The notes below the pieces were generated by a model. The model was not told the DNA's origin, did no database searches, and was given only the letters and a program-made list of their open reading frames with translations. The translations under genes and the position numbers were made by a program. A stretch of 64,000 nt of DNA from Thiomicrorhabdus sediminis (GTDB lineage: Bacteria; Pseudomonadota; Gammaproteobacteria; Thiomicrospirales; Thiomicrospiraceae). Below are positions 1 to 64,000 of the stretch, one piece after another; positions within the stretch are counted from its first letter, which is position 1; each line of letters opens with the position of its first letter. Location of the stretch: positions 1,503,630-1,567,629 of the forward strand of contig NZ_CP040602.1 of assembly GCF_005885815.1 (NCBI RefSeq). Reading direction: 5' to 3'.

Positions 1-185
1 TCCAGAATGGCATTAAGGGTATGGTTAACCATTTTGCTGCTCATTTGAGAGTATGTTCTTTTCACAACATAACCTACATAACCACACAATGTACCTGTCT
101 TTATATACCTTAGCACCTGTGATGTAAAGAGGTTTAATTGTTATAAGACTATGATTTAAGACCGATAATCATGCCATAAGCCTTT
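1..185. other. Left-edge intergenic stretch, no gene seen
   Basis: This AT-rich stretch lies beyond the 3' end of the helicase gene. I see no open reading frame, tRNA or convincing terminator hairpin in it on either strand. It may carry the upstream region of a gene outside the window. Confidence 0.4.
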
Positions 186-3100
186 TCATAGGGCTTTGAA
201 CATTTTCTCGAGACGGGGAATGGAAACCGGCTTGACGGTTTTCATCGGTTGTGAAAATAATGAAACCCGTAACTCTTCTAGCATCCAACGGATTTCGGTT
301 ACCTCTGCTTGAGATTGATACACCGGATCCTTGGCAAGCTTCTCATATTGCTCTAATAAGGGCTGGATTTCACGTATCGATCTTTGATCCTTAAGCGGAT
401 CCAAATCGAGCTTTTCCAGACGTTTTTGCAGGGCTTTCAAATAACGCTCTATCTGCATAAACCAATTATCCGGCGTATTGCGCACAAAATCTTTACTGAT
501 CAAACCATCGAGCTGCTTTTGGATATCGGCCACCGACGCCAACCAACGAGGATTGACCTTGCCGCGCACTTTTTTGGCAATCTGCTGGTGTTCAATAAAA
601 ATAGCATTCACCTGTTTGGCAATGGCTTGCGCCTGTAAAATCCATTCGCTTTTCACCTTTTCCAAAACAACTGCAAACTCCGTTTGCAAACGGATATTCT
701 GCGGTTCAGGCAGCAACTGTTGCAAAGCCCTATCAATCACCTGCTGGGTCAAATCCTGACAAGTACCGTAAGGTGCATAACACAGACAGGCTTTTTTCAA
801 ATCGAGTTTTTTCTGCAAATACTTGAGTTTATCCGCCAGTAAACGTTCGAGCAGACAATAAACCGCTTCGGCGTGCGCCTGCATGGCGGTATCTTTATCG
901 GCCATCAATTGCAGCGTGATTTGCCCTGACGATAACTGCAACGCCGGATAAACCAAAATCTGTTTGCCGTGGCTATTGATGGTTTTCGATTCCGGCAAAT
1001 CACCGAAATCCCAATTTTCAATCACCTTCTCCGGCTTTTGACTGGCTTTTTGGTGTTGCTGGATCTTGGCATCCACCAGATGCTGGTAATCCTGCTTTAG
1101 GGTTTCCAAATCACCGCTTTCGGCAAGTTTTCGGCCCTTATCATCGCGCAGGATAAAAAACGGTTTAAGATGATCCGGCAACTCGGTGGCTTGGAAATCA
1201 TCCAGCGATACCATCTGCTGGGCACGGCGATTCAACGCCCACACCAATTGATGCAGATACGGCATGACTTTTTTACCGTCGGCCTTTTTCTCAGGATTCA
1301 TTTCCGCCAAGGCCAGATCGGCATATTGCGGTGCCGGAATAAACTGCTTACGCAAGCCTTTCGGTAAGGACTTGATTAGATAAACGGTTTTCTCTTTCAA
1401 AAGCCCCGGTGTCAACCAATCGAACTGTTCGGCATTGAACTGGTTCAAATTAGCCAACGGCAGGTTGAAAATCACGCCGTCACTCTGTTTACCCGGCTCG
1501 AAATGGTAATCCACCTTCAGCTTCAACGGTTTATCCAACTGTTGACCGAGCGCATTGCCCATCGCCACCTGATCGGGATAATCCTGCAATAAACTGGCAT
1601 CGGCCTGCTGTTTCATCAACAGCTCTTCGGTCACAAACAGTGCTTTGATTTTTTCCGGTGCCGTTTTGCCGGTTTTTTTCAGCCATTTCTCAAAAGCCGG
1701 TTTGGAATAGATATGTTCGGGAATGCGTGCCGCGTAAAACTCATACAAGACTTCATCGTCAACCAAAAAATCCGGGCGACGTAATTTGTGTTCCAGCTTT
1801 TCAATATCGGCAATCAACTGTTGGTTGTGTTGATAGAACTCGGCATTCGTCTGCAACTGCCCTTCCACCAAACCGTGGCGCAGGAATATCTTATGCGACT
1901 CTTTCGGATTGATCGGCCCGTAATTACAGTGCCTGCGACTGATGATAGGTAAGCCGAAAAGCGTCACCGATTCATAGGCACCGACCTGACCGGCTTTTTT
2001 CTGCCAATGCGGATCGCTGTAACTGCGTTTGACCAGATGTGGCGCGAGCTTCTCCACCCAACGCACATCAATATTGGCATTGGTGCGGGCAAACAGTTTT
2101 GAGGTCTCGACCAGTTCGGCGGAAAGAATCCATTTCGGTTTCTTTTTAAACAGCACAGAACTCGGATGCAGAAACAGTTTGGTATTGCGCGCTCCCAAAT
2201 AAGACTTTTCATCATCCCTTGTGGCGATATTGCCCAAAAGCCCTGCCATCAGCGATTGATGCACGGCAATCGAATGGATATCGCTGAGACGTTCGCTAAC
2301 TTCGCCCTCTTGGCCTTGTGGACCTTTTTTGCGTACCTCTTCATAAAGGTGCAACTCACCAACCTTGATACCGATACGGCGCAGGCTCTGCTCCAACTGC
2401 ATGGTCAACTCATGCCATTCACGCATACGCAGATAAGAGAGGAAGTTGGTCTTACAAAGCTTACGCAGTTTGTTCTGACTCAGATGACGGCGCTGATGCT
2501 CGTAAAAACGCCACAGATTGAGGAAAAAAAGAAAATCCGAACGCTCATCCTCAAAACGTTTATGCGCGGTACGAGCCGCTTGCATCGTGGTTTCATTAAT
2601 ATCGCGCGGGTCTTGAATACTTAACACCGCCGCCAGAATCACCACCTCGGCGAGCACATTGTTTTTTTGCGCTTCCAAAATCATCGCCGCGACCGATGGA
2701 TCAATCGGCAATTTGGCGATTTGACGACCTTTTTCCGTGAGCTGGCGATTATCGTCAATCGCGCCTAACTCATGCAGCTGCCTAAAACCGTCATTCACGG
2801 CTTTATCAGATGGTGCTTCAATAAACGGAAAACGTTTGACCGCTCCGAGCTTAAGCTCGGTCATCGTCAAGATAATCGAGCTCAAGGCGGTACGATGAAT
2901 CTCCGCATCGGTGAATTCCGGGCGCGATTTGAAATCATCCTCGTCATACAAACGAATACAGATACCATCACTGACACGCCCGCAACGCCCTTTTCGCTGG
3001 TTGGCGGAGGCTTGGGAGATTTTTTCCACCGGTAAACGTTGCACCTTGGAGCGCACGCTATAACGGCTGATACGCACCTGCCCCGGGTCGATGACATACT

Positions 3101-4220
3101 TGATGCCCGGCACCGTCAAAGAGGTTTCGGCCACATTGGTACTTAAAATAATGCGTCGGTTTGGTGAGGTCTGAAACACCTTTTGCTGCTCCGCCATCGA
3201 CAAACGCGCATAGAGCGGTACGATTTCGGTGTTTTTCATTTTATGTTTGCGTAAAGCCTCGGTGGTTTCCTTGATATCGCGCTCACCGACCTGAAACACC
3301 AACACATCACCAAACGGGTCGTTCTGAGCCAGTTCATCAATCGCGGCGACTATGCCGTCGGTCATCTCCTGTTCGATGACATTACCGGCATCGTCTTCGA
3401 AAGACGCCAACGGACGATAACGCACTTCCACCGGATAGGTTCTTCCGGAAACTTCCACCACCGGCGGTTTTACGCCATTCACCTCAAAATGCTCGGCAAA
3501 ACGTTGGGTATCGATAGTCGCCGAGGTGATAATCACCTTCAGATCCGGGCGTTTTTGAATGAGCTGTTTAAGAATACCAAGCAGGAAATCGATATTGACC
3601 GAGCGCTCATGCGCCTCATCGATAATAATCGCTTCATACTGATTCAAAAAACGGTCGTTCTGTACTTCTGCAAGCAAAATCCCGTCGGTCATCACCTTGA
3701 TCAAACTGTGCTCTTTGACCTGATCCAAAAAGCGTACCTGATAACCGACCAGCTCACCTAAGGATGAACCGAGTTCCTCGGCAACACGTTCGGCAACGCT
3801 TCTGGCGGCGAGTCGACGTGGCTGGGTACAACCGATTTTGCCGTATTTACCTATGCCCGCCTCCAGACAGATCTTGGGAATCTGGGTGGTTTTACCAGAA
3901 CCGGTCTCACCGGCAATGACCACGACCTGATTGTTTTTGATCAGCTCGACCAATTCGTCTTTTTTCGCCGCTACCGGCAAAGCGTCGTCATACTCAATAT
4001 TGGGGATGGATGCCAAACGCTGTTCGGCCTTTGCCTGAGATTGACTCAACCAGTCCAACCACTTAGTCCACTGTTCGCTCTGTTCAAGCTGTCTGTCAGC
4101 CATCTTTGCAAAACCGAATTGATCAAACTGGCGTTGCAGACGAAAACGGTCTTTGATCAAACACTTGGCTAACTCAGGCTTGATGGACTTTAAAGAATTG
4201 GGCATAGGGCTATTAGGCAT
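186..4220 (-). CDS. hrpA: ATP-dependent RNA helicase HrpA (DEAH box)
   Basis: Large DEAH-box helicase of about 1344 residues, close to the usual ~1300 of HrpA. A Walker A motif GETGSGKTTQ lies near residue 105 and the DEAH box (IIDEAHERS) near 205, followed by a second RecA-like domain with the QRKGRCGR motif VI, then HA2/OB and the long C-terminal region (DUF3418) that separates HrpA from the shorter HrpB. In E. coli HrpA acts on mRNA and rescues stalled ribosomes; a similar role is inferred. I chose the ATG at 4220; the frame stays open a few codons further to a TTG, and another ATG lies at 4205. No strong Shine-Dalgarno decides between them. It appears monocistronic. Confidence 0.95.
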   Translation of the reverse strand: MPNSPMPNSLKSIKPELAKCLIKDRFRLQRQFDQFGFAKMADRQLEQSEQWTKWLDWLSQSQAKAEQRLASIPNIEYDDALPVAAKKDELVELIKNNQVVVIAGETGSGKTTQIPKICLEAGIGKYGKIGCTQPRRLAARSVAERVAEELGSSLGELVGYQVRFLDQVKEHSLIKVMTDGILLAEVQNDRFLNQYEAIIIDEAHERSVNIDFLLGILKQLIQKRPDLKVIITSATIDTQRFAEHFEVNGVKPPVVEVSGRTYPVEVRYRPLASFEDDAGNVIEQEMTDGIVAAIDELAQNDPFGDVLVFQVGERDIKETTEALRKHKMKNTEIVPLYARLSMAEQQKVFQTSPNRRIILSTNVAETSLTVPGIKYVIDPGQVRISRYSVRSKVQRLPVEKISQASANQRKGRCGRVSDGICIRLYDEDDFKSRPEFTDAEIHRTALSSIILTMTELKLGAVKRFPFIEAPSDKAVNDGFRQLHELGAIDDNRQLTEKGRQIAKLPIDPSVAAMILEAQKNNVLAEVVILAAVLSIQDPRDINETTMQAARTAHKRFEDERSDFLFFLNLWRFYEHQRRHLSQNKLRKLCKTNFLSYLRMREWHELTMQLEQSLRRIGIKVGELHLYEEVRKKGPQGQEGEVSERLSDIHSIAVHQSLMAGLLGNIATRDDEKSYLGARNTKLFLHPSSVLFKKKPKWILSAELVETSKLFARTNANIDVRWVEKLAPHLVKRSYSDPHWQKKAGQVGAYESVTLFGLPIISRRHCNYGPINPKESHKIFLRHGLVEGQLQTNAEFYQHNQQLIADIEKLEHKLRRPDFLVDDEVLYEFYAARIPEHIYSKPAFEKWLKKTGKTAPEKIKALFVTEELLMKQQADASLLQDYPDQVAMGNALGQQLDKPLKLKVDYHFEPGKQSDGVIFNLPLANLNQFNAEQFDWLTPGLLKEKTVYLIKSLPKGLRKQFIPAPQYADLALAEMNPEKKADGKKVMPYLHQLVWALNRRAQQMVSLDDFQATELPDHLKPFFILRDDKGRKLAESGDLETLKQDYQHLVDAKIQQHQKASQKPEKVIENWDFGDLPESKTINSHGKQILVYPALQLSSGQITLQLMADKDTAMQAHAEAVYCLLERLLADKLKYLQKKLDLKKACLCYAPYGTCQDLTQQVIDRALQQLLPEPQNIRLQTEFAVVLEKVKSEWILQAQAIAKQVNAIFIEHQQIAKKVRGKVNPRWLASVADIQKQLDGLISKDFVRNTPDNWFMQIERYLKALQKRLEKLDLDPLKDQRSIREIQPLLEQYEKLAKDPVYQSQAEVTEIRWMLEELRVSLFSQPMKTVKPVSIPRLEKMFKAL

Positions 4221-4454
4221 AAGGGTTTGAAACAATCACTGATAACTTGGTATAAGTAAATATTATCCAAATATAAAATAAATTAGATAGAATGGCTAAA
4301 GAGCAATGAAATCAAGCTTTTTTAACCAAATCGGAATTATCGATGCATTATAACAAAGCCAGTAAATGAGTCGTTAAAACCTGATGACTAAAGGCATGAT
4401 TGATAACCTAATCAATACTCATACACACAACAAACAATCGTTTTAAGGTGATTT

Positions 4455-5159
4455 ATGAAAATTAGACAACTGTTTGATTACGACACTTGGACCTATACCT
4501 ACCTGCTTTGGGATGAAACCAGCAAAGAAGCGGCTATTATCGACTCGGTCAAAGAACAGGTCGAACGCGATATGCAACACATCAAAGAGTTGGGTTTAAA
4601 TCTTAAATACGCATTGGAAACCCATATCCATGCCGACCATATCACCGCTGCCGGTCCGATCCGTGAGCGCACCGGGGCTAAGATTGTTGTGCATAAAAAC
4701 AGTGAATCGCAATGCGCCGATATTCTTGCGGTGGAAGGCGATGAATTCAAACTGGGTGAGCAAACCATCAAGGTGCTGCACACGCCCGGGCATACCAATA
4801 ACGACATCACCTATTTGATTGACGGTGCCGCCTTTACCGGCGATACCCTTCTGGTCAGAGATTGCGGGCGCACTGACTTTCAATTGGGCAGCAATGAAGC
4901 CATGTACCACTCGCTGACCGAAAAGCTATTCAAGCTAGCCGAAGACACTATGGTGTTCCCCGCGCACGATTACAAAGGTTTCAGCCAATCGACCATCGGC
5001 GAAGAAAAGCAGTTCAATAACCGAGTCGGTAACGCAAAATCCTATCAGGATTTCAGCACCATTATGGATAACCTGAACCTACCCAGACCCAAACGCATCG
5101 ATATCGCCGTACCCGGCAATATGCAATGTGGTTTGAAAGATAATCCCACAGTTCAATAA
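4455..5159 (+). CDS. ETHE1-like persulfide dioxygenase (metallo-beta-lactamase fold)
   Basis: A 234-residue metallo-beta-lactamase-fold protein. The metal site is visible as HIHADH at residues 57-62, H113 in HTPGHT, D130 in FTGD and H171 in PAHDYKG. The segment CGRTDFQ (137-143) is a hallmark of the ETHE1/persulfide dioxygenase branch rather than glyoxalase II, which uses two metals. Members oxidise glutathione persulfide to sulfite with O2 on a mononuclear iron, so the protein probably handles sulfane sulfur in the cytoplasm, fitting a sulfur oxidiser with soxB in the same window. A helper rhodanese is not fused here; a single-domain rhodanese lies 13 kb away. A strong terminator follows directly. 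The substrate is inferred from family motifs only. Confidence 0.85.
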   Translation: MKIRQLFDYDTWTYTYLLWDETSKEAAIIDSVKEQVERDMQHIKELGLNLKYALETHIHADHITAAGPIRERTGAKIVVHKNSESQCADILAVEGDEFKLGEQTIKVLHTPGHTNNDITYLIDGAAFTGDTLLVRDCGRTDFQLGSNEAMYHSLTEKLFKLAEDTMVFPAHDYKGFSQSTIGEEKQFNNRVGNAKSYQDFSTIMDNLNLPRPKRIDIAVPGNMQCGLKDNPTVQ

Positions 5160-5177
5160 ATAAAAAACCCATAAAAC

Positions 5178-5206
5178 AAAAAAGCCCGCAAATGCGGGCT
5201 TTTTTA
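5178..5206. terminator. Rho-independent terminator after the persulfide dioxygenase gene
   Basis: GCCCGC and GCGGGC arms (5184-5199) around a four-base AAAT loop, with A and T runs on either side. It ends the plus-strand gene and can work in both directions. Confidence 0.9.
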
Positions 5207-5223
5207 ATATCCAAACTCAATCA

Positions 5224-5327
5224 AAATCTTTCGCAAAATCTCAAGATCAAGGCAAAAGATTGGGAAGTTTACATCCAGTAAACGACCAATCTTTTAACGC
5301 AGAGATTGAGGGAATTGCGGAAGATTT
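5224..5327. repeat. 104-bp imperfect palindromic intergenic element
   Basis: Nested inverted arms pair around a central ATCCA loop (5273-5277): GTTTAC 5267-5272 with GTAAAC 5278-5283; AAAAGATTGG 5254-5263 with CCAATCTTTT 5286-5295; AATCTC 5237-5242 with GAGATT 5302-5307; CGCAA 5232-5236 with TTGCG 5315-5319; AAATCTT 5224-5230 with AAGATTT 5321-5327. It lies between the upstream gene's terminator and the FKBP gene, whose stop codon it reaches. It has no T-tract typical of a terminator. It resembles REP/MITE-like intergenic repeats, but I found no second copy in this window. Confidence 0.75.
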
Positions 5328-5751
5328 AATGAACTTCGAGGACTTCGATTTTGTAATCTAGTGTCTTGTCCGCCAGCGGATGGTTCCCATCCAAATACAC
5401 CTTATCTTCATCCACTTCGATAATACGGAAAATAATCGTTTCCCCATCAGGGTCTTCTGTTTCCACTGTTGAACCGACTTCGATTTCGACGTTGTCGTCA
5501 AAATTTTCCGGCCCGGCGAAAACGATCAAGTCTTTATTGGCGACACCGTAGGCTTTTTCTGGCGGAAGTGTCACCTTGGCTTCAAAACCGGCTTCTTCGC
5601 CTTCCATCAACTCTTCCAGACCAACGATGATTTCGCCTTCGCCTTGGATATAGATGACCGGATCGCCACCGAAAGTTGAATCCAGCAATTCACCTTTATC
5701 ATCACGTAATTCGTAATGGAAAGTAACGCGGCTACCCTTTTTAATTCTCAT
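5326..5751 (-). CDS. FKBP-type peptidyl-prolyl cis-trans isomerase (SlyD/FkpB-like)
   Basis: A 141-residue FKBP-fold isomerase with a split FKBP domain interrupted by an insert-in-flap (IF) chaperone domain at roughly residues 70-120. The near-C-terminal segment DGNHPLADKTL is typical of the SlyD/FkpB group. It lacks the metal-binding His-rich tail of E. coli SlyD, so it is nearer to FkpB/SlpA or a short SlyD. It has no signal peptide and should act in the cytoplasm as a folding helper catalysing prolyl isomerisation. It is divergent from dnaQ, with an 86-bp shared upstream region, and its stop codon overlaps the palindromic element on its 3' side. Confidence 0.88.
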   Translation of the reverse strand: MRIKKGSRVTFHYELRDDKGELLDSTFGGDPVIYIQGEGEIIVGLEELMEGEEAGFEAKVTLPPEKAYGVANKDLIVFAGPENFDDNVEIEVGSTVETEDPDGETIIFRIIEVDEDKVYLDGNHPLADKTLDYKIEVLEVH

Positions 5752-5837
5752 AACTGAACCTTTTAAACTTTTAGCTAAAATTTGTTTTACAATGATTGGC
5801 GGTATTTTACCGTAAATTTGTGTAAAAGAGAGTAGGA

Positions 5838-6539
5838 ATGCGTCAGATACTTTTAGATACAGAAACCACTGGTTTCGACCCGTTAAACGGCGACCGTATC
5901 ATTGAAATCGGTGCGGTGGAAATGGTCAAACGTCGCCTGACCGACAACAATTATCATCAATATGTTTTTCCTGAGCGCAGTGTTCCACAAGAGGCGATAG
6001 AAGTTCATGGTATTACCGATGACTTTCTTGCCGATAAACCGATCTTTTCCAAAATCGCCGATGACTTTATGGAGTATGTCGCCGGTGCCGAGTTGATTAT
6101 CCATAACGCGCCGTTCGATGTCGGCTTTATCAACCATGAGCTGTCATTGCTGCCTGATAATAAATGGGGCAGAATCGAAGACCATTGTGAGATTACCGAC
6201 TCGCTGAAGCTGGCGCGAAAAATGTATCCGGGTCAGCGCAACTCGTTGGATGCGTTATGTAAACGCCTGTTTATCGATAACTCGAACCGTACCTTACACG
6301 GCGCTTTATTGGATTCCGAGATTCTTGCTGATGTTTATCTGGCCATGACCGGTGGGCAGACAGCTTTGCTGTTAAATGCCGAAGAAAGCCATAGCCAATC
6401 AGACGGTCAGAACAGTACGCAAATCAGAGCCGATCGTCCGGCATTGAAAGTGATTCGTGCGAGCAATGCGGAGATTATTCTGCATGATAAGAAACTGGAA
6501 GAGATTTCCAAAAAATCGGAACAATCGATTCAGTGGTAA
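5838..6539 (+). CDS. dnaQ: DNA polymerase III epsilon subunit (3'-5' proofreading exonuclease)
   Basis: A 233-residue DEDDh exonuclease. Exo I is DTETTGFD (D7, E9), Exo II is the segment around IIHNAPFDVGF, and Exo III is HGALLDSEILADVY. The tail after about residue 180 is the poorly conserved region that binds the alpha subunit. It proofreads replication errors within the Pol III core. It is preceded by AGAGAG about 8 bases before the ATG. As in E. coli it is next to rnhA, here convergent with a 19-bp gap and no clear terminator between them. Confidence 0.95.
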   Translation: MRQILLDTETTGFDPLNGDRIIEIGAVEMVKRRLTDNNYHQYVFPERSVPQEAIEVHGITDDFLADKPIFSKIADDFMEYVAGAELIIHNAPFDVGFINHELSLLPDNKWGRIEDHCEITDSLKLARKMYPGQRNSLDALCKRLFIDNSNRTLHGALLDSEILADVYLAMTGGQTALLLNAEESHSQSDGQNSTQIRADRPALKVIRASNAEIILHDKKLEEISKKSEQSIQW

Positions 6540-6558
6540 TGGCGCTCGGCGAAAGCGG

Positions 6559-7014
6559 CTAACGATTGCTCGCCATTAACTCGTCAATGGCCAAATTGGC
6601 GAGTTCATCGACCCTTTCGTTTTCCGGATGGCCGGAATGCCCTTTGACCCAGAACCATTCCACGTGATGACTAGTCATCGCCGCATCCAAACGTAACCAA
6701 AGCTCTTTGTTTTTTACCGGCTGATTGCTGGCGGTTTTCCAGCCCTTTCTTTTCCAGCCTGCCATCCATTGGGTGACCCCGTTTTTGACATATTGCGAAT
6801 CGGTGGTGATCTTGACCTTGGTTGGACGCTTCAAGGCCTCAAATGCCTGAATCGCCGCCATTAACTCCATTTGGTTATTGGTGGTATTGTCCTGATAACC
6901 GTTCAGTTCCTTAAGGTGCTCGCCATAACGCAATAACACGCCCCACCCCCCGGGACCGGGATTGCCACGACAGCCCCCATCGGTAAAAGCTTCCAACCAG
7001 AAATCTTGCTGCAT
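6559..7014 (-). CDS. rnhA: Ribonuclease HI
   Basis: A 151-residue RNase H1 that cuts the RNA strand of RNA-DNA hybrids. The catalytic set is complete: D12 (FTDGG), E50 (MELMAA), D72 (TTDSQYV), H126 (KGHSGH) and D136 (VDELAN). The basic handle region ([12 protein letters not shown]) that helps substrate binding is present. Length equals that of E. coli RNase HI (155). It follows the YafS-like methyltransferase on the same strand with a 78-bp gap, matching the gloB-yafS-rnhA-dnaQ order of enterobacteria. Confidence 0.96.
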
Positions 7015-7092
7015 AAAACTCTATTCTTTAGTTTTCTATTGTTTTTCTTGTCTGTTTTTTTAAGGTCAATTCGGCTTATTGGCCATTAAGCC

Positions 7093-7881
7093 TTAACGGC
7101 GATTTTTCTCTTTATCGCGGTTATGCCAGTTTTTCGAACTCAAAGGCGCCCCTGATTTCAATCCGCGCCAACTCGGCAATTGCCATTTCAAACCGACCAA
7201 AGTGGGCATATCCACGCGTTTTTTTGCCACCAGACAATAACTGTTGCCAAAATTCAGACCGATACGGCATAAGGCGCGCTCGACAAACTCTATCGCTTTG
7301 ACCCATTTCGGGTATTTTTGGTAGGCATTGAAACACATCACCGATGTATAACGCACCGATGTCACCTCATAACCCAAGACTTCGAGCCATTCGCCAATAC
7401 GTGAAGCACGCCGAAAATGCGCCTGTTTGAAGTCTTTCGAACCGCTTAAATGCTTCATCCGAAACGACAGACAACCCCAAGGGTTAAAGCCGCTTAAAAC
7501 GATATGGCCTTCCGGGCGTAGCATATTATCAACCTGACGCAATAAATAATAGGGGTCGTCGACGGCTTCCAGCGTATGCGGCAATAAAACCACATCGACC
7601 GCAGAGCGTCCGATCGGTAAAAAGTCGGTTTCGGCCTGCACCCAGTGGACCTGCTCTTTTTTTGCCGTTTCATGGGCGACCGATTCATCGATCATCACCT
7701 TGTCTTGAATGCGGCTATTGGCAAACAGGTTCTCCTGCGAGACACAGCCGAGCTGAACGGCAAAATAACCAAACAGGTTTTTCAACGCCTCATCGAGCAG
7801 ATTTTTTTCCTGTTCGAACAAGCGTTTTCCACTATTACAGTGAAACCAGTGCTTAAGAAAATGTTGAAAACCTTTTGTCAT
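7093..7881 (-). CDS. YafS-like class I SAM-dependent methyltransferase
   Basis: A 262-residue protein with a methyltransferase-11-like core: HTLEAVDDPYYLLRQ (post-III region) and LRPEGHIVLSGFNPWG (around residues 125-150). The N-terminal glycine motif of the SAM site is weak, as in YafS. Its place between gloB and rnhA is that of E. coli yafS, which supports orthology; the substrate is unknown. It is divergent from gloB with an 87-bp shared upstream region. The C-terminal tail is basic (ends around NRDKEKNRR). Confidence 0.82.
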   Translation of the reverse strand: MTKGFQHFLKHWFHCNSGKRLFEQEKNLLDEALKNLFGYFAVQLGCVSQENLFANSRIQDKVMIDESVAHETAKKEQVHWVQAETDFLPIGRSAVDVVLLPHTLEAVDDPYYLLRQVDNMLRPEGHIVLSGFNPWGCLSFRMKHLSGSKDFKQAHFRRASRIGEWLEVLGYEVTSVRYTSVMCFNAYQKYPKWVKAIEFVERALCRIGLNFGNSYCLVAKKRVDMPTLVGLKWQLPSWRGLKSGAPLSSKNWHNRDKEKNRR

Positions 7882-7968
7882 GCTGTCAATTCACCTTTTC
7901 AAGCGAAAACTCTGCTTGTTTTTTGCTAGAATACAAAGCAATTATAGCAATTGCGAATGGCGCTATTT

Positions 7969-8754
7969 ATGAATATCGTTGGCCTGCCTGCACTGGTAGA
8001 CACCTATGAAAATTATATCTGGGTTATACACAATAACCAGCAAGCTTGGGTAGTCGATCCGGGCGAAGCCCGACCTGTGATCGATTACCTGCAGCAAAAT
8101 GACTTGCAGCTTGCAGGAATTCTGATCACCCATAAACATGGCGATCACGTTAACGGCATCAACCAACTGGTGACGCAATGCGCCACAGTCGGTGATTTAC
8201 CGATATACGGTTCCGCTTTGACGCCGCTGGCCGCCATTAATCATCCGTTGCAAGAAGGCGATGCAATCACTTTAGGCGACAGCCTAACACTCAAGGTGCT
8301 GTACACTCCAGGGCATACTGAAGACCATATCGCCTTTTACAATGAGAAGATGCTGTTTTGCGGCGACACTCTGTTTACCGCCGGTTGCGGCCGTATTCTA
8401 GGCGGCAGTATCGAACAGTTCAGCGACTCCGTTTTAAAGCTTCGCGAATTGCCTGATGATATCGCATTTTATTGCGGCCATGAATATACCCAAACCAATC
8501 TGGCTTTCTCACAGATTGTCGAGCCTGAAAATCAAGCGCTGCTTGAACGTATTCAGAACACTCATATCGATTACCCGCAAATTCTCACCGCGGCGCAATC
8601 CACGCTGGGTGAAGAAAAAGCCACCAACCCGTTTATGCGTTTCGATTTAAACCCGCTTAAAAAGCGATTGATTGAACGCGGTGCTGCAAATAATCCAGCC
8701 AGTTTGTTTGCCACCCTAAGAGCATGGAAAGACGACTTTGACCGCACCCACTAA
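7969..8754 (+). CDS. gloB: Hydroxyacylglutathione hydrolase (glyoxalase II)
   Basis: A metallo-beta-lactamase-fold hydrolase of 261 residues that hydrolyses S-D-lactoylglutathione to lactate and glutathione, the second step of methylglyoxal detoxification. The motif THKHGDH gives the dinuclear metal site, with the further His in HTPGHT-like YTPGHTEDH, the bridging Asp in FCGDTLF and the last His in GHEYT. The C-terminal HAGH domain that binds glutathione is present and contains NPFMRF. I prefer the ATG at 7969 because MNIVGLPALVDTYENYIW aligns with the family N-terminus; the frame also has an ATG at 7957 and a TTG at 7951. Its end overlaps the start of mltD by 17 bp. Confidence 0.93.
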   Translation: MNIVGLPALVDTYENYIWVIHNNQQAWVVDPGEARPVIDYLQQNDLQLAGILITHKHGDHVNGINQLVTQCATVGDLPIYGSALTPLAAINHPLQEGDAITLGDSLTLKVLYTPGHTEDHIAFYNEKMLFCGDTLFTAGCGRILGGSIEQFSDSVLKLRELPDDIAFYCGHEYTQTNLAFSQIVEPENQALLERIQNTHIDYPQILTAAQSTLGEEKATNPFMRFDLNPLKKRLIERGAANNPASLFATLRAWKDDFDRTH

Positions 8755-10555
8755 CTCACTCATTCCCGTTAATTCAATCGTTAAACCTCACCTGCTAAGT
8801 TTGGGTCTGATCAGTATTCTGACCTTGAATGGTTGTGTCTCAAACCAGAGTTTGCAGAGTTCATCGCAAAGCCAAACAAGTCCATTGCCCCCTCAGACTC
8901 AGGTGCCAGCGAACCAAAGCAATGGCTACGCCCATAATGAACGGGTCGACATCACCCCGGATCATCCGGTGGCCGATATTGAACAGGCCGTGGAAAAACA
9001 GCGTTTTGAACCGATTATCTGGAATGCGATGCGCGGCAACTTCGAGTTGAGTCGTCACTATTTGGGTCAATACAACGACTACATCAAGTTTTTTGAACAG
9101 CGCAAAAAACACTTGGAGCGGGTTTCCGAGCGTGCCGAGCCTTATATGTACTATATCTATAACCAAGTACAGAGCCGCCAACTGCCTTATGAACTCGCCC
9201 TATTGCCGATTATCGAAAGCGGTTTCAGACCGCATGCACGATCACACCAACGCGCGGTCGGTTTATGGCAGTTCATTCCCAGTACCGCTGAACTTTACGA
9301 TTTGGATCGAAACTGGTGGTACGATGCCCGAAAAGATGTCGTATCCAGTACCGAAGCCGCACTGAGCTATCTGCAAAAACTCTATAAGCTGAATAATAAC
9401 GATTGGTTACTGGCCTTAGCGTCTTATAACGGTGGCATAGGCAATGTCTATAAAGCGCAGCGTAAATACCGTAAAAAACATAACCTAAGCAACGACAGCA
9501 ATCCGGATTTTTGGCAAATCAGGCCTTACCTGCCAAGAGAAACCCAGTCTTATGTGCCCAAGCTGCTGGCGGTGGCCCACCTAATCGAAAAAGCCGAAGA
9601 CTATCAGCTCGCATTGGCACCGGTTGCCAACCGCCCTTTCTTTACCGTTATCGAACTGGAAAAACAGGTCGCCTTGAATCAGGTCGCCAGTTTATCGAAT
9701 ACGCCGTTGTCTCTTTTGGAATCGCTCAACCCGGGTTATCATCAGATGGCTACCCCGCCAAAAGGACCATTCAATGTTATCTTGCCGATTGACAATGCCC
9801 AGCAACTGCAACAAAAATTACCGAGTAACCCGCAGATTTATGCGGTGCAGTGGCAAAAATACAAGATTCGTTCCGGTGACAGCTTGAGTGTCATTGCGCA
9901 TAAATTCAAGACCTCGACAGGTGCGATCAAGGCTTTGAACGGCATGAAGAACAGCCGCATCCGCGCCGGAAAAACCCTGTTGATTCCGATTCCGGCTGCT
10001 CTGGTCGATACGGTCAATAAACAGCTTGCCGGCAAACCATCGCAAGGTTCGGTAAAGTCCGCCAGCAAACCCAAACAACCAACCCATTGGCATACCGTCA
10101 AAGCCGGCGATTCGATTTGGGAACTGGCGCGCTATTACAATGTCTCCAACAGCACCCTGTGCCAGTGGAACAATATCGACATGAAAACGCCGCTGCGTAT
10201 CGGTCAAAAATTGGCTATCTATAAAGAGCATTACCGCAAAAAGCTCAGCCATACCGTCAAGAACGGTGAAAACCTGTGGGTCATCGGTAACCGTTACGGT
10301 GTCAGCAGCAAGGACATTGCCGGTTGGAATGGTATTTCTCGCAAAAAACCGCTACAGCCCGGACAAGTCCTGACCATCTGGAGCAAAGGCGCCCCTAGTG
10401 AACATATTGTTAAATCGGGCGATAATCTTTGGTTGATTGCCAAAGCCAATCAGCTTAGTGCGAAGAAATTGGCCGAATTCAATCAACTCTCCTTAAACAA
10501 GCCGTTGCAGCCGGGTCAGGTCATTTTAATTCCAATAAATGACAAGCAAAGTTAG
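8738..10555 (+). CDS. mltD: Membrane-bound lytic murein transglycosylase D
   Basis: A 605-residue lipoprotein (lipobox LTLNGC, Cys33) that cleaves peptidoglycan glycan strands to 1,6-anhydro-muropeptides. The SLT-type catalytic domain spans about residues 130-270, with the catalytic Glu160 in PIIESGF followed by GLWQFIPSTAELYDL. Four LysM modules follow (about 372-417, 450-493, 503-547, 555-600), each with the SGD/AGD/NGE start and the closing P-G-Q pattern. E. coli MltD usually has two, so this one has extra cell-wall-binding repeats. The only start that keeps the signal peptide intact is a TTG at 8738 overlapping gloB, which implies translational coupling. The gloB-mltD adjacency is shared with enterobacteria. 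Confidence 0.93.
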   Translation: MTAPTNSLIPVNSIVKPHLLSLGLISILTLNGCVSNQSLQSSSQSQTSPLPPQTQVPANQSNGYAHNERVDITPDHPVADIEQAVEKQRFEPIIWNAMRGNFELSRHYLGQYNDYIKFFEQRKKHLERVSERAEPYMYYIYNQVQSRQLPYELALLPIIESGFRPHARSHQRAVGLWQFIPSTAELYDLDRNWWYDARKDVVSSTEAALSYLQKLYKLNNNDWLLALASYNGGIGNVYKAQRKYRKKHNLSNDSNPDFWQIRPYLPRETQSYVPKLLAVAHLIEKAEDYQLALAPVANRPFFTVIELEKQVALNQVASLSNTPLSLLESLNPGYHQMATPPKGPFNVILPIDNAQQLQQKLPSNPQIYAVQWQKYKIRSGDSLSVIAHKFKTSTGAIKALNGMKNSRIRAGKTLLIPIPAALVDTVNKQLAGKPSQGSVKSASKPKQPTHWHTVKAGDSIWELARYYNVSNSTLCQWNNIDMKTPLRIGQKLAIYKEHYRKKLSHTVKNGENLWVIGNRYGVSSKDIAGWNGISRKKPLQPGQVLTIWSKGAPSEHIVKSGDNLWLIAKANQLSAKKLAEFNQLSLNKPLQPGQVILIPINDKQS

Positions 10556-10614
10556 CGAATCGATTTGCGCTTAGCTACAATAGAAGCACATAAAATAAAA
10601 CTAGCAGCAACGTC

Positions 10615-12630
10615 GTGTCAGTATCTTTATTTCGCCATTTTAGGCACAATCTCTTTCAGCCAGCCAAATCCAAAGTCACGCTCTTTGGATTTTTGCTCTG
10701 CCTGCTGAGTCTATTGCTAAGCAATTCCGCGCAAGCTCAAAAAAGCGCCGAGCTGAGCGCTCAACAAAAAGAGTATCTGCAAGCCTATAAAGCGATTAAA
10801 CGCAATGACCGCCAGTCGATTGTCAGACACAAAAAAAACCTTAAAGACTATCCGCTAAAGGTTTATCTCGATTACCACGATTACCGCCTGCATATGGCAA
10901 ACACCTCAAACAAACAGATCTTGGCATTTATCAACAACAATAAAGACAACTATTTAGGCGAACGCCTCTATAGCAAATGGCTCGTACACCTTGCCAAGAA
11001 AAAGCATTGGACCACCTTCTTAAAACATTACACCCCGCAAAAAAGCCAAGACTTGCAGTGCTACCATATTCAGGCTCTGGCGAATCGTAAACAACTCGAC
11101 AAGGCTTTGACTCTAGCGGTAGAGATGTGGCCGCAAAGCAGTTATTTCAGCTCGGCTTGCCGTCCGGTTGATAAGTTGGTGCGCAACAAGAAGAAGCTTA
11201 CCGGTTCGATGCTTTGGCAGCGTATTGATTTGGCAATGCAAAAACGTCAGACCAAACTGGCCAAAAAATTAGCGCGCGACCTATCGACTAAAGAACGCAA
11301 GATGCTCGATTACTGGCTTAAGGTCTATAAAAACCCGGCTTTGGTCAAAGAGCCTATGCCCAAATACATCGCCCCACAGGTTCGCGAAAAAATCTTTATT
11401 CAAGGCACACGTTATCTCGCCTCCAAAGACCCCCAAAGCGCACAGAAAAGCCTAAAGCGCTTTGGCGAACAATACGGACTCAATAGCGAAGAGTATGGCG
11501 AATTACAGCGTAAGATCGCACTGCGTACCGCCTATAAATACTCACCTCAGGCAAACGGCTTTTTAGATGAAGTCAATCAGAGCGAAGCCAAAACCGAAGA
11601 CTCTCTGCGCTGGCAGGCTCAGGTGGCCTTAAAGACCTCCAACTGGCCGGAATTGCTGGAAACGATTGAGTTAATGCCGGCGGATATGCAACAGGATAAA
11701 CAGTGGCTTTATTGGAAAGCGCGCGCATTAGAGGCTACCCAGCAAAACAAAGCTGCCAAAGTGCTTTATGAAAAGCTCGCCAAACAGCGTCATTATTATG
11801 CCTTTCTGGCCGCCGACAAACTCGATCTACCTTACCAGTTCAATCCAGATCCGGTTAAGGTGAAAAATACCGATTACCTGTTAAAAAAATACAAACAGCT
11901 GCAGCGTATTCAAGAGTTGATGGCGGTTGATTGGCCTTTGAGCGCGAAGCGCGAATGGTATCACCTGTTAAATAATGTCGATAACAACGAACTGCAGGCC
12001 ATTGCCGTACTTGCTCATCAGTGGCAGGAACACAATCAGGCTATCCGCAGTTTGGCCAAGGCCAAAAAATGGCACGATTTGAATTTGCGCTTTCCCACGC
12101 CTTATAAACAACCGGTCATGCAACACGCCGATAAGAATAAAATCGATCCGGCCTGGATTTATGGCATTATGCGCCGCGAAAGCGCTTTTTCCGATGATAT
12201 CCGTTCCCACGCCGGAGCGGTCGGTTTAATGCAGATTATGCCGGCAACCGCCAAATATATCGGCCGTAAGATCGGTGCCAAGCAAATCATTTACCGCAAC
12301 CTGACCGACGCTCAGAATAATATCGAACTGGGCAGCGCCTATTTGAGTTACCTGAATGAGAAATTCAATGGTCACAAGGTATTGGCGACCGCTTCTTATA
12401 ATGCCGGGCCAAAACGTGTCGATAGCTGGTTACCGGAAAACGGCACCCTTGCCGCCGACCAATGGATCGATTCGATTCCGTTTACCGAAACACGCAACTA
12501 TGTCAAAGCGGTATTGGAATACACCACTATCTTTAAATCTATTCTCAATAAGCGCTATGATCGCCTGCGTGATTTAATGCCGGCGGTTTCCAAAAACGGT
12601 GTCGGTAAAACCGATCCAAAACATCCTTGA
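10615..12630 (+). CDS. slt: Soluble lytic murein transglycosylase (Slt70-like)
   Basis: A 671-residue periplasmic enzyme starting at a GTG. The signal peptide has a strong hydrophobic stretch LFGFLLCLLSLLLSNSAQA. A long alpha-superhelical (U and L) domain fills residues 50-490. The C-terminal SLT domain carries catalytic Glu522 in MRRESAF, then GAVGLMQIMPATA and the ASYNAGP motif. It degrades glycan strands and so partners with MltD, whose gene ends 59 bp upstream on the same strand. No canonical plus-strand terminator follows; the hairpin beyond it has its T-tract on the other strand. Confidence 0.93.
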   Translation: MSVSLFRHFRHNLFQPAKSKVTLFGFLLCLLSLLLSNSAQAQKSAELSAQQKEYLQAYKAIKRNDRQSIVRHKKNLKDYPLKVYLDYHDYRLHMANTSNKQILAFINNNKDNYLGERLYSKWLVHLAKKKHWTTFLKHYTPQKSQDLQCYHIQALANRKQLDKALTLAVEMWPQSSYFSSACRPVDKLVRNKKKLTGSMLWQRIDLAMQKRQTKLAKKLARDLSTKERKMLDYWLKVYKNPALVKEPMPKYIAPQVREKIFIQGTRYLASKDPQSAQKSLKRFGEQYGLNSEEYGELQRKIALRTAYKYSPQANGFLDEVNQSEAKTEDSLRWQAQVALKTSNWPELLETIELMPADMQQDKQWLYWKARALEATQQNKAAKVLYEKLAKQRHYYAFLAADKLDLPYQFNPDPVKVKNTDYLLKKYKQLQRIQELMAVDWPLSAKREWYHLLNNVDNNELQAIAVLAHQWQEHNQAIRSLAKAKKWHDLNLRFPTPYKQPVMQHADKNKIDPAWIYGIMRRESAFSDDIRSHAGAVGLMQIMPATAKYIGRKIGAKQIIYRNLTDAQNNIELGSAYLSYLNEKFNGHKVLATASYNAGPKRVDSWLPENGTLAADQWIDSIPFTETRNYVKAVLEYTTIFKSILNKRYDRLRDLMPAVSKNGVGKTDPKHP

Positions 12631-12671
12631 TAAGCCTGTTTCAGACTCACATTATCGACTGATAAATGACG

Positions 12672-12707
12672 GGCAAAAAAAAGCCCAGGTTGGACAACCT
12701 AGGCTTC
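12672..12707 (-). terminator. Terminator of the candidate sRNA
   Basis: On the minus strand an 11-bp stem with one G-U pair closes a GTCC loop and is followed by eight T (plus-strand A at 12675-12682). On the plus strand no T-tract follows, so it is directional. Confidence 0.85.
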
Positions 12708-12767
12708 AAAATACATTATCTCATTAGAAATAATCAGAGGAGGATACTCATGAAGAAACATGAATGG
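12675..12767 (-). ncRNA. Candidate small regulatory RNA with UCCUCCU segment
   Basis: The minus strand shows a complete small-gene layout of about 93 nt. A near-consensus promoter lies upstream (TTGACA, 17-bp spacer, TATACT), giving a start near 12767. The transcript begins with a small UCAUG/CAUGA hairpin, then a single-stranded-looking AUCCUCCUCUG, then a weaker AU-rich hairpin. It ends in a textbook terminator: an 11-bp stem (AAGCCTAGGTT with AACCTGGGCTT, GTCC loop) and eight T. The pyrimidine-rich segment is complementary to Shine-Dalgarno sites, a common seed type in trans-acting sRNAs. I recognise no Rfam family. No protein frame of useful size exists on this strand. The RNA runs convergent to slt. 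Confidence 0.78.
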
Positions 12768-12772
12768 CGCGT

Positions 12773-12801
12773 AGTATATTAGCGTTTTCTAATGTTGTCA
12801 A
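12773..12801 (-). promoter_or_regulatory. Sigma-70 promoter of the candidate sRNA
   Basis: On the minus strand TTGACA (12801-12796) and TATACT (12778-12773) are separated by exactly 17 bp. The -35 box is perfect and the -10 box has one mismatch. It drives transcription toward 12675 and faces no protein gene. Confidence 0.8.
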
Positions 12802-12817
12802 ACTTAAAACGTATTTT

Positions 12818-12836
12818 TTTACAAAAAAATTGTAAA
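12818..12836. promoter_or_regulatory. Interrupted palindrome upstream of the sRNA promoter
   Basis: TTTACAA (12818-12824) and TTGTAAA (12830-12836) are separated by five A. It sits 17-35 bp upstream of the sRNA -35 box, a position suited to an activator site or an AT-rich UP element. The role is inferred from position only. Confidence 0.45.
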
Positions 12837-13016
12837 TAAACCTATGTTTTTACTAATATTTTGCTCCACCAACCTGCTAAACCCCTTATAAACAGAGGGC
12901 TTCATCGATTTGCATATTATCTGATCCTTGTTAATTTTTTTTAACTTTTCTATTGTTTTTATCTATCGAGAGCGATTATTTGCTTAGAAACCCAATCCGG
13001 CATAAATTCCAGCGAT
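12837..13016. other. AT-rich intergenic stretch between the sRNA promoter and cysS
   Basis: No open reading frame of credible size is present. A small CCCTCTGTTTATAAGGGG-like fold occurs on the minus strand near 12885-12905. I see nothing else definable. Confidence 0.4.
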
Positions 13017-13045
13017 AAAAAAACCGCTTGATCAAGCGGCTTTTT
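13017..13045. terminator. Terminator of cysS
   Basis: A perfect palindrome CCGCTTGATCAAGCGG (13024-13039) is flanked by an A run on the left and a T run on the right. On the minus strand this ends cysS. Confidence 0.88.
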
Positions 13046-13077
13046 AATTTACGGGTTGCGATGTGTTTGATCGCTGA

Positions 13078-14454
13078 TTAACTGCGGCGCCAAGTTGTGC
13101 CTTCGGCACTATCCAATAACTCGATTCCCTGCTCGGCAAGCTGGTCACGGATCTCATCGGAACGGGCAAAGTTTTTGTCGCTACGCGCCTGCTTACGCTC
13201 GGCAATCAATTGCTCGATCATGTCATCGCTTAGATCGGATGTAGAAGGCTGTGATTTGAAGAAACTCTCGGCACTTTCTTCCAGTAGACCGATCTGGTTG
13301 GCTAATTTAATCAATAACGCCGTTAAAGCGGCATCCTTACTCTTATTGACTTCCTTAGCCAGTTCAAACAGTACCGCCATCGCTTTCGGCGTATTGAAGT
13401 CATCGTTCATTACCGCCATAAAGTCCGCTTCAAAAGAGGTATCCTGAGCCGCAGCGGGCAGATTAGCCATATCAGCGCCTTCAATCGCCGAATACAAACG
13501 CCCTACCGATGCCTTGGCGATATCCAGGTTCTCTTCCGAATAGTTGACCGGGCTACGATAGTGGCTTGCCAATAGGAAATAACGGATCACTTCCGGGTGA
13601 TAGACTTTCAAGACTTCACGAATGGTAAAGAAGTTATTCAATGACTTGGACATCTTTTCATCATCAATACGCACGAAACCACAGTGCATCCAGGTATTGA
13701 CATAATGCTCGCCGGTGGCACATTCCGATTGGGCGATTTCGTTTTCATGATGCGGGAAAGACAAATCCATACCGCCACCATGGATATCGAAATGGTTACC
13801 CAGACATTTTGTCGACATGGCCGAACATTCAATATGCCAGCCCGGGCGACCGCCACCCCAATTGGAATCCCAGCTCGGTTCATTTTCCTTGGATGCTTTC
13901 CATAACACAAAATCCATTGGATCTTGTTTCATCTCGTTGACATCAACACGCGCACCTGCGGCCAGGTCCTCCAAGTTTTTACCGGATAGACGTCCATAAG
14001 CATCAAAGGCCTTGACCTTGAAATAGACATCGCCATTTGCCGCCGGATAGGCAAAGCCTTTAGCGATTAAGGTTTCGATCATATGGCGGATTTCATCCAT
14101 ATGCTCGGTCGCCTTCGGTTCCATATCCGGACGCAAGACATTCATCGCCGCTTCATCGGCGTGCATTTCATCAATCATACGTGTCGTTAAGGATTGAATC
14201 GATTCGGAGTTTTCCAAAGCACGCTTAATGATCTTGTCGTCGATATCGGTGATATTGCGCACATAGTTCACGTCATAACCCAGCGCGCGCAAATGACGCA
14301 CAATGGTATCAAACACCACCATGACACGGGCGTGACCGATATGACAGAGATCATAAACGGTGACACCACAGACATACATGCCGACTTTCCCCGGATGGAT
14401 CGGGGTAAACAGTTCTTTTTGACGTGTTTCAGTATTGTAGATATGTAAACTCAT
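13078..14454 (-). CDS. cysS: Cysteinyl-tRNA synthetase
   Basis: A 458-residue class Ia synthetase that charges tRNA-Cys. The HIGH-type motif is [12 protein letters not shown], preceded by YVCGVTVYD with the first zinc Cys. The KMSKS motif is KMSKSLNN near residue 268. Further zinc ligands are in WHIECSAMS and [10 protein letters not shown]. The frame is open 12 codons further upstream, but the ATG at 14454 has AGGAAT eight bases before it and aligns with the family start MSLHIYNT. It is divergent from ppiA; the cysS/ppi/lpxH neighbourhood is common in gammaproteobacteria. Confidence 0.96.
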
Positions 14455-14681
14455 AATATTCCTATTTAAAGGACCCGCTTGGCAAAGCATCTATTAATTG
14501 GTCGGTTTTCAGTGCTTTTTCACCTTAGTTGTAAGGCATCAAAACATCAAACTCTGACGAAAATTTAAACTAAGCCTGACAATATTACGGTTTTGTCAGA
14601 CATTGGCTTCAAGTCGGGCGATGCAAGGTGTTAGAATGCGTGTATTGTAACGTATCTCATAAAATAATTTTGGAGTGAATC

Positions 14682-15278
14682 ATGTTAAGAAGAGTGTTTT
14701 TAACCCTGGGTGCTTTAGCGGTCTCAACGGTATTGAGTGTACCGGCAATGGCGCAATCCGAACAGGCGCAGAAAAGCTTCCCGCAGGTACTAATGGAAAC
14801 CTCTGCCGGTACGGTGATGCTTGAGCTTTATCCTGATAAGGCACCGAAGACGGTGGAAAACTTTCTTGCTTATGTCAATGAAGGTTTTTATGACGGCACC
14901 ATCTTCCACCGCGTGATCGGTAATTTCATGGTTCAAGGTGGCGGTTTCACCGAAGACATGAATAAAAAAATCACTCGTGCACCGATTATGAACGAAGCCG
15001 ACAACGGCTTGCGCAACCGTATCGGCACCATTGCGATGGCACGTACCAACGACCCGCATTCGGCAACGGCCCAGTTCTTTATCAATGTTGCACAAAACAG
15101 CTTCTTGGATTTCCGTGAAAAAACACCACGAGCCTGGGGTTATGCGGTATTCGGTCGCGTTATCAAAGGGATGAAGACCGTGAATCAAATTCGCAGCGCG
15201 CGTACCGGCTTTGTTAACGGTATGAAAGATGTGCCGATTGAACCGATCACCATTATCAAAATGCGCCAAGTTAAATAA
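14682..15278 (+). CDS. ppiA: Periplasmic cyclophilin-type peptidyl-prolyl isomerase
   Basis: A 198-residue cyclophilin with a clear signal peptide (MLRRVFLTLGALAVSTVLSV, cleaved after AMA near residue 24), so it acts in the periplasm. Active-site features are IFHRVIGNFMVQGGG and the MARTNDPHSATAQFFIN segment. It catalyses prolyl isomerisation of exported proteins. It has a GGAG ribosome site seven bases before the ATG. The next gene encodes a cytoplasmic paralogue, so the two arose by duplication or cover two compartments. A candidate promoter (TTCAAG, 18 bp, TAGAAT) lies near 14610-14640. Confidence 0.92.
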   Translation: MLRRVFLTLGALAVSTVLSVPAMAQSEQAQKSFPQVLMETSAGTVMLELYPDKAPKTVENFLAYVNEGFYDGTIFHRVIGNFMVQGGGFTEDMNKKITRAPIMNEADNGLRNRIGTIAMARTNDPHSATAQFFINVAQNSFLDFREKTPRAWGYAVFGRVIKGMKTVNQIRSARTGFVNGMKDVPIEPITIIKMRQVK

Positions 15279-15300
15279 ACAAACCGCTTTCATTTATTCG

Positions 15301-15348
15301 AGCCGCTTTTTAACTGTTAAATACAGTAAAATAGCGGCTTTTATTTTA
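15301..15348 (+). terminator. Terminator between ppiA and ppiB
   Basis: AGCCGCT pairs with AGCGGCT and an inner TAACTGT/ACAGTA stem, followed by TTTTATTTT. It should end ppiA transcripts and separate them from ppiB. Confidence 0.78.
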
Positions 15349-15374
15349 TTCAATAATTGTTAAGGAAAATCACT

Positions 15375-15878
15375 ATGGCAAAAGTTCGCATTGAAACCAC
15401 CATGGGGAATATCACCGTCGAACTCGATGAAGATAAGGCACCGATCGGCGCGGAAAATTTTATCCATTATGTTATGGACGGTTTTTATAACGGCACCATT
15501 TTCCACCGTATTATTCCGGGCTTTATGGTTCAAGGCGGTGGCATGTTGCCAGGCATGGATGAAAAAGACTCCGGTGAGCCGATCGAAAACGAAGCCGACA
15601 ATGGTCTGAAAAACGAACGTGGAACTCTAGCCTATGCGCGTACCATGGATCCGCATTCGGCAACCACTCAGTTCTTTATCAACTTGGTGGATAACGGTTT
15701 CCTTGACCACACAGGTAAAAACACTCAAGGTTGGGGTTATGCGGTTTTCGGTAAGGTTACCGAAGGTATGGATGTCGTTGATGCGATGGCGAAGGTTGAA
15801 ACCACCAACCGCCGTGGTCACCAGGATGTACCGGTTGAGGACATTTCAATCATCAAGACCGTTTTGATTGAAGACTAA
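15375..15878 (+). CDS. ppiB: Cytoplasmic cyclophilin peptidyl-prolyl isomerase B
   Basis: A 167-residue cyclophilin without signal peptide. The catalytic segment is [15 protein letters not shown], and [17 protein letters not shown] holds further active-site residues. Length matches E. coli PpiB (164). The frame opens upstream at a TTG, but the ATG at 15375 has AAGGAA nine bases ahead and fits the family N-terminus ([11 protein letters not shown]). It lies just upstream of lpxH, as in many gammaproteobacteria. Confidence 0.94.
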
Positions 15879-15911
15879 ATAACGTCTGACAAACGTCTCA
15901 ATTGAACAACC

Positions 15912-15957
15912 ATTAACCGCAATAAGGCCAGTCTGCACTGATTTATTGCGGTTTTTT
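15912..15957 (+). terminator. Terminator of ppiB
   Basis: AACCGCAATAA (15915-15925) pairs with TTATTGCGGTT (15943-15953), followed by a T run. Confidence 0.85.
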
Positions 15958-16022
15958 ATAGCCGCGAGTCAAGGCCGTTTTTTCTGCTGGGTAAGTTTTC
16001 GGTTTATTGCTAGAATGAGCCC

Positions 16023-16799
16023 ATGAAAGTTGATACGCTACAATCCTCCCCTCCTTTTAGCCTGGTTATTGCCGATATTCACCTGCAGCCACACTCGCAC
16101 CCTATCAATCGTGCCTTTTTGGATTTCTTGCACTCGCAAGCCCCTAAAGCGGAAGCGCTTTATATCCTCGGTGATCTGTTTGAGATGTGGGTCGGCGATG
16201 ATATCGGCATGGAACACTATCAGGAGTTTGTCTCGGTCTTTAAACAGCTTAAAGCCCAAGGTGTCGAGATTTATCTGTTGTACGGTAATCGCGATTTTTT
16301 AATGAAACGCCGATTTTTTGCCGAAACCGGTATTGAAAAACTCGATGATATTGAGCTGATTGAACGCTATGGCCACAACTATATTATGCTTCATGGCGAT
16401 AGCCTCTGTACTGACGACAAAGGCTATCAGAAAATGCGCCGTTGGTTTAGAAAGCCGTGGGTTCAATGGCTGTTTTTAAAGCTGAGCCGTCATCAACGCC
16501 TGAAAATCGGTCTATCGATGCGTCAAAGCTCACAACAGCATAGTCAGAATAAAAACCAATCGATTATGGATGTGAACCCTGAAGCGGTACAGTCGCTATT
16601 TACCGATTATGCTCCGACCTGCTTTATGCTGCATGGCCATACGCACCGCCCTGCTGTTCATCAGCACAACCTCAATCATGCCGATAAAAAACGTTATGTT
16701 CTCGGTGACTGGCGCTTAAATGGCAAAAAACAGGTCGATGCCGAAATCATTAAACTCGATGCGAGCGGCCCTCAGCTTGTCGATTTCCAACAGCTCTAG
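16023..16799 (+). CDS. lpxH: UDP-2,3-diacylglucosamine diphosphatase
   Basis: A 258-residue calcineurin-type phosphoesterase that hydrolyses UDP-2,3-diacylglucosamine to lipid X in lipid A synthesis, at the inner face of the membrane. Metal motifs are in order: IADIHLQ, GDLFEMWVGDD, GNRDFL, LHGDSL and HGHTHRP. Length is close to E. coli LpxH (240). It presumably has its own promoter because a terminator precedes it. A bidirectional terminator follows. Confidence 0.94.
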   Translation: MKVDTLQSSPPFSLVIADIHLQPHSHPINRAFLDFLHSQAPKAEALYILGDLFEMWVGDDIGMEHYQEFVSVFKQLKAQGVEIYLLYGNRDFLMKRRFFAETGIEKLDDIELIERYGHNYIMLHGDSLCTDDKGYQKMRRWFRKPWVQWLFLKLSRHQRLKIGLSMRQSSQQHSQNKNQSIMDVNPEAVQSLFTDYAPTCFMLHGHTHRPAVHQHNLNHADKKRYVLGDWRLNGKKQVDAEIIKLDASGPQLVDFQQL

Positions 16800-16805
16800 C
16801 AGGCA

Positions 16806-16856
16806 TAAAAAAACCGCTATAAATGTTTGATAAATCACTTTAAAGCGGCTTTTTTC
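16806..16856. terminator. Bidirectional terminator after lpxH
   Basis: CCGCT...TAAA pairs with TTTA...AGCGG (16814-16848), with an A run on the left and T run on the right. It separates lpxH from the convergent small gene. Confidence 0.8.
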
Positions 16857-16879
16857 CAGCGGATGCGAACGTTGCTGTT

Positions 16880-17221
16880 TTAGTCAAAGCGCAAGAACTT
16901 AAACTCCAACTCACCATTTTCGCTCAAGGTAAAACGCACCTTTTCTTTGACTCTACCGGCTTCCTGAGTACCAGAGCAGGTCCAGGCAATTGCCCAATCA
17001 TAAGCGTAGTCGCAACGATAAAGATTATCCTTAAGGTATTCCACCTGATCAACCGCGATATTACCGGCGTAGGTGGCGGCGGTACTGATATGTGACATAT
17101 CCTGAACGAATTCATCGCTATACTGCGCTATGCGCTCATTAATCGCGTTTTTTAGCACAACCGACAAGCCTGCTCCCTGTGACAAGCCAGCACCGGCCAA
17201 TTCGTTAATAACAATTTTCAT
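16880..17221 (-). CDS. Conserved-looking hypothetical protein, 113 residues
   Basis: I do not recognise the family. The protein is 113 residues, soluble, with no signal peptide or membrane segment. The first half looks alpha-helical (VVLKNAINERIAQYSDEFVQDM) and the second half beta-rich, with two Cys (LYRCDYAYDWAIAWTCSG). It starts at an ATG with AAAGGT about eight bases before it and follows the symporter gene on the same strand with only a 34-bp gap, so the two are probably cotranscribed. No function is claimed. Confidence 0.7.
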   Translation of the reverse strand: MKIVINELAGAGLSQGAGLSVVLKNAINERIAQYSDEFVQDMSHISTAATYAGNIAVDQVEYLKDNLYRCDYAYDWAIAWTCSGTQEAGRVKEKVRFTLSENGELEFKFLRFD

Positions 17222-17255
17222 GCTTTACCTTTCAAATCCCATCGATTAAGAGCGA

Positions 17256-18518
17256 TTAAAACTCTCTTCGCGTTAGTACATCTTTTTCGCCTTCAGAACG
17301 TGCAATCACCACAGCACCTACCGAATCGCTGAATACATTGACCGCGGTGCGCATCATATCAAGCAATCTGTCGACGACCAATAGCAAACCAATTGCCTCC
17401 GCCGGCAGACCTACCGCAACCAGAATGATACTGATCGCCACCAGACTCGCCGAAGGAATTCCGGCCACACCGATGGAAGTGGTCAAAGCGATAAAGACAA
17501 TCAACAATTGGGTAGTGAAGTCCAAAGGCACACCAAAAAGCTGGGCGATGAAAATGGCTGCAACACATTCGTATAAGGCAGTACCGTCCATGTTCACGGT
17601 TGCTCCCAAAGGCAGTACAAAACTGGTGACACGGTTGGAAACACCGGCGCGGTTTTCCACCGCATTCAAGGTGACGGGCAAAGTCGAAGACGATGAACTG
17701 GTTGAAAACGCTGTCAATAACGCCGGTGCCATCGCCTGAAAATGCAGCCATGGATTTTTGATACCGCCGACAAAACGCAAAATCAACGGCATCACTACCA
17801 CTAAATGAATCAATAAGGCGATTGCCACCGTGGCAAAGAACAGCGCCAGATTGCCGAACTGATCGAACCCGGTTTTCGCCACCGAAGCGGCAACCAGACC
17901 GAATACCCCTAAAGGAGCAAATTTCATGATCAGGGCGGTGATCATCATCATCACTTCAAACACGCCCTGCCAGAAATTGTGCATAGTCTGCGCCAGGTCG
18001 CCTTTTAGTCGCGTCATAAAAAAGCCAAACAGCAAACTGAAGAAAATCAAACCCAGCATCTGTCCGGAAGCTGCCGCATCCACTACATTGGTCGGAATCA
18101 TACGCAAGAACACATCAACCACATCACCGACTGATTTACCTTCTACCGCTTGCGAAACCTTTTCATTGGCTTCAATCACCGGCGCCGGATTATTGGAAAC
18201 ACCCGGTTCAATCGTGTTGACCAGAAACAGACCGATCATAATGGCGATAAAACTGGTGGCGACATAATAACTGATGGTCTTTATGCCCAAACGACCAAAG
18301 CCGCCTTGAGCACCGACATTACCGATACCGGTGATAATGGCGGAGACCACAAGCGGCACCACAATCATTTTCAATGCATTTAAAAACAGCGTACCGATAA
18401 AGGTGTAAACCGCTAACCAAGGAAGACCTAAAATAGTACCTTCAGTACCGGTCACGGATCCCATTATCGCGGCCAGAACCAAAGCAATTAAGATTTGCCA
18501 ATGTAGAGCCAGTTTCAT
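17256..18518 (-). CDS. Dicarboxylate/amino acid:cation symporter (DAACS family)
   Basis: A 420-residue multi-span membrane protein of the SDF (GltP/DctA) family. The diagnostic serine-rich reentrant loop SSSSTLPVTL and the following PLGATVNMDGTALYE motif are intact, as is the late VVDRLLDMMRTAVNV helix with its substrate-binding Asp and Arg. It imports a C4-dicarboxylate or an acidic/neutral amino acid with Na+ or H+; the substrate cannot be told from the sequence. The ATG at 18518 has GGAG six bases ahead; a TTG directly upstream is in frame. It precedes the 113-residue hypothetical gene. Confidence 0.9.
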   Translation of the reverse strand: MKLALHWQILIALVLAAIMGSVTGTEGTILGLPWLAVYTFIGTLFLNALKMIVVPLVVSAIITGIGNVGAQGGFGRLGIKTISYYVATSFIAIMIGLFLVNTIEPGVSNNPAPVIEANEKVSQAVEGKSVGDVVDVFLRMIPTNVVDAAASGQMLGLIFFSLLFGFFMTRLKGDLAQTMHNFWQGVFEVMMMITALIMKFAPLGVFGLVAASVAKTGFDQFGNLALFFATVAIALLIHLVVVMPLILRFVGGIKNPWLHFQAMAPALLTAFSTSSSSSTLPVTLNAVENRAGVSNRVTSFVLPLGATVNMDGTALYECVAAIFIAQLFGVPLDFTTQLLIVFIALTTSIGVAGIPSASLVAISIILVAVGLPAEAIGLLLVVDRLLDMMRTAVNVFSDSVGAVVIARSEGEKDVLTRREF

Positions 18519-18544
18519 CAATTTCTCCTATTCGTTGGCCTAAA

Positions 18545-18583
18545 ACAAAAAAAGCGCTGAAACCAGGTTTAGCGCTTTTTTGA
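18545..18583. terminator. Terminator of the rhodanese gene
   Basis: AAAGCGCT (18551-18558) pairs with AGCGCTTT (18571-18578) with flanking A and T runs. It lies downstream of the minus-strand rhodanese gene and upstream of the symporter start. Confidence 0.85.
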
Positions 18584-18606
18584 TTTGGAAGATTCCAGAT
18601 TACGTT

Positions 18607-18903
18607 TTATACGTCCGGGCACTGCTGCCAGGCCATAAATGAACCCAGGTTATAGACTTCATTAAACTGCTGCGACAATAAGATCTGCATCGCCATATGC
18701 GAACGCTGACCAGAACGACAGAACACGATTACCGGTACATCCTTTTTCAACATGCTTTCCGCTAAACGATCGATATCCTGTAGGGGAATATTCATCGCGC
18801 CAGGCAGTTTAGATTCTGAATACTCTTCTGGAGTACGCACATCAACCAACTGGGCGTTTTTTTCTTTGATGAGACGCTTGGCGTCATCGCATGGAATGAA
18901 CAT
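18607..18903 (-). CDS. Single-domain rhodanese-like sulfurtransferase
   Basis: A 98-residue cytoplasmic rhodanese domain. The active-site loop is CRSGQRS with Cys62, and the N-terminal LVDVRTPEEY motif is present. Such proteins move sulfane sulfur as a Cys persulfide. In a sulfur oxidiser it could feed thiosulfate or persulfide chemistry, including the persulfide dioxygenase encoded 13 kb away; this link is inference. It has its own terminator and so is probably monocistronic. Confidence 0.88.
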   Translation of the reverse strand: MFIPCDDAKRLIKEKNAQLVDVRTPEEYSESKLPGAMNIPLQDIDRLAESMLKKDVPVIVFCRSGQRSHMAMQILLSQQFNEVYNLGSFMAWQQCPDV

Positions 18904-19080
18904 CTATTTTTTACTCCATTTCTTACAATTTTTATTTGGTGCGTAATATACCCTAAATTCGTCATTTTTAACAGAAAAGCGTCATCATAACTTATTAAGT
19001 TAGCCCAAATTTTAATTATATTAATTCATTTAATTTATTGGATTTGCCGCGCAGTTTAAAGCAATTGACAGGCAACAAGT

Positions 19081-19584
19081 TTACAAAAACATGACAACGA
19101 AAAGATAACCTAACCAAATCACCAACGCGCTATAGACCGCCGCCAGGATATCGTCAAACATAATGCCAAAGCCGCCCTCAAGCTTTTCGTCGGCCCATTT
19201 AATCGGCCAGGGTTTGGCAATATCAAAAGCTCTGAACACGACAAACGCCGCCAGCCAATACCAAATATTCTGCACCGGCAACAATAGCAGCACCAACCAG
19301 ATACCGACAAACTCGTCCCAGACAATGCCGCCATGGTCGTGTACCTTCATATACTCGGAGGATTTGCCACAGATCGCATTCCCGGCAAACAAACCGATAA
19401 TAAACAACATCCAAGCCGCTGAGGGCGCCCAGACAATCAGTGGTAAAAACGCCAGCCAGCCCAACAAGGTACCGAAAGTCCCGGGCGCTTTGGGTGCCAA
19501 GCCGGAACCGAAACCAAAGCCGAGCATTAGCCATGGATTTTTACGCAATTCGGCAAAACGGGGGATACGAGGTTTATCTGACAT
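19081..19584 (-). CDS. pgpA: Phosphatidylglycerophosphatase A
   Basis: A 167-residue inner-membrane enzyme that dephosphorylates phosphatidylglycerophosphate to phosphatidylglycerol. The family motifs are GSGLAPKAPGTFGTLLGW near the N-terminus and the acidic IVWDEFVGIWL, followed by FRAFDIAKPWPI. There are about three membrane segments, matching E. coli PgpA. In many gammaproteobacteria pgpA follows thiL; here thiL is 25 kb away and pgpA lies downstream of argG. Confidence 0.92.
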   Translation of the reverse strand: MSDKPRIPRFAELRKNPWLMLGFGFGSGLAPKAPGTFGTLLGWLAFLPLIVWAPSAAWMLFIIGLFAGNAICGKSSEYMKVHDHGGIVWDEFVGIWLVLLLLPVQNIWYWLAAFVVFRAFDIAKPWPIKWADEKLEGGFGIMFDDILAAVYSALVIWLGYLFVVMFL

Positions 19585-19616
19585 AAATTTATCTTTTACA
19601 GATTGGCAAGCCTAAA

Positions 19617-19645
19617 CAAAAAACGGCGTATTTAACGCCGTTTTC
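19617..19645 (-). terminator. Terminator of argG
   Basis: AAACGGCGT pairs with ACGCCGTTT around an ATTTA loop (19621-19643). A and T runs flank both sides. Confidence 0.88.
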
Positions 19646-19658
19646 ATTCAACTCAATA

Positions 19659-20870
19659 TTACTTATTGCGTCGTTTGGCTGCGGTCTTGAGGCGCAAGGC
19701 GTTGAGTTTGATAAAGCCTTCCGCATCCTTATGGTTATAAGCGCCGCCGTCTTCTTCGAAAGTGGCTATGGCTTCGTCAAACAGACTGTTTTCAGAAGTA
19801 CGGCCGACAATAATGACGTTCCCCTTATAAAGTTTCAAACGCACATTACCGCTAACGTTTTCCTGCGACTTATCGATCATCGCCTGAAGCATTTCACGCT
19901 CTGGCGCGAACCAGAAGCCGTTATAGATCATCTCGGCATATTTCGGCATCAACTCATCTTTCAAGTGCGCCGCATTACGATCAAGCGTCAAAGATTCCAT
20001 GGCACGGTGTGCTTTTAGCATAATGGTACCGGCCGGTGTTTCATAACAACCACGCGCTTTCATACCGACAAAACGGTTTTCGACGATATCGTCACGACCG
20101 ATACCGTTTTCACCACCCACCTTGTTCAAAAATTCCATAACGGTTGCTGGAGACATCTTCTCGCCGTTGATACCGACAATATCACCTTTTGCGAATTCAA
20201 TATCCAGATAAGTCGGCTGATCCGGCGCGTTTTCCGGAGAAACCGTCCATAGCCACATATCTTCTTCCGGCTCGTTTTCCGGATGTTCGATAATGCCGCC
20301 CTCATAAGAGATGTGCAGCAGGTTGGCATCCATTGAGTAAGGTGATTTCTTACCTTTTTTCTTCTCAATAGAAATACCATGCTCTTCGGCATAAGCCATT
20401 AGCTTTTCACGCGACATCAGATCCCATTCACGCCAAGGCGCGATGACCTTGACTTCCGGCATCAATGCATAGGCGTTCAATTCGAAACGCACCTGGTCGT
20501 TACCTTTACCGGTCGCCCCGTGAGCTACCGCATCGGCACCCGTCTCTTTGGCAATTTCAACCAAGCGCTTGGAAATCAATGGACGCGCGATCGAAGTACC
20601 CAGACGGTACTCGCCTTCATAGATGGCATTAGCACGCATCATCGGGAAAACGAAATCACGCGCGAACTCTTCACGTAGATCCTCGATATAAATCTCTTTG
20701 ATTCCCATCGCCTGGGCTTTGGCACGCGCCGGTTCGATCTCTTCGCCCTGACCGATATCAGCAGTGAAAGTCACCACTTCGCAGTTGTATTCATCTTGCA
20801 ACCACTTAGCGATAATTGAAGTATCCAAACCACCGGAATAAGCTAAAACGACCTTTTTGATTTCTGACAT
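19659..20870 (-). CDS. argG: Argininosuccinate synthase
   Basis: A 403-residue type 1 enzyme that joins citrulline and aspartate using ATP, the penultimate step of arginine synthesis. The ATP-binding P-loop is [10 protein letters not shown] near the N-terminus. Other conserved segments are [14 protein letters not shown] and [17 protein letters not shown]. Length matches the ~400-residue family. It is divergent from psd, with a candidate -10 (TATAAT) in the shared region. Confidence 0.96.
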
Positions 20871-20908
20871 GATGTCTTCCCTTAAACTAGATTCTGTTAA
20901 TTGCGCGA

Positions 20909-20914
20909 ATTATA
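20909..20914 (-). promoter_or_regulatory. Candidate -10 box for argG
   Basis: The minus strand reads TATAAT about 39 bases before the argG ATG. The matching -35 region is weak, so this is a partial call. Confidence 0.45.
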
Positions 20915-20963
20915 CATTAAAATCGCACTGTTATTAATGTTAGATAAGCCGGAAAACCAGATA

Positions 20964-21860
20964 ATGTCCAAATTTTTTGACCTGATCAAGGTCACCCCCC
21001 AGTACCTTATTCCCAAACATATGCTTTCCAGTGCAATGCATTGGTTTATGCAGGTGGAAACACGCTGGGTCAAGAACATCACCATTAAAGCCCTAACCAA
21101 AATCTATGGTATTAATGTCAGTGAAGCGGCCGATGAAGATATTGAAAACTATCCTCACTTCAACGCTTTTTTCACCCGCGCCTTAAAACCAGAAGCGCGT
21201 CCAATCGATGACACGCCAAATAGCTGGGTCAGTCCGGTGGATGGCTTGATTAGCCAGGCGACTGCAATCAACGGCAACAAGATCATTCAGGCCAAATGCC
21301 ACGATTACACTGTAGAAGCCCTGGTAGGCGGCGACATCGAATACGCCAAACAGTTTACCGACGGTGATGCCATGGTGATTTACCTATCACCCAAAGATTA
21401 TCACCGCATCCACATTCCGGTCGATGCCAAACTGTTATCGATGACTTATGTGCCGGGAGACCTTTTTGCGGTAAATCCTGCCACCGTCCGACAGGTTGAA
21501 GGTCTATTCGCACGTAATGAACGACTGGTGATCCGCTTTGAAAATCAACAAGGCCCGTTCTGCTTAGTCATGGTCGGTGCGATTTTTGTCGGCAGCATGG
21601 AGACCGTCTGGCAAGGCAAAATCACACCGGAATATCAGCCGACTATCCAGCACTGGGATTATCGCGGGCAAAACCTGGAATATAAAAAAGGGGATGAAAT
21701 CGGCCGTTTTAATATGGGATCGACCGTGGTTTTGCTGACTCCAAACGGTCAACTACCGGAATTAGGCAAGATAACCGTAAATACCCCTATTCAAATGGGT
21801 CAACATTTGGCAAAATATCCAGAACTTGATCGCCAAGAACATCAACTTACAAATTCCTAA
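20964..21860 (+). CDS. psd: Phosphatidylserine decarboxylase proenzyme
   Basis: A 298-residue type I enzyme making phosphatidylethanolamine at the inner membrane. The self-cleavage site is GST in [11 protein letters not shown], where Ser becomes the pyruvoyl group of the alpha chain. The SPVDG segment and the YHRIHIPVD segment carry the Asp and His of the protease-like triad. The frame is open further upstream, but the ATG at 20964 fits the family start ([14 protein letters not shown]). It is followed nine bases later by glnB, so the two are likely cotranscribed, an unusual pairing. Confidence 0.95.
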
Positions 21861-22208
<348 letters not shown>

Positions 22209-22226
22209 TCAAGCAATCTGAGCCAT

Positions 22227-22256
22227 AAAAAAGCCCGCTAAATGCGGGCTTTTTTG
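22227..22256. terminator. Bidirectional terminator after glnB
   Basis: AAGCCCGC (22231-22238) pairs with GCGGGCTT (22244-22251) and is flanked by A and T runs. It serves glnB and the convergent methyltransferase-like gene. Confidence 0.9.
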
Positions 22257-22281
22257 TTTTGCATTTTTTTAAGTGCAAGCT

Positions 22282-23052
22282 TTACAGGAACGAAACGCCG
22301 ACGGTGTTTTTCTGCCAGGTTTCATTACTTGCTTCACCTAACGGAATAATCTCCCAGTCCCAAGTTGTTTGCGCTCTGGGTGGTTCAATATCCCACCAAG
22401 GATCAAATTCATCGACCACATCACCAGCCACATTAAACTCCCTGGAATTTCTATCGGCAATCAAACAGACCTCGCCGGAAAATTGCTTTAAGTAATTCAG
22501 ATGGGCAACAATAAGTTGCTTACCAACAATATCGGCATCCTCTTCATTGAGGCCATAATCCGACATTAGCCACTTCACCGGAATTAACGGAATCTGCGTC
22601 ACCAAGTTCAAAGAAACCACCAAATCGATTTGCGGATCATCCAACCACGCCTGTGGTTGCTGAACCATATCTCGCCCTGATGACAACCATTCCAACGATT
22701 CGGTGACATCATGCTCGACCAGACTCAGGTTTGGGTATTTGAGTGCCAATTTTCTGGCGGAATCCAAAAACACCAAATCGACCAGAATGACTTGCTGAAA
22801 ACTTGCACAGAGTTCAGTTAAAGGGATATCGTTTAGAGAACCGGCTCCTAGAATCAGCACCTTACGCTTTTGTACCGCTCTATTCGCAGCTTGTAAAATG
22901 GCCTGCTGACAGTGCTCATAATGGGCATTCCATTGCGGTTGGCAACGTTTTGCACGCGCTGCCATAGCGATGGCTTCTTTTAAATAGCCCATTGTTTTAG
23001 CCTCTGTGAATTTCGTTGGCGTGGTCAAATATTGCCACATTTCCCAAATCAT
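22282..23052 (-). CDS. Methyltransferase-like protein of unknown substrate
   Basis: A 256-residue soluble protein. A Rossmann-type start KVLILGAGSLNDIPL (about 63-77), an acidic end of strand 2 (VILVDLVFLD) and LVVSLNLVTQIP suggest a class I SAM-dependent methyltransferase fold. The first 60 residues are helical and rich in aromatic residues. I cannot name a substrate. It starts 28 bp after ntrC ends on the same strand and may be the last gene of the ntrB-ntrC unit. Confidence 0.7.
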   Translation of the reverse strand: MIWEMWQYLTTPTKFTEAKTMGYLKEAIAMAARAKRCQPQWNAHYEHCQQAILQAANRAVQKRKVLILGAGSLNDIPLTELCASFQQVILVDLVFLDSARKLALKYPNLSLVEHDVTESLEWLSSGRDMVQQPQAWLDDPQIDLVVSLNLVTQIPLIPVKWLMSDYGLNEEDADIVGKQLIVAHLNYLKQFSGEVCLIADRNSREFNVAGDVVDEFDPWWDIEPPRAQTTWDWEIIPLGEASNETWQKNTVGVSFL

Positions 23053-23080
23053 ATAGAGCCCTTAAACAAGATTTGTACCA

Positions 23081-24550
23081 TTAATCATCAAGACCAAGCG
23101 CTTGCGTCTTACGGGTTAGCGTATTACGCCCCCAACCTAGCAATACAGCCGCTTTTTGACGGTGATTGCCGCTCGCTTTCATCGCCACTTCAATCAGAGT
23201 ACGTTCAAAAATCTGCTCGGCACTGGTGTGCAAGCCTTCTCGTCCCGATTTGATAAACGCTTCAGACCAGCGACGCAATGGGGTCTCCCAATTATCACCG
23301 GCGCAATCTTCCTGTTCTGACTCGCTCGGTTCACGCAGCTCCAATGGTAGGTCTTCCATATAGATGGTTTTATCCGGCGCCATAATCGTCAACCAGGTAC
23401 ACAGACTGCGCAACTGACGGACGTTACCCGGCCAAGGTAAGCCTGATAGAAAAGTGTTCACCTCTTTGCTCAAGTTCTTTTCTTCCAAACCTAGCGCTTT
23501 GGCTTCTTTTTCCAGATAGAAACGCAGCAGCAACGGTACATCTTCGGAACGTTCGCGCAAAGCGGGAACCTTGATACGAATAATATTCAGGCGATACAGT
23601 AAATCCTCACGGAACTTGCCTTCACGAACCAGCTGTTCCATATTCTGGTGAGTCGCCGCGACAATACGCACATTAGTCTTGATCGCGCTGCGTCCACCGA
23701 CACGATAAAAACTGCCGTCGTTGAGGACGCGCAATAAACGGGTTTGTAAATCGACCGGCATATCCCCGATTTCATCCAAAAACAGGGTGATTTCATCCAA
23801 AAACAGGGTCCCGCCATCGGCCTGCTCAAAACGCCCGACGCGTTGGGAATGGGCACCGGTAAAGGAGCCTTTCTCATGACCGAACAATTCCGATTCGAGC
23901 AATTCACGTGGAATCGCAGCGGTGTTCAAGGCCACAAAAGGTCCTTCGGCACGCGGACTCAATTCATGTAACGCTTTGGCGACCAGTTCCTTACCGGTAC
24001 CGGTTTCCCCGTTGATCAATACGGTGACATCCAGCTGCGATACGCGCCCTAACACACGGAAAACTTCCTGCATTGCCGGTGCGGCGCCGATAATATTCAA
24101 TGGTTGTTTCTCTGAACGCGGTGAACGCTTGGTACGTTTAACACCACCTGATTGGAAACGTTTTACGGCGCGGTCAACCAGAGTAATGACCTCGTCGATA
24201 TCAAAAGGTTTCGGCAGATACTCAAACGCCTTGTTCTGGTATGACTTAACCGCTGTATCCAAATCGGCATGCGCGGTCATAATAATCACCGGAATCTGCT
24301 TATCCAATTCATGCACGGCTTCCATAAAGGTCAAGCCATCCATATCCGGCATGCGCACATCACTCAGTACCGCAGAGGGTGGAAACTCTTCATAAGCTTT
24401 TAAGGCAACCAAAGGCGAGTCAAAAATCTTCACCAAATAGGGTTTGTCCTCCAGTGCGGCTTCGACTACCCAACGAATGGATGCATCGTCATCCACCACC
24501 CAGACAATCGGCTCTTGCCCTTCTACTGAATTAGAGGTTTGCTCACTCAT
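23081..24550 (-). CDS. ntrC: Nitrogen regulation response regulator NtrC, with duplicated Walker B segment
   Basis: A 489-residue sigma-54 activator. The receiver domain (about 14-130) has phospho-acceptor D64 in LSDVRMPD. The AAA+ domain has Walker A GETGTGKE and the ESELFGHEKGSFTGA loop (GAFTGA-type) that contacts sigma-54. A Fis-type helix-turn-helix ends the protein (NHRQKAAVLLGWGRNTL). The odd part is at residues 248-261: TLFLDEI occurs twice in a row because of a perfect 21-bp tandem duplication, so the Walker B motif is doubled. Other NtrC proteins have one copy. The frame is kept. Its ATG directly follows the ntrB stop codon. Confidence 0.95.
   Translation of the reverse strand: MSEQTSNSVEGQEPIVWVVDDDASIRWVVEAALEDKPYLVKIFDSPLVALKAYEEFPPSAVLSDVRMPDMDGLTFMEAVHELDKQIPVIIMTAHADLDTAVKSYQNKAFEYLPKPFDIDEVITLVDRAVKRFQSGGVKRTKRSPRSEKQPLNIIGAAPAMQEVFRVLGRVSQLDVTVLINGETGTGKELVAKALHELSPRAEGPFVALNTAAIPRELLESELFGHEKGSFTGAHSQRVGRFEQADGGTLFLDEITLFLDEIGDMPVDLQTRLLRVLNDGSFYRVGGRSAIKTNVRIVAATHQNMEQLVREGKFREDLLYRLNIIRIKVPALRERSEDVPLLLRFYLEKEAKALGLEEKNLSKEVNTFLSGLPWPGNVRQLRSLCTWLTIMAPDKTIYMEDLPLELREPSESEQEDCAGDNWETPLRRWSEAFIKSGREGLHTSAEQIFERTLIEVAMKASGNHRQKAAVLLGWGRNTLTRKTQALGLDD
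23768..23809. repeat. Perfect 21-bp tandem duplication inside ntrC
   Basis: Two identical 21-base units lie at 23768-23788 and 23789-23809. They are codon-aligned and encode TLFLDEI twice, over the Walker B motif of the AAA+ domain. Confidence 0.97.
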
Positions 24551-25612
24551 CTACTTTTCCTTTTGATCTAGCGGCAGATAAACCGTAAAAACGGTATTAC
24601 CGGGTTCGCTTTCCGCCACAATTAAACCGTCATGCTGACGTAAAACATTTTGTGCAACCGGCAACCCGATACCTGTACCGGACTTTTTACTGGTTACCAT
24701 TGGATAAAAAATCGAATCAAACACCTCAATCGGAATACCGATCCCTTCATCCTTTATGGAGATGGTGGCAACCAGTGGATAGGTTTTTGCCCCTAAGGTG
24801 AATTTATGTTCAACTCGGGTACGGATAGTCAGAAACCCACCGGTGGTTTCCATCGCCTGAATACCGTTTTGGATCAGGTTCAACATGGCTTGAACCATGG
24901 CTTCAAAATCCATGGTTATATCAGGAATACTCGGATCATAGTCGAGTTTGATATAGACATTCTCGGGTTTTTCATTTTCTACGATCTTGAGGACATAGCG
25001 AATCAGCTCATGCACATTATGCGGTTCTTTGAGACCGCTTTTTTCCGGCCCCAACATTCGGTTGACAAGATTCTTAAGACGCAAGACTTCGTTGGAAATA
25101 ATATCCAGGAAAGCCTGATCTTTTTCGTCGCCACTGCAGCGTTTTTGCAATAATTGGGTCGCTCCCAAAATACCGGCCAAAGGGTTCTTGACTTCATGTG
25201 CCAATGTTTTCACCAAAAGGTTTCCGGCTTCGTACTGGTGCCAGCGCTCATCTTCCTCAACAATACGGTGATGACGTTCGGTATTGTAGATTTCCAATAA
25301 CCAACCGTGTTCATCTTGCAGTTCATAAGGAGAGATGGTGCAGCTGACACGCAGTTTCTCAAGTCCCTGGATATTGACCACATATTCATGCACAGTAATA
25401 CGTTTTTCCGCAGTATGCGCCATATCATCAACCACACCGGGCAGTAATAGCGACCAGTGTTTGCCTTCCATACGATTCGGACTGACCTGAAAAATCTCAC
25501 CGGCGGCGACATTCATAAATTGAATCGTCTCATTATGGTCAAGCCAGATGACCGCTGTTGTCAGCCCTTCCAGCATTTCATAAAAAACGGTCTGTTTTTT
25601 TATCAATTTCAC
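24551..25612 (-). CDS. glnL: Nitrogen regulation sensor histidine kinase NtrB
   Basis: A 353-residue cytoplasmic kinase/phosphatase for NtrC. An N-terminal PAS domain (about 10-115) is followed by the phospho-acceptor H139 in TLAHEVKNPLAG and the HATPase domain with N-box NLIQNGIQAM, G1 IKDEGIGIP and G2 GTGIGLPVA. No membrane segment is present, as expected for a kinase controlled by PII; glnB is about 2.3 kb away. It starts at a GTG and abuts ntrC without any gap. Confidence 0.94.
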   Translation of the reverse strand: MKLIKKQTVFYEMLEGLTTAVIWLDHNETIQFMNVAAGEIFQVSPNRMEGKHWSLLLPGVVDDMAHTAEKRITVHEYVVNIQGLEKLRVSCTISPYELQDEHGWLLEIYNTERHHRIVEEDERWHQYEAGNLLVKTLAHEVKNPLAGILGATQLLQKRCSGDEKDQAFLDIISNEVLRLKNLVNRMLGPEKSGLKEPHNVHELIRYVLKIVENEKPENVYIKLDYDPSIPDITMDFEAMVQAMLNLIQNGIQAMETTGGFLTIRTRVEHKFTLGAKTYPLVATISIKDEGIGIPIEVFDSIFYPMVTSKKSGTGIGLPVAQNVLRQHDGLIVAESEPGNTVFTVYLPLDQKEK

Positions 25613-25629
25613 TTTAACAATTCACCTGA

Positions 25630-26301
25630 TTATTCTGAAACCATTAAGGCCAAGGCCAAACGGTAATCAATCGCATGCAGCGCTTTTTTATCAATGTCGA
25701 CCAGTAAAGGGCCATTTAGTGGCGCCGCGTTTTTGACCTGCAATTCCACTCCGGTGGTCAAACCGATATTGGCCAAATAGCGCAACTCTTCCGGGCTGCG
25801 GTTTTTGATACGCTTGACAATACAGGAGTGGTTTAACTCAATCTCGGTTAAAGGCACCCAGTCATCGCTTTGCAGTTCGCCATCCACCCCCGGAATGGGT
25901 GAACCATGCGGATCATGACTCGGCTCACCTAAGTCAGACCACATGCGATTGGCCAATTTATCGGAAATGGCATGTTCAAGCACTTCCGCCTCTTCATCGA
26001 CTTCGTCCCAAGAGTAGCCTAAACGCTCCACCAGATACTGCTCGAGAATGCGATGTTTGCGAATCATATTAAGCGCGATCTTGCGCCCCGATTCGGTCAA
26101 GGTCACGCCGTAATAACGCTCATAACGGATATAACCTTGCTCGGCGAGTTTTTTCAGCATATTGGAGACCGATGCTTGAGAAATCGCCAAACGCTCTGCA
26201 ATCAAAGAGGTCTGTACGCCCTTATCGACACTTTGACTGCCTTCCAGTTTATAGATAATCTTTAAATAATCTTCCAGTGCTTTGGAAAGCTGGGTGCTCA
26301 T
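25630..26301 (-). CDS. DtxR/MntR-family metal-dependent transcription regulator
   Basis: A 223-residue regulator. An N-terminal winged helix (about 5-70, with TSLIAERLAISQASVSNMLKKL) is followed by the metal-binding dimerisation domain (RKHRILEQYLVERLGYSWDEVDEEAEVLEHAIS, with the His and Glu ligands seen in DtxR/IdeR) and a C-terminal FeoA/SH3-like domain (about 148-220). It should repress or activate iron or manganese genes when metal is bound; which metal is not decidable here. It lies 17 bp upstream of ntrB on the same strand, perhaps by chance. Confidence 0.87.
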   Translation of the reverse strand: MSTQLSKALEDYLKIIYKLEGSQSVDKGVQTSLIAERLAISQASVSNMLKKLAEQGYIRYERYYGVTLTESGRKIALNMIRKHRILEQYLVERLGYSWDEVDEEAEVLEHAISDKLANRMWSDLGEPSHDPHGSPIPGVDGELQSDDWVPLTEIELNHSCIVKRIKNRSPEELRYLANIGLTTGVELQVKNAAPLNGPLLVDIDKKALHAIDYRLALALMVSE

Positions 26302-26339
26302 AAAGTCATTCTCAGTATTTCTGTATTGCAGCCGCTCAT

Positions 26340-26597
26340 TTAATATTGGGTGCTGTTCATCATTTCCCGGACAACTTCCGGGTCGGGAAACGCGAACAAG
26401 TACAATACAAAAAACACGATATAAAATACAAAACGGCTAATGCCTGCAAACGGCAATTTAGGTGTACTGATAATCGCAATGGCAACCCCAGATGCCACAC
26501 TTCCCCAAGCTCCCAGAGTCGCTGCCAATAATGCCAATAACGCACCTATCGCCATCAAATAGTAATGCCAGCTAAACTTTGCTTTTTGCTGATTCAT
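26340..26597 (-). CDS. Small hypothetical membrane protein, 85 residues
   Basis: I do not recognise the family. From the ATG at 26597 (AGGGAT ten bases before) the protein has about 85 residues and two hydrophobic segments: YYLMAIGALLALLAATLGAW and FVFYIVFFVLYLFAF. A short glycine-rich loop joins them. The frame is open 18 codons further upstream, without a ribosome site. It lies upstream of the DtxR-type gene on the same strand with a 38-bp gap. Confidence 0.6.
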   Translation of the reverse strand: MNQQKAKFSWHYYLMAIGALLALLAATLGAWGSVASGVAIAIISTPKLPFAGISRFVFYIVFFVLYLFAFPDPEVVREMMNSTQY

Positions 26598-26733
26598 TGA
26601 TAATATCCCTGCTAAATTCCTACTGGTGATTATTCTACACAGAAAAACCAATCACCGTGACACAACTTTTCCATTTTGGTGCAATTTTGCACAGGCAAAA
26701 TACGCATAAACAAGCAAACATTGAGGTTATTGA

Positions 26734-27501
26734 ATGAAAAATCCCGTTATTGTCATTGGCTTAGGTGAACTGGGAAGCGTGTTTGCACGCGGTTTCTTAC
26801 GATTAGGCTACCCGGTTCAAGGTGTTACCCGCGACATGGATAAAGAGATCATTGCACAAACCGTACCAAATCCAGCCGCTGTGTTAGTTGCAGTCGGTGA
26901 AGCCGACATTCAACAAACCTTAGCCGACATTCCTGTCAGCTGGTCGGACAAGTTGATTCTGCTGCAAAACGAACTGTTACCGCGAGATTGGCAAGCCGCG
27001 GATATTAAAGAGCCAACGGTTATTTCAGTTTGGTTCGAAAAGAAAAAAGGTATGGACAGCAAGGTCGTGTTACCTTCGCCAATTTTTGGTGCAAATGCCA
27101 AGTTGGTATTCGATGCATTAGGTCAGGTTGATCTTCCTAGCTATATTGTCGATAGTGAAGACGAGTTGGAATACGAGCTGGTGAGAAAAAACCTATATAT
27201 CTTGACCACCAATATTGCCGGGCTTGAAGTCGGTGGCAATGTAGCCGAACTGGCCGCCGACCATAATGAGGTAATGCGTGCGGTTGCCAATGATGTGCTC
27301 GATATTCAGCAGTGGCTGACCGACAAACCTCAGGACCGTGACCGCTTAATGGACGGTATGCTTGAAGCCTTTGACGGTGACCCGCAACACGGTTGCATGG
27401 GACGTTCGGCACCGGCACGCCTAACGCGTGCCTTAGGCTTTGCCGACCAGGCCGGACTAGAGGTTCAAACCTTAAGAGCGATTGCCGCGAAACACTTGTA
27501 A
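26734..27501 (+). CDS. NAD(P)-binding Rossmann-fold protein of unknown substrate
   Basis: A 255-residue protein with an N-terminal dinucleotide-binding motif VIGLGELGSVFARGF and a C-terminal helical part, an outline like ketopantoate reductase or 6-phosphogluconate dehydrogenase-type enzymes. I cannot name a substrate. The pattern ELVRKNLYILTTNIAG near residue 148 resembles the catalytic Lys/Asn helix of that superfamily, but this is tentative. It has a GAGGTTATTG ribosome site and its own terminator. Confidence 0.72.
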   Translation: MKNPVIVIGLGELGSVFARGFLRLGYPVQGVTRDMDKEIIAQTVPNPAAVLVAVGEADIQQTLADIPVSWSDKLILLQNELLPRDWQAADIKEPTVISVWFEKKKGMDSKVVLPSPIFGANAKLVFDALGQVDLPSYIVDSEDELEYELVRKNLYILTTNIAGLEVGGNVAELAADHNEVMRAVANDVLDIQQWLTDKPQDRDRLMDGMLEAFDGDPQHGCMGRSAPARLTRALGFADQAGLEVQTLRAIAAKHL

Positions 27502-27527
27502 AACGATTCATCGGCATCCCTCTCATT

Positions 27528-27563
27528 AAAACCGCTGAAGAAAATTCTTCGGCGGTTTTTTTA
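27528..27563 (+). terminator. Terminator of the Rossmann-fold gene
   Basis: A 12-bp stem (arms 27531-27542 and 27545-27556) with a tiny AA loop is followed by a run of seven T. Confidence 0.88.
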
Positions 27564-27643
27564 TAGACCACTAGCCGTTATCGGCCAATCTGTGTTAAGT
27601 TTGCTTTGCATGCAATGAAGCTACAGTTCCGATGGAGTCGTCT

Positions 27644-28279
27644 ATGATCAAGGTACTCAACCAACCCCAACAGCCATTAATTGAAGAGCTGATCAATCGT
27701 CTACGCAACCAACACACCCAAGCCGCCGAGTTTCGTCAGATCATCGCCGAATTAACCCGCTTTCTGTGCTATCACGCTCTCGCCGATTTTACCATGCAAA
27801 AGCGTAGTATCGACACTTGGAACGGCCAACACAACTACCCTAAAATCGATCAAAGCCAACTGGTACTGGTACCAATTCTGCGCGCAGGCATGCCAATGCT
27901 GGACGGTGCTCAAGCGTTACTTCCCGATGCCGGCAACGGCTTTTTAGCGATGAAACGTGATGAGCTCACCCATATCGCCAAAACCTATTACAACCGCGTA
28001 CCTGAATGCCATGGCAAAACCGTCTTATTATTGGATCCGATGCTTGCCACAGGAGGTTCTTTAAGCGATGCCATAGCGTTACTCAAAGCACAAGGTGCCG
28101 AGCGCATTATCAGCTTAAATATTATCGGTTCGCCAGAAGGCATTGAGCAGATTCAAAAACACTACCCAGAAGTCGATGTATTCATTACTCAAGTGGACGA
28201 CTATCTCGACGAGAATAAATTTATTTACCCTGGTTTAGGCGATGCTGGTGACAGAGCTTTCAACACCCCTGAAAGCTGA
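27644..28279 (+). CDS. upp: Uracil phosphoribosyltransferase
   Basis: A 211-residue enzyme that salvages uracil with PRPP to UMP. The PRPP motif is LLLDPMLATGGS and the uracil-binding end is YPGLGDAGDRAF. Length matches E. coli Upp (208). An ATG lies four codons upstream, but GGAG sits six bases before the ATG at 27644, which I prefer. No uraA permease gene is adjacent. It converges on the tRNA-Lys pair, sharing the terminator beyond. Confidence 0.93.
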   Translation: MIKVLNQPQQPLIEELINRLRNQHTQAAEFRQIIAELTRFLCYHALADFTMQKRSIDTWNGQHNYPKIDQSQLVLVPILRAGMPMLDGAQALLPDAGNGFLAMKRDELTHIAKTYYNRVPECHGKTVLLLDPMLATGGSLSDAIALLKAQGAERIISLNIIGSPEGIEQIQKHYPEVDVFITQVDDYLDENKFIYPGLGDAGDRAFNTPES

Positions 28280-28327
28280 TATCTAACGCTTTTTTACTAT
28301 CACTTATTCAAGTTATCAACAGGCAAT

Positions 28328-28364
28328 AAAAAACCCCATAAGGCTCAAGCCATTACGGGGTTTC
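28328..28364. terminator. Terminator shared by upp and the tRNA-Lys pair
   Basis: AACCCC (28332-28337) pairs with GGGGTT (28357-28362) and an inner GGCT/AGCC stem. An A run lies on the left, so on the minus strand it ends the tRNA transcript with six T. Confidence 0.85.
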
Positions 28365-28372
28365 TTGGAATA

Positions 28373-28448
28373 TGGTGGGTCGTGAGCGATTCGAACGCTC
28401 GACCAATTGGTTAAAAGCCAACTGCTCTACCGGCTGAGCTAACGACCC
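28373..28448 (-). tRNA. tRNA-Lys (UUU), copy 2 of the pair
   Basis: A 76-nt cloverleaf on the minus strand starting GGGTCGTTAGCTCAG, anticodon loop CTTTTAA (anticodon UUU), T-loop GTTCGAATC and encoded CCA end. It is identical to the upstream copy and separated from it by 35 bp. Confidence 0.97.
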
Positions 28449-28483
28449 ATAATATATGGTGTGCATTCCAAATCCGGAATAAA

Positions 28484-28559
28484 TGGTGGGTCGTGAGCGA
28501 TTCGAACGCTCGACCAATTGGTTAAAAGCCAACTGCTCTACCGGCTGAGCTAACGACCC
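28484..28559 (-). tRNA. tRNA-Lys (UUU), copy 1 of the pair
   Basis: The same 76-nt sequence as the downstream copy with encoded CCA. It is the promoter-proximal gene of a two-tRNA transcript. Confidence 0.97.
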
Positions 28560-28575
28560 GTTTGGAATGGGGCGT

Positions 28576-28603
28576 ATTATACAAGCCTAGGCAAACTCTG
28601 CAA
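28576..28603 (-). promoter_or_regulatory. Promoter of the tRNA-Lys pair
   Basis: On the minus strand TTGCAG (28603-28598) and a perfect TATAAT (28581-28576) are 16 bp apart. The GC-rich discriminator ACGCCCC that follows is typical of stringently controlled stable-RNA promoters. Confidence 0.8.
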
Positions 28604-28841
28604 GCCTTTTTGTTAATTATTTAGCAAAAAATTTCAGGCTCGATTTGCGAATTACTGACAAACACTCTACAACCAATAAGTTAGCGTATTTCTGTACAAC
28701 TGAGTAAAAATGATGATTTGTCGACAAGAAGCAAAAATCCGCTAAAAAAGCATTAAAAAAACGATGCCCTAGATAAACAATCAGAAGTGGCTGCAAATAA
28801 TTGCCAGCAGTGACGAGTCTGCAGCCAGATAAGCGGACGCT
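28604..28841. other. Intergenic stretch between queC and the tRNA promoter
   Basis: No gene is visible. Near the queC end an 8-bp inverted repeat TGGCTGCA (28788-28795) and TGCAGCCA (28820-28827) could form a long-loop hairpin after queC, without a T-tract. Confidence 0.4.
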
Positions 28842-29539
28842 TTAAGTTTGATACAGGGTTGGGTCGGCAATACCGGCTTCGATAAAACCTTGTTTACGCA
28901 AACGGCATGAGTCACATTTGCCACAGGCGTGACCTTGATCATCCGCCTGATAACAAGATACCGTCAAACTGTAATCAACCCCGTTGGCGACGCCCTGTTG
29001 AATGATTTGCGCCTTGGTCAAATCGATCAATGGGGTAAGAATTCTCATCTTATGGCCTTCCACCCCGGCTTTGGTCGCTAAGTTCGCCATGGTTTCATAG
29101 GCTGCGATATACTCAGGACGACAATCCGGATAACCGGAATAATCGACCGCATTAACGCCGATAAAGATATTATCGGCATCAATGACTTCCGCCAGCCCCA
29201 ATGCATAAGAAAGAAATACCGTGTTTCGCGCCGGTACATAGGTGACCGGAATGACATCCTTATCAACACCATCGACCGGCACATCAATCGTATTGTCGGT
29301 CAAAGCGGAACCGCCGATGGCTCGCATATCAACATTCATGACACGGTGAGTTTTCGCTCCTAAATCCACCGACAGTTTTGTGCCGCATGAAGTTCGGCGC
29401 TATGACGTTGTCCGTAGTCGAAACTGATGGTATGACATTCAAAACCCTGGGCACGCGCAATCGCCAGAACCGTGGCCGAATCCAAGCCACCGGAAAGTAG
29501 AACGACCGCTCTTTGTTTACTGCTTAGCTGTGCCGCCAT
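28842..29539 (-). pseudogene. queC: 7-cyano-7-deazaguanine synthase QueC, frameshifted
   Basis: QueC makes preQ0 for queuosine. The gene is split by a frameshift. From the ATG at 29539 the frame encodes the PP-loop [15 protein letters not shown] and [15 protein letters not shown], then stops at 29360-29362. The remaining 175 residues continue in another frame from about 29380 ([13 protein letters not shown]) through [29 protein letters not shown] and the zinc site [17 protein letters not shown]. Joining the parts needs one extra A in the short A run (plus-strand T at 29376-29379), giving HAAQKLS. Everything else looks intact, so the break is recent or a sequencing error. Its ATG abuts the cpoB stop codon, as the last gene of the tol-pal unit. 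Confidence 0.88.
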
Positions 29540-30511
29540 TTATTTCTCCAGACGCTTTTTCGCTGTTTCGGCTGCGCGACTGCTTGGACGCGAGGAGATA
29601 ACTTCCTCATACATCACTTTGGCTTTACCAGGCTGATTCAGGTTGGCGAAGCAATCACCGGCACGCAACTTGGCATCAGGAACCTTAGGCGATTGTGGAT
29701 AACTGTTGATAACTATCTGGAAAGCTTTTAAAGCCGATTCATTATCACCTTTGATCAAATAGCCTTCACCACTCCAATAAGCGGCATTACTCGCCAATTG
29801 GCTTTTTGGGTACTGAGTTAAAAAAGCCTCAAAAGCTTTAATTGATTCATCGTATTTTGACGCACGCATTAACGAAAATGCATTTTTATAAGCGAGCTGT
29901 TCGGCATCGGTCGGCTTATGCGTCTGAATCGGCTGCATCACATGCTCTGCAGGCGTCGCCGTTTCGGCTGGCTGCTCGACAAGCGCTGCTTGTTGGTTTG
30001 GTTGTGGCGTTTCAGGTTCAGTTTTAGCCGCCTGGGTTTGCTCCAGCGAAGTACTGGCTGGCGCCGCTGCTGGATTACTGTCTGTGGCGGCAGGCGCTTC
30101 CGCATTTGGCGCTGCCGGCGCTGTTATAGCAGGCATTGCTGGCGCAGCGTTTGATGCAGCCGGTGCCAACTGAGCATCAGTGGAACCATTGCCTTCCAGC
30201 ACACTTAAACGCTGGTCGGTTTCACTATAACGGGCATCGAGTTTCTTTTGTAATAATTGCATCTGGCGCTTAAGACGATCATTGGCATCCTGCAACTGCT
30301 GAATTTCTCGCTGTTGATCTCCAAGTCGACGACTCAACTGCAATAAAACGGGATTTTCCATCATCCGTTCCAAACGCTGAACACGTTCATCCAGACTTGC
30401 GCCCTGCGCGGCATGACTCGGTGCCAAAGGCATCATCAATAATGCCGCCAAAGAAGAAACCAAGGCTTTTTGTTTAAAGTTTGAAAATGCTCTTATCATC
30501 TTATTTGCCAT
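29540..30511 (-). CDS. cpoB: Tol-Pal system protein CpoB (YbgF)
   Basis: A periplasmic protein of about 323 residues that coordinates outer-membrane constriction with peptidoglycan synthesis during division. Signal peptide at residues 1-34 (cleavage near SHA), then a coiled-coil trimerisation segment (about 40-100: LDERVQRLERMMENP, then a Gln-rich helix), an Ala/Pro/Thr-rich linker (about 110-190) longer than that of E. coli, and TPR repeats at the C-terminus (AYKNAFSLMRASKYDESIKA onward). I prefer the ATG at 30511, 11 bp after the pal stop; an ATG at 30499 is an alternative. Confidence 0.92.
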   Translation of the reverse strand: MANKMIRAFSNFKQKALVSSLAALLMMPLAPSHAAQGASLDERVQRLERMMENPVLLQLSRRLGDQQREIQQLQDANDRLKRQMQLLQKKLDARYSETDQRLSVLEGNGSTDAQLAPAASNAAPAMPAITAPAAPNAEAPAATDSNPAAAPASTSLEQTQAAKTEPETPQPNQQAALVEQPAETATPAEHVMQPIQTHKPTDAEQLAYKNAFSLMRASKYDESIKAFEAFLTQYPKSQLASNAAYWSGEGYLIKGDNESALKAFQIVINSYPQSPKVPDAKLRAGDCFANLNQPGKAKVMYEEVISSRPSSRAAETAKKRLEK

Positions 30512-30522
30512 CTGTTTTGCGA

Positions 30523-31125
30523 TTATTGAATTACAATTTCTACACGGCGATTTTTCGCCCATGCATTTTCATTACTTTCTGCGATCTGAGGGCTCTCTTC
30601 ACCGAAGCTGACCACATTGATGCGTGCTTCGGCAACACCGAATAACATCAACGCCTGCGCCACAGCCTTGGCACGTTTCTCACCCAAGGCCAAGTTATAT
30701 TCAGGTGTACCGCGTTCGTCGGTATGACCATTCAAGGTTACTGTCTGCTTTGGATTTTGCAACAGAATATCGGCATGATATTTGGCAATTTCAGTTGCCT
30801 GATCGTCCAGCTGATACTGATCATAACCAAAATAGATAATCGATTCCTGCAGGTTATCGACATCAACCATTTGCATACCGTTCAGATCACCGGCACCATT
30901 CAGATTACCACCGTTAACACCGTTGCGTTGAGCGTCAGCCGGCATCACTTCAACACCGCCTTTGTGATTTAGAGAACCCACTCCCGGCGCGGTATCTTGA
31001 TAAACTTCCGCATCATTACCGATATTGCCTGCTCCAGGCGTACTTGGATTGCTGCTACAAGCCGCTAAACTGGCGATAACTGCAAACGATGCCAACTTTG
31101 CCAAATGATTTAATGGAGAATTCAT
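30523..31125 (-). CDS. pal: Peptidoglycan-associated lipoprotein Pal
   Basis: A 200-residue outer-membrane lipoprotein that ties the outer membrane to peptidoglycan and binds TolB. The lipobox is SLAAC (Cys about residue 23). After a low-complexity Asn/Gly-rich linker comes the OmpA-like domain (about 85-200) with YFGYDQYQLDD and LNGHTDERGTPEYNLALGEKRA, which holds the diaminopimelate-binding Asp and Arg. The ATG at 31125 has AGAGGA nine bases before it. Confidence 0.95.
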   Translation of the reverse strand: MNSPLNHLAKLASFAVIASLAACSSNPSTPGAGNIGNDAEVYQDTAPGVGSLNHKGGVEVMPADAQRNGVNGGNLNGAGDLNGMQMVDVDNLQESIIYFGYDQYQLDDQATEIAKYHADILLQNPKQTVTLNGHTDERGTPEYNLALGEKRAKAVAQALMLFGVAEARINVVSFGEESPQIAESNENAWAKNRRVEIVIQ

Positions 31126-31192
31126 CGATTCAATTCCTCTGTTAAATTGGATTTTTACTAAATTTATTAAACGAATTATCAAAACCTAAGCG

Positions 31193-32620
31193 TTAACGAG
31201 TCAAAAAAGGACCCCAGGCCGGTTCACGTACTTCACCGTCTTTGACCTTTAAGGTCTGAGAGGTTTTGCCATCAATCGCCACTACAGCGAGTTCGCCCTT
31301 GCCATTTTTATTCATCGCGTAGAGAATCATTTCACCATTCGGCGCGAAACTAGGAGACTCGTCCAGATAAGTATCGGTCAGCTTGGTGAATTCATTGCTG
31401 TATAAATCCTGCAATGAGATATGGAAACCGCCATTGCCGTTGACCACCGCCAGATATCTACCGTCCGGCGAAATTTCAGGATTGGCGTTATATTTACCTT
31501 CAAAGGTGATACGCGAGACCTCCATAGTATCCAAGAAGACCTGGAATACCTGAGGTTGGCCACGGCGATCCGAATTGAAATATAGCGAACGGCCATTCGG
31601 CGCCCAAGCCGCTTCGGTTTCGATCGACCAGTGTCGGGTTACTCGCTGCAATCGTTGAGTCGCCAAATCGAGAATATAAATATCCGCGCTACCGTCTTTA
31701 GATAGCGTCAAGGCGATCTTCGAACCGTCCGGTGACCAGGCTGGCGCACCATTAATACCTTTATAGTCAGCAATCACCTTACGGTAACGACCATCCAGGC
31801 TCTGGACAATAATATTCGAGCGCCCACTTTCAAACGAGACATAGGCAAGCTTACTGCCATCCGGCGACCAGCTTGGCGACATAATCGGCTGTCTGGAACG
31901 TAGGATAGGCTGAGGATTATGACCGTCAGCATCGGAAATCTCTAAGGTGAATTGACGCTTTCCAGCAACCTTTTTCACCGTCACATAGGCAATTTGAGTA
32001 TTGAAAGCGCCGCGCACTCCGGTTAATTCCTCATAGATCAGGTCACTGATCTGGTGAGCCACCTGACGCAGGCTTGTTGCCGGGATATTACGCCAGCGTT
32101 TGCCGATCACCTGGTTCTTGCGCAACACATCCATAAAACGCATATCGATCTGATAAAGGCCATTGCCTTCGGCCACGACCTTGCCGATCAACATATTATC
32201 GATGTCAAGCGCTTTCCAATCGCTATATTCAATCTGTTCCGGTTCACTCAACAACATCGGAAAACTAGCCGGATTCAGCGGTTTAAAACGACCACTACGG
32301 CGTAAATCGGCCTTAACGATTGCCGCGATATCGACCGGTGCCTGCGTCTGCTGTGTTGCCGGATCGGTCGGCATCAAACTATTGCTCTCATAAGCGAACG
32401 GTACTATGGCAATCGGTAAAGCGTTTTCATAACTGTCGCTGATTTCGATGGTCAACTCCGCTTGAGCCTGCGGCACAAACCACAAGAGCAAACTTAGCGT
32501 GGCAATTTTCAATGTCTGCTGAAGGTTCTTCAACACGGCTGAAAGAGCCTGCTTGTTAACAGGGTTGGCGAAAAGGATCGATCGTTTTCTGGTTTGCACT
32601 GTTTTCAATGGAATCACCAT
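31193..32620 (-). CDS. tolB: Tol-Pal translocation protein TolB
   Basis: A periplasmic beta-propeller of the Tol-Pal system. The N-terminal domain (about 60-180) is followed by WD40-like blades with repeats such as PSWSPDGSKLAYVS, PAWSPDGSKIALT and AAWAPNGRSLYF. The signal peptide core IATLSLLLWFVPQAQA ends near residue 54 counted from the ATG at 32620, an unusually long n-region, so the true start may be a later non-ATG codon such as the GTG before LKNLQQTLK. The tolA-tolB gap carries a 10-bp inverted repeat. Confidence 0.92.
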   Translation of the reverse strand: MVIPLKTVQTRKRSILFANPVNKQALSAVLKNLQQTLKIATLSLLLWFVPQAQAELTIEISDSYENALPIAIVPFAYESNSLMPTDPATQQTQAPVDIAAIVKADLRRSGRFKPLNPASFPMLLSEPEQIEYSDWKALDIDNMLIGKVVAEGNGLYQIDMRFMDVLRKNQVIGKRWRNIPATSLRQVAHQISDLIYEELTGVRGAFNTQIAYVTVKKVAGKRQFTLEISDADGHNPQPILRSRQPIMSPSWSPDGSKLAYVSFESGRSNIIVQSLDGRYRKVIADYKGINGAPAWSPDGSKIALTLSKDGSADIYILDLATQRLQRVTRHWSIETEAAWAPNGRSLYFNSDRRGQPQVFQVFLDTMEVSRITFEGKYNANPEISPDGRYLAVVNGNGGFHISLQDLYSNEFTKLTDTYLDESPSFAPNGEMILYAMNKNGKGELAVVAIDGKTSQTLKVKDGEVREPAWGPFLTR

Positions 32621-32664
32621 TTGCTTGTTGGGGGTTGGCAAAATTAATTGTTACGTTTCTTACA

Positions 32665-32694
32665 ATCAGCTCAATATAAAAGATTTGAGCTGAT
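32665..32694. repeat. Inverted repeat between tolA and tolB
   Basis: ATCAGCTCAA (32665-32674) and TTGAGCTGAT (32685-32694) can form a 10-bp stem in the mRNA. No T-tract follows on either strand, so it is more likely a stability or processing hairpin than a terminator. Confidence 0.6.
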
Positions 32695-32708
32695 GATTCA
32701 GATATCGA

Positions 32709-33758
32709 TTAAGGTTTAAACTCAAAAGTAATGACGCGTTCAAACAGTTCTTTTGTTGGTGGTTGCGGCAGTGGTTCGGCTCGATAAACGGCCTTTTCCG
32801 CAGCATCCTTGAACTGGTCATTGGCGAATTTATTACAGTTCAATACCTTCACACTGGTGATATTACCGTTTGGCGACTGGGTGATCTTCAGATCACACTG
32901 CGCCTGTTCGGAAATACGTGCCGGCGTCCGCCAGTTCTCTTTAACCTTGGCGGTAATGGAAGAAATATAGGTTTCACGCAACGACAACAACTGTTGACGT
33001 TTCTGTTCCGCACGCTGGGCACTGGCTTCGGCTTCCAACTGACGCTGTAGCTCTGCCGCGGCCTGCTCACGCTCTTTTTGTTGGCGCGCTTGCTCGGCGG
33101 CTTTTTCCAGCGCCTTTTTCTCTTCTTCTTTAGCCGCTAGCTGTTTTTCCAGCTCCTGTTTTTTCTGCTCTTCAGCCAGGCGCTGTTTCTCAGCAAGCTG
33201 TGCTTGTTTTTTCGCTTCCAACTGTTTCTTTTCAGCTTCTTTGGCTTGCTTCGCCGCCAGTTCCGCTTTACGTTTTTGTTCATCCGCTAAACGTTTGGCT
33301 TCATCGGCCTTTTTCTTTTCCAGCGCAGCTAAACGTTTCGCTTCTTCGATTTTTTTCTGTTCCGCTTGCGCTTTGCGTTTCTGTTCTGCCGCTTCTTGCT
33401 TGGCTTTTTCTGCGGCTTTGCGCTCCTGAACTTTTTGTTTTTCCAGCTCTTTCAAGCGCTGGCGTTCAGTTTCGGTCTGCTGCTGTAAACGTTTTTGCTC
33501 ATCCAAACGCGCTTGCTGCTGAGCTTTTAATTTATCCAGCTGAGATTGCACCAGTGCTGCATCAACGGTAAAGGTCTGCATCGGCTCGGCCAAAGCCACT
33601 TGATTAGTGGTTTGATCATTATTGTCTTGCTCGGCCGACAGCTGAATTTTAACCGCGCTATCCTGCTCCCATTGCATACTGAATGCGAGCAAAATACTCA
33701 AGTGAAGCATCAACGCGAGAGAAAAGGCTTTCGGGTGTTTTTTGATAAATTTCAACAT
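32709..33758 (-). CDS. tolA: Tol-Pal system protein TolA
   Basis: A 349-residue inner-membrane protein that links TolQ/TolR to the outer-membrane Tol-Pal parts. One N-terminal membrane segment (about 12-29, SLALMLHLSILLAFSM) is followed by a very long Lys/Glu/Ala-rich helical domain (about 70-255) and a C-terminal globular domain with the two Cys seen in TolA (AQCDLKITQ and VLNCNKF). Gene order tolQ-tolR-tolA-tolB is the standard one. Confidence 0.94.
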   Translation of the reverse strand: MLKFIKKHPKAFSLALMLHLSILLAFSMQWEQDSAVKIQLSAEQDNNDQTTNQVALAEPMQTFTVDAALVQSQLDKLKAQQQARLDEQKRLQQQTETERQRLKELEKQKVQERKAAEKAKQEAAEQKRKAQAEQKKIEEAKRLAALEKKKADEAKRLADEQKRKAELAAKQAKEAEKKQLEAKKQAQLAEKQRLAEEQKKQELEKQLAAKEEEKKALEKAAEQARQQKEREQAAAELQRQLEAEASAQRAEQKRQQLLSLRETYISSITAKVKENWRTPARISEQAQCDLKITQSPNGNITSVKVLNCNKFANDQFKDAAEKAVYRAEPLPQPPTKELFERVITFEFKP

Positions 33759-33760
33759 CG

Positions 33761-34216
33761 TTATTTCACCAATTCCGGTTCAGTCATTAATGAAACATTG
33801 GCCACGCCATTGGCTTTGAGCACACTGAATAAATGTACCACCTTACCGTAAGGTGCGGCACGATCGCCTTGAATATAAATCATCTGCTGTTTGTTCAACT
33901 GTGTTCTGGCCACCACTTCGGCAACCAGCGCCTGTATATCACGCGCACCGATAACCAAATCCGGGTTTTCCGAAGTTTTATAAAGTCCGTCCGAGGTGAT
34001 GGTGATGACAAACGGCTTATTCGATTCGCTGACTGACGAATCATCTTTTTTCACTTCCGGAGTTTGCGGCAGATTGACACTGACTGCCTGCTGGACAATC
34101 GGCGCTGTCACCATAAAGATAATCAGCAATACCAAGGTGACGTCTATATAAGGCACCACATTGATTTCGGCCATTAGACGGCGTTTTTGTCTGCTATTAC
34201 GAAAACCGTTTTGCAT
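33761..34216 (-). CDS. tolR: Tol-Pal system protein TolR
   Basis: A 151-residue ExbD-family protein with one membrane segment. The functionally important Asp is in VVPYIDVTLVLLIIFMVTAP, near residue 24. With TolQ it forms the proton-driven motor that energises TolA. The gene lies between tolQ (25-bp gap) and tolA (2-bp gap). Confidence 0.95.
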   Translation of the reverse strand: MQNGFRNSRQKRRLMAEINVVPYIDVTLVLLIIFMVTAPIVQQAVSVNLPQTPEVKKDDSSVSESNKPFVITITSDGLYKTSENPDLVIGARDIQALVAEVVARTQLNKQQMIYIQGDRAAPYGKVVHLFSVLKANGVANVSLMTEPELVK

Positions 34217-34241
34217 GTCTATTCCTGTCTATTGAATCCGA

Positions 34242-34940
34242 TTACTGAAATGACTTGTTTTTCTGCGATTCAATGCTGTGCGCCTGACGCTGCAAAATCG
34301 TCAGAAAACCTTCGGCAAAGTTTTCGTATTCACTCAATAAACGATCGACTCGATTAGACAGGCGGTTATAAGCGATAACCGCTGGAATGGCGGCAAACAG
34401 ACCGATTGCCGTTGCAATCAAGGCTTCGGAAATACCCGGAGCTACGGACGCCAAAGTAGCGTGCTGAACGTTACCCAATGATTGGAAAGCATGCATCACC
34501 CCCCAAACGGTACCAAACAGGCCGATATAAGGCGCAGATGAACCCACTGTGGCCAATAAAGACAGACGATGCTCAAGATAATCCGCTTCACGCGAAAAGG
34601 CGATTTTCATGGTACGTTGCGCACCGGCCATCAGGTCGCTCGCTTCGGAAACGCCTTGCTGCTGCAAACGCATAAACTCTTTGAAACCATCGGCAAAAAT
34701 AATCTCCAGACCTTTGGCATTGTCGCGCTGGTTTTCAACACGGGTATATAAAGCGGTCAATTCTTCACTTTGCCAAAAAGCATTTTCAAACTCTTTGGCT
34801 TCACGCATAGCGTTCTTTACCTGATAAGACTTGGCAAAAGCAACTGCCCAGGCAGCGATTGACATCAACAACAGCAATAACATAACCATTTGCACTACCG
34901 GCGAAGCCATTAAGACCAGTTCTAACAGATCACTATCCAT
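34242..34940 (-). CDS. tolQ: Tol-Pal system protein TolQ
   Basis: A 232-residue ExbB-family inner-membrane protein with three membrane segments: VVQMVMLLLLLMSIAAWAV near the N-terminus, then two after the cytoplasmic loop (APYIGLFGTVWGVMHAF and ALIATAIGLFAAIPAVIAY). Conserved Thr residues in the last two helices line the proton path. It is the first gene of the tol-pal unit. The thioesterase gene ybgC, often found before tolQ, is absent here; ruvB lies 183 bp upstream. Confidence 0.95.
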   Translation of the reverse strand: MDSDLLELVLMASPVVQMVMLLLLLMSIAAWAVAFAKSYQVKNAMREAKEFENAFWQSEELTALYTRVENQRDNAKGLEIIFADGFKEFMRLQQQGVSEASDLMAGAQRTMKIAFSREADYLEHRLSLLATVGSSAPYIGLFGTVWGVMHAFQSLGNVQHATLASVAPGISEALIATAIGLFAAIPAVIAYNRLSNRVDRLLSEYENFAEGFLTILQRQAHSIESQKNKSFQ

Positions 34941-35123
34941 AATTCAGACAACCCTTTTGTTTATTTTCTTTATTTACTTGAGCGCGATTTGATCCAAATC
35001 AAACCACAAAATTCTTTGCTTTATTCTAACGATTTCTTATTAAAATCCAGTGACAATTTGCCTGCTGTCAATCTATTTCAATGGTTGGCGCAATAGTCAT
35101 TAAAACAAAGCCAGACAAGATCA

Positions 35124-36134
35124 TCAGTTTTCTTCCGGCATCACCACTTGCAGATGATTATAGGCACTTGAAGTCGCCACTCGTCCTCGAGGAGTGCGTA
35201 CCAAGAAACCCTGTTGCACCAAAAACGGTTCAATAACGTCTTCGATGGTACCGCGCTCCTCGCCCAGAGCCGCTCCCATACTATCGATGCCCACCGGGCC
35301 ACCGTCAAACTTATGAATAATCGTTTCCAAAAAGCGACGGTCCATCTTATCTAAACCGAGCTGATCGACTTCCAATAGATTAAGTGCCAGATTGGCAATG
35401 TCTTGGGTAATGACACCATCGCCTTTTACCTGAGCGAAATCACGCACACGACGTAATAAACGGTTGGCGATTCGCGGGGTACCCCGTGAACGTCGCGCCA
35501 CTTCGGCAGCGCCTTCGGCTTCGGCGTGCATACCGAGAATATTGGCCGAACGGGTAACGATCTGGGTCAACTCATCGTGGTTATAGAACTCCAATCGCTG
35601 AACCAGACCAAAACGGTCACGCAAAGGCGACGTCAAAAGACCGGCACGCGTGGTGGCTCCAACCAGAGTAAACGGGGGAATATCGATTTTCACGCTTTGC
35701 GCGGCTGGACCTTCACCAATAACAATATCGATCTGAAAATCTTCCATTGCCGGATAAAGCACCTCTTCCACCACCGGACTTAAACGGTGAATTTCATCAA
35801 TAAACAACACATCATGCGGTTCCAGACGTGTTAATACCGCCGCCAGATCACCTGGCTTCTCAATCACCGGACCGGATGTCTGACGCAAGGTCACGCCCAT
35901 CTCTTGGGCGATGATATTGGATAAGGTGGTTTTACCTAAGCCTGGCGGACCGTAAAGCAGAACATGGTCTAAGGCTTCACCACGCATTTTGGCCGCATCC
36001 ATAGAAAGCTGCAACTGTTCGCGCACCGCCGTCTGACCGATATACTCGGTAATCTGCTGCGGTCTGACAGTCGGCAAAGTGTAGATATCATCGGCAGTTT
36101 CTTGTGCGCCGATTATGCGATCGGTTTCAATCAT
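35124..36134 (-). CDS. ruvB: Holliday junction branch migration helicase RuvB
   Basis: A 336-residue AAA+ motor that drives branch migration with RuvA. Walker A is [11 protein letters not shown], Walker B is LFIDEIHRL, sensor 1 is GATTRAG, and the C-terminal winged helix ends [12 protein letters not shown]. Length equals E. coli RuvB. It starts directly after the ruvA stop with no gap. Confidence 0.97.
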
Positions 36135-36767
36135 CTACAATTTCACTCCCTGTAATGCGCGTTTAATAATGGCTTCCAATGTTAACCCTTCCTCAAAAGC
36201 CCCTGCAACCATTTTTTCCGCCTGATTGGCTTTATAACCCAAGGCTACCAAAGCATCGCAAGCGGACTGTTGCACCGAGCTGTTAAATAGCGGTGCAACA
36301 GGGTCTGTCGCACTCATGGTACTGCTCTGTGCCGGCTGATAATCCAATACACCGGATTCGACCACCGGCTTGAGGCGATCACGCATCTCTATCAATAAAC
36401 GTTCAGCGGTTTTTTTACCTACCCCCGGAATACGGGTTAAAGCGGACACATCGCCTTGATCGACATGAGAACAGAATTCATTCACAGACATTGCAGACAA
36501 GATACCCAAGGCCATTTTGGCACCGACACCGTTAACTTTAATCAGCGTTTTAAACAGGATTCGCTCCGATTCGGAGGCAAAGCCAAACAGCAACATGGCA
36601 TCTTCGCGCACGTGCATATGGGTCAGGATGGTGACATCTTCGTTGATCGCTTCAAGCTGATAGAAAGTCGACATCGGGGCTTCAATTTCATAACCGACAC
36701 CCTGTACATCCAGCGTTAACATCGGCGGTTGCTTTTGCACCAACTGGCCTCTTAAAAACCCTATCAC
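36135..36767 (-). CDS. ruvA: Holliday junction branch migration protein RuvA
   Basis: A 210-residue junction-binding protein. Domain I is an OB fold (about 1-63), domain II has two helix-hairpin-helix motifs ([13 protein letters not shown] and [13 protein letters not shown]), and domain III (about 160-210) binds RuvB. It lies 74 bp after ruvC on the same strand. Confidence 0.96.
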
Positions 36768-36841
36768 CCTGATCCTCTCCTAAGACTACTTATCGAATAG
36801 TTTTTCTATTGTTTGTATTGTATGAATCGTATGCCGGCCGC

Positions 36842-37363
36842 TTAAAACTTACTGCCTTTGGAAATCTGTTCCGGGTCTATCCCCAACGTCATATAGCGGT
36901 CATGACACAGAGCGCAGGCCAACGCATCGGCAGCATCTTCCTGCGGCGTATCGGTCAGCTTCAAGAGACGTTGTACCATAAACTGAACCTGATCTTTATT
37001 GGCGTGGCCTTTACCGACAATGGTACTTTTAATTTGGGTCGGCGTATATTCCATAATCGGCACATTCTTGATGGCCGCCGCGCACAATACCACGCCTCGC
37101 GCCTGTCCTAGGGTAATGGCAGACTTGGGATTCTTATAAACAAAAACCTTTTCCACCGCCATAATATCGGGTTGATACTGATCGATAATCTGACAGACCG
37201 ATTCAAAAATATTCTTTAAACGCTGCGCCCCGGAAAACTTCTCGACACGAATCACACCACTGACCAGATAATTGGGATTGTAACGACCCGATTCGATAAT
37301 ACCAAAACCGGTTTTACGCGACCCCGGGTCTATTCCTAATATGCGATGTACTGAGGCTGGCAC
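36842..37363 (-). CDS. ruvC: Holliday junction endonuclease RuvC
   Basis: A 173-residue resolvase. The catalytic acids are in GIDPGSRKTG, AVEKVFVYKN and EDAADALACALCH. It cuts four-way junctions within the RuvABC complex. The order ruvC-ruvA-ruvB is conserved, though the yebC gene often found in front is missing here. Confidence 0.96.
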   Translation of the reverse strand: MPASVHRILGIDPGSRKTGFGIIESGRYNPNYLVSGVIRVEKFSGAQRLKNIFESVCQIIDQYQPDIMAVEKVFVYKNPKSAITLGQARGVVLCAAAIKNVPIMEYTPTQIKSTIVGKGHANKDQVQFMVQRLLKLTDTPQEDAADALACALCHDRYMTLGIDPEQISKGSKF

Positions 37364-37400
37364 AATCTAATCACTCTGTAAAATTTAATGCTGTTACTTA

Positions 37401-37430
37401 CAAAAAAGCGGGATCTGATCCCGCTTTATT
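37401..37430 (-). terminator. Terminator of nadA
   Basis: AAAGCGGGAT (37405-37414) pairs with ATCCCGCTTT (37418-37427). On the minus strand a T run follows, ending nadA before ruvC. Confidence 0.88.
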
Positions 37431-37435
37431 CTAAC

Positions 37436-38542
37436 CTAAGATGTCGACTTAACCAGCCCTGCTTGTCGGGAAAAATCCAACATTCGCTGCAATGAAACCA
37501 AGGCCTTTTTACGCACGGTTTCATCAATTTCCACCTGCGGTGCTTTATTGCGCAAACATTCGGCCAAGTTCTGCAAGCCATTCATCGCCATCCAAGGACA
37601 GTGCGCACAACTGTTGCAAGAATCGGTTTTACTACCGGTTGGTGCAATATAGAGCTGCTTATTCGGTGCCAACTGCTGCATCTTATAGAAAATACCGTAG
37701 TCGGTAGCAACGATAAACTCGTTATCGTCCATCTCCTGTACCGCATTGAGCAAGACCTTGGTGGAACCGACCACATCGGCCTGTTCAACGACATCGGCAG
37801 GTGACTCCGGATGGACAAGAACCTTGGCATGAGGATGCTCTTCACGCAAACGCTGCAGTTCAAACTTTTTGAATTCATCATGCACGATACAATGACCTTG
37901 CCAGCGAATCATCTCCACTCCTGTCTGCTGCTCAATCCAGTGACCTAGGTGACGGTCCGGCCCCCAGATAATCTTTTCTCCCTGTGCTTTAAGATGGGAG
38001 ACGATCTGCAATGCATTACCCGAAGTCACTACCCAGTCGGCAATCGCTTTGACTTCGGCACTGGTATTGGCATAAACCACTACAGTATGATCGGGATATT
38101 GGGCGCAAAATTTGGCGAATTCATCGGCCGGACAACCGACATCCAAGGAACAATTAGCATTCAGATCGGGCATCAGCACGGTTTTCTCGGGGCTCAGCAT
38201 CTTGGCGGTTTCACCCATAAAACGCACGCCGCAAACCACCAGCATATCGGCATCACTTTGCGCGCCGAAATTGGCCATTTCCAAAGAGTCGGCAACAATA
38301 CCGCCGGTTTCTTCCGCCAACTGCTGCAAGGCATCATCGACATAATAATGGGCGACCAGCTTGGCATTATTGGCTTTCAGCAACTGTTTGATTTCATCAA
38401 TCAACTCTTGCTTTTGCGCATTGTTCAACCAAGGTTGGGTGGGCGCATTCGCCGCTAGCTGCTGAATACGCCCTTCCAATGCCACCGGAATCTGATGTGC
38501 CGGATTTTCGGACTGCTGTTGTGCTGTTTCTGCAACGGACAT
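37436..38542 (-). CDS. nadA: Quinolinate synthase A
   Basis: A 368-residue [4Fe-4S] enzyme that condenses iminoaspartate with dihydroxyacetone phosphate to quinolinate for NAD synthesis. Likely cluster ligands are Cys in the [13 protein letters not shown] region, and the [14 protein letters not shown] segment near residue 310. The [13 protein letters not shown] segment belongs to the first pseudo-repeat. It is 12 bp downstream of aspS, so it is likely cotranscribed with it. Confidence 0.95.
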
Positions 38543-38554
38543 GGTTTAACCCGA

Positions 38555-40339
38555 TTACTTGTCCGCGCTACGCTGCGGCTTGCGGTAACGCAACAACAGA
38601 TCTTCAAGCTGTGCGTTATCAACCATACCCGGCGCTTCGGTTAGAGGACAGGCAGCTGATTGCGTTTTCGGGAAGGCGATAACGTCACGAATTGACGGAA
38701 TATCACCAAGAATCATAATCAAACGATCCAGACCGAACGCCATACCGGCATGCGGAGGACAACCGAACTTCAATGCATCCAACAAGAAACCAAACTTCTC
38801 TGTCGCTTCCTCATCTGATATCCCCAGTAGCTTGAATACCGCCGCCTGCATGTGAGTATCGTGAATACGCACTGAACCGCCCCCCACTTCAAGACCATTG
38901 ATAACCAAGTCATAAGCACGTGACAGCATTTGATGCGGCGCTTCGTGGTTAAGGATTTCTTCGGTACTCGCTTTCGGTTGTGTAAACGGATGGTGGATCG
39001 CTACCATACGAGCGGTCTCTTCATCGGCTTCGAACATTGGGAAATCAACAACCCAAACCGGCTTGAATCGACCTTCAAGCATACCTAGGTCTTCACCCAA
39101 CTTGACACGCAAGGCTCCCATCGCATCGTTAACCACCTTGGCACTATCGGCACCAAAGAATACGATATCGCCGTCTTCAGCGCCGACGCGTTGCATGATA
39201 TCCATCACCTGATCCGGGAAGAACTTGATGATTGGCGATTGCAGACCATCCAAGCCGGCGGACAAATCATTGACCTTGATATAAGCCAGACCTTTGGCGC
39301 CGTAGATACCGACAAACTTGGTGTATTCATCAATCTCTTTACGAGATAGTTCTCCACCTTTCGGTACGCGCAAGGCGACAACACGACCATTCGGATCTTT
39401 TGCCGGTCCGGCAAACACCTTGAACTCGATATCCTGCAATAGATCGGCAATATCGACCAACTGCATATTGATTCGTAGATCCGGGCGATCGATACCGTAT
39501 TTCTCAATGGCATCGGCATAGGTCATACGTGGGAAGTCACCATCAAATTCATAACCGATAGTCTCTTTAAAAAGGTGCTTAGCCAGCCCTTCCATCATAT
39601 TCATAACCTGTTCTTCGGTCATAAACGAGGTTTCGATATCCAACTGGGTGAATTCCGGCTGACGATCGGCACGCAAATCTTCATCACGGAAACAACGAGT
39701 GATCTGATAGTAACGGTCAAAACCGGACATCATCAACAACTGTTTAAACAGCTGTGGCGACTGTGGCAAGGCAAAAAATTTGTTTGCATGGGTACGACTT
39801 GGTACCAAGTAATCACGCGCGCCTTCTGGAGTCGACTTGGTCAGGATCGGCGTTTCGATATCCATAAAGTTATTGTCGTCAAGATAACGACGCATAGCGC
39901 GAGTTACGTTATAACGCAGTTTTAGATTGTTCTGCATTTCATCGCGGCGCAAATCGATGTAACGATATTTCAAACGAGTCTCTTCACCGACATTTTTTTC
40001 ATCCAACTGGAACGGGATCGGCTCAGCCATACTCAAAACATTGAGTTCACTGGCGACGATCTCGATTTTACCCGTGGCCATATTCGGGTTAATGGTACCT
40101 TCGGTACGAGCGATAACCTTGCCGGTAATTTGCAAAACACACTCGGCACGCAGTTTTTCAGCCTTAGCAAAGTTTTCCTCAGCATCGGGATTAACCACCA
40201 CTTGCACCAAACCTTCACGGTCACGTAAATCGATAAAGATTACCCCACCGTGGTCACGGCGACGATGCACCCAACCTGCAACGGTAACGGTTTGGTCAAT
40301 AAATGATTCTGTTACTTGCCCACAATACTGCGTACGCAT
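38555..40339 (-). CDS. aspS: Aspartyl-tRNA synthetase
   Basis: A 594-residue class IIb synthetase of the bacterial type. The OB-fold anticodon domain (about 1-110) starts MRTQYCGQV, motif 2 is [19 protein letters not shown], the GAD insertion domain fills about 290-410, and motif 3 is [12 protein letters not shown]. coli AspRS has 590 residues. Whether it charges tRNA-Asn as well cannot be told without the full genome. Confidence 0.96.
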
Positions 40340-40426
40340 ATTTTAAAACCCTTTGTCTAACAGCCTTGCTGTCTTTGTTGTGATTGCCGATGCAATCGAT
40401 TCAGTTAATTAATCCAACAATGCCGT

Positions 40427-41143
40427 TTAGGCACCGTCATTATTCAGTGTTTTTCTAGCCGGCGTTATGGGCTGGCTTGGCCCCGCTTCGATATCAATAT
40501 CTATAGCCTGAACCTTGGTAATATTCTTTTTCGGTGCATCCGGCACAACCACACCACCGGATATCAGCATTTTCAAAGCGGCATCGACACTGAGGTTAAG
40601 TTCGATAATCTCATTACGTGAGGCCATAATAAAAAAGCCCGATGTCGGGTTCGGCGTGGTCGGCACAAACAGGTTAACCACATCTTCCAAACCGGTTTTC
40701 GTCTGCGCTTCACCACGACTGGTACTGGTTTGAAACGCCAGTGTCCACAGATCCTTGCGTGGATACTCAATCAAGTAGACTTTTTCGAATGTCTGATCGC
40801 CAGAGCCGAACACCGCCTCGGCAATCTGTTTTACCGCATTGTAGATTGAACGCACCAATGGAATTCTTGATAACAAGGATTCCCACATCGCAACCAAGCG
40901 CGTGCCTAAAAAGTTAGCGACGATCACACCGGTCACCAACACCAGCAACACCGACAGCAACAGACCGAAACCGGGAATATCCACGCCAAGATAATATTCA
41001 GGTCGATAGTGCTCAGGTATAAGCAACAACGTCTGATCAAACAGATCTACTAAAAACTTAATGACTGCAAAAGTCACCCCAAGAGGTAACCAGACAAGCA
41101 AACCGGCAATAAGATAACGCTTTAAAAAAGCCACTGGAGCCAA
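40427..41143 (-). CDS. DUF502 family inner-membrane protein
   Basis: A 238-residue membrane protein of the DUF502 family, recognisable from LKRYLIAGLLVWLPLGVTFAVIKFLVDLFD, the second hydrophobic segment GFGLLLSVLLVLVTGVIVANFLG, and the PTTPNPTSGFFIM motif. The function is unknown. DUF502 genes commonly sit just upstream of aspS in proteobacteria, as here (87 bp). Confidence 0.88.
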   Translation of the reverse strand: MAPVAFLKRYLIAGLLVWLPLGVTFAVIKFLVDLFDQTLLLIPEHYRPEYYLGVDIPGFGLLLSVLLVLVTGVIVANFLGTRLVAMWESLLSRIPLVRSIYNAVKQIAEAVFGSGDQTFEKVYLIEYPRKDLWTLAFQTSTSRGEAQTKTGLEDVVNLFVPTTPNPTSGFFIMASRNEIIELNLSVDAALKMLISGGVVVPDAPKKNITKVQAIDIDIEAGPSQPITPARKTLNNDGA

Positions 41144-41404
41144 CCTTGTTTAATCAGACAAAACAAACCTCATATTATAAAGGATTTCGCAATCGTTTTA
41201 TAAAGGTTTTACCCTGTATTACAAAAACAATGTTTTTTAACCCAAAGGAAGGCTTTGTCGAACTTCCGCGTTTGCTCAAATCGTATTTTTAATATTGACT
41301 CACCAAATGACATTACTGACATTTTTTTGCTAAAGTAGCGAAAATAAAAGATCGGTCAAATACCGGCACGATTACTTTAATTCACAACAGTTAGGATTTT
41401 ATGC

Positions 41405-42205
41405 ATGGATGCGATCAGTTCTCTGCCTCTTGGTGGCCAACTCTTATTAAGCGGCATTATCGCCCTGGTGGTAGGTAGTTTTATCTCCATGCTCAGCTAT
41501 CGTTTACCCAAACACCTGTTGGAAAACTCTGACGAACCCGTTCTAAAAACCATCAGTGTCGGCGGATCCAAATGCCCTAAATGCGGTAGCAACCTACCGT
41601 GGTACAGGTTGATTCCGGTTTTCAGCTGGCTTGCCAGCAAAGGCCGTTGCCATCATTGCGGCAACCCGATTTCCGCTCGCTATCCACTGATTGAACTGAG
41701 CACCCTACTGTTAACGCTTGCTTGTGTCTGGCAATTCGGTTTGGGGCTGCAAGGCATTGCCGCTATTGCATTTAGCTGGATTCTATTGACCATCAGCGTT
41801 ATCGATATTGAACACCAGTTGATTCTAGACAACCTGAGCCTGCCGCTAATGTGGCTAGGTTTGCTGTTAAGTACTCAAGGCACTTTTACCGACACCAACA
41901 GCGCCATTTGGGGAGCCGCTACCGGTTATCTTTTATTGTGGCTGGTTTTCCACAGCTTCAAACTGCTGACAGGTAAAGAAGGCATGGGGTATGGCGACTT
42001 TAAACTGCTGGCCGCGCTTGGCGCCTGGTTTGGTATAGCCGCTTTGGCACAAATCATCTTAATTGCGGCCATTTCCAGCATTGTCATTACCGTTACTGCC
42101 ATCCTTGCCAAAGGTAGAGACAAATCCCAGCCAATGGCTTTCGGCCCGTTCTTAGCCATTGCCGGTTGGGTCAGCCTGTTTTTCGGCAGCGAGCTCTTTG
42201 GCTAA
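41405..42205 (+). CDS. pilD: Type IV prepilin peptidase / N-methyltransferase
   Basis: A 266-residue polytopic inner-membrane aspartyl protease that cleaves and methylates type IV prepilins or type II secretion pseudopilins. The N-terminal cytoplasmic domain has two CxxC pairs (CPKCGSN and CHHCGN). The two catalytic Asp are in VIDIEHQLILDN and GYGDFKLLAALG. No other pil genes lie near it, so the pilBC genes must be elsewhere. It starts a few bases after an upstream ATG without a clear ribosome site. Confidence 0.93.
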   Translation: MDAISSLPLGGQLLLSGIIALVVGSFISMLSYRLPKHLLENSDEPVLKTISVGGSKCPKCGSNLPWYRLIPVFSWLASKGRCHHCGNPISARYPLIELSTLLLTLACVWQFGLGLQGIAAIAFSWILLTISVIDIEHQLILDNLSLPLMWLGLLLSTQGTFTDTNSAIWGAATGYLLLWLVFHSFKLLTGKEGMGYGDFKLLAALGAWFGIAALAQIILIAAISSIVITVTAILAKGRDKSQPMAFGPFLAIAGWVSLFFGSELFG

Positions 42206-42243
42206 CCACCCTGTAAAATACCAGAAACTCAAGCACAAACAAT

Positions 42244-42283
42244 AAAAAAGCGCGGCAACCTCTTGGTTAACCGCGCTTTTTAT
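42244..42283. terminator. Bidirectional terminator between pilD and the DUF3579 gene
   Basis: AAAGCGCGG (42247-42255) pairs with CCGCGCTTT (42271-42279), with an inner AACC/GGTT stem and flanking A and T runs. Confidence 0.9.
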
Positions 42284-42334
42284 TGACATGCAAACCTGGC
42301 TAGAACAAATCAACCGCCTGTAATTTACCTGGAA

Positions 42335-42625
42335 TTAACTGCCTAATTTCGATTCGACCATATCACAAACCTCGACCATCTTCAGACCGTTGGTTTTGAC
42401 AAAATTCATGACATAATCAAACATTACCGGATTCTCATCCGCCAAATTTGTATCAATCACTAAACATTTCTGACCTTCAAACAACTCTGGGTGCAATAGA
42501 TCAGAATATACCAGACGCTGTTTATCATAGGTTGCACCCATTGATGAAACACGGTCAATCCAATCACTCGGTCTAAATTTGCGTCCATCTTCTGTGACGC
42601 CTTGAATAACATACTTACAATGCAC
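42335..42625 (-). CDS. DUF3579 family protein
   Basis: A 96-residue soluble protein. The start YVIQGVTEDGRKFRPSDW is typical of DUF3579, a small family of unknown function in beta- and gammaproteobacteria. No signal peptide or membrane segment. It stands alone between a terminator and the AT-rich region before the DAHP synthase gene. Confidence 0.8.
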   Translation of the reverse strand: MHCKYVIQGVTEDGRKFRPSDWIDRVSSMGATYDKQRLVYSDLLHPELFEGQKCLVIDTNLADENPVMFDYVMNFVKTNGLKMVEVCDMVESKLGS

Positions 42626-43040
42626 TTCGGCAACCCATCTATTGTTTTGTTTGTCTTTTCTTAAAATTGCGATAATTTTAGCATATTAAACCCAGCAATT
42701 AAGTAGCTAAATCCCCTAAAATCAATGTTTTTTATCTATGAATACCATTGACGCAAACTATAAATCCCAGTTTTTGATTATTTTTCAAACAGATTTGGAT
42801 TTTTTTTCGATTTCATGGCACATCGAATGCGCTAAAGTGGCATAATATGGCGTCCGACTATTTATTATTAATTTATCTATCAATTTTTTATATAGTAGGG
42901 TTGGAAAAGGCTTGAGTAAGCACTATAGAGTTTTTACCCAAAACTCTAAAAACAATAGTAATTTACCAAATTCGACTTTTAACTCAATCCAAAGAAGATT
43001 TTTTTAAAGAGATTTAACACACTAGTAAGGCATTAAAAAG
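42626..43040. promoter_or_regulatory. Long AT-rich regulatory region between the DUF3579 gene and the DAHP synthase gene
   Basis: A 415-bp region without a gene. It holds a sigma-54-like motif TGGCACATCGAATGC (42816-42830; GG and GC separated by exactly ten bases), a CATAAT about 20 bp beyond it, and an 8-bp hairpin AGAGTTTT/AAAACTCT (42927-42947). The DAHP synthase ATG has only a weak ribosome site. I found no aromatic leader peptide. Confidence 0.45.
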
Positions 43041-44126
43041 ATGACGCAGTATCTAACAGACGATACCAGAATTAAAAACCAAGCTGAAGTTCGTTCCCCA
43101 TTGGAACTTCACGAGCAGTATCCACTTAGCGAAGCGGCTGCTCAAACGGTTTATGATACGCGTCAGCAAATTCATAATATCCTTGCTGGACGTGATGACC
43201 GTCTGCTCGTAGTAATAGGACCATGCTCGATTCACGACCCGCAAGCGGCGCGTGAATATGCTGAGCGTTTAAAAACACAAATCGAAGCACACAAAGAAGA
43301 CCTATTGATTGTGATGCGCGTGTATTTTGAAAAACCGCGCACTACAGTTGGCTGGAAAGGATTAATTAACGATCCGGATCTAAATGAGTCATTCCAGATC
43401 AATAAAGGTTTGGGCTTGGCGCGCAGCCTTCTGCAAGATGTCAATGAGATGGGCGTACCTGCTGCCACCGAGTTCTTGGATTTGATTTCTCCACAGTACA
43501 TTGCTGATTTGATTTCATGGGGAGCGATAGGTGCTCGCACCACTGAAAGCCAGGGACACCGTGAACTGGCTTCCGGCCTATCCTGTCCGGTTGGTTTCAA
43601 AAACGGAACCGACGGCGGTTTCAAGATTGCGGTTGATGCGATTCGCGCCGCCAATAAGCCACACATTTTCATGTCGTTGAGCAAAGCTGGTCATTCCGCT
43701 ATTTTTGAAACTTCCGGTAATGAAGATTGTCACGTTATTTTACGTGGCGGTAACGATGGCCCGAACTATGAGCCGCAATTTGTTGCCGAAGCGGTTAAAC
43801 AGCTACAGCTAGCAGACGTGCAAGACAAGTTAATGATCGACTGCAGCCATGCCAACAGCAGTAAAAAACATAAAAACCAGATTATTGTTGCCCAATCCAT
43901 TGCCGATCAGTTAGCGGCCGGTAGTGAATTCATTATGGGTGCTATGGTGGAAAGTCACCTGGTTGAAGGTCGACAAGATGTTGAACCAGGTAAGCAGCTT
44001 TGCTATGGTCAGAGTATTACCGACGCTTGTATCGACTGGACCGACAGTCTGGATGTATTGGAATCACTGGCCGCAGGTGTACGTAAACGCCGCGAAAAAA
44101 ACCAGCATAAGCAAAAAGAAGCTTAA
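43041..44126 (+). CDS. 3-deoxy-7-phosphoheptulonate (DAHP) synthase, class I AroF/G/H type
   Basis: A 361-residue enzyme joining phosphoenolpyruvate and erythrose 4-phosphate, the first step of the shikimate pathway. VVIGPCSIHD, the FEKPRTTVGWKGLINDP loop, GARTTESQGHRELASG and DCSHANSSKKH are intact. The N-terminal extension that carries the aromatic amino-acid feedback site is present, but I cannot decide whether it responds to Tyr, Phe or Trp. It is monocistronic, with its own terminator. Confidence 0.94.
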   Translation: MTQYLTDDTRIKNQAEVRSPLELHEQYPLSEAAAQTVYDTRQQIHNILAGRDDRLLVVIGPCSIHDPQAAREYAERLKTQIEAHKEDLLIVMRVYFEKPRTTVGWKGLINDPDLNESFQINKGLGLARSLLQDVNEMGVPAATEFLDLISPQYIADLISWGAIGARTTESQGHRELASGLSCPVGFKNGTDGGFKIAVDAIRAANKPHIFMSLSKAGHSAIFETSGNEDCHVILRGGNDGPNYEPQFVAEAVKQLQLADVQDKLMIDCSHANSSKKHKNQIIVAQSIADQLAAGSEFIMGAMVESHLVEGRQDVEPGKQLCYGQSITDACIDWTDSLDVLESLAAGVRKRREKNQHKQKEA

Positions 44127-44144
44127 TTCATTATTTGCTTCCAA

Positions 44145-44186
44145 TAAAAAAGCCGAGACGCCAATTCTAGCTCTCGGCTTTTTTAC
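44145..44186. terminator. Bidirectional terminator after the DAHP synthase gene
   Basis: AGCCGAGA (44151-44158) pairs with TCTCGGCT (44172-44179), with A and T runs. It also serves the convergent thiL. Confidence 0.9.
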
Positions 44187-44217
44187 ATGTGCCGCTTTAT
44201 AAACGCGCAAACAGATC

Positions 44218-45264
44218 TTAACTAAAATGCAAATAACCGCCGACCTTGTCGACTTGAAAAGGTTTCGCATTTAACTTCAATTGAATCTTGGATTGCTGAC
44301 TTTCCGCCGCTAAACCAACTTCACCAATGACTGTTAATTTCACCCCCAGCAATTCCGCTACCGAATCCATTTCGGCGAAATCGTCTTTTTGTGCGGTAAA
44401 ACAGAGCTGATAATCATCGCCACCATACAATACCGGCGACCAATCATCGCTTGCTTTAACATAGTTTTTCAGCGCATCGGATAACGGAATATCAGCAACC
44501 TCAATCACTGCTTGCAAAGGCATTGCGGATTTTACTGAAGACTGTTCAATAATATGGTTCAAATCAGCCAATAAACCGTCGGAAATATCGATGGCACTGG
44601 AAGCGTAATCCTTAATCAAATCGGCAATAAACACCTGCGGCTGCGGGCAATGCAACGCTTTCAATAACAGACTTTGCTGCTCTGCACTTAAGGCCTGCAA
44701 GACCTCAGCAGACATAGTGTTTAACGCAATCTTTAAACCGACCGCGGCATCGCCAATAGTATTACTTACACAAACCAAATCACCCGGTTGCGCCGTTGAG
44801 CGCAATACCGCCTGCTGTTTATCAACCCAACCTTGTGCCGTTACCGTAATCGTCAAAGGCCCTTTGGTGGTATCCCCGCCAATCAACTTAATATCATACT
44901 GTTCGGCAATCGCTTTTAAACCGGCACTAAATTCTTTTAACCAATCACTATCATTATCAGGCAAGGTCAAGGCCAACGAAAAAAACGCCGGAATCGCCCC
45001 CATCGCCGCCAAATCGCTGAGATTGACCGCGACCGCTTTCCAAGCGATATCGTAAGCTTTGGCATCACCCGGAAAGTGCACCCCTTTTACCAAGGTATCG
45101 GTGACCACCACCAACTGCTTACCCACAGGAACATCAAGCACGGCACCATCGTCACCAATGCCAATTTCGTCTTGCGAAAGCCCCGCACTTAAAGGCTTGA
45201 AACAGTCATCAATTAATTGGAACTCGTTTGCCAAAATCCATCTAACCTTATATTCATTAACCAT
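44218..45264 (-). CDS. thiL: Thiamine-monophosphate kinase
   Basis: A 348-residue (at most) kinase converting thiamine phosphate to thiamine diphosphate. GIGDDGAVL (Mg/ATP), AVNLSDLAAMGA, GGDTTKGPLTIT and AIDISDGLLADL are all present. The ATG at 45264 lacks a ribosome site; family alignment (NEFQLID) suggests a TTG near 45234 as alternative. It ends the nrdR-rib-nusB-thiL cluster. A terminator sits between nusB and thiL, so some thiL expression may be separate. Confidence 0.93.
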   Translation of the reverse strand: MVNEYKVRWILANEFQLIDDCFKPLSAGLSQDEIGIGDDGAVLDVPVGKQLVVVTDTLVKGVHFPGDAKAYDIAWKAVAVNLSDLAAMGAIPAFFSLALTLPDNDSDWLKEFSAGLKAIAEQYDIKLIGGDTTKGPLTITVTAQGWVDKQQAVLRSTAQPGDLVCVSNTIGDAAVGLKIALNTMSAEVLQALSAEQQSLLLKALHCPQPQVFIADLIKDYASSAIDISDGLLADLNHIIEQSSVKSAMPLQAVIEVADIPLSDALKNYVKASDDWSPVLYGGDDYQLCFTAQKDDFAEMDSVAELLGVKLTVIGEVGLAAESQQSKIQLKLNAKPFQVDKVGGYLHFS

Positions 45265-45309
45265 CAGCCGAGCACTGATAAATGCTATTGATTCAACAAC
45301 CTATAGCGA

Positions 45310-45338
45310 TAAAAAAAGCCCCTTACGGGGCTTTTATC
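45310..45338. terminator. Terminator between nusB and thiL
   Basis: GCCCC and GGGGC close a short TTAC loop (45318-45331), extended by A/T pairs and flanked by A and T runs. On the minus strand it should end most nusB transcripts. Confidence 0.85.
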
Positions 45339-45345
45339 AATTGGC

Positions 45346-45828
45346 TTAAAGCCCCATTTCCAGCTTTCTCAACTGTTTGGCGACCTTATCCAAAACACCG
45401 TTTATATATTTGTGCGACTCTTCCGCACCAAAACGCTTGGCCAACTCGACACTTTCATTGATCACCACACGGTATGGAATTTCAATCTTGGTCTGCAACT
45501 CATAAGAACCAATTCGCAAAATGGCACGCTCGACCGGATCAATACGAGTGACGGCACGATCCAAGTAGTCGGCATACAATGTATCCAACTGTTCGGCATT
45601 GGCAGAGACTTCACTAATCAGCTCTTTAAACCAGTCAAATTCAAGACCTTCCAATAAACCGTCTTCATTAAACTGTTTGATGATTTGCGGGATCTCTTCA
45701 TTGGTCATCTGCCATTGATACAAGCCTTGCAGCGCCACACGACGCGACTGACTACGTGCAGAAACCTTCTTTTCAGGTTCAATTACTTCTTCGCCTTGAC
45801 CCGGCTGAATATCATTGATCGTTTTCAT
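45346..45828 (-). CDS. nusB: Transcription antitermination protein NusB
   Basis: A 160-residue all-helical protein that with NusE binds boxA RNA of rRNA operons. RSQSRRVALQGLYQWQM at the start and GVLDKVAKQLRKLE at the end are typical, along with IPYRVVINESVELAKRFG. There is an N-terminal extension of about 25 residues compared with E. coli NusB. Its ATG overlaps the ribH stop by one base (TAATG), giving translational coupling. Confidence 0.95.
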   Translation of the reverse strand: MKTINDIQPGQGEEVIEPEKKVSARSQSRRVALQGLYQWQMTNEEIPQIIKQFNEDGLLEGLEFDWFKELISEVSANAEQLDTLYADYLDRAVTRIDPVERAILRIGSYELQTKIEIPYRVVINESVELAKRFGAEESHKYINGVLDKVAKQLRKLEMGL

Positions 45829-46289
45829 TAAAGCTGCTTCAACACATTAACCATTTCAATTGCTGCAAGAGTACATTCTTCACCCTTGTTACCCGCTTTA
45901 GTACCGGCACGCTCGATCGCTTGCTCAATACTGTCCACCGTCAATACACCGAAAGAAACCGGCACACCTGTTTGCAACTGGACCTGACCAATACCTTTAA
46001 CGCATTCACCGGCCACATAATCAAAATGAGGCGTACCGCCACGAATCACCGCACCAACCGCAACAATCGCATCATAGTTACCAGATTGAGCCATCTTCTG
46101 AACCGCTACCGGAATTTCGAAAGCACCCGGAACCATTACTTTAGTGATATTCGCTTCATCACCACCGTGGCGTACAATCGTGTCTACCGCACCTTCAACC
46201 AGGTGATCTACAACGAAACTGTTAAAACGACCGACAACCAAGCCGATTTTCATACCTTCAGCGGTTAGGTTTCCTACAATGGTTTCCAT
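45828..46289 (-). CDS. ribH: 6,7-dimethyl-8-ribityllumazine synthase
   Basis: A 153-residue enzyme for the penultimate riboflavin step, normally a 60-mer capsid or smaller oligomer. Substrate-binding segments are [30 protein letters not shown] and [13 protein letters not shown] (with the catalytic His). The ATG at 46289 has a GAGATAAGA ribosome site; the frame is open five codons further. Confidence 0.96.
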
Positions 46290-46428
46290 ATTCTTATCTC
46301 TCAAAACGGTTCAAAGGTGAGCGTCCAGCCAACTGGACTTTGATAGCGCGCTATTTTGCCATAATTTCACCATAAACAGGAACTTATTCACAGTTATTTA
46401 GCCGCCATCCAAATGCAATGAATTTGGT

Positions 46429-47547
46429 TTAACAGTCTTTCTTAGCGATAATTTCGCAAATTTCCAGACCAAAACCACTGAGCGCTTTCATCGGCATGGC
46501 CGAGCCGATAATCTTCAATTTCGACAAACCTAAATCGGCAATAATTTGCGCACCCAAACCATAGGTTTTGGCATCGTCTTCAACAATACGTTCGGGAGAC
46601 TTGACCCCCATGTCTTTCATCTGATATTGCTGAACCTTATCCAACAGATCGGTCGCTTCTTCGTGTTTACGCAACACCACAATCACGCCACTGCCCTGCT
46701 CGACAATCTGCTGCATCGCCTTATGAATATTCCAGCCGCACTCCTGACGTTTGGAGCCGAACGCATCACAAAGCGTATCCAGCATATGCACGCGCACCGC
46801 GGTCGGTTGCGAGGCATCCAACTTGCCGTAAACCAACGCAAAGTGCGCCTTGTGCTCGACCACATCCTGATAACCGATTAATTTGAAATCACCATACTCG
46901 GTCGGCAATTTGCATTCCGAAACTCGCTCGATGGTCTTTTCGTTTTGCAGACGGTATTCGATCAAATCGGCAATGGTACCGATTTTAATATCATGTTCGG
47001 CGGCATAGGATTCCAAATCTTCACGGCGCGCCATAGAGCCGTCTTCATTCATAATCTCGACAATCACCGAAGCCGGTTCATGGCCTGCCAAACGAGCGAG
47101 ATCACAGCCTGCCTCGGTATGACCGGCACGTGTCAGGACGCCACCGGGCTGCGCCATTAACGGAAAGATATGCCCCGGAGTAACAATATCGGCAGGACCG
47201 GCGTCGCTGCGCACCGCAGTCTGTACTGTAACGGCACGATCTGCCGCCGAAATCCCGGTAGTCACTCCTTCTGCCGCCTCAATAGAGACGGTAAAGTTGG
47301 TACTGTGCATATCGGTATTGTCTTTTACCATCAAAGGCAGGTGCAGTTGATTACAACGCTCTTTGGTCAGGGTTAAACAGATCAGACCACGGCCGTATTT
47401 CGCCATAAAGTTAATATCGGCAGCTGTACATGTGCTGGCTGGCACCAACAGGTCACCTTCGTTTTCACGATCTTCGTCATCCATCAGGATGACCATTTTG
47501 CCCTGCTTATAATCTTCAATCAGCTCTTCAATAGTATTTAATGGCAT
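46429..47547 (-). CDS. ribBA: 3,4-dihydroxy-2-butanone-4-phosphate synthase fused to a degenerate GTP cyclohydrolase II domain (RibBX type)
   Basis: A 372-residue two-domain protein. The N-terminal DHBP synthase (about 1-200) is intact: [21 protein letters not shown], and [16 protein letters not shown]. The C-terminal part (about 207-372) has the GTP cyclohydrolase II outline ([16 protein letters not shown]) but not its active site. Where RibA has SECLTGD...RCDCG for zinc, this protein has [18 protein letters not shown] (254-271), losing Cys ligands. The RQEGR-type stretch is HEEATD. It thus matches the RibBX type described in Shewanella, and GTP cyclohydrolase II must come from another gene. 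Confidence 0.92.
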
Positions 47548-47607
47548 CGATACAGTCCGTTAAGTTATGCGTTGTTATTTTAATCAATTAAGTCAATTGG
47601 CTAAGAC

Positions 47608-48258
47608 TTAGCTAAAGCCATGTTCGGCAAGAAATTCCGGCGTAATTTTGCTCGCTTGCTGAGCTTGCGGCGCGCTCAACATGCGTTCTAGGTAACGTGC
47701 AAGCAAATCCACTTCCAAGTTCACTTGAGAACCGACCGCTAAATATTTCATGGTGGTTTCCTGACGGGTGTGCGGCACTATATTGACATCGAACCGGCAC
47801 TTTTCCACCTGATTCACCGTCAAGCTAATGCCATTGATACAGATCGATCCCTTAGCGGCAATGTATTTGCACAGCTCAATCGGGGCCTCTAACTGATAAC
47901 GCCAAGAACGTGCATCCTGTTTAATCTCGACCACTTTACCGATTCCATCGACATGACCACTGACCAGATGACCACCTAATCTGTCCTGTAAACGCAAAGC
48001 TTTTTCCAGATTGACCGCGGCACCGACTTCCCAGTTATCCGCGTTGGTGACTTGGATTGTCTCAACGGAAACGTCGGCAATATAAAAGCTAGCGCCAAAC
48101 TCAATGACCGTCAAACAGACGCCATTGGCAGCGATACTATCACCAATCTGTACATCGCTCATATCAAGCTTGCCGACCTCAATGGTCATTTTAAAATCAC
48201 CACCGGTTGGCTCGACTTTAGCAATTCGGCCTTCTGCCTGAATAATTCCTGTGAACAT
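47608..48258 (-). CDS. ribE: Riboflavin synthase, alpha chain
   Basis: A 216-residue enzyme that dismutates 6,7-dimethyl-8-ribityllumazine to riboflavin. It has two lumazine-binding barrels (about 1-95 and 98-190), starting MFTGIIQAEG and GGHLVSGHVDG, and the CLTV motif in the first. A C-terminal trimerisation helix follows. It lies between ribD and ribBA on the same strand. Confidence 0.95.
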   Translation of the reverse strand: MFTGIIQAEGRIAKVEPTGGDFKMTIEVGKLDMSDVQIGDSIAANGVCLTVIEFGASFYIADVSVETIQVTNADNWEVGAAVNLEKALRLQDRLGGHLVSGHVDGIGKVVEIKQDARSWRYQLEAPIELCKYIAAKGSICINGISLTVNQVEKCRFDVNIVPHTRQETTMKYLAVGSQVNLEVDLLARYLERMLSAPQAQQASKITPEFLAEHGFS

Positions 48259-48312
48259 AAATTGTCGCTTTAAATATTGAGTTAGTGTTTATTATAAATG
48301 GTCATGGATTGG

Positions 48313-49515
48313 CTATTTATCAAGTTTTGCCAGCGGCTTTGGCTGAAAAATACAATACAAATCATTTTCCAGATTTTGGCAACTAAGCATGGTAAATTCA
48401 ATTTTCTCGTCCATGCGATGCATTTCAGGCAAGTTAAACAGGGCTTTTGCCTGATTACCTAACAGACAAGGAGCGATAAAGCTGTGTAACTCATCGACCA
48501 GATTTTGCTCAATAAATTTTCCGGCCAGCGTCGCACCGGCCTCAACCATTACATCATTAATCTGTTTTTCTTGACCAAGGTAATCAAGTACCCCAGCTAA
48601 ATCAATCTGTTTTGCATTGGTTGCAGCTAAAGCGATAACTGAAATTCCGGCAGCCGTTAACTGCGCGGCCTTTTCCGCATTATCCTGAAAAGCCGTCTGA
48701 GTGCAAAAAATCAGTGTCTCCCCCGGCTCCGTCAGCAACTTTGCATCAGCTGGTATCTGCAACCGACTATCCAACACGACTCTTAATGGTTGTGCCAAAA
48801 TCTCATCGAGATGATGTTCGGCCAGCCATTTTGCCTCCAAACGCACCGTAAGACTCGGATCATCGGCAAGTACAGTATTAATCCCGGTAATCAAAGCGCC
48901 ACTTTGAGCACGTAATCGATGCACCTGCTGGCGTGATAAAGCCCCCGTGATCCATTTACTTTGCCCGTTATTTAACGCCGTACGACCATCCAGACTGCTT
49001 GCCGTTTTCAAACGCACATAAGGACGCTTGCATGACATACGTTTTGCGAAACCTAAATTCAATTGTTCGGCTTGTTGTTGCAAAACACCGACTTCCACCT
49101 CAATCCCCGCTTTGAGGAGCTTTTGCATGCCATCACCGGCAACCAGAGGATTAGGATCCTGCATTGCAACCACAACTCGCGCGACCTGTGCTTCCACCAA
49201 ACCATCGGCACAAGGCGGCGTGCGCCCGTAATGACTGCAAGGCTCCAAGGTCACATAAGCGGTGCAACCGGCAATCTTAGCGTCGTTACCAAGCTGCTTG
49301 GCATCTGCCAAGGCCATGCGCTCGGCATGAGGTTGGCCGGCCTTCTTATGCCACCCTTGACCGATAATGCGTCCATCTTTGACCAACACACACCCGACCG
49401 CCGGGTTAGGCTTGGTTGAATAGCGTCCCTGCTCGGCCAGCTCAATGGCCAATTGCATATAGTAGACATCTTTCTCAATCTGGGAGGAAGGCTTATTTGG
49501 CTTTTGGCTAACCAT
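48313..49515 (-). CDS. ribD: Riboflavin biosynthesis deaminase/reductase RibD
   Basis: A 400-residue bifunctional enzyme. The N-terminal deaminase has the zinc site HAERMALADA and PCSHYGRTPPCAD. The C-terminal reductase starts RPYVRLKTASSLDGRTAL and includes VMVEAGATLAGKFI, the NADPH-dependent reduction step. An N-terminal Lys/Gln-rich extension of about 15 residues precedes the usual start YYMQLAIELAEQG; I leave the start at 49515, although a later start is possible. Confidence 0.93.
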   Translation of the reverse strand: MVSQKPNKPSSQIEKDVYYMQLAIELAEQGRYSTKPNPAVGCVLVKDGRIIGQGWHKKAGQPHAERMALADAKQLGNDAKIAGCTAYVTLEPCSHYGRTPPCADGLVEAQVARVVVAMQDPNPLVAGDGMQKLLKAGIEVEVGVLQQQAEQLNLGFAKRMSCKRPYVRLKTASSLDGRTALNNGQSKWITGALSRQQVHRLRAQSGALITGINTVLADDPSLTVRLEAKWLAEHHLDEILAQPLRVVLDSRLQIPADAKLLTEPGETLIFCTQTAFQDNAEKAAQLTAAGISVIALAATNAKQIDLAGVLDYLGQEKQINDVMVEAGATLAGKFIEQNLVDELHSFIAPCLLGNQAKALFNLPEMHRMDEKIEFTMLSCQNLENDLYCIFQPKPLAKLDK

Positions 49516-49556
49516 CTATCATCCAATGACATCAAATATCAGTTGATTGTAATTGC

Positions 49557-50024
49557 TTATTTCGCTGCGGTGGTAACTTGAACCAAACGTTCAATCTCTT
49601 CTCTAAAGGCATTCACATCCTGGAACGAACGATATACCGAAGCAAAACGTACATAGGCGACCTGATCCAGTTCACGCAACGCATCCATCACCCATTCACC
49701 CAGTTGTGAAGAAGGGATTTCACGCACACCTTCAGACATCAAACGCTTGGTAATCTGACTGGCGATATGATCAATGGCATCACTTGATACCGGACGTTTT
49801 TCCAAGGCCTTGATTAGACCGCTGCGTATCTTTTCTTCATCAAAGCGCTCACGATTACCGTCGCTTTTAACCACGCGAGGAAGAGATAGCTCTGCCGATT
49901 CATAAGTCGTAAAACGCTCACCGCAAGAGATACATTCACGGCGACGACGGACTTGAACACCTTCGGTAGCTAAACGTGAATCGATGACTTTGGTATCTGC
50001 AGCATTACAAAATGGACAATGCAT
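49557..50024 (-). CDS. nrdR: Transcriptional repressor NrdR
   Basis: A 155-residue repressor of ribonucleotide reductase genes. The N-terminal zinc ribbon [17 protein letters not shown]...[12 protein letters not shown] is complete, and the ATP-cone domain fills about 49-140 ([20 protein letters not shown]). It senses ATP/dATP. It heads the nrdR-rib-nusB cluster, following glyA and its terminator. Confidence 0.96.
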
Positions 50025-50098
50025 AACCTCTCCTAACTATACTGACAAGGCAAAAAACCAATGGTTTGATCGACTTGTTTTTTCTAAATTCTAAATAC

Positions 50099-50165
50099 CA
50101 AAAAACCACCTAGCAAACTGACTTAAGGTGGTTTTAAGGTTTAAACAGAGGGGTAAAACCCTCTG
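50099..50165 (-). terminator. Terminator region of glyA with two hairpins
   Basis: On the minus strand CAGAGGG/CCCTCTG (50146-50165) is followed by the CCACCTTAAG...GGTGG hairpin (50106-50131), which ends in a T run (plus-strand A at 50099-50105). The second hairpin is the likely terminator. Confidence 0.82.
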
Positions 50166-50204
50166 CTATGATTTTTAAGCGATGCTTAATTGGCTATCGC
50201 CAGC

Positions 50205-51476
50205 TTATTTATATACCGGCTTAGCGGCACACAAAGCAGATACTTTTTCGCGCACATCGGCAATCACCGCTTCATCCCAAGACTCGCTGGACTGGTCACA
50301 AGCATCGATGACATCACACATCCAAGTCGCCAAGTTTGTACAATCGGTTTCATCAAAACCGCGGCTTGTTGCAGCCGGAGTTCCAACACGAATACCTGAA
50401 GTCACAAATGGAGACATTGGATCATTCGGTACCGAGTTTTTGTTAACAGTGATATGCGCTGCATCTAAAGCGGCATCAACCAACTTACCGGTTAGGCCTT
50501 TTTCAATCAGGCTCACTAGGAACAGGTGGTTTTCTGTGCCGCCAGAAACCACATCACAGCCGCGTGACATAAACACCTTAGCCATCGCTTGAGCGTTTTT
50601 CACTACGTTTTCCGCGTAAGTTTTCCATGAAGGTTCTAGACACTCTTTGAACGCAACCGCTTTTGCCGCCATCACGTGAACCAAAGGACCACCCTGACCA
50701 CCAGGGAAAATCGCCGAGTTCAATTTCTTTTCGATTTCAGCATTTGCTTTACAGATAATCAAACCGCCACGAGGACCACGTAGCGTTTTGTGAGTGGTGG
50801 TTGTCACCACATCCGCAAATGGTACAGGGTTAGGATAAAGACCACCTGCTACAAGACCGGCAACGTGAGCCATATCCACAAATAGGTAAGCGCCTACAGA
50901 ATCCGCAATAGCGCGGAATTTTGACCAATCGATCACCTGCGAGTAGGCCGAGAAACCGGCAATAATCATTTTCGGCTTATGCTCATCCGCTAGCTTTTGA
51001 ACTTCGTCATAATCGATTTGACCGGTAACTGGGTCGATACCGTACTGAACCGCATTGTAGATTTTACCTGAGAAGCTAACGTGAGAACCGTGAGTCAAGT
51101 GACCACCGTGCGCCAAGCTCATACCTAGAACCGTATCGCCCGGCTCGCACAATGCCATATAAACTGCTGCGTTTGCCTGAGAACCAGAGTGTGGCTGAAC
51201 GTTAGCGTAATCCGCGCCGAACAACTCTTTAGCACGATCGATTGCCGCTTGCTCGACGATATCCGCGAACTCACAACCACCGTAATAACGTTTACCTGGG
51301 TAACCTTCCGCATACTTATTGGTGAAGTATGACCCTTGTGCTTCCATAACACGTGGGCTGGTATAGTTTTCAGAAGCAATCAATTCAATATGAGACTCTT
51401 GACGATTTTCTTCATTTTTAATCGCATCCGCGATCAAATCGTCATAGCCAGCAATAGTCATATCTTTAGTGAACAT
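50205..51476 (-). CDS. glyA: Serine hydroxymethyltransferase
   Basis: A 423-residue PLP enzyme converting serine and tetrahydrofolate to glycine and methylene-tetrahydrofolate. The PLP Lys is in [28 protein letters not shown] and [15 protein letters not shown] are also intact. GGAG lies before the ATG at 51476. Codon choice looks strongly biased, as in highly expressed genes. I saw no glycine riboswitch in its short leader. Confidence 0.96.
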
Positions 51477-51957
51477 TATTACGGTTCTCCGTCAAAAATT
51501 AGCGAAAATTCAATAAACGGGGATTTTAACCGTTTTTCTTCTAAATAACCAACGACTAAGACTAAAAACTCGGCAATTTTTCAACAAAAACCGCTATTCA
51601 TTGTAGAAGACAATTTTTTAGCTACTAGATAAGGCGTGATTTAGCCATATCCAGATCAAGCTATTAAGTTCGATCCCATACATGAAAGCGGCGTTGATAA
51701 GGCGTTATTCTTTTGCAATCAAACGGTTAATCCATGCTTGCGCGATTCTATACCCATCACCGAAAACGCTTGGTTGGACCGATTTTGGTTTTTGCCAGCA
51801 CTTGTCTGTAAATATAGCTCTTTATATAAACCGCTTTTTTCGGTAAAGTTGTCTGAAAATAAAAATCGAGGCCTATCGCCCGGCGGGACAGATTCGTCTA
51901 AGTGTTAGGCGACAACCTCGACAACAGATTATAAATGCAGAATTTCTAGGATTATTA
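51477..51957. promoter_or_regulatory. Divergent region between glyA and ettA, with structured ettA leader
   Basis: A 481-bp region without a gene. Toward ettA there is a promoter candidate TTGTCT (51802-51807), 17-bp spacer, TATAAA (51825-51830). The leader then forms a stem TCGAG+GCCTA (51866-51875) with TAGGC (51906-51910) and CTCGA (51917-51921), enclosing a GC-rich loop. The hairpin ends 36 bp before the ettA ATG, which has CTAGGA as ribosome site. No known riboswitch class is recognised. Confidence 0.5.
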
Positions 51958-53628
51958 ATGGCTCAGTTCGTATATACCATGAACCGTGTGGGCAAAGTTG
52001 TTCCACCTAACCGTCACATTTTAAAAGACATCTCTTTGTCGTTTTTCCCCGGCGCCAAAATCGGTGTTTTGGGTTTAAACGGTTCAGGTAAATCCACCCT
52101 ATTAAAAATCATGGCCGGCATCGACACCGAAATCGTTGGTGAAGCGCGCCCACAACCCGGGATTAAAATCGGCTATCTGGCCCAAGAACCACAACTGGAT
52201 GACAGCAAGACCGTGCGCGGCAATATCGAAGAAGCGGTATCTGATGTGAAAGAGGCCTTGGCAGAACTGGATGCGGTTTATGCCGCCTATGCCGAGCCGG
52301 ATGCCGATTTTGATGCTCTGGCGAAAAAACAGGCCGAAATTGAAGACCTGATCCAAGCCAAAGACGGTCACAACCTTGACCGCACCTTGGATATTGCCGC
52401 CGATGCCTTACGCCTACCTGAATGGGATGCCGATGTCAGCAAGTTGTCCGGTGGTGAGCGTCGCCGTGTCGCACTGTGCAAACTGTTGCTAGAAAAACCT
52501 GACATGTTATTGCTAGATGAACCGACCAACCACTTGGACGCCGAATCAATCGCCTGGCTGGAACGTTTCTTATTGGACTTCCCGGGAACCGTTGTGGCGA
52601 TCACTCACGACCGTTACTTCTTGGACAACGCCGCGCAATGGATTCTTGAACTTGACCGCGGTGAAGGTATTCCGTTTGAAGGCAACTACTCTTCATGGCT
52701 GGAACAGAAAGAAAAACGCCTGGAACAGGAAGCCAAAACCGAAGCCGCTCGCATGAAAACCATCAAAAACGAGTTGGAATGGGTGCGCCAGAACCCTAAG
52801 GGTCGTCATGCCAAATCAAAAGCTCGTCTATCGCGCTTTGAAGAATTGAGCTCTCAAGAATCACAGCAACGCAATGAAACCAGTGAAATCTTTATTCCGG
52901 TGGCCGAGCGATTGGGTGAGAAAGTCATCGAAGTTAACCATATTTCCAAAGGCTTTGGCGACCGCTTGTTAATTGATGATCTTAACTTCCGCCTTCCGCA
53001 AGGTGGTATTGTCGGCATTATCGGTGCCAACGGTGCCGGTAAATCGACCTTGTTTAAAATGCTGACCGGTCAAGAACAACCTGATACCGGCAGTATCGAA
53101 TTCGGTGAAACCGTCAAACTTTCTTATGTTGACCAGAGCCGTGATGCGCTGGATGACAATAAAACCGTTTGGGAAGAGATTTCCGAAGGCGACGATATCT
53201 TTATGGTCGGTAATATCGAAGTGAACTCACGCGCTTACTGCAGTCGCTTCAACTTCCGTGGCGGCGACCAGCAGAAAAAAATCGGACAACTTTCCGGTGG
53301 TGAACGCAACCGTGTGCATCTAGCGAAAACACTGCGTAGCGGTGGTAATGTTCTGCTATTGGATGAACCGACCAATGACTTGGATGTGGAAACATTGCGA
53401 GCATTGGAAGAAGCTTTATTGGAATTTGCCGGTTGCGCGGTGGTGATCTCCCACGACCGTTGGTTCCTGGATCGAATCGCGACACATATGCTTGCCTTTG
53501 AAGGTGACTCTCATGTAGAGTGGTTTGAAGGAAACTTCTCAGATTACGAAGCCGATTTGAAACGTCGTAAAGGTGCCGATGCCGCACAGCCGCATCGTAT
53601 TAAATATAAGCCTATCTCAAAGGATTAA
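51958..53628 (+). CDS. ettA: Energy-dependent translational throttle protein EttA (ABC-F)
   Basis: A 556-residue ABC-F ATPase with two nucleotide-binding domains and no membrane part. Walker A motifs are [12 protein letters not shown] and [12 protein letters not shown]; signatures are [12 protein letters not shown] and [12 protein letters not shown]; Walker B sites are [11 protein letters not shown] and [11 protein letters not shown]. The arm and linker between them ([19 protein letters not shown]) identify EttA. It binds the ribosomal E site and gates elongation by ADP/ATP ratio. Six bases after its stop a GGDEF-type gene begins. Confidence 0.95.
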
Positions 53629-53634
53629 AACGCT

Positions 53635-54540
53635 ATGACAGAAATGCTCACCAACCATTTGGACGCGATTGCCAATGCCATGCCTGACCCAATTTTTGTC
53701 ATGGGACAGGATGGTACCTATTTGGATATTGTCGGTGGTCAGGAGCGAACGCTCTATGCCGACGGCTCGACATTGATTGGTAAAAAATACCATGATGTAC
53801 TTCCAGAGCAAATGGCCGAGCGTTTCTTGAATGTGGTGCAGACGGCCATCAAAGACAACCGCCTGCAAGAAATCGAGTATCAGCTTGCCGATGAGGAAAT
53901 CAACGGTATCGAAGGTTCCACCAAAGGCGGCCAATGGTATGAAGCGCGTGTGTATCCTGTTAAGGAAGGCACTTACGAGCAACCTGCCGTGATTTGGCTG
54001 GCAATCAACATCACAAGCCGTAAGCATATGGAAGAACAGCTCGAGCATCTGTCATCGAACGATCCGCTGACTAATCTCTATAACCGCGATTATTTCTTGG
54101 ACATTGTTGATGAAGAGATCAATAAAGCGAAAATGAATAATCAACCGCTATCTCTGTTTAAGGTCAATCTGGATTGCTTTAAACGCGTCACTGACCGCTA
54201 CGGTCATGAAATGGGCGATAAAGCGATTCTGACTGCGGCACATGCGCTGAAAAAAGTGGTCAAAGAGTTGGGCATGGTGGGTCGTCTAAGCTGTGATCAG
54301 TTCATGGTGGTGTTGCCAGGCGTTAAGGCGGTTGATGCGTTTCGTATCGCCAAGCTTTCCCAAGAGACCATTACCGCACAGAAGATCAAACTGGATGACA
54401 ACACGACGACTTGTTTGACCAGTCATGCCGGTGTGACCGAATTGCGCAACGATCACGAAGACAGCCAAACGCTGTTTTTACGCGTAAATAATGCAATCAG
54501 CGCAATCGAAGGCAAAAAAGACATCACCAATATCATGTGA
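53635..54540 (+). CDS. PAS-GGDEF protein with degenerate GGDEF motif
   Basis: A 301-residue soluble protein. A PAS domain (about 8-135, starting NAMPDPIFVMGQDGTYLDIV) joins a diguanylate-cyclase-like domain at LSSNDPLTNLYNRDYF (about 140-300). The signature GG(D/E)EF is replaced by SCDQF (about 219-223), so cyclase activity is unlikely. It may instead bind a ligand through PAS or act as a c-di-GMP effector or partner. Only six bases separate it from ettA, with AAAGGA at the ettA stop serving as ribosome site, so coexpression is likely. Confidence 0.88.
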   Translation: MTEMLTNHLDAIANAMPDPIFVMGQDGTYLDIVGGQERTLYADGSTLIGKKYHDVLPEQMAERFLNVVQTAIKDNRLQEIEYQLADEEINGIEGSTKGGQWYEARVYPVKEGTYEQPAVIWLAINITSRKHMEEQLEHLSSNDPLTNLYNRDYFLDIVDEEINKAKMNNQPLSLFKVNLDCFKRVTDRYGHEMGDKAILTAAHALKKVVKELGMVGRLSCDQFMVVLPGVKAVDAFRIAKLSQETITAQKIKLDDNTTTCLTSHAGVTELRNDHEDSQTLFLRVNNAISAIEGKKDITNIM

Positions 54541-54581
54541 TGAATATATTTAATGAAGATTTGTAAGCAAAGGAGCTTTTT

Positions 54582-55067
54582 ATGAAAACCCTATTACGCT
54601 TAATCAGCAGTGCCTTTATCGTGTTGGCAATGCTTGTTTCTCCGGTTCAAGCCGCAGATGACGGTGCCAAGGTGGTTTACCATGTCGACTTTAAGGACCC
54701 TACCCGCTACTCGGCAACTCTGACCTCGATCAACAACATTATGAACTTCTATGAATCTGAACTGATGGAACCGGAAGTACATCTGGTATTTGTCGGCTAC
54801 GGGCTGCGCTTTACCACCAATGATGCGCTTAAAGGCACACCTTATGAACACGACAAAGAGTTACTTGAACGTCGTGATGAGCTTAAAGGTCGCTTACAGT
54901 CATTAATTGATGTGCGCGGCGTTAAGGTTCACCTGTGCGATAAAACCCGTGATGAGGTCGGACTACCTACCGATAAGGTTTATTCCGGTATTGAAATGAC
55001 GAAATCTGGTGTGGCCAAAATCGCAATTCTTCAATCTGAAGGTTTTGCTTATTTGAAAATTCAATAA
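54582..55067 (+). CDS. Periplasmic DsrE-like protein
   Basis: A 161-residue protein with a clear signal peptide (MKTLLRLISSAFIVLAMLVS, cleaved after VQA at residue 24). The mature part has a DsrE/DsrF-type alpha/beta fold: VVYHVDFKDPTRYSATLTSINN, VHLVFVGYGLRF, and a C-terminal VKVHLCDKTRD with one Cys. The family includes sulfur-carrier proteins, and secreted members occur in sulfur oxidisers. Whether this Cys carries sulfur is not known. It has AAGGAG before the ATG and follows the GGDEF gene by 41 bp, ending the ettA unit at a strong terminator. Confidence 0.8.
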   Translation: MKTLLRLISSAFIVLAMLVSPVQAADDGAKVVYHVDFKDPTRYSATLTSINNIMNFYESELMEPEVHLVFVGYGLRFTTNDALKGTPYEHDKELLERRDELKGRLQSLIDVRGVKVHLCDKTRDEVGLPTDKVYSGIEMTKSGVAKIAILQSEGFAYLKIQ

Positions 55068-55090
55068 ACAATCAATCACTACTCAACCAA

Positions 55091-55119
55091 TAAAAAGCCG
55101 TCAATTGACGGCTTTTTAT
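55091..55119. terminator. Terminator of the ettA unit
   Basis: A perfect 26-bp palindrome AAAAAGCCGTCAA/TTGACGGCTTTTT at 55092-55117 with T-rich end. Confidence 0.9.
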
Positions 55120-55163
55120 TTATCCGAGCCACGCAAACGCTTAATTTTTTTACTCAAAAAACC

Positions 55164-55733
55164 ATGAACCGATATCGATACCCTATCGTCTTTGCCAGTA
55201 TTGTCTTTTTAATTGCCGCTAAGGTTCTGCCGCTTTGGCATATCAACCAGCCAGCGCTTTACTGGGATATGGATAGAATCATTGCATTAGCCTGCCTGTT
55301 GATTGTTGCTCACATCTATATCGAAAAACTTCAAATACGCTCATTCGTTTGGCTGTTGATAATTTTTGTCGGCAGTTTGCTGCTTAACCACCTTTGGCTA
55401 GACCTAGATATTCAGCGAGTGCTGCAACTACTGTTGTTAACAGCTCTTGTCGAAGAGGTTTTACTTCGCGGCGTACTGTTCGAACTGTTGTTAAAAAAGT
55501 GGTCTGCGCCAACCGTGTTAATAGCCACCAGCGTACTATTTATTATGGTTCACCCGCCTGTTTATGAACATTACCAATACGGCATGCTGGTTTTTTTGTC
55601 AGGACTGTTGCTTGGTTCCATCTATCTCCACTTCAGACAATACAATCTGCAAACGGCTTTAGTGGTGGTGACGGCAATACATATGCTGATTATTCTAATC
55701 GGGTTGAATTTCAACTTAATACCGGTTCGATAA
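55164..55733 (+). CDS. CPBP family intramembrane metalloprotease
   Basis: A 189-residue polytopic membrane protein with about six hydrophobic segments. The motif EEVLLR (E97, E98, R102) and the following FIMVH form the catalytic core of the CPBP/Abi (type II CAAX protease-like) family. The third motif (AIHMLIIL) has His but lacks the usual Asn. Substrates are unknown; bacterial members act in bacteriocin immunity or membrane protein processing. It lies alone between a terminator and the convergent sialidase-like gene. Confidence 0.83.
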   Translation: MNRYRYPIVFASIVFLIAAKVLPLWHINQPALYWDMDRIIALACLLIVAHIYIEKLQIRSFVWLLIIFVGSLLLNHLWLDLDIQRVLQLLLLTALVEEVLLRGVLFELLLKKWSAPTVLIATSVLFIMVHPPVYEHYQYGMLVFLSGLLLGSIYLHFRQYNLQTALVVVTAIHMLIILIGLNFNLIPVR

Positions 55734-55760
55734 ATAACCGTCTCAACACCTATTGCGGAT

Positions 55761-56840
55761 TTATGGGGCAATCTCTGCTTGAATCTGAGCCAAATCAACC
55801 TCGACACGCAACTCCGACTGCATGGTTGTAATCCATAGTCTATTCTCATCCATTTGATGTACATAAGGATATGCCAGCCAAGCGCCTTTGCATTGTGCAA
55901 TCACCTTAGGGTCAGACCAAGTTTCACCATCATCATCGGAAAAAATAATCGCCAACTCTTCGCGAAACCAAGAGGCCTTGACCTCGGAAAACAGACCTGA
56001 GATTCTGGCAAACTCCTTTTTACCTTGGGGATAAAGCGTATTAAAAACCATTAATAGTTGACCACTTGCCAATCTTTTCAACATGGCCGGGGAACTGCTC
56101 GCTTCTATACCTGGCCTGATATGCGTCCAGGTAACACCATCATCATAAGAATAAGCGTGCCAGAAATAATCCAAATTGGTTCGGATACAGAACCAGACAC
56201 AATCCTTTAACTCGACCAAAGTTCCCTCGTAACATCCGCCGTGATGGCCGCGACCGCCAATATCAAGATGATTGCTCGCCTGCCAGCTCAAACCCTTATC
56301 TTCAGAACGAAAACTCAGGCTGTAATGACGTGCTTGGGCATAATCCATATTTTGTGCCGAAGCGATTAAGGCGCCTGAGCTCAGCTCTATCAAAGTGGTC
56401 GCCGCCGCTGCATAGCCTTTTTGCAAAACTATAGGTTGTTGCCAAGTCTTGCCTCCGTCCTCACTACGCACAATATAGTGGTACAGAAAACTGTTCTTGG
56501 TTGGCGAGTTACTGTTCTTTTTCCAATTAAAATGACACTTGGCCATATCGATAAAAGACAACACGATGGTACCGTCAGCACAACACAACAGACTGTGCGA
56601 ATTGGAAGCGCTAAAATCCTGATCTTTGGCAAACAGAACAAACTCCTGCCAGGTCTGCCCCTGATTATCGGAAAGATAAGCCGATTTATGGTCGACGCAC
56701 AACAACTGCCCGGCTTGATTATATATAAAAGGACCATTACGCTCGATGTGCAATGGCTTAACGCCTTCTGTCAGATAAACCGAATGTTCTGTTTTAGGGG
56801 CTTTGGAAAACTCCAAGCTTATTTGCGGATATTCATGCAT
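55761..56840 (-). CDS. Sialidase-like beta-propeller protein with five Asp boxes
   Basis: A 359-residue protein with five BNR/Asp-box repeats at residues 57 (SDNQGQTW), 126 (SEDGGKTW), 179 (SEDKGLSW), 231 (SYDDGVTW) and 301 (SDDDGETW). This is the layout of a six-bladed sialidase/neuraminidase propeller. No signal peptide is visible, so it should be cytoplasmic. I could not confirm the full sialidase catalytic set (three Arg, Tyr/Glu, Asp). It may be a sialic-acid hydrolase, another glycosidase, or a non-enzymatic propeller. No sialic-acid genes are adjacent. Confidence 0.82.
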   Translation of the reverse strand: MHEYPQISLEFSKAPKTEHSVYLTEGVKPLHIERNGPFIYNQAGQLLCVDHKSAYLSDNQGQTWQEFVLFAKDQDFSASNSHSLLCCADGTIVLSFIDMAKCHFNWKKNSNSPTKNSFLYHYIVRSEDGGKTWQQPIVLQKGYAAAATTLIELSSGALIASAQNMDYAQARHYSLSFRSEDKGLSWQASNHLDIGGRGHHGGCYEGTLVELKDCVWFCIRTNLDYFWHAYSYDDGVTWTHIRPGIEASSSPAMLKRLASGQLLMVFNTLYPQGKKEFARISGLFSEVKASWFREELAIIFSDDDGETWSDPKVIAQCKGAWLAYPYVHQMDENRLWITTMQSELRVEVDLAQIQAEIAP

Positions 56841-57164
56841 AATGCCTTACCTTCTTCAACTTGATTTCAAACTCAACGTACAACAAACCTGCTTCAATAT
56901 GCCAGCTTTACAAAACGATGGCTACGCATATTTTTCCATAACGGCTTATCAATTCGCTTATCAGCAACGAGAATAGCGACTCGATTCACACATCATCTCA
57001 GCTGACAACCACTCTAAAATTATTACCGACCTAATTAGTATTTATTTAGTATTTATTATTAAAAACAGTAAAAAAAGCCGGTAAAAACCGCCACAACTGA
57101 GCATGCCAACGGAAAACTGATTGACCAGACATTGAACTCTAATTAGTATGGGAGTCAGGCATAA
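56841..57164. other. Intergenic stretch with ATTAGTAT direct repeats
   Basis: A 324-bp AT-rich divergent region. The 11-bp CTAATTAGTAT occurs at 57031-57041 and 57139-57149, and a related TTTAGTATTT follows the first. These could be regulator sites for the GGDEF/EAL gene. No gene is visible. Confidence 0.4.
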
Positions 57165-60100
57165 ATGTTTGTATATTTTTCAATCGGGAAATCAATGGAC
57201 ACGAAAACAATCAGTCATGCATCCGATTCGCATTTGGATATTGCGACTCTCGATTTTTTAAGACGAATCCTCTTCAGTCAAGATTCGATAGAAAAACAAT
57301 ACATAGCCATTTGCCAGTTTGTCGGCGATCAACTACAACTTAGCCAAGTAAGCCTAATATCACTAGAAGGCAGTATGCTACGGCTGATCAACGGCAGCGA
57401 TAAAACACCTCGGCCGATTGAGGCATCCGCTGACTATATTGATCACTGGCACAAACACCAGACTTTATTTAGCACCGACATTCAAAGTGAGACCTTATTC
57501 TCCAACCAATATCAGCACCATTTAAAGGCTGGCAACATTGCCTGCTTAAACCAATACCTCATTGATAATAAGACCAGAAAACTCATCCTCAGCCTTGAAA
57601 ATCAAAGCAAACCCATTCAATTTAGCAGCCGTCAACAGCAATTTATCGAGGATATCCGCCAACTCTTGGCGGACATACTGAAACGCGAACAGCAATCACT
57701 TGATACGGAAAAATATCGCAACCTCTATAGCGAATTCGAATCGGCCTTCGATGGCTCCAACTACAGCATTATTTCGACCGATTCACAAGGCATTATTCGC
57801 AGCTTCAACCATGGCGCCAGCCTTATGCTTGGTTACAGCGCTGAAGAGGCTATTGGCAAAACCCCTGAACTCTTTCACGATACTCAAGAGGTAATCAAAC
57901 GCGCAGCCGAGCTGACTGTCGAACTCAATGAGCTTATCGAACCGGGTTTTGAAACCTTTGTTGCCAAGACACGACGTGGAGAAATCGAAGAACGCGAGTG
58001 GACCTATATTCATAAAGATGGACACCGGCTCCCAGTACTGCTTTCTGTCAGCGCCATTCGCGATCAAAATAATGAGATCAGCGGCTTTCTTGGTATCGCA
58101 ATCGACATTAGTGACCGCGTTTTAACCAGCCGTGCGATCCGTGAGCAAGAAGCCACCTACCGCCTGCTTTATGAAGCCTCTTCCGATGGAATATTTCTCG
58201 TCCATGACGGCATTATCATCGATATTAACCCTGCGGCCCAACACCTCTTTGCCTGTAAAAGAGAACAAATCATCGGTCAGCCTCCGACGCGATTCTTCCC
58301 GCAAATCCAACCTAATGGAGATAATTCGGCAGAAGTCGCTCAACAGAAAATTTATGCCGCTTTGAACGGCAAAAACCAGTTTTTCGAATGGCAACATATC
58401 ACATATAACGGTACGCCTTTTGATTCCGAGGTCACCCTCAATACCTTTATGGTTGACGATAAGGTTCTACTGCTCGGCATTATACGAGACATTAGCGAAC
58501 GCAAACGGACGCAACAGGAACTGGATAACTCACGTCTTAGCCTAATTGAAAAAAACCGTAACCTGATGCTCATCAATCGCTTATCGAGCCAGCTGCAGCA
58601 CCTGACCAATAAACAGCACGTTTATCTGGAGGTAATGAACACCATTATCGAACATATTCCGATAGCCAAGGTCGGCATCTACGAAGTGGAAGAACAAAAT
58701 CTAGTACTTAAAGCCTCATGCGGTTTGCCGCAAAAAATTGAAGAGCACCTGAAAACACTCGATATTAACAACAGTTTGACCGGCCAGGCTCTACATAATA
58801 AAGACATTCTGATCACCGAGAATATCAGCCAAGATTCACCGATTATTGGCCAATTCAATAAAGAGGTGATTGATGCCAACTTCCAATCCGCAGTAGTCAT
58901 CCCGCTTTATTTCAACGAGCAGCTATTGGGAAGCTTGAACATCTTTTTTGAAAAACAAAAAAATAGCTTTTACCATGAACGTGAACTCTATGAAACCATA
59001 GGAAAAACACTTTCCATATCTATGTTCAACACCCATAACATGCAAGCGATGCAATACTTGGCAAGGCATGACTCGCTGACCAATCTGGGAAATCGCAGCC
59101 TATTCCATCATTATTTTGATAAACATATCATGCAACCTGGGCGCCGCCATGCTACGGTCATCCTTTTTGACTTGGACCGTTTTAAGGAAATTAATGATAC
59201 CCTGGGTCATCATATTGGTGATCTGCTGTTACAACAGATAGGCCCTCGCATTGAATCCGCATTGGAAGGTTATCAATATCTACTATGTCGCTTAGGTGGT
59301 GATGAGTTTACCCTGCTAATTGAAAACCTACTGGATGACAGCCAACGTATCGCACTCGCGGAAAAACTGCATAGCTCTCTTCGTCAGGCATTTTTCATCG
59401 ATAAAATGCACCTTGAAATCGACAGCAGCTTCGGTGTATCGATTTACCCGAATGATGGTACCGATAGCCATGCGTTACTACGTTCGGCTGATGTTGCCAT
59501 GTATCACGCCAAAACCAACCATCTGGGCGTCTCCTTTTATGAAAGAGAGTTTGATACCAACTCACCAGAGCGCTTAATGCTGCTGGCGGATCTCAACAAC
59601 GCGATTAAAGAGAACCAACTGGTATTATTCTATCAACCGAAACTTAACCTGCAGACACAAACAGTCGAAGGGTTTGAAGCCCTGATACGCTGGCAACACC
59701 CGGAACGCGGCTTGCTTTTCCCCGATAGTTTTATGCCGCTAGCCGAAGTCAGCGATGTTATCTACCCTTTCACCGACCATGTCATCGAGCTGGCGATGCA
59801 ACAGCAAAAACAGTGGTTATCTGAAGGTAAGCGTTACAGTGTTTCAGTCAATATTTCCGCGCGTAATCTCATGGATGAAAGACTCTACCCGCACCTCAAG
59901 GCATGCCTGAAAAAATATAAAACACCCGCAGAACTGTTTGAGTTGGAATTGACTGAAACCGCCTTGATGCAAGACCCGGAAAGAGCGATTACCATTTTGA
60001 AGCGAATCGCCACCTTAAATGTCAAGCTATCGGTAGATGACTTTGGTACAGGTTATTCATCCTTAGCCTATTTGAGACGCTTACCGCTGAATGCGTTAAA

Positions 60101-60338
60101 AATCGACCGTGTCTTTGTCAAGGATATGCTCGAAAACGACCAGGATGAGATCATCGTGCACTCAACCATCGCTTTAGCTCACAACCTTAAACTGCAAGTC
60201 ATTGCCGAAGGAGTGGAAAATCTCGAAATCATTGAGCGCTTGCAAGGCATTAATTGCGATATGGTGCAAGGTTACTTTTTAAGCCAGCCTAAACCTTGGA
60301 AAGAGATGCGACAGTGGCTCAAAGACAATAACTATTAA
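57165..60338 (+). CDS. Multi-sensor c-di-GMP protein (GAF-PAS-PAS-GAF-GGDEF-EAL)
   Basis: A 1057-residue soluble protein. Order: a GAF-like region (about 30-175), PAS/PAC (about 189-310), PAS (about 328-442), GAF (about 484-620), GGDEF (about 632-800, with intact RLGGDEF near 710) and EAL (about 820-1050, with EALIRW, ELELTETALM and DDFGTGYSSLAYL). Both the cyclase and phosphodiesterase motifs look complete, so it may make or degrade c-di-GMP depending on sensor input. No membrane segment. The ATG at 57165 is used; an ATG at 57195 has a better spaced GGGA ribosome site and is a real alternative. Confidence 0.92.
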   Translation: MFVYFSIGKSMDTKTISHASDSHLDIATLDFLRRILFSQDSIEKQYIAICQFVGDQLQLSQVSLISLEGSMLRLINGSDKTPRPIEASADYIDHWHKHQTLFSTDIQSETLFSNQYQHHLKAGNIACLNQYLIDNKTRKLILSLENQSKPIQFSSRQQQFIEDIRQLLADILKREQQSLDTEKYRNLYSEFESAFDGSNYSIISTDSQGIIRSFNHGASLMLGYSAEEAIGKTPELFHDTQEVIKRAAELTVELNELIEPGFETFVAKTRRGEIEEREWTYIHKDGHRLPVLLSVSAIRDQNNEISGFLGIAIDISDRVLTSRAIREQEATYRLLYEASSDGIFLVHDGIIIDINPAAQHLFACKREQIIGQPPTRFFPQIQPNGDNSAEVAQQKIYAALNGKNQFFEWQHITYNGTPFDSEVTLNTFMVDDKVLLLGIIRDISERKRTQQELDNSRLSLIEKNRNLMLINRLSSQLQHLTNKQHVYLEVMNTIIEHIPIAKVGIYEVEEQNLVLKASCGLPQKIEEHLKTLDINNSLTGQALHNKDILITENISQDSPIIGQFNKEVIDANFQSAVVIPLYFNEQLLGSLNIFFEKQKNSFYHERELYETIGKTLSISMFNTHNMQAMQYLARHDSLTNLGNRSLFHHYFDKHIMQPGRRHATVILFDLDRFKEINDTLGHHIGDLLLQQIGPRIESALEGYQYLLCRLGGDEFTLLIENLLDDSQRIALAEKLHSSLRQAFFIDKMHLEIDSSFGVSIYPNDGTDSHALLRSADVAMYHAKTNHLGVSFYEREFDTNSPERLMLLADLNNAIKENQLVLFYQPKLNLQTQTVEGFEALIRWQHPERGLLFPDSFMPLAEVSDVIYPFTDHVIELAMQQQKQWLSEGKRYSVSVNISARNLMDERLYPHLKACLKKYKTPAELFELELTETALMQDPERAITILKRIATLNVKLSVDDFGTGYSSLAYLRRLPLNALKIDRVFVKDMLENDQDEIIVHSTIALAHNLKLQVIAEGVENLEIIERLQGINCDMVQGYFLSQPKPWKEMRQWLKDNNY

Positions 60339-60413
60339 TAACTATTGGGCTTCTGCATAAACGCTTATCTGAACACTATTTTGAAGGTTTTCATCCTGCG
60401 AAAATAACAGAAT

Positions 60414-61064
60414 TTATTGCCAAAATTTAGCCAGACAAGCACTCACTTCTGCATCACTAACTTGATTGAATTGTTGATAATACTGACCGACTGCCTGAAA
60501 ATCATCGGCTTCAATCAAACAAATCAATTGATCTACCTCTGTCTGCAATTCGGCTAGAGTATCCAACGGCGCCACAGGTACCGCCAAAACAATTTTCACG
60601 GGTTGCTGCATTCTTACCGCCTTAATTGCGGCTTTTACCGTCGCTCCCGTGGCAATACCATCATCGACAATAATGACTGTCTTACCCTTCAATTGCGGAT
60701 AGGGTCTTGAGCCTCGATAGAGTTGTTCACGATGCAACAGCAGCTCCCGTTGTTTGGCTTCAACTTTGGCGATATCCGCTTCAGAAACACGATAGGCGTT
60801 AACCACCACTTGATTAAGTACCTTGATGCCATTACTGGCAATCGCCCCCATCGCTAATTCGGAAAATTGCGGCAAGCCGAGTTTGCGTACCAATACAATA
60901 TCGAGCTGACAATTCAAGCTATCGGCAATAACCTCTCCTAAGGGAACCCCTCCTCTTGGTAAAGCCAATACGATGGTTTGCTCCGCGCCGGATTCAATAT
61001 CCTCACGCCGTAACAAACGCTCGGCCAATAACTTAGCCGCCTGAGTTCGGTTTTGAAAACGCAT
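60414..61064 (-). CDS. Phosphoribosyltransferase of unknown substrate
   Basis: A 216-residue type I PRTase-fold protein. The PRPP loop is TVIIVDDGIATGATVKAAI, and the start RTQAAKLLAERL...LALPRGGVPLGEVIA matches the COG1926 predicted phosphoribosyltransferases. The substrate is unknown. The frame is open 38 codons further upstream, but the ATG at 61064 has a perfect AGGAGG eight bases ahead and is clearly right. It follows the soxB terminator on the same strand. Confidence 0.85.
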   Translation of the reverse strand: MRFQNRTQAAKLLAERLLRREDIESGAEQTIVLALPRGGVPLGEVIADSLNCQLDIVLVRKLGLPQFSELAMGAIASNGIKVLNQVVVNAYRVSEADIAKVEAKQRELLLHREQLYRGSRPYPQLKGKTVIIVDDGIATGATVKAAIKAVRMQQPVKIVLAVPVAPLDTLAELQTEVDQLICLIEADDFQAVGQYYQQFNQVSDAEVSACLAKFWQ

Positions 61065-61187
61065 AAACCCCTCCTTTAACAATATACTTGTTAATGGAGT
61101 CATCTTAATATGTTGTTGGCGATTTGAATACTTGCCGACACAAATATCTTCAATGGGACATGCACGAAAAGAATTCATTCAGGCAAT

Positions 61188-61217
61188 AAAAAAGCCGGCA
61201 TAAAGCCGGCTTTTTTA
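61188..61217. terminator. Terminator of soxB
   Basis: GCCGGC (61194-61199) and GCCGGC (61205-61210), each self-complementary, pair around an ATAAA loop and are flanked by A and T runs. Confidence 0.9.
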
Positions 61218-61237
61218 GTATTGGATAATCGCTAAGA

Positions 61238-63151
61238 TTATGCCAATTCCCCTGGGTATGATTCGATACCTGGGTTGTTCTTAACACCTTTAAGCTTAGG
61301 ATGGTTAACCTTCTTAAGCTTAGTGCTAGACTTGTGGTTACGTAGGTAATCAGCGGCAACATCCCACATAAGACGACCTTCACCAACTGTATCAACCTGC
61401 GCCCAACCAGCAACAGTATAAGTCTTGTTCGCTTCAAGCGGAGTACCGTCATCAAGACGCATATCAGAGATACGGTTACCGAACTTACCGTTAGGTTCAC
61501 AAGTATAGTCCATACCACCAAGACGAACCATATCACCACCAGATTGTAGGTATGGGTCTTTCTGGAATAGGTTCTCACAGATACCTTCTAGGATATCCTT
61601 CATCTGAGCACCAGTTACTTCTGACTTGTATGTTTCACCGTAAGTCATCGAGGTTTCATCCATAACACGTTCCATAGTGATCATCTCACCAGCTAGAACC
61701 GAAGTACCCCAACGAACACCGGCAGACATAGCGATCTGAGTATCGTGCTCTTCACGTAGAGAGTTAACGATGATCTGGTCCCAAGTACCCATGAAGTTAC
61801 CACGACGGTATAGGGTATCTTCAGCGATCGCTAGTTCTTCACCTAGGATTTCACCGTAAGTCTTGCCTAGACGGTCTTTGTTGTTTGCCATTTCAGGGTT
61901 ACGTGATTCAACAACGTTTTCGTCGTACTTACGTAGGTAAAGATCAGTGATGAACTTATCAACACCCGCGTCAGCAGCAAGAACGTTAGAGAACACAGGA
62001 AGCAATTTGTAATCAACGCCTTGTAGCTTACCGTTCTGGATATCCAAATCCATACAACCAACGAACTTACCGTTAGAACCTGCGTTAGTTACGTAACACA
62101 CACCACCGTTTGGTGTCTTAACATTGATTGTCTTAGGAATACCATCGTGTGTGTGACCACCGAAGATCGCATCGATACCCGATACGCGAGAAGCCATCTT
62201 GATATCAACGTCCATACCGTTGTGTGAGATCATTACAACCGCAGCAACTTTTTCTTCGGCACGGATCTTATCAACCGTTTCCTGAAGCGCGTCTTCACGA
62301 AGACCGAAAGACCAATCCGGGAAGTTAGACTGTGGGTTAGCGTTAGCTGTACGAGGGAACGCCTGACCAACGATCGCAACACGCTCACCATTTACAACTT
62401 TAACAGTGTAAGGCTTGAAAGCACGTGCTTCGTCTTCGTCAAATAGACCAACGCCATTGTTAGCGTCAACCATTTCACGGTAAGCATCACCGAACAATGA
62501 ATCTTCTTTAACACGGATGTTCTGTGCTACGAATTCACCTTTGAATGCGTTCAAGTTCTTAAGAACTTCTTCAGCCTTGTATGTGAATTCCCAGTGACCT
62601 GTCATGATATCTACACCTAGAAGGTTAGACGCTTCAACCATGTCCATACCACGTGTAAACAATGCTGTACCAGAACCGTGCCACAAGTCACCACCATCCA
62701 TAGTGATAGTGTTTTCACGACCACCAGCTTGCTCACGTAGCTTGTCTAGCAATGTTTTAACGTGTGCGAAACCACCCACTTTACCGTAACGCTCTGACGC
62801 TTCAGTGAAGTCTAGGTATGAGAACGCGTGCGCTAGAGGAGTGTTAGCTTCGATACCTAATTCTTTAAGCAACTTGTGACCAACAACGTGAGGAAGCTGA
62901 CCGAAAGCCGGACCAGTACCTAGGTTAACGTTTGGCTCACGGAAGTAGATTGGCTTTAACTGAGCGTGTGTATCAGTAATGTGCAATAGACGAACCTTAC
63001 CTTTCATTGGCTGGTTGTAGATTGCATCAGATGCTTTAGCTAGAGCAGCTTTATCAGCACCACCAGACATAGCTTTCGCTGTACCAGGTAACATCCCCGC
63101 AGCAGCGGCCATAGACATTACATGTAGAAATTCGCGGCGATTTAAAGACAT
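61238..63151 (-). CDS. soxB: Thiosulfohydrolase SoxB
   Basis: A 637-residue periplasmic dimanganese hydrolase that releases sulfate from SoxY-bound thiosulfonate. The Tat-type signal SLNRREFLHV (Arg5, Arg6) ends near AKA at residue 27. The metallophosphoesterase domain has HITDTHAQ, MDGGDLWHG, VMISHNGMD and IFGGHTHDG, and the 5'-nucleotidase C-terminal domain follows (about 415-600). No other sox gene adjoins it, unlike the soxXYZAB clusters of alphaproteobacteria but like Thiomicrospira. Codon choice looks strongly biased (CCA, GGT, AAC, CTT), pointing to high expression. GGAGAG precedes the ATG. Confidence 0.97.
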   Translation of the reverse strand: MSLNRREFLHVMSMAAAAGMLPGTAKAMSGGADKAALAKASDAIYNQPMKGKVRLLHITDTHAQLKPIYFREPNVNLGTGPAFGQLPHVVGHKLLKELGIEANTPLAHAFSYLDFTEASERYGKVGGFAHVKTLLDKLREQAGGRENTITMDGGDLWHGSGTALFTRGMDMVEASNLLGVDIMTGHWEFTYKAEEVLKNLNAFKGEFVAQNIRVKEDSLFGDAYREMVDANNGVGLFDEDEARAFKPYTVKVVNGERVAIVGQAFPRTANANPQSNFPDWSFGLREDALQETVDKIRAEEKVAAVVMISHNGMDVDIKMASRVSGIDAIFGGHTHDGIPKTINVKTPNGGVCYVTNAGSNGKFVGCMDLDIQNGKLQGVDYKLLPVFSNVLAADAGVDKFITDLYLRKYDENVVESRNPEMANNKDRLGKTYGEILGEELAIAEDTLYRRGNFMGTWDQIIVNSLREEHDTQIAMSAGVRWGTSVLAGEMITMERVMDETSMTYGETYKSEVTGAQMKDILEGICENLFQKDPYLQSGGDMVRLGGMDYTCEPNGKFGNRISDMRLDDGTPLEANKTYTVAGWAQVDTVGEGRLMWDVAADYLRNHKSSTKLKKVNHPKLKGVKNNPGIESYPGELA

Positions 63152-63182
63152 TAGGTCTCTCCGTTTTATTTAAAATTATTGT

Positions 63183-63207
63183 CCTGCATGAAACCGGTTC
63201 ACGCAGG
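63183..63207 (-). promoter_or_regulatory. Hairpin in the soxB 5' leader
   Basis: A 10-bp stem (CCTGCGTGAA with TTCATGCAGG, one G-U pair) with a five-base loop lies about 32 bp before the soxB ATG. It has no T-tract, so it probably stabilises the mRNA or affects translation. Confidence 0.6.
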
Positions 63208-63229
63208 GCCAAGAAAAAATTATCGGACA

Positions 63230-63258
63230 AATTTAAAGGCTGAAAGCCTTAAAGTCAA
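63230..63258 (-). promoter_or_regulatory. Candidate soxB promoter with palindrome in the spacer
   Basis: On the minus strand TTGACT (63258-63253) and TAAATT (63235-63230) are 17 bp apart. A palindrome AAGGCT-TTC-AGCCTT (63250-63236) fills the spacer, a placement suited to an operator. It also could be read as a weak terminator of purL. Confidence 0.5.
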
Positions 63259-63374
63259 ATAAACTAAAGTTTTCATCGAATAAATTTTATTTATATCCAA
63301 TTAAATCTTTTTAAAACTCAGTTTTCCCTATAAATTACAAGGTTTTATAAGGTCCACTGCATTTGATAAGTCAA

Positions 63375-64000
63375 TCACCCTACCCACTTACGAGCATTAC
63401 GGAACAGACGCATCCAAGGCGCATCCTCCTGCCAGTCATCAGGATGCCAAGAGTTCTGCACGGTTCTGAATACGCGTTCCGGGTGTGGCATCATAATGGT
63501 GACACGCCCATCAGGGGTCGTCAGGCCAGTCATACCGTTTGCGGTTCCGTTCGGGTTAAATGGGTAAGCTTCGGTTGGATTACCCTGAGCATCGACATAA
63601 CGCACACCAACCAAACCTTCGACATTTGCCGCATCACCGGCACCAAAATCCATGCGCCCTTCACCGTGAGCAACCGCAACCGGGATACGTGTCCCTGCCA
63701 TTCCTTTTAATAGAATAGATGGGGATTCTTCGATTTGAACCTGTGAGAAGCGCGCTTCGAACTGTTCCGATTCATTGCGTACGAACGCCGGCCAGCTTTG
63801 TGCACCAGGGATAATTTCTTTTAGATTTGACAACATTTGACAACCGTTACAGACACCTAAAGTAAAAGTATCTTCACGATTGAAGAAGCTCTCAAAAGTG
63901 GTACGCGCCGTATCATTAAACAGAATTGAGTTTGCCCAACCTCGACCGGCACCTAAAACGTCACCGTAAGAGAAACCACCGCAGGCGACCAGCCCCTTAT
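63375..64000 (-). CDS. purL: Phosphoribosylformylglycinamidine synthase PurL, C-terminal part (runs off the window)
   Basis: Only the C-terminal glutamine amidotransferase domain is inside the window (about 208 residues), and the frame is open to base 64000. Segments include [20 protein letters not shown], the nucleophile Cys in GVCNGCQM, and the closing [11 protein letters not shown] with the catalytic His and Glu nearby (the large single-chain PurL of gammaproteobacteria). It supplies ammonia for the fourth purine step. An in-frame ATG at 63836 is internal and not the start. Confidence 0.95.

Follow-up and report, generated by a model that had tools for sequence, protein, structure and literature searches.

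A family-wide small RNA candidate of the Thiomicrospira group with a conserved core antisense to an idealised translation start

Introduction

CyaR (RF00112), a small RNA found in Enterobacteria, has a 5′ hairpin, a single-stranded ACCUCCUU that pairs with the ribosome-binding site (RBS) of outer-membrane protein mRNAs, and a terminator, and it involves Hfq. In the available text of two papers, the family RF02278 (Betaproteobacteria toxic small RNA) comprises NcS27/bdhR1 and other double-hairpin RNAs of Burkholderia cenocepacia, with S17 of Bordetella pertussis as a related RNA (PMC5688073, PMC11722255). For Thiomicrospira, Thiomicrorhabdus and Hydrogenovibrio crunogenus, the open-access literature yielded no described regulatory small RNA (sRNA), most subscription papers lying outside this scope.

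Here we analyse a putative sRNA gene in a 64,000-nucleotide stretch of Thiomicrorhabdus sediminis DNA (contig NZ_CP040602.1, positions 1,503,630 to 1,567,629; hereafter the window). The gene had been proposed, from the DNA letters, as an orphan regulatory RNA acting on RBSs through a UCCUCCU segment. Beyond this original prediction, its conserved core mirrors a whole translation start and not just a Shine-Dalgarno (SD) sequence.

Gene context and transcription signals

The sRNA gene lies on the minus strand (Table 1), downstream of cysS and opposite to the convergent slt, the same two genes between which it had originally been placed. The product of slt was identified as a murein transglycosylase by its best NCBIfam match, which falls below the cut-off. 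The promoter described earlier, TTGACA and TATACT separated by 17 nt, was recovered on the minus strand; TTGCA replaces TTGAC in the promoters of L028 and of genus g2. Within 6 kb, 12 promoter-like sites were counted compared to 10.1 in shuffled sequences, and 13 terminator-like sites compared to 7.1. Among the 12, the sRNA promoter ranks first with 11 of 12 letters, although a promoter alone would not stand out at these frequencies, so that only conservation decides whether the gene is real.

Judged by the position of the -10 box and the point at which conservation sets in, transcription would start near 12765-12767. The distance from the -10 box to the terminator stem is ~65 nt and not the ~93 nt given before; it is the whole RNA that measures ~92 nt. 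The terminator stem has 12 pairs (12707-12680) where 11 had been counted, while the run of eight T is present as described (12682-12675), its first T's pairing with the foot of the stem.

On the plus strand, the interval from slt to the sRNA (12631-12758) showed no intrinsic terminator, and a transcript reading through from slt would carry a perfect antisense of the sRNA core, making it a possible sponge. Elsewhere in the window, two adjoining genes for cyclophilin-like peptidyl-prolyl isomerases were recognised by eye at 14682-15878, the first with a signal peptide, and two tRNA genes lie in tandem on the minus strand at 28376-28559, their Rfam scores being identical.

Table 1. Features of the sRNA locus in window coordinates.
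Feature	Position	Strand	Basis and remarks
-35 box TTGACA	12796..12801	(-)	Sequence; TTGAC in 50/55 homologous promoters
-10 box TATACT	12773..12778	(-)	Sequence; TATAAT-like hexamers at the same place in homologues
Promoter overall	12773..12801	(-)
Inverted repeat ATTAG-AAAACG-CTAAT in promoter spacer	12778..12793	(-)	Possible operator for a repressor, proposed to be of ArsR/BigR/YgaV type
Small RNA gene, predicted transcript ~92 nt	12675..12767	(-)	Covariance-model matches; fold
Hairpin 1, AUUCAUG-UUUCUU-CAUGAGU	12746..12765	(-)	5′ arm drifts while loop and 3′ arm hardly change
Conserved core, antisense of AGAGGAGGATACTCATGAAGAAA (SD, spacer, AUG, Lys, Lys)	12736..12758	(-)	Sequence; likeness to starts
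Unpaired anti-SD segment AUCCUCCUCUG	12735..12745	(-)	MFE fold, between two small hairpins
Hairpin 2, AUUAUUUC-UAAU-GAGAUAAU	12715..12734	(-)	Fold; 96.6% of cells paired
Rho-independent terminator, 12-bp stem and T8	12675..12707	(-)	Sequence, fold, covariation in homologues

Distribution and conservation

A DNA search that took in 142 relatives, together with a covariance model run over the family, located the sRNA gene in 55 of 62 family genomes and in all seven genera (g1, 26/32; g2, 4/4; g3, 1/1; g4, 1/1; g5, 9/9; g6, 11/11; g7, 3/4). The covariance model accounted for 51 of these and sequence for the four of g2. The seven family genomes in which no copy was found are draft assemblies, 79-99% complete. 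A promoter, a CCUCC or CCUCU segment and a terminator are all kept in the homologues, as would be expected from the original prediction, which named CCUCCU; g2 has CCUCUU at this place. At the gathering threshold, Rfam returned only two tRNAs over the whole window and no match at the sRNA, and the view of an independent small RNA gene without an Rfam family is upheld. One genome with no clear copy (G028) gave a weak match that looks degenerate (L056, TTTCTTATGCTTATCCTACTCTGATTATTTTT) and is either a decayed or a chance copy; this match and two promoter-only matches (L059, L060) were excluded from the homologue count.

Each of 51 genomes contained one confident match, and under strict filters the lone second match was weak (G009, E 0.08). 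The gene cysS lies upstream in 47 of the 55 loci, some of which reach contig ends, and a convergent lytic transglycosylase gene is found opposite in 49 (slt in 46, mltD in three). Neither cysS nor slt is nearby in the g2 loci and in L043, and in g7 slt is replaced by mltD.

When the search was extended to the class, with a model built without g2, strict filters and 11 candidates scored per genome, four of 369 genomes matched, all four inside the family, and the other 365 gave none. As the filters were strict and the model misses even the g2 copies of the family, a diverged homologue may exist outside it. No sRNA match was found in the plasmids, phages and viral contigs searched. A scan of GTDB genomes for exact copies of an 18-mer from the core returned 63 stretches, 30 of which are the sRNA and 33 of which lie outside the family. 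The sRNA stretches come from Thiomicrorhabdus, Hydrogenovibrio, Thiomicrospira and Sulfurivirga, and from MAGs assigned to this group by contig identity or name. Of the 30 sRNA stretches, 26 matched the model at E 7e-8 or better; the next match (L109, E 0.003) is an out-of-family gene start. A weak out-of-family match in the DNA search, outside the core (G119, E 0.008), was absent when blastn was rerun. As far as searched, the sRNA appears to be a single-copy, family-restricted gene confined to Thiomicrorhabdus, Hydrogenovibrio, Thiomicrospira and Sulfurivirga.

RNA fold and covariation

The minimum free energy (MFE) fold of the sRNA reaches -31.2 kcal/mol (z -6.1), and none of 200 shuffles was as good. 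From 5′ to 3′ it consists of hairpin 1, an unpaired stretch of 11 bases (AUCCUCCUCUG), hairpin 2 and the terminator, and the segment originally drawn between two small hairpins coincides exactly with that stretch.

Covariation was assessed in 51 aligned sequences, without g2, L056 and a second weak match in L039. In this alignment, whose fitting to the model biases it towards the structure, the whole structure is 97.6% paired, compared to 36-52% when the alignment was slid, and a slide of one column lowered the value to 44-51%. The terminator helix carries two-sided changes in nine of nine modelled pairs (98.4% of cells paired). Hairpin 2 shows U-G/U-A/C-G variation with one pair changed on both sides, and hairpin 1 shows no two-sided pair changes because its letters hardly vary. 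By eye, hairpin 2 is missing in g2 and g7; the 5′ side of hairpin 1 is altered in both genera and TTTCTTCATGAGT is kept. Changes in the loop or 3′ arm of hairpin 1 are limited to a few exceptions (L020, L023, L037, L038 and L040). Since the 5′ arm changes while the loop and 3′ arm stay, the letters TTTCTTCATGAGTATCCTCC are kept by something other than the hairpin.

The conserved core as antisense of a translation start

The near-invariant core UUUCUUCAUGAGUAUCCUCCU and its flank form an uninterrupted antisense of AGAGGAGG-AUACUC-AUG-AAG-AAA, the parts of which read as an SD (GGAGG), a 6-nt spacer (AUACUC), the start codon AUG and the codons AAG AAA. AUCCUCCU is invariant in 50 aligned sequences (without the four g2 sequences and one duplicate), the last letters of the core vary in g5, and g2 retains only CATGAGTATCCTC. 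The constrained part exceeds UCCUCCU and includes, in hairpin 1, both the loop and the 3′ arm. The earlier idea of RBS targeting by UCCUCCU stands with regard to the unpaired anti-SD segment; it was too narrow in naming UCCUCCU alone, the complementarity taking in SD, spacer, AUG and AAG AAA.

The core complement was compared to gene starts using a position matrix built on 327 ATG starts, which were taken from the window and from 20 further stretches sampled. It outscores 99.1% of these 327 own-genome starts, and only 0.06% of 13,793 ATGs reach its score, in a matrix that favours SD-rich sequences as the starts were picked partly by their SD. Among the 33 out-of-family 18-mer matches, the ATG of the match opens a reading frame of 60 codons or more in 28, compared to none of 30 at sRNA loci; several have evident signal peptides (by eye), and an in-frame stop lies within 60 codons upstream in 20 of the 33. 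Such reading frames are expected of any SD and ATG at the right spacing, and they show that the core is the antisense of a sequence of this kind.

Candidate targets

A search of 58 genomes for the exact 15-mer complement returned no place other than the sRNA. Allowing up to three mismatches, the 16-mer complement was found at 11 places in the own genome, one being the sRNA (control 3), and at 148 places in 13 relatives, 13 being the sRNA (control 54). From the 135 other places in the relatives, 60 regions with an intact ATG and a plausible SD were picked by eye and read together with five own-genome regions; the candidates read in these 14 genomes carry two to three mismatches. The recurrent genes, named by eye, were type IV pilin-like, porin-like, OmpA-like, rpsR-like and flgC-like, along with a persulfide-dioxygenase-like MBL protein present in two own-genome copies. 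Their recurrence may simply reflect strong SDs. The two copies of the persulfide-dioxygenase-like MBL gene in the own genome (L064, L067) are near-identical (99.6%), and each has a ATTCAACCATTTGGTTGAAT-type palindrome upstream as well as an sRNA-complementary start.

Over 380 sampled own-genome starts, the core paired with a mean of -11.90 kcal/mol, compared to -10.98 kcal/mol in shuffles keeping AUCCUCCUCU, and surpassed 58 of 60 of these. Strong duplexes (≤-18 kcal/mol) made up 6.1% of the sample, a share that seven of the 60 SD-keeping shuffles reach. The block kept was CCUCUGAUU in the first shuffle control and AUCCUCCUCU in the repeat, from which the figures are taken. Pairing was not significantly better for genes starting with MK (p 0.086), nor was it better for the seven genes starting with MKK, MKN or MKR (mean -11.70 vs -11.76 for non-MK genes).

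Two gene groups, the OmpA-like one and msrB, were traced in relatives. In the own-genome sample msrB formed the best duplex (-28.4), a pairing not kept in relatives, where it is strong in three of 28 starts (two of 30 loci had no called gene). In the OmpA-like group, which was chosen after the fact from a query gene found by its match to the core, seven of 13 starts are at ≤-18 kcal/mol, compared to 6.7% of 178 starts in 30 family loci (one gene caller; post hoc comparison). Without the seed genes L258 and L261 and the near-copy L259, five of ten remain strong, in pairs of close relatives; the strong starts include the distant L266 and L267 (29% identity, TCTGAGGAGG-YCGCATC-ATG, -24). An evident start of L259 was missed by the gene caller and would bring the count to eight of 13. 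Six of the 13 starts pair weakly, no OmpA-like match was found in the own genome at E 1e-30, and the single OmpA-like gene in the own-genome sample reaches only -15.8 kcal/mol. OmpA-like outer-membrane mRNAs are the best target candidates found and are put forward as candidates only.

Proposed mode of action and alternatives

We consider it probable that the gene encodes an independently transcribed, trans-acting sRNA, probably Hfq-dependent, which would block translation initiation as the antisense of an idealised start. The unpaired AUCCUCCU would contact the SD of mRNAs, and pairing would then extend to CAUGAGU and UUUCUU, which form the 3′ arm and the loop of hairpin 1, opening the hairpin until the duplex covers the start codon and first codons. 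Binding of the 30S subunit would be blocked and the mRNA repressed or degraded, probably with Hfq, and the match outside CCUCC would set target specificity. In sequence and conservation, the sRNA has features of the Hfq-type trans-acting class, namely its own promoter and an intrinsic terminator with a U-tract, and Hfq is encoded by the host (PF17209 match, E 6.9e-29).

It is unlikely that the RNA instead serves as a decoy or sponge, in which CCUCC would copy the 16S anti-SD tail and occupy free SDs or an RNA-binding protein. The UCCUCCU segment resembles the 16S anti-SD, conserved mRNA targets are only candidates (with the 15-mer complement at the sRNA alone and msrB strong in three of 28 starts), and pairing to starts in general is just modestly above shuffles. 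A pure anti-SD decoy would, however, need neither CAUGAGUA nor UUUCUU, yet both are nearly as invariant as CCUCC, and both can be read as antisense of AUG AAG AAA.

The frequent convergent lytic transglycosylase gene (49/55; slt 46, mltD 3) and the lack of a visible plus-strand terminator between slt and the sRNA would both fit a mainly cis-acting RNA, either as cis-antisense to the 3′ UTR of the slt mRNA or with slt read-through as its sponge. We find this quite unlikely, as the RNA of g2 and L043 has neither cysS nor slt in its neighbourhood and g7 has mltD as partner, while the core stays.

A coding reading was rejected for either strand on broken frames, absent starts and the 0 of 30 loci with at least 60 codons. 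A short mRNA, read from the AUG at 12761 as MFLHEYPPLII... with the core as peptide, is very improbable: MFLHEYPPL follows the first AUG in 34 of 55 homologues and another in-frame AUG in five more, and the g5 differences (CTG ATT ATT to TTA GTT ATC) are synonymous or conservative, but indels break the frame in L020, L037, L038 and L040, g7 and g2 have no start codon though the letters stay, the leader is only ~5 nt from the inferred start and holds no SD, and lengths range from 4 to 46 codons. We attach just as little weight to a plus-strand reading of AGAGGAGG-ATACTC-ATG-AAG-AAA as a real RBS and micro-ORF start (MKKHEWRVVY here), where the start signal is very strong and slt transcripts may reach it with no plus-strand terminator seen between, but where no family locus among the 30 has 60 or more codons, the frame leads into the promoter of the sRNA and is divergent beyond the first 3-5 codons (by eye), and the conserved promoter and the terminator with its covariation sit on the minus strand.

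A promoter repeat and possible persulfide control

For the trans-acting sRNA, a possible mode of regulation is offered by the inverted repeat in the promoter spacer (Table 1). A repeat of the form ATWAG-N6-CTHAT (core TWAG-N6-CTHA) is found in 35 of 55 promoters, all of them among the 39 of g1, g3, g4 and g6, and is absent from the g5, g7 and g2 homologues. In g5 (L041-L047, L050, L051), the -35 box of several homologues is directly preceded by an inverted repeat resembling TTATA-N4-TATAA, and the g5 sRNA may be under another regulator. The two promoter-only matches outside the family stand before rhodanese-domain genes, L059 preceding a rhodanese gene and an MBL-fold gene and L060 a DUF4395-rhodanese protein.

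According to the available text of PMC9774250, YgaV is a SqrR/BigR homologue that represses ygaVP and binds there at the RNA polymerase site, with weaker binding after sulfide treatment, and the operator of SqrR is ATTC-N8-GAAT (PMC9774250); the available part of PMC5823870 did not give the exact BigR operator. In the E. coli ygaVP promoter, TTAG-N6-CTTA occurs twice in the 30 bp before ygaV, and a third site, of the form TWAG-N6-CTWA, lies elsewhere in the 8 kb covered; the two sites before ygaV differ in their flanks from the sRNA repeat and are missed by the longer pattern. An ArsR protein of the own genome (L288:3819-4136) has both YgaV cysteine positions by eye and scores 66 bits on the BigR model (cut-off 155). 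Another protein, read from its sequence (L282:19089-19739), seems to combine an ArsR-type DNA-binding domain with a rhodanese-like one.

The pattern ATWAG-N6-CTWAT has 18 sites in the own genome, compared to 10 for a reversed control. Of the 15 that were read, with most genes named by eye, only one lies before a sulfur-oxidation gene, and no clear regulon emerged. ATAAG-N6-CTAAT stands ~200 bp before soxC (gene identity confirmed), and the genes behind other sites include, by eye, groES, hfq and a TonB-dependent receptor. The site near hfq (L332, ~1446669) is ATAAG-N6-CTTAT, located between miaA-like and hfq genes ~230 bp before the latter, and two ATWAG-N6-CTWAT sites 36 bp apart (L334/L335, ~1937854-1937905) lie upstream of a TolC-like gene (by eye).

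The repeat tentatively suggests a persulfide-sensing ArsR repressor and is offered as a lead only. We consider the full scheme improbable, in which a BigR/YgaV-type ArsR repressor on the repeat would keep the gene silent until sulfane sulfur builds up; the RNA then made, being antisense to a complete consensus start and not to a single message, would lower translation of a class of mRNAs, those for outer-membrane and exported proteins first. Such a build-up would be expected in these thiosulfate and sulfide oxidisers and, if the scheme is true, the persulfide-responsive RNA would form a family-wide post-transcriptional arm of sulfur homeostasis.

Discussion

With this gene, the Thiomicrospira group of sulfur oxidisers gains a well-defined, family-wide sRNA candidate with a testable pairing region. 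A core antisense to an idealised start also poses in a clean form the question of how targets are picked by an RNA that could pair with very many starts.

When the sRNA was compared to known RNA families, sub-threshold Rfam matches to PrrF, Spot 42, PyrR, VrrA and others were rejected; those whose alignments were inspected share mainly the terminator and a few letters. CyaR is like the sRNA in layout only, is not known to share similarity beyond CCUCC and belongs to a different taxon, and it is absent among the 18 Rfam matches of the sRNA up to E 5. RF02837, anti-hemB (Burkholderia RNA 7), has a CCUCC segment and an intrinsic terminator like the sRNA; the sRNA scores 19.2 bits against a gathering score of 49.5, its alignment contains several non-standard pairs, and it does not qualify as a member.

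The same holds for RF02278, for which the sRNA scored 20.3 bits against a gathering score of 50, the part common to both being mainly GU-UCCU and the terminator. In outline, RF02278 RNAs act similarly to the mode proposed here, as far as the available text describes them (PMC5688073, PMC11722255). The available text of the former gives 3-5 copies per Burkholderia genome, whereas the sRNA is single-copy (PMC5688073). Unlike in RF02278, the CU-rich part of the sRNA is preceded by a 5′ hairpin, and the antisense is continued over AUG and two Lys codons by the 3′ arm and the loop of this hairpin. Judged by its sequence, with function inferred, the sRNA represents a new family of the known RBS-antisense kind, distinct from RF02278.
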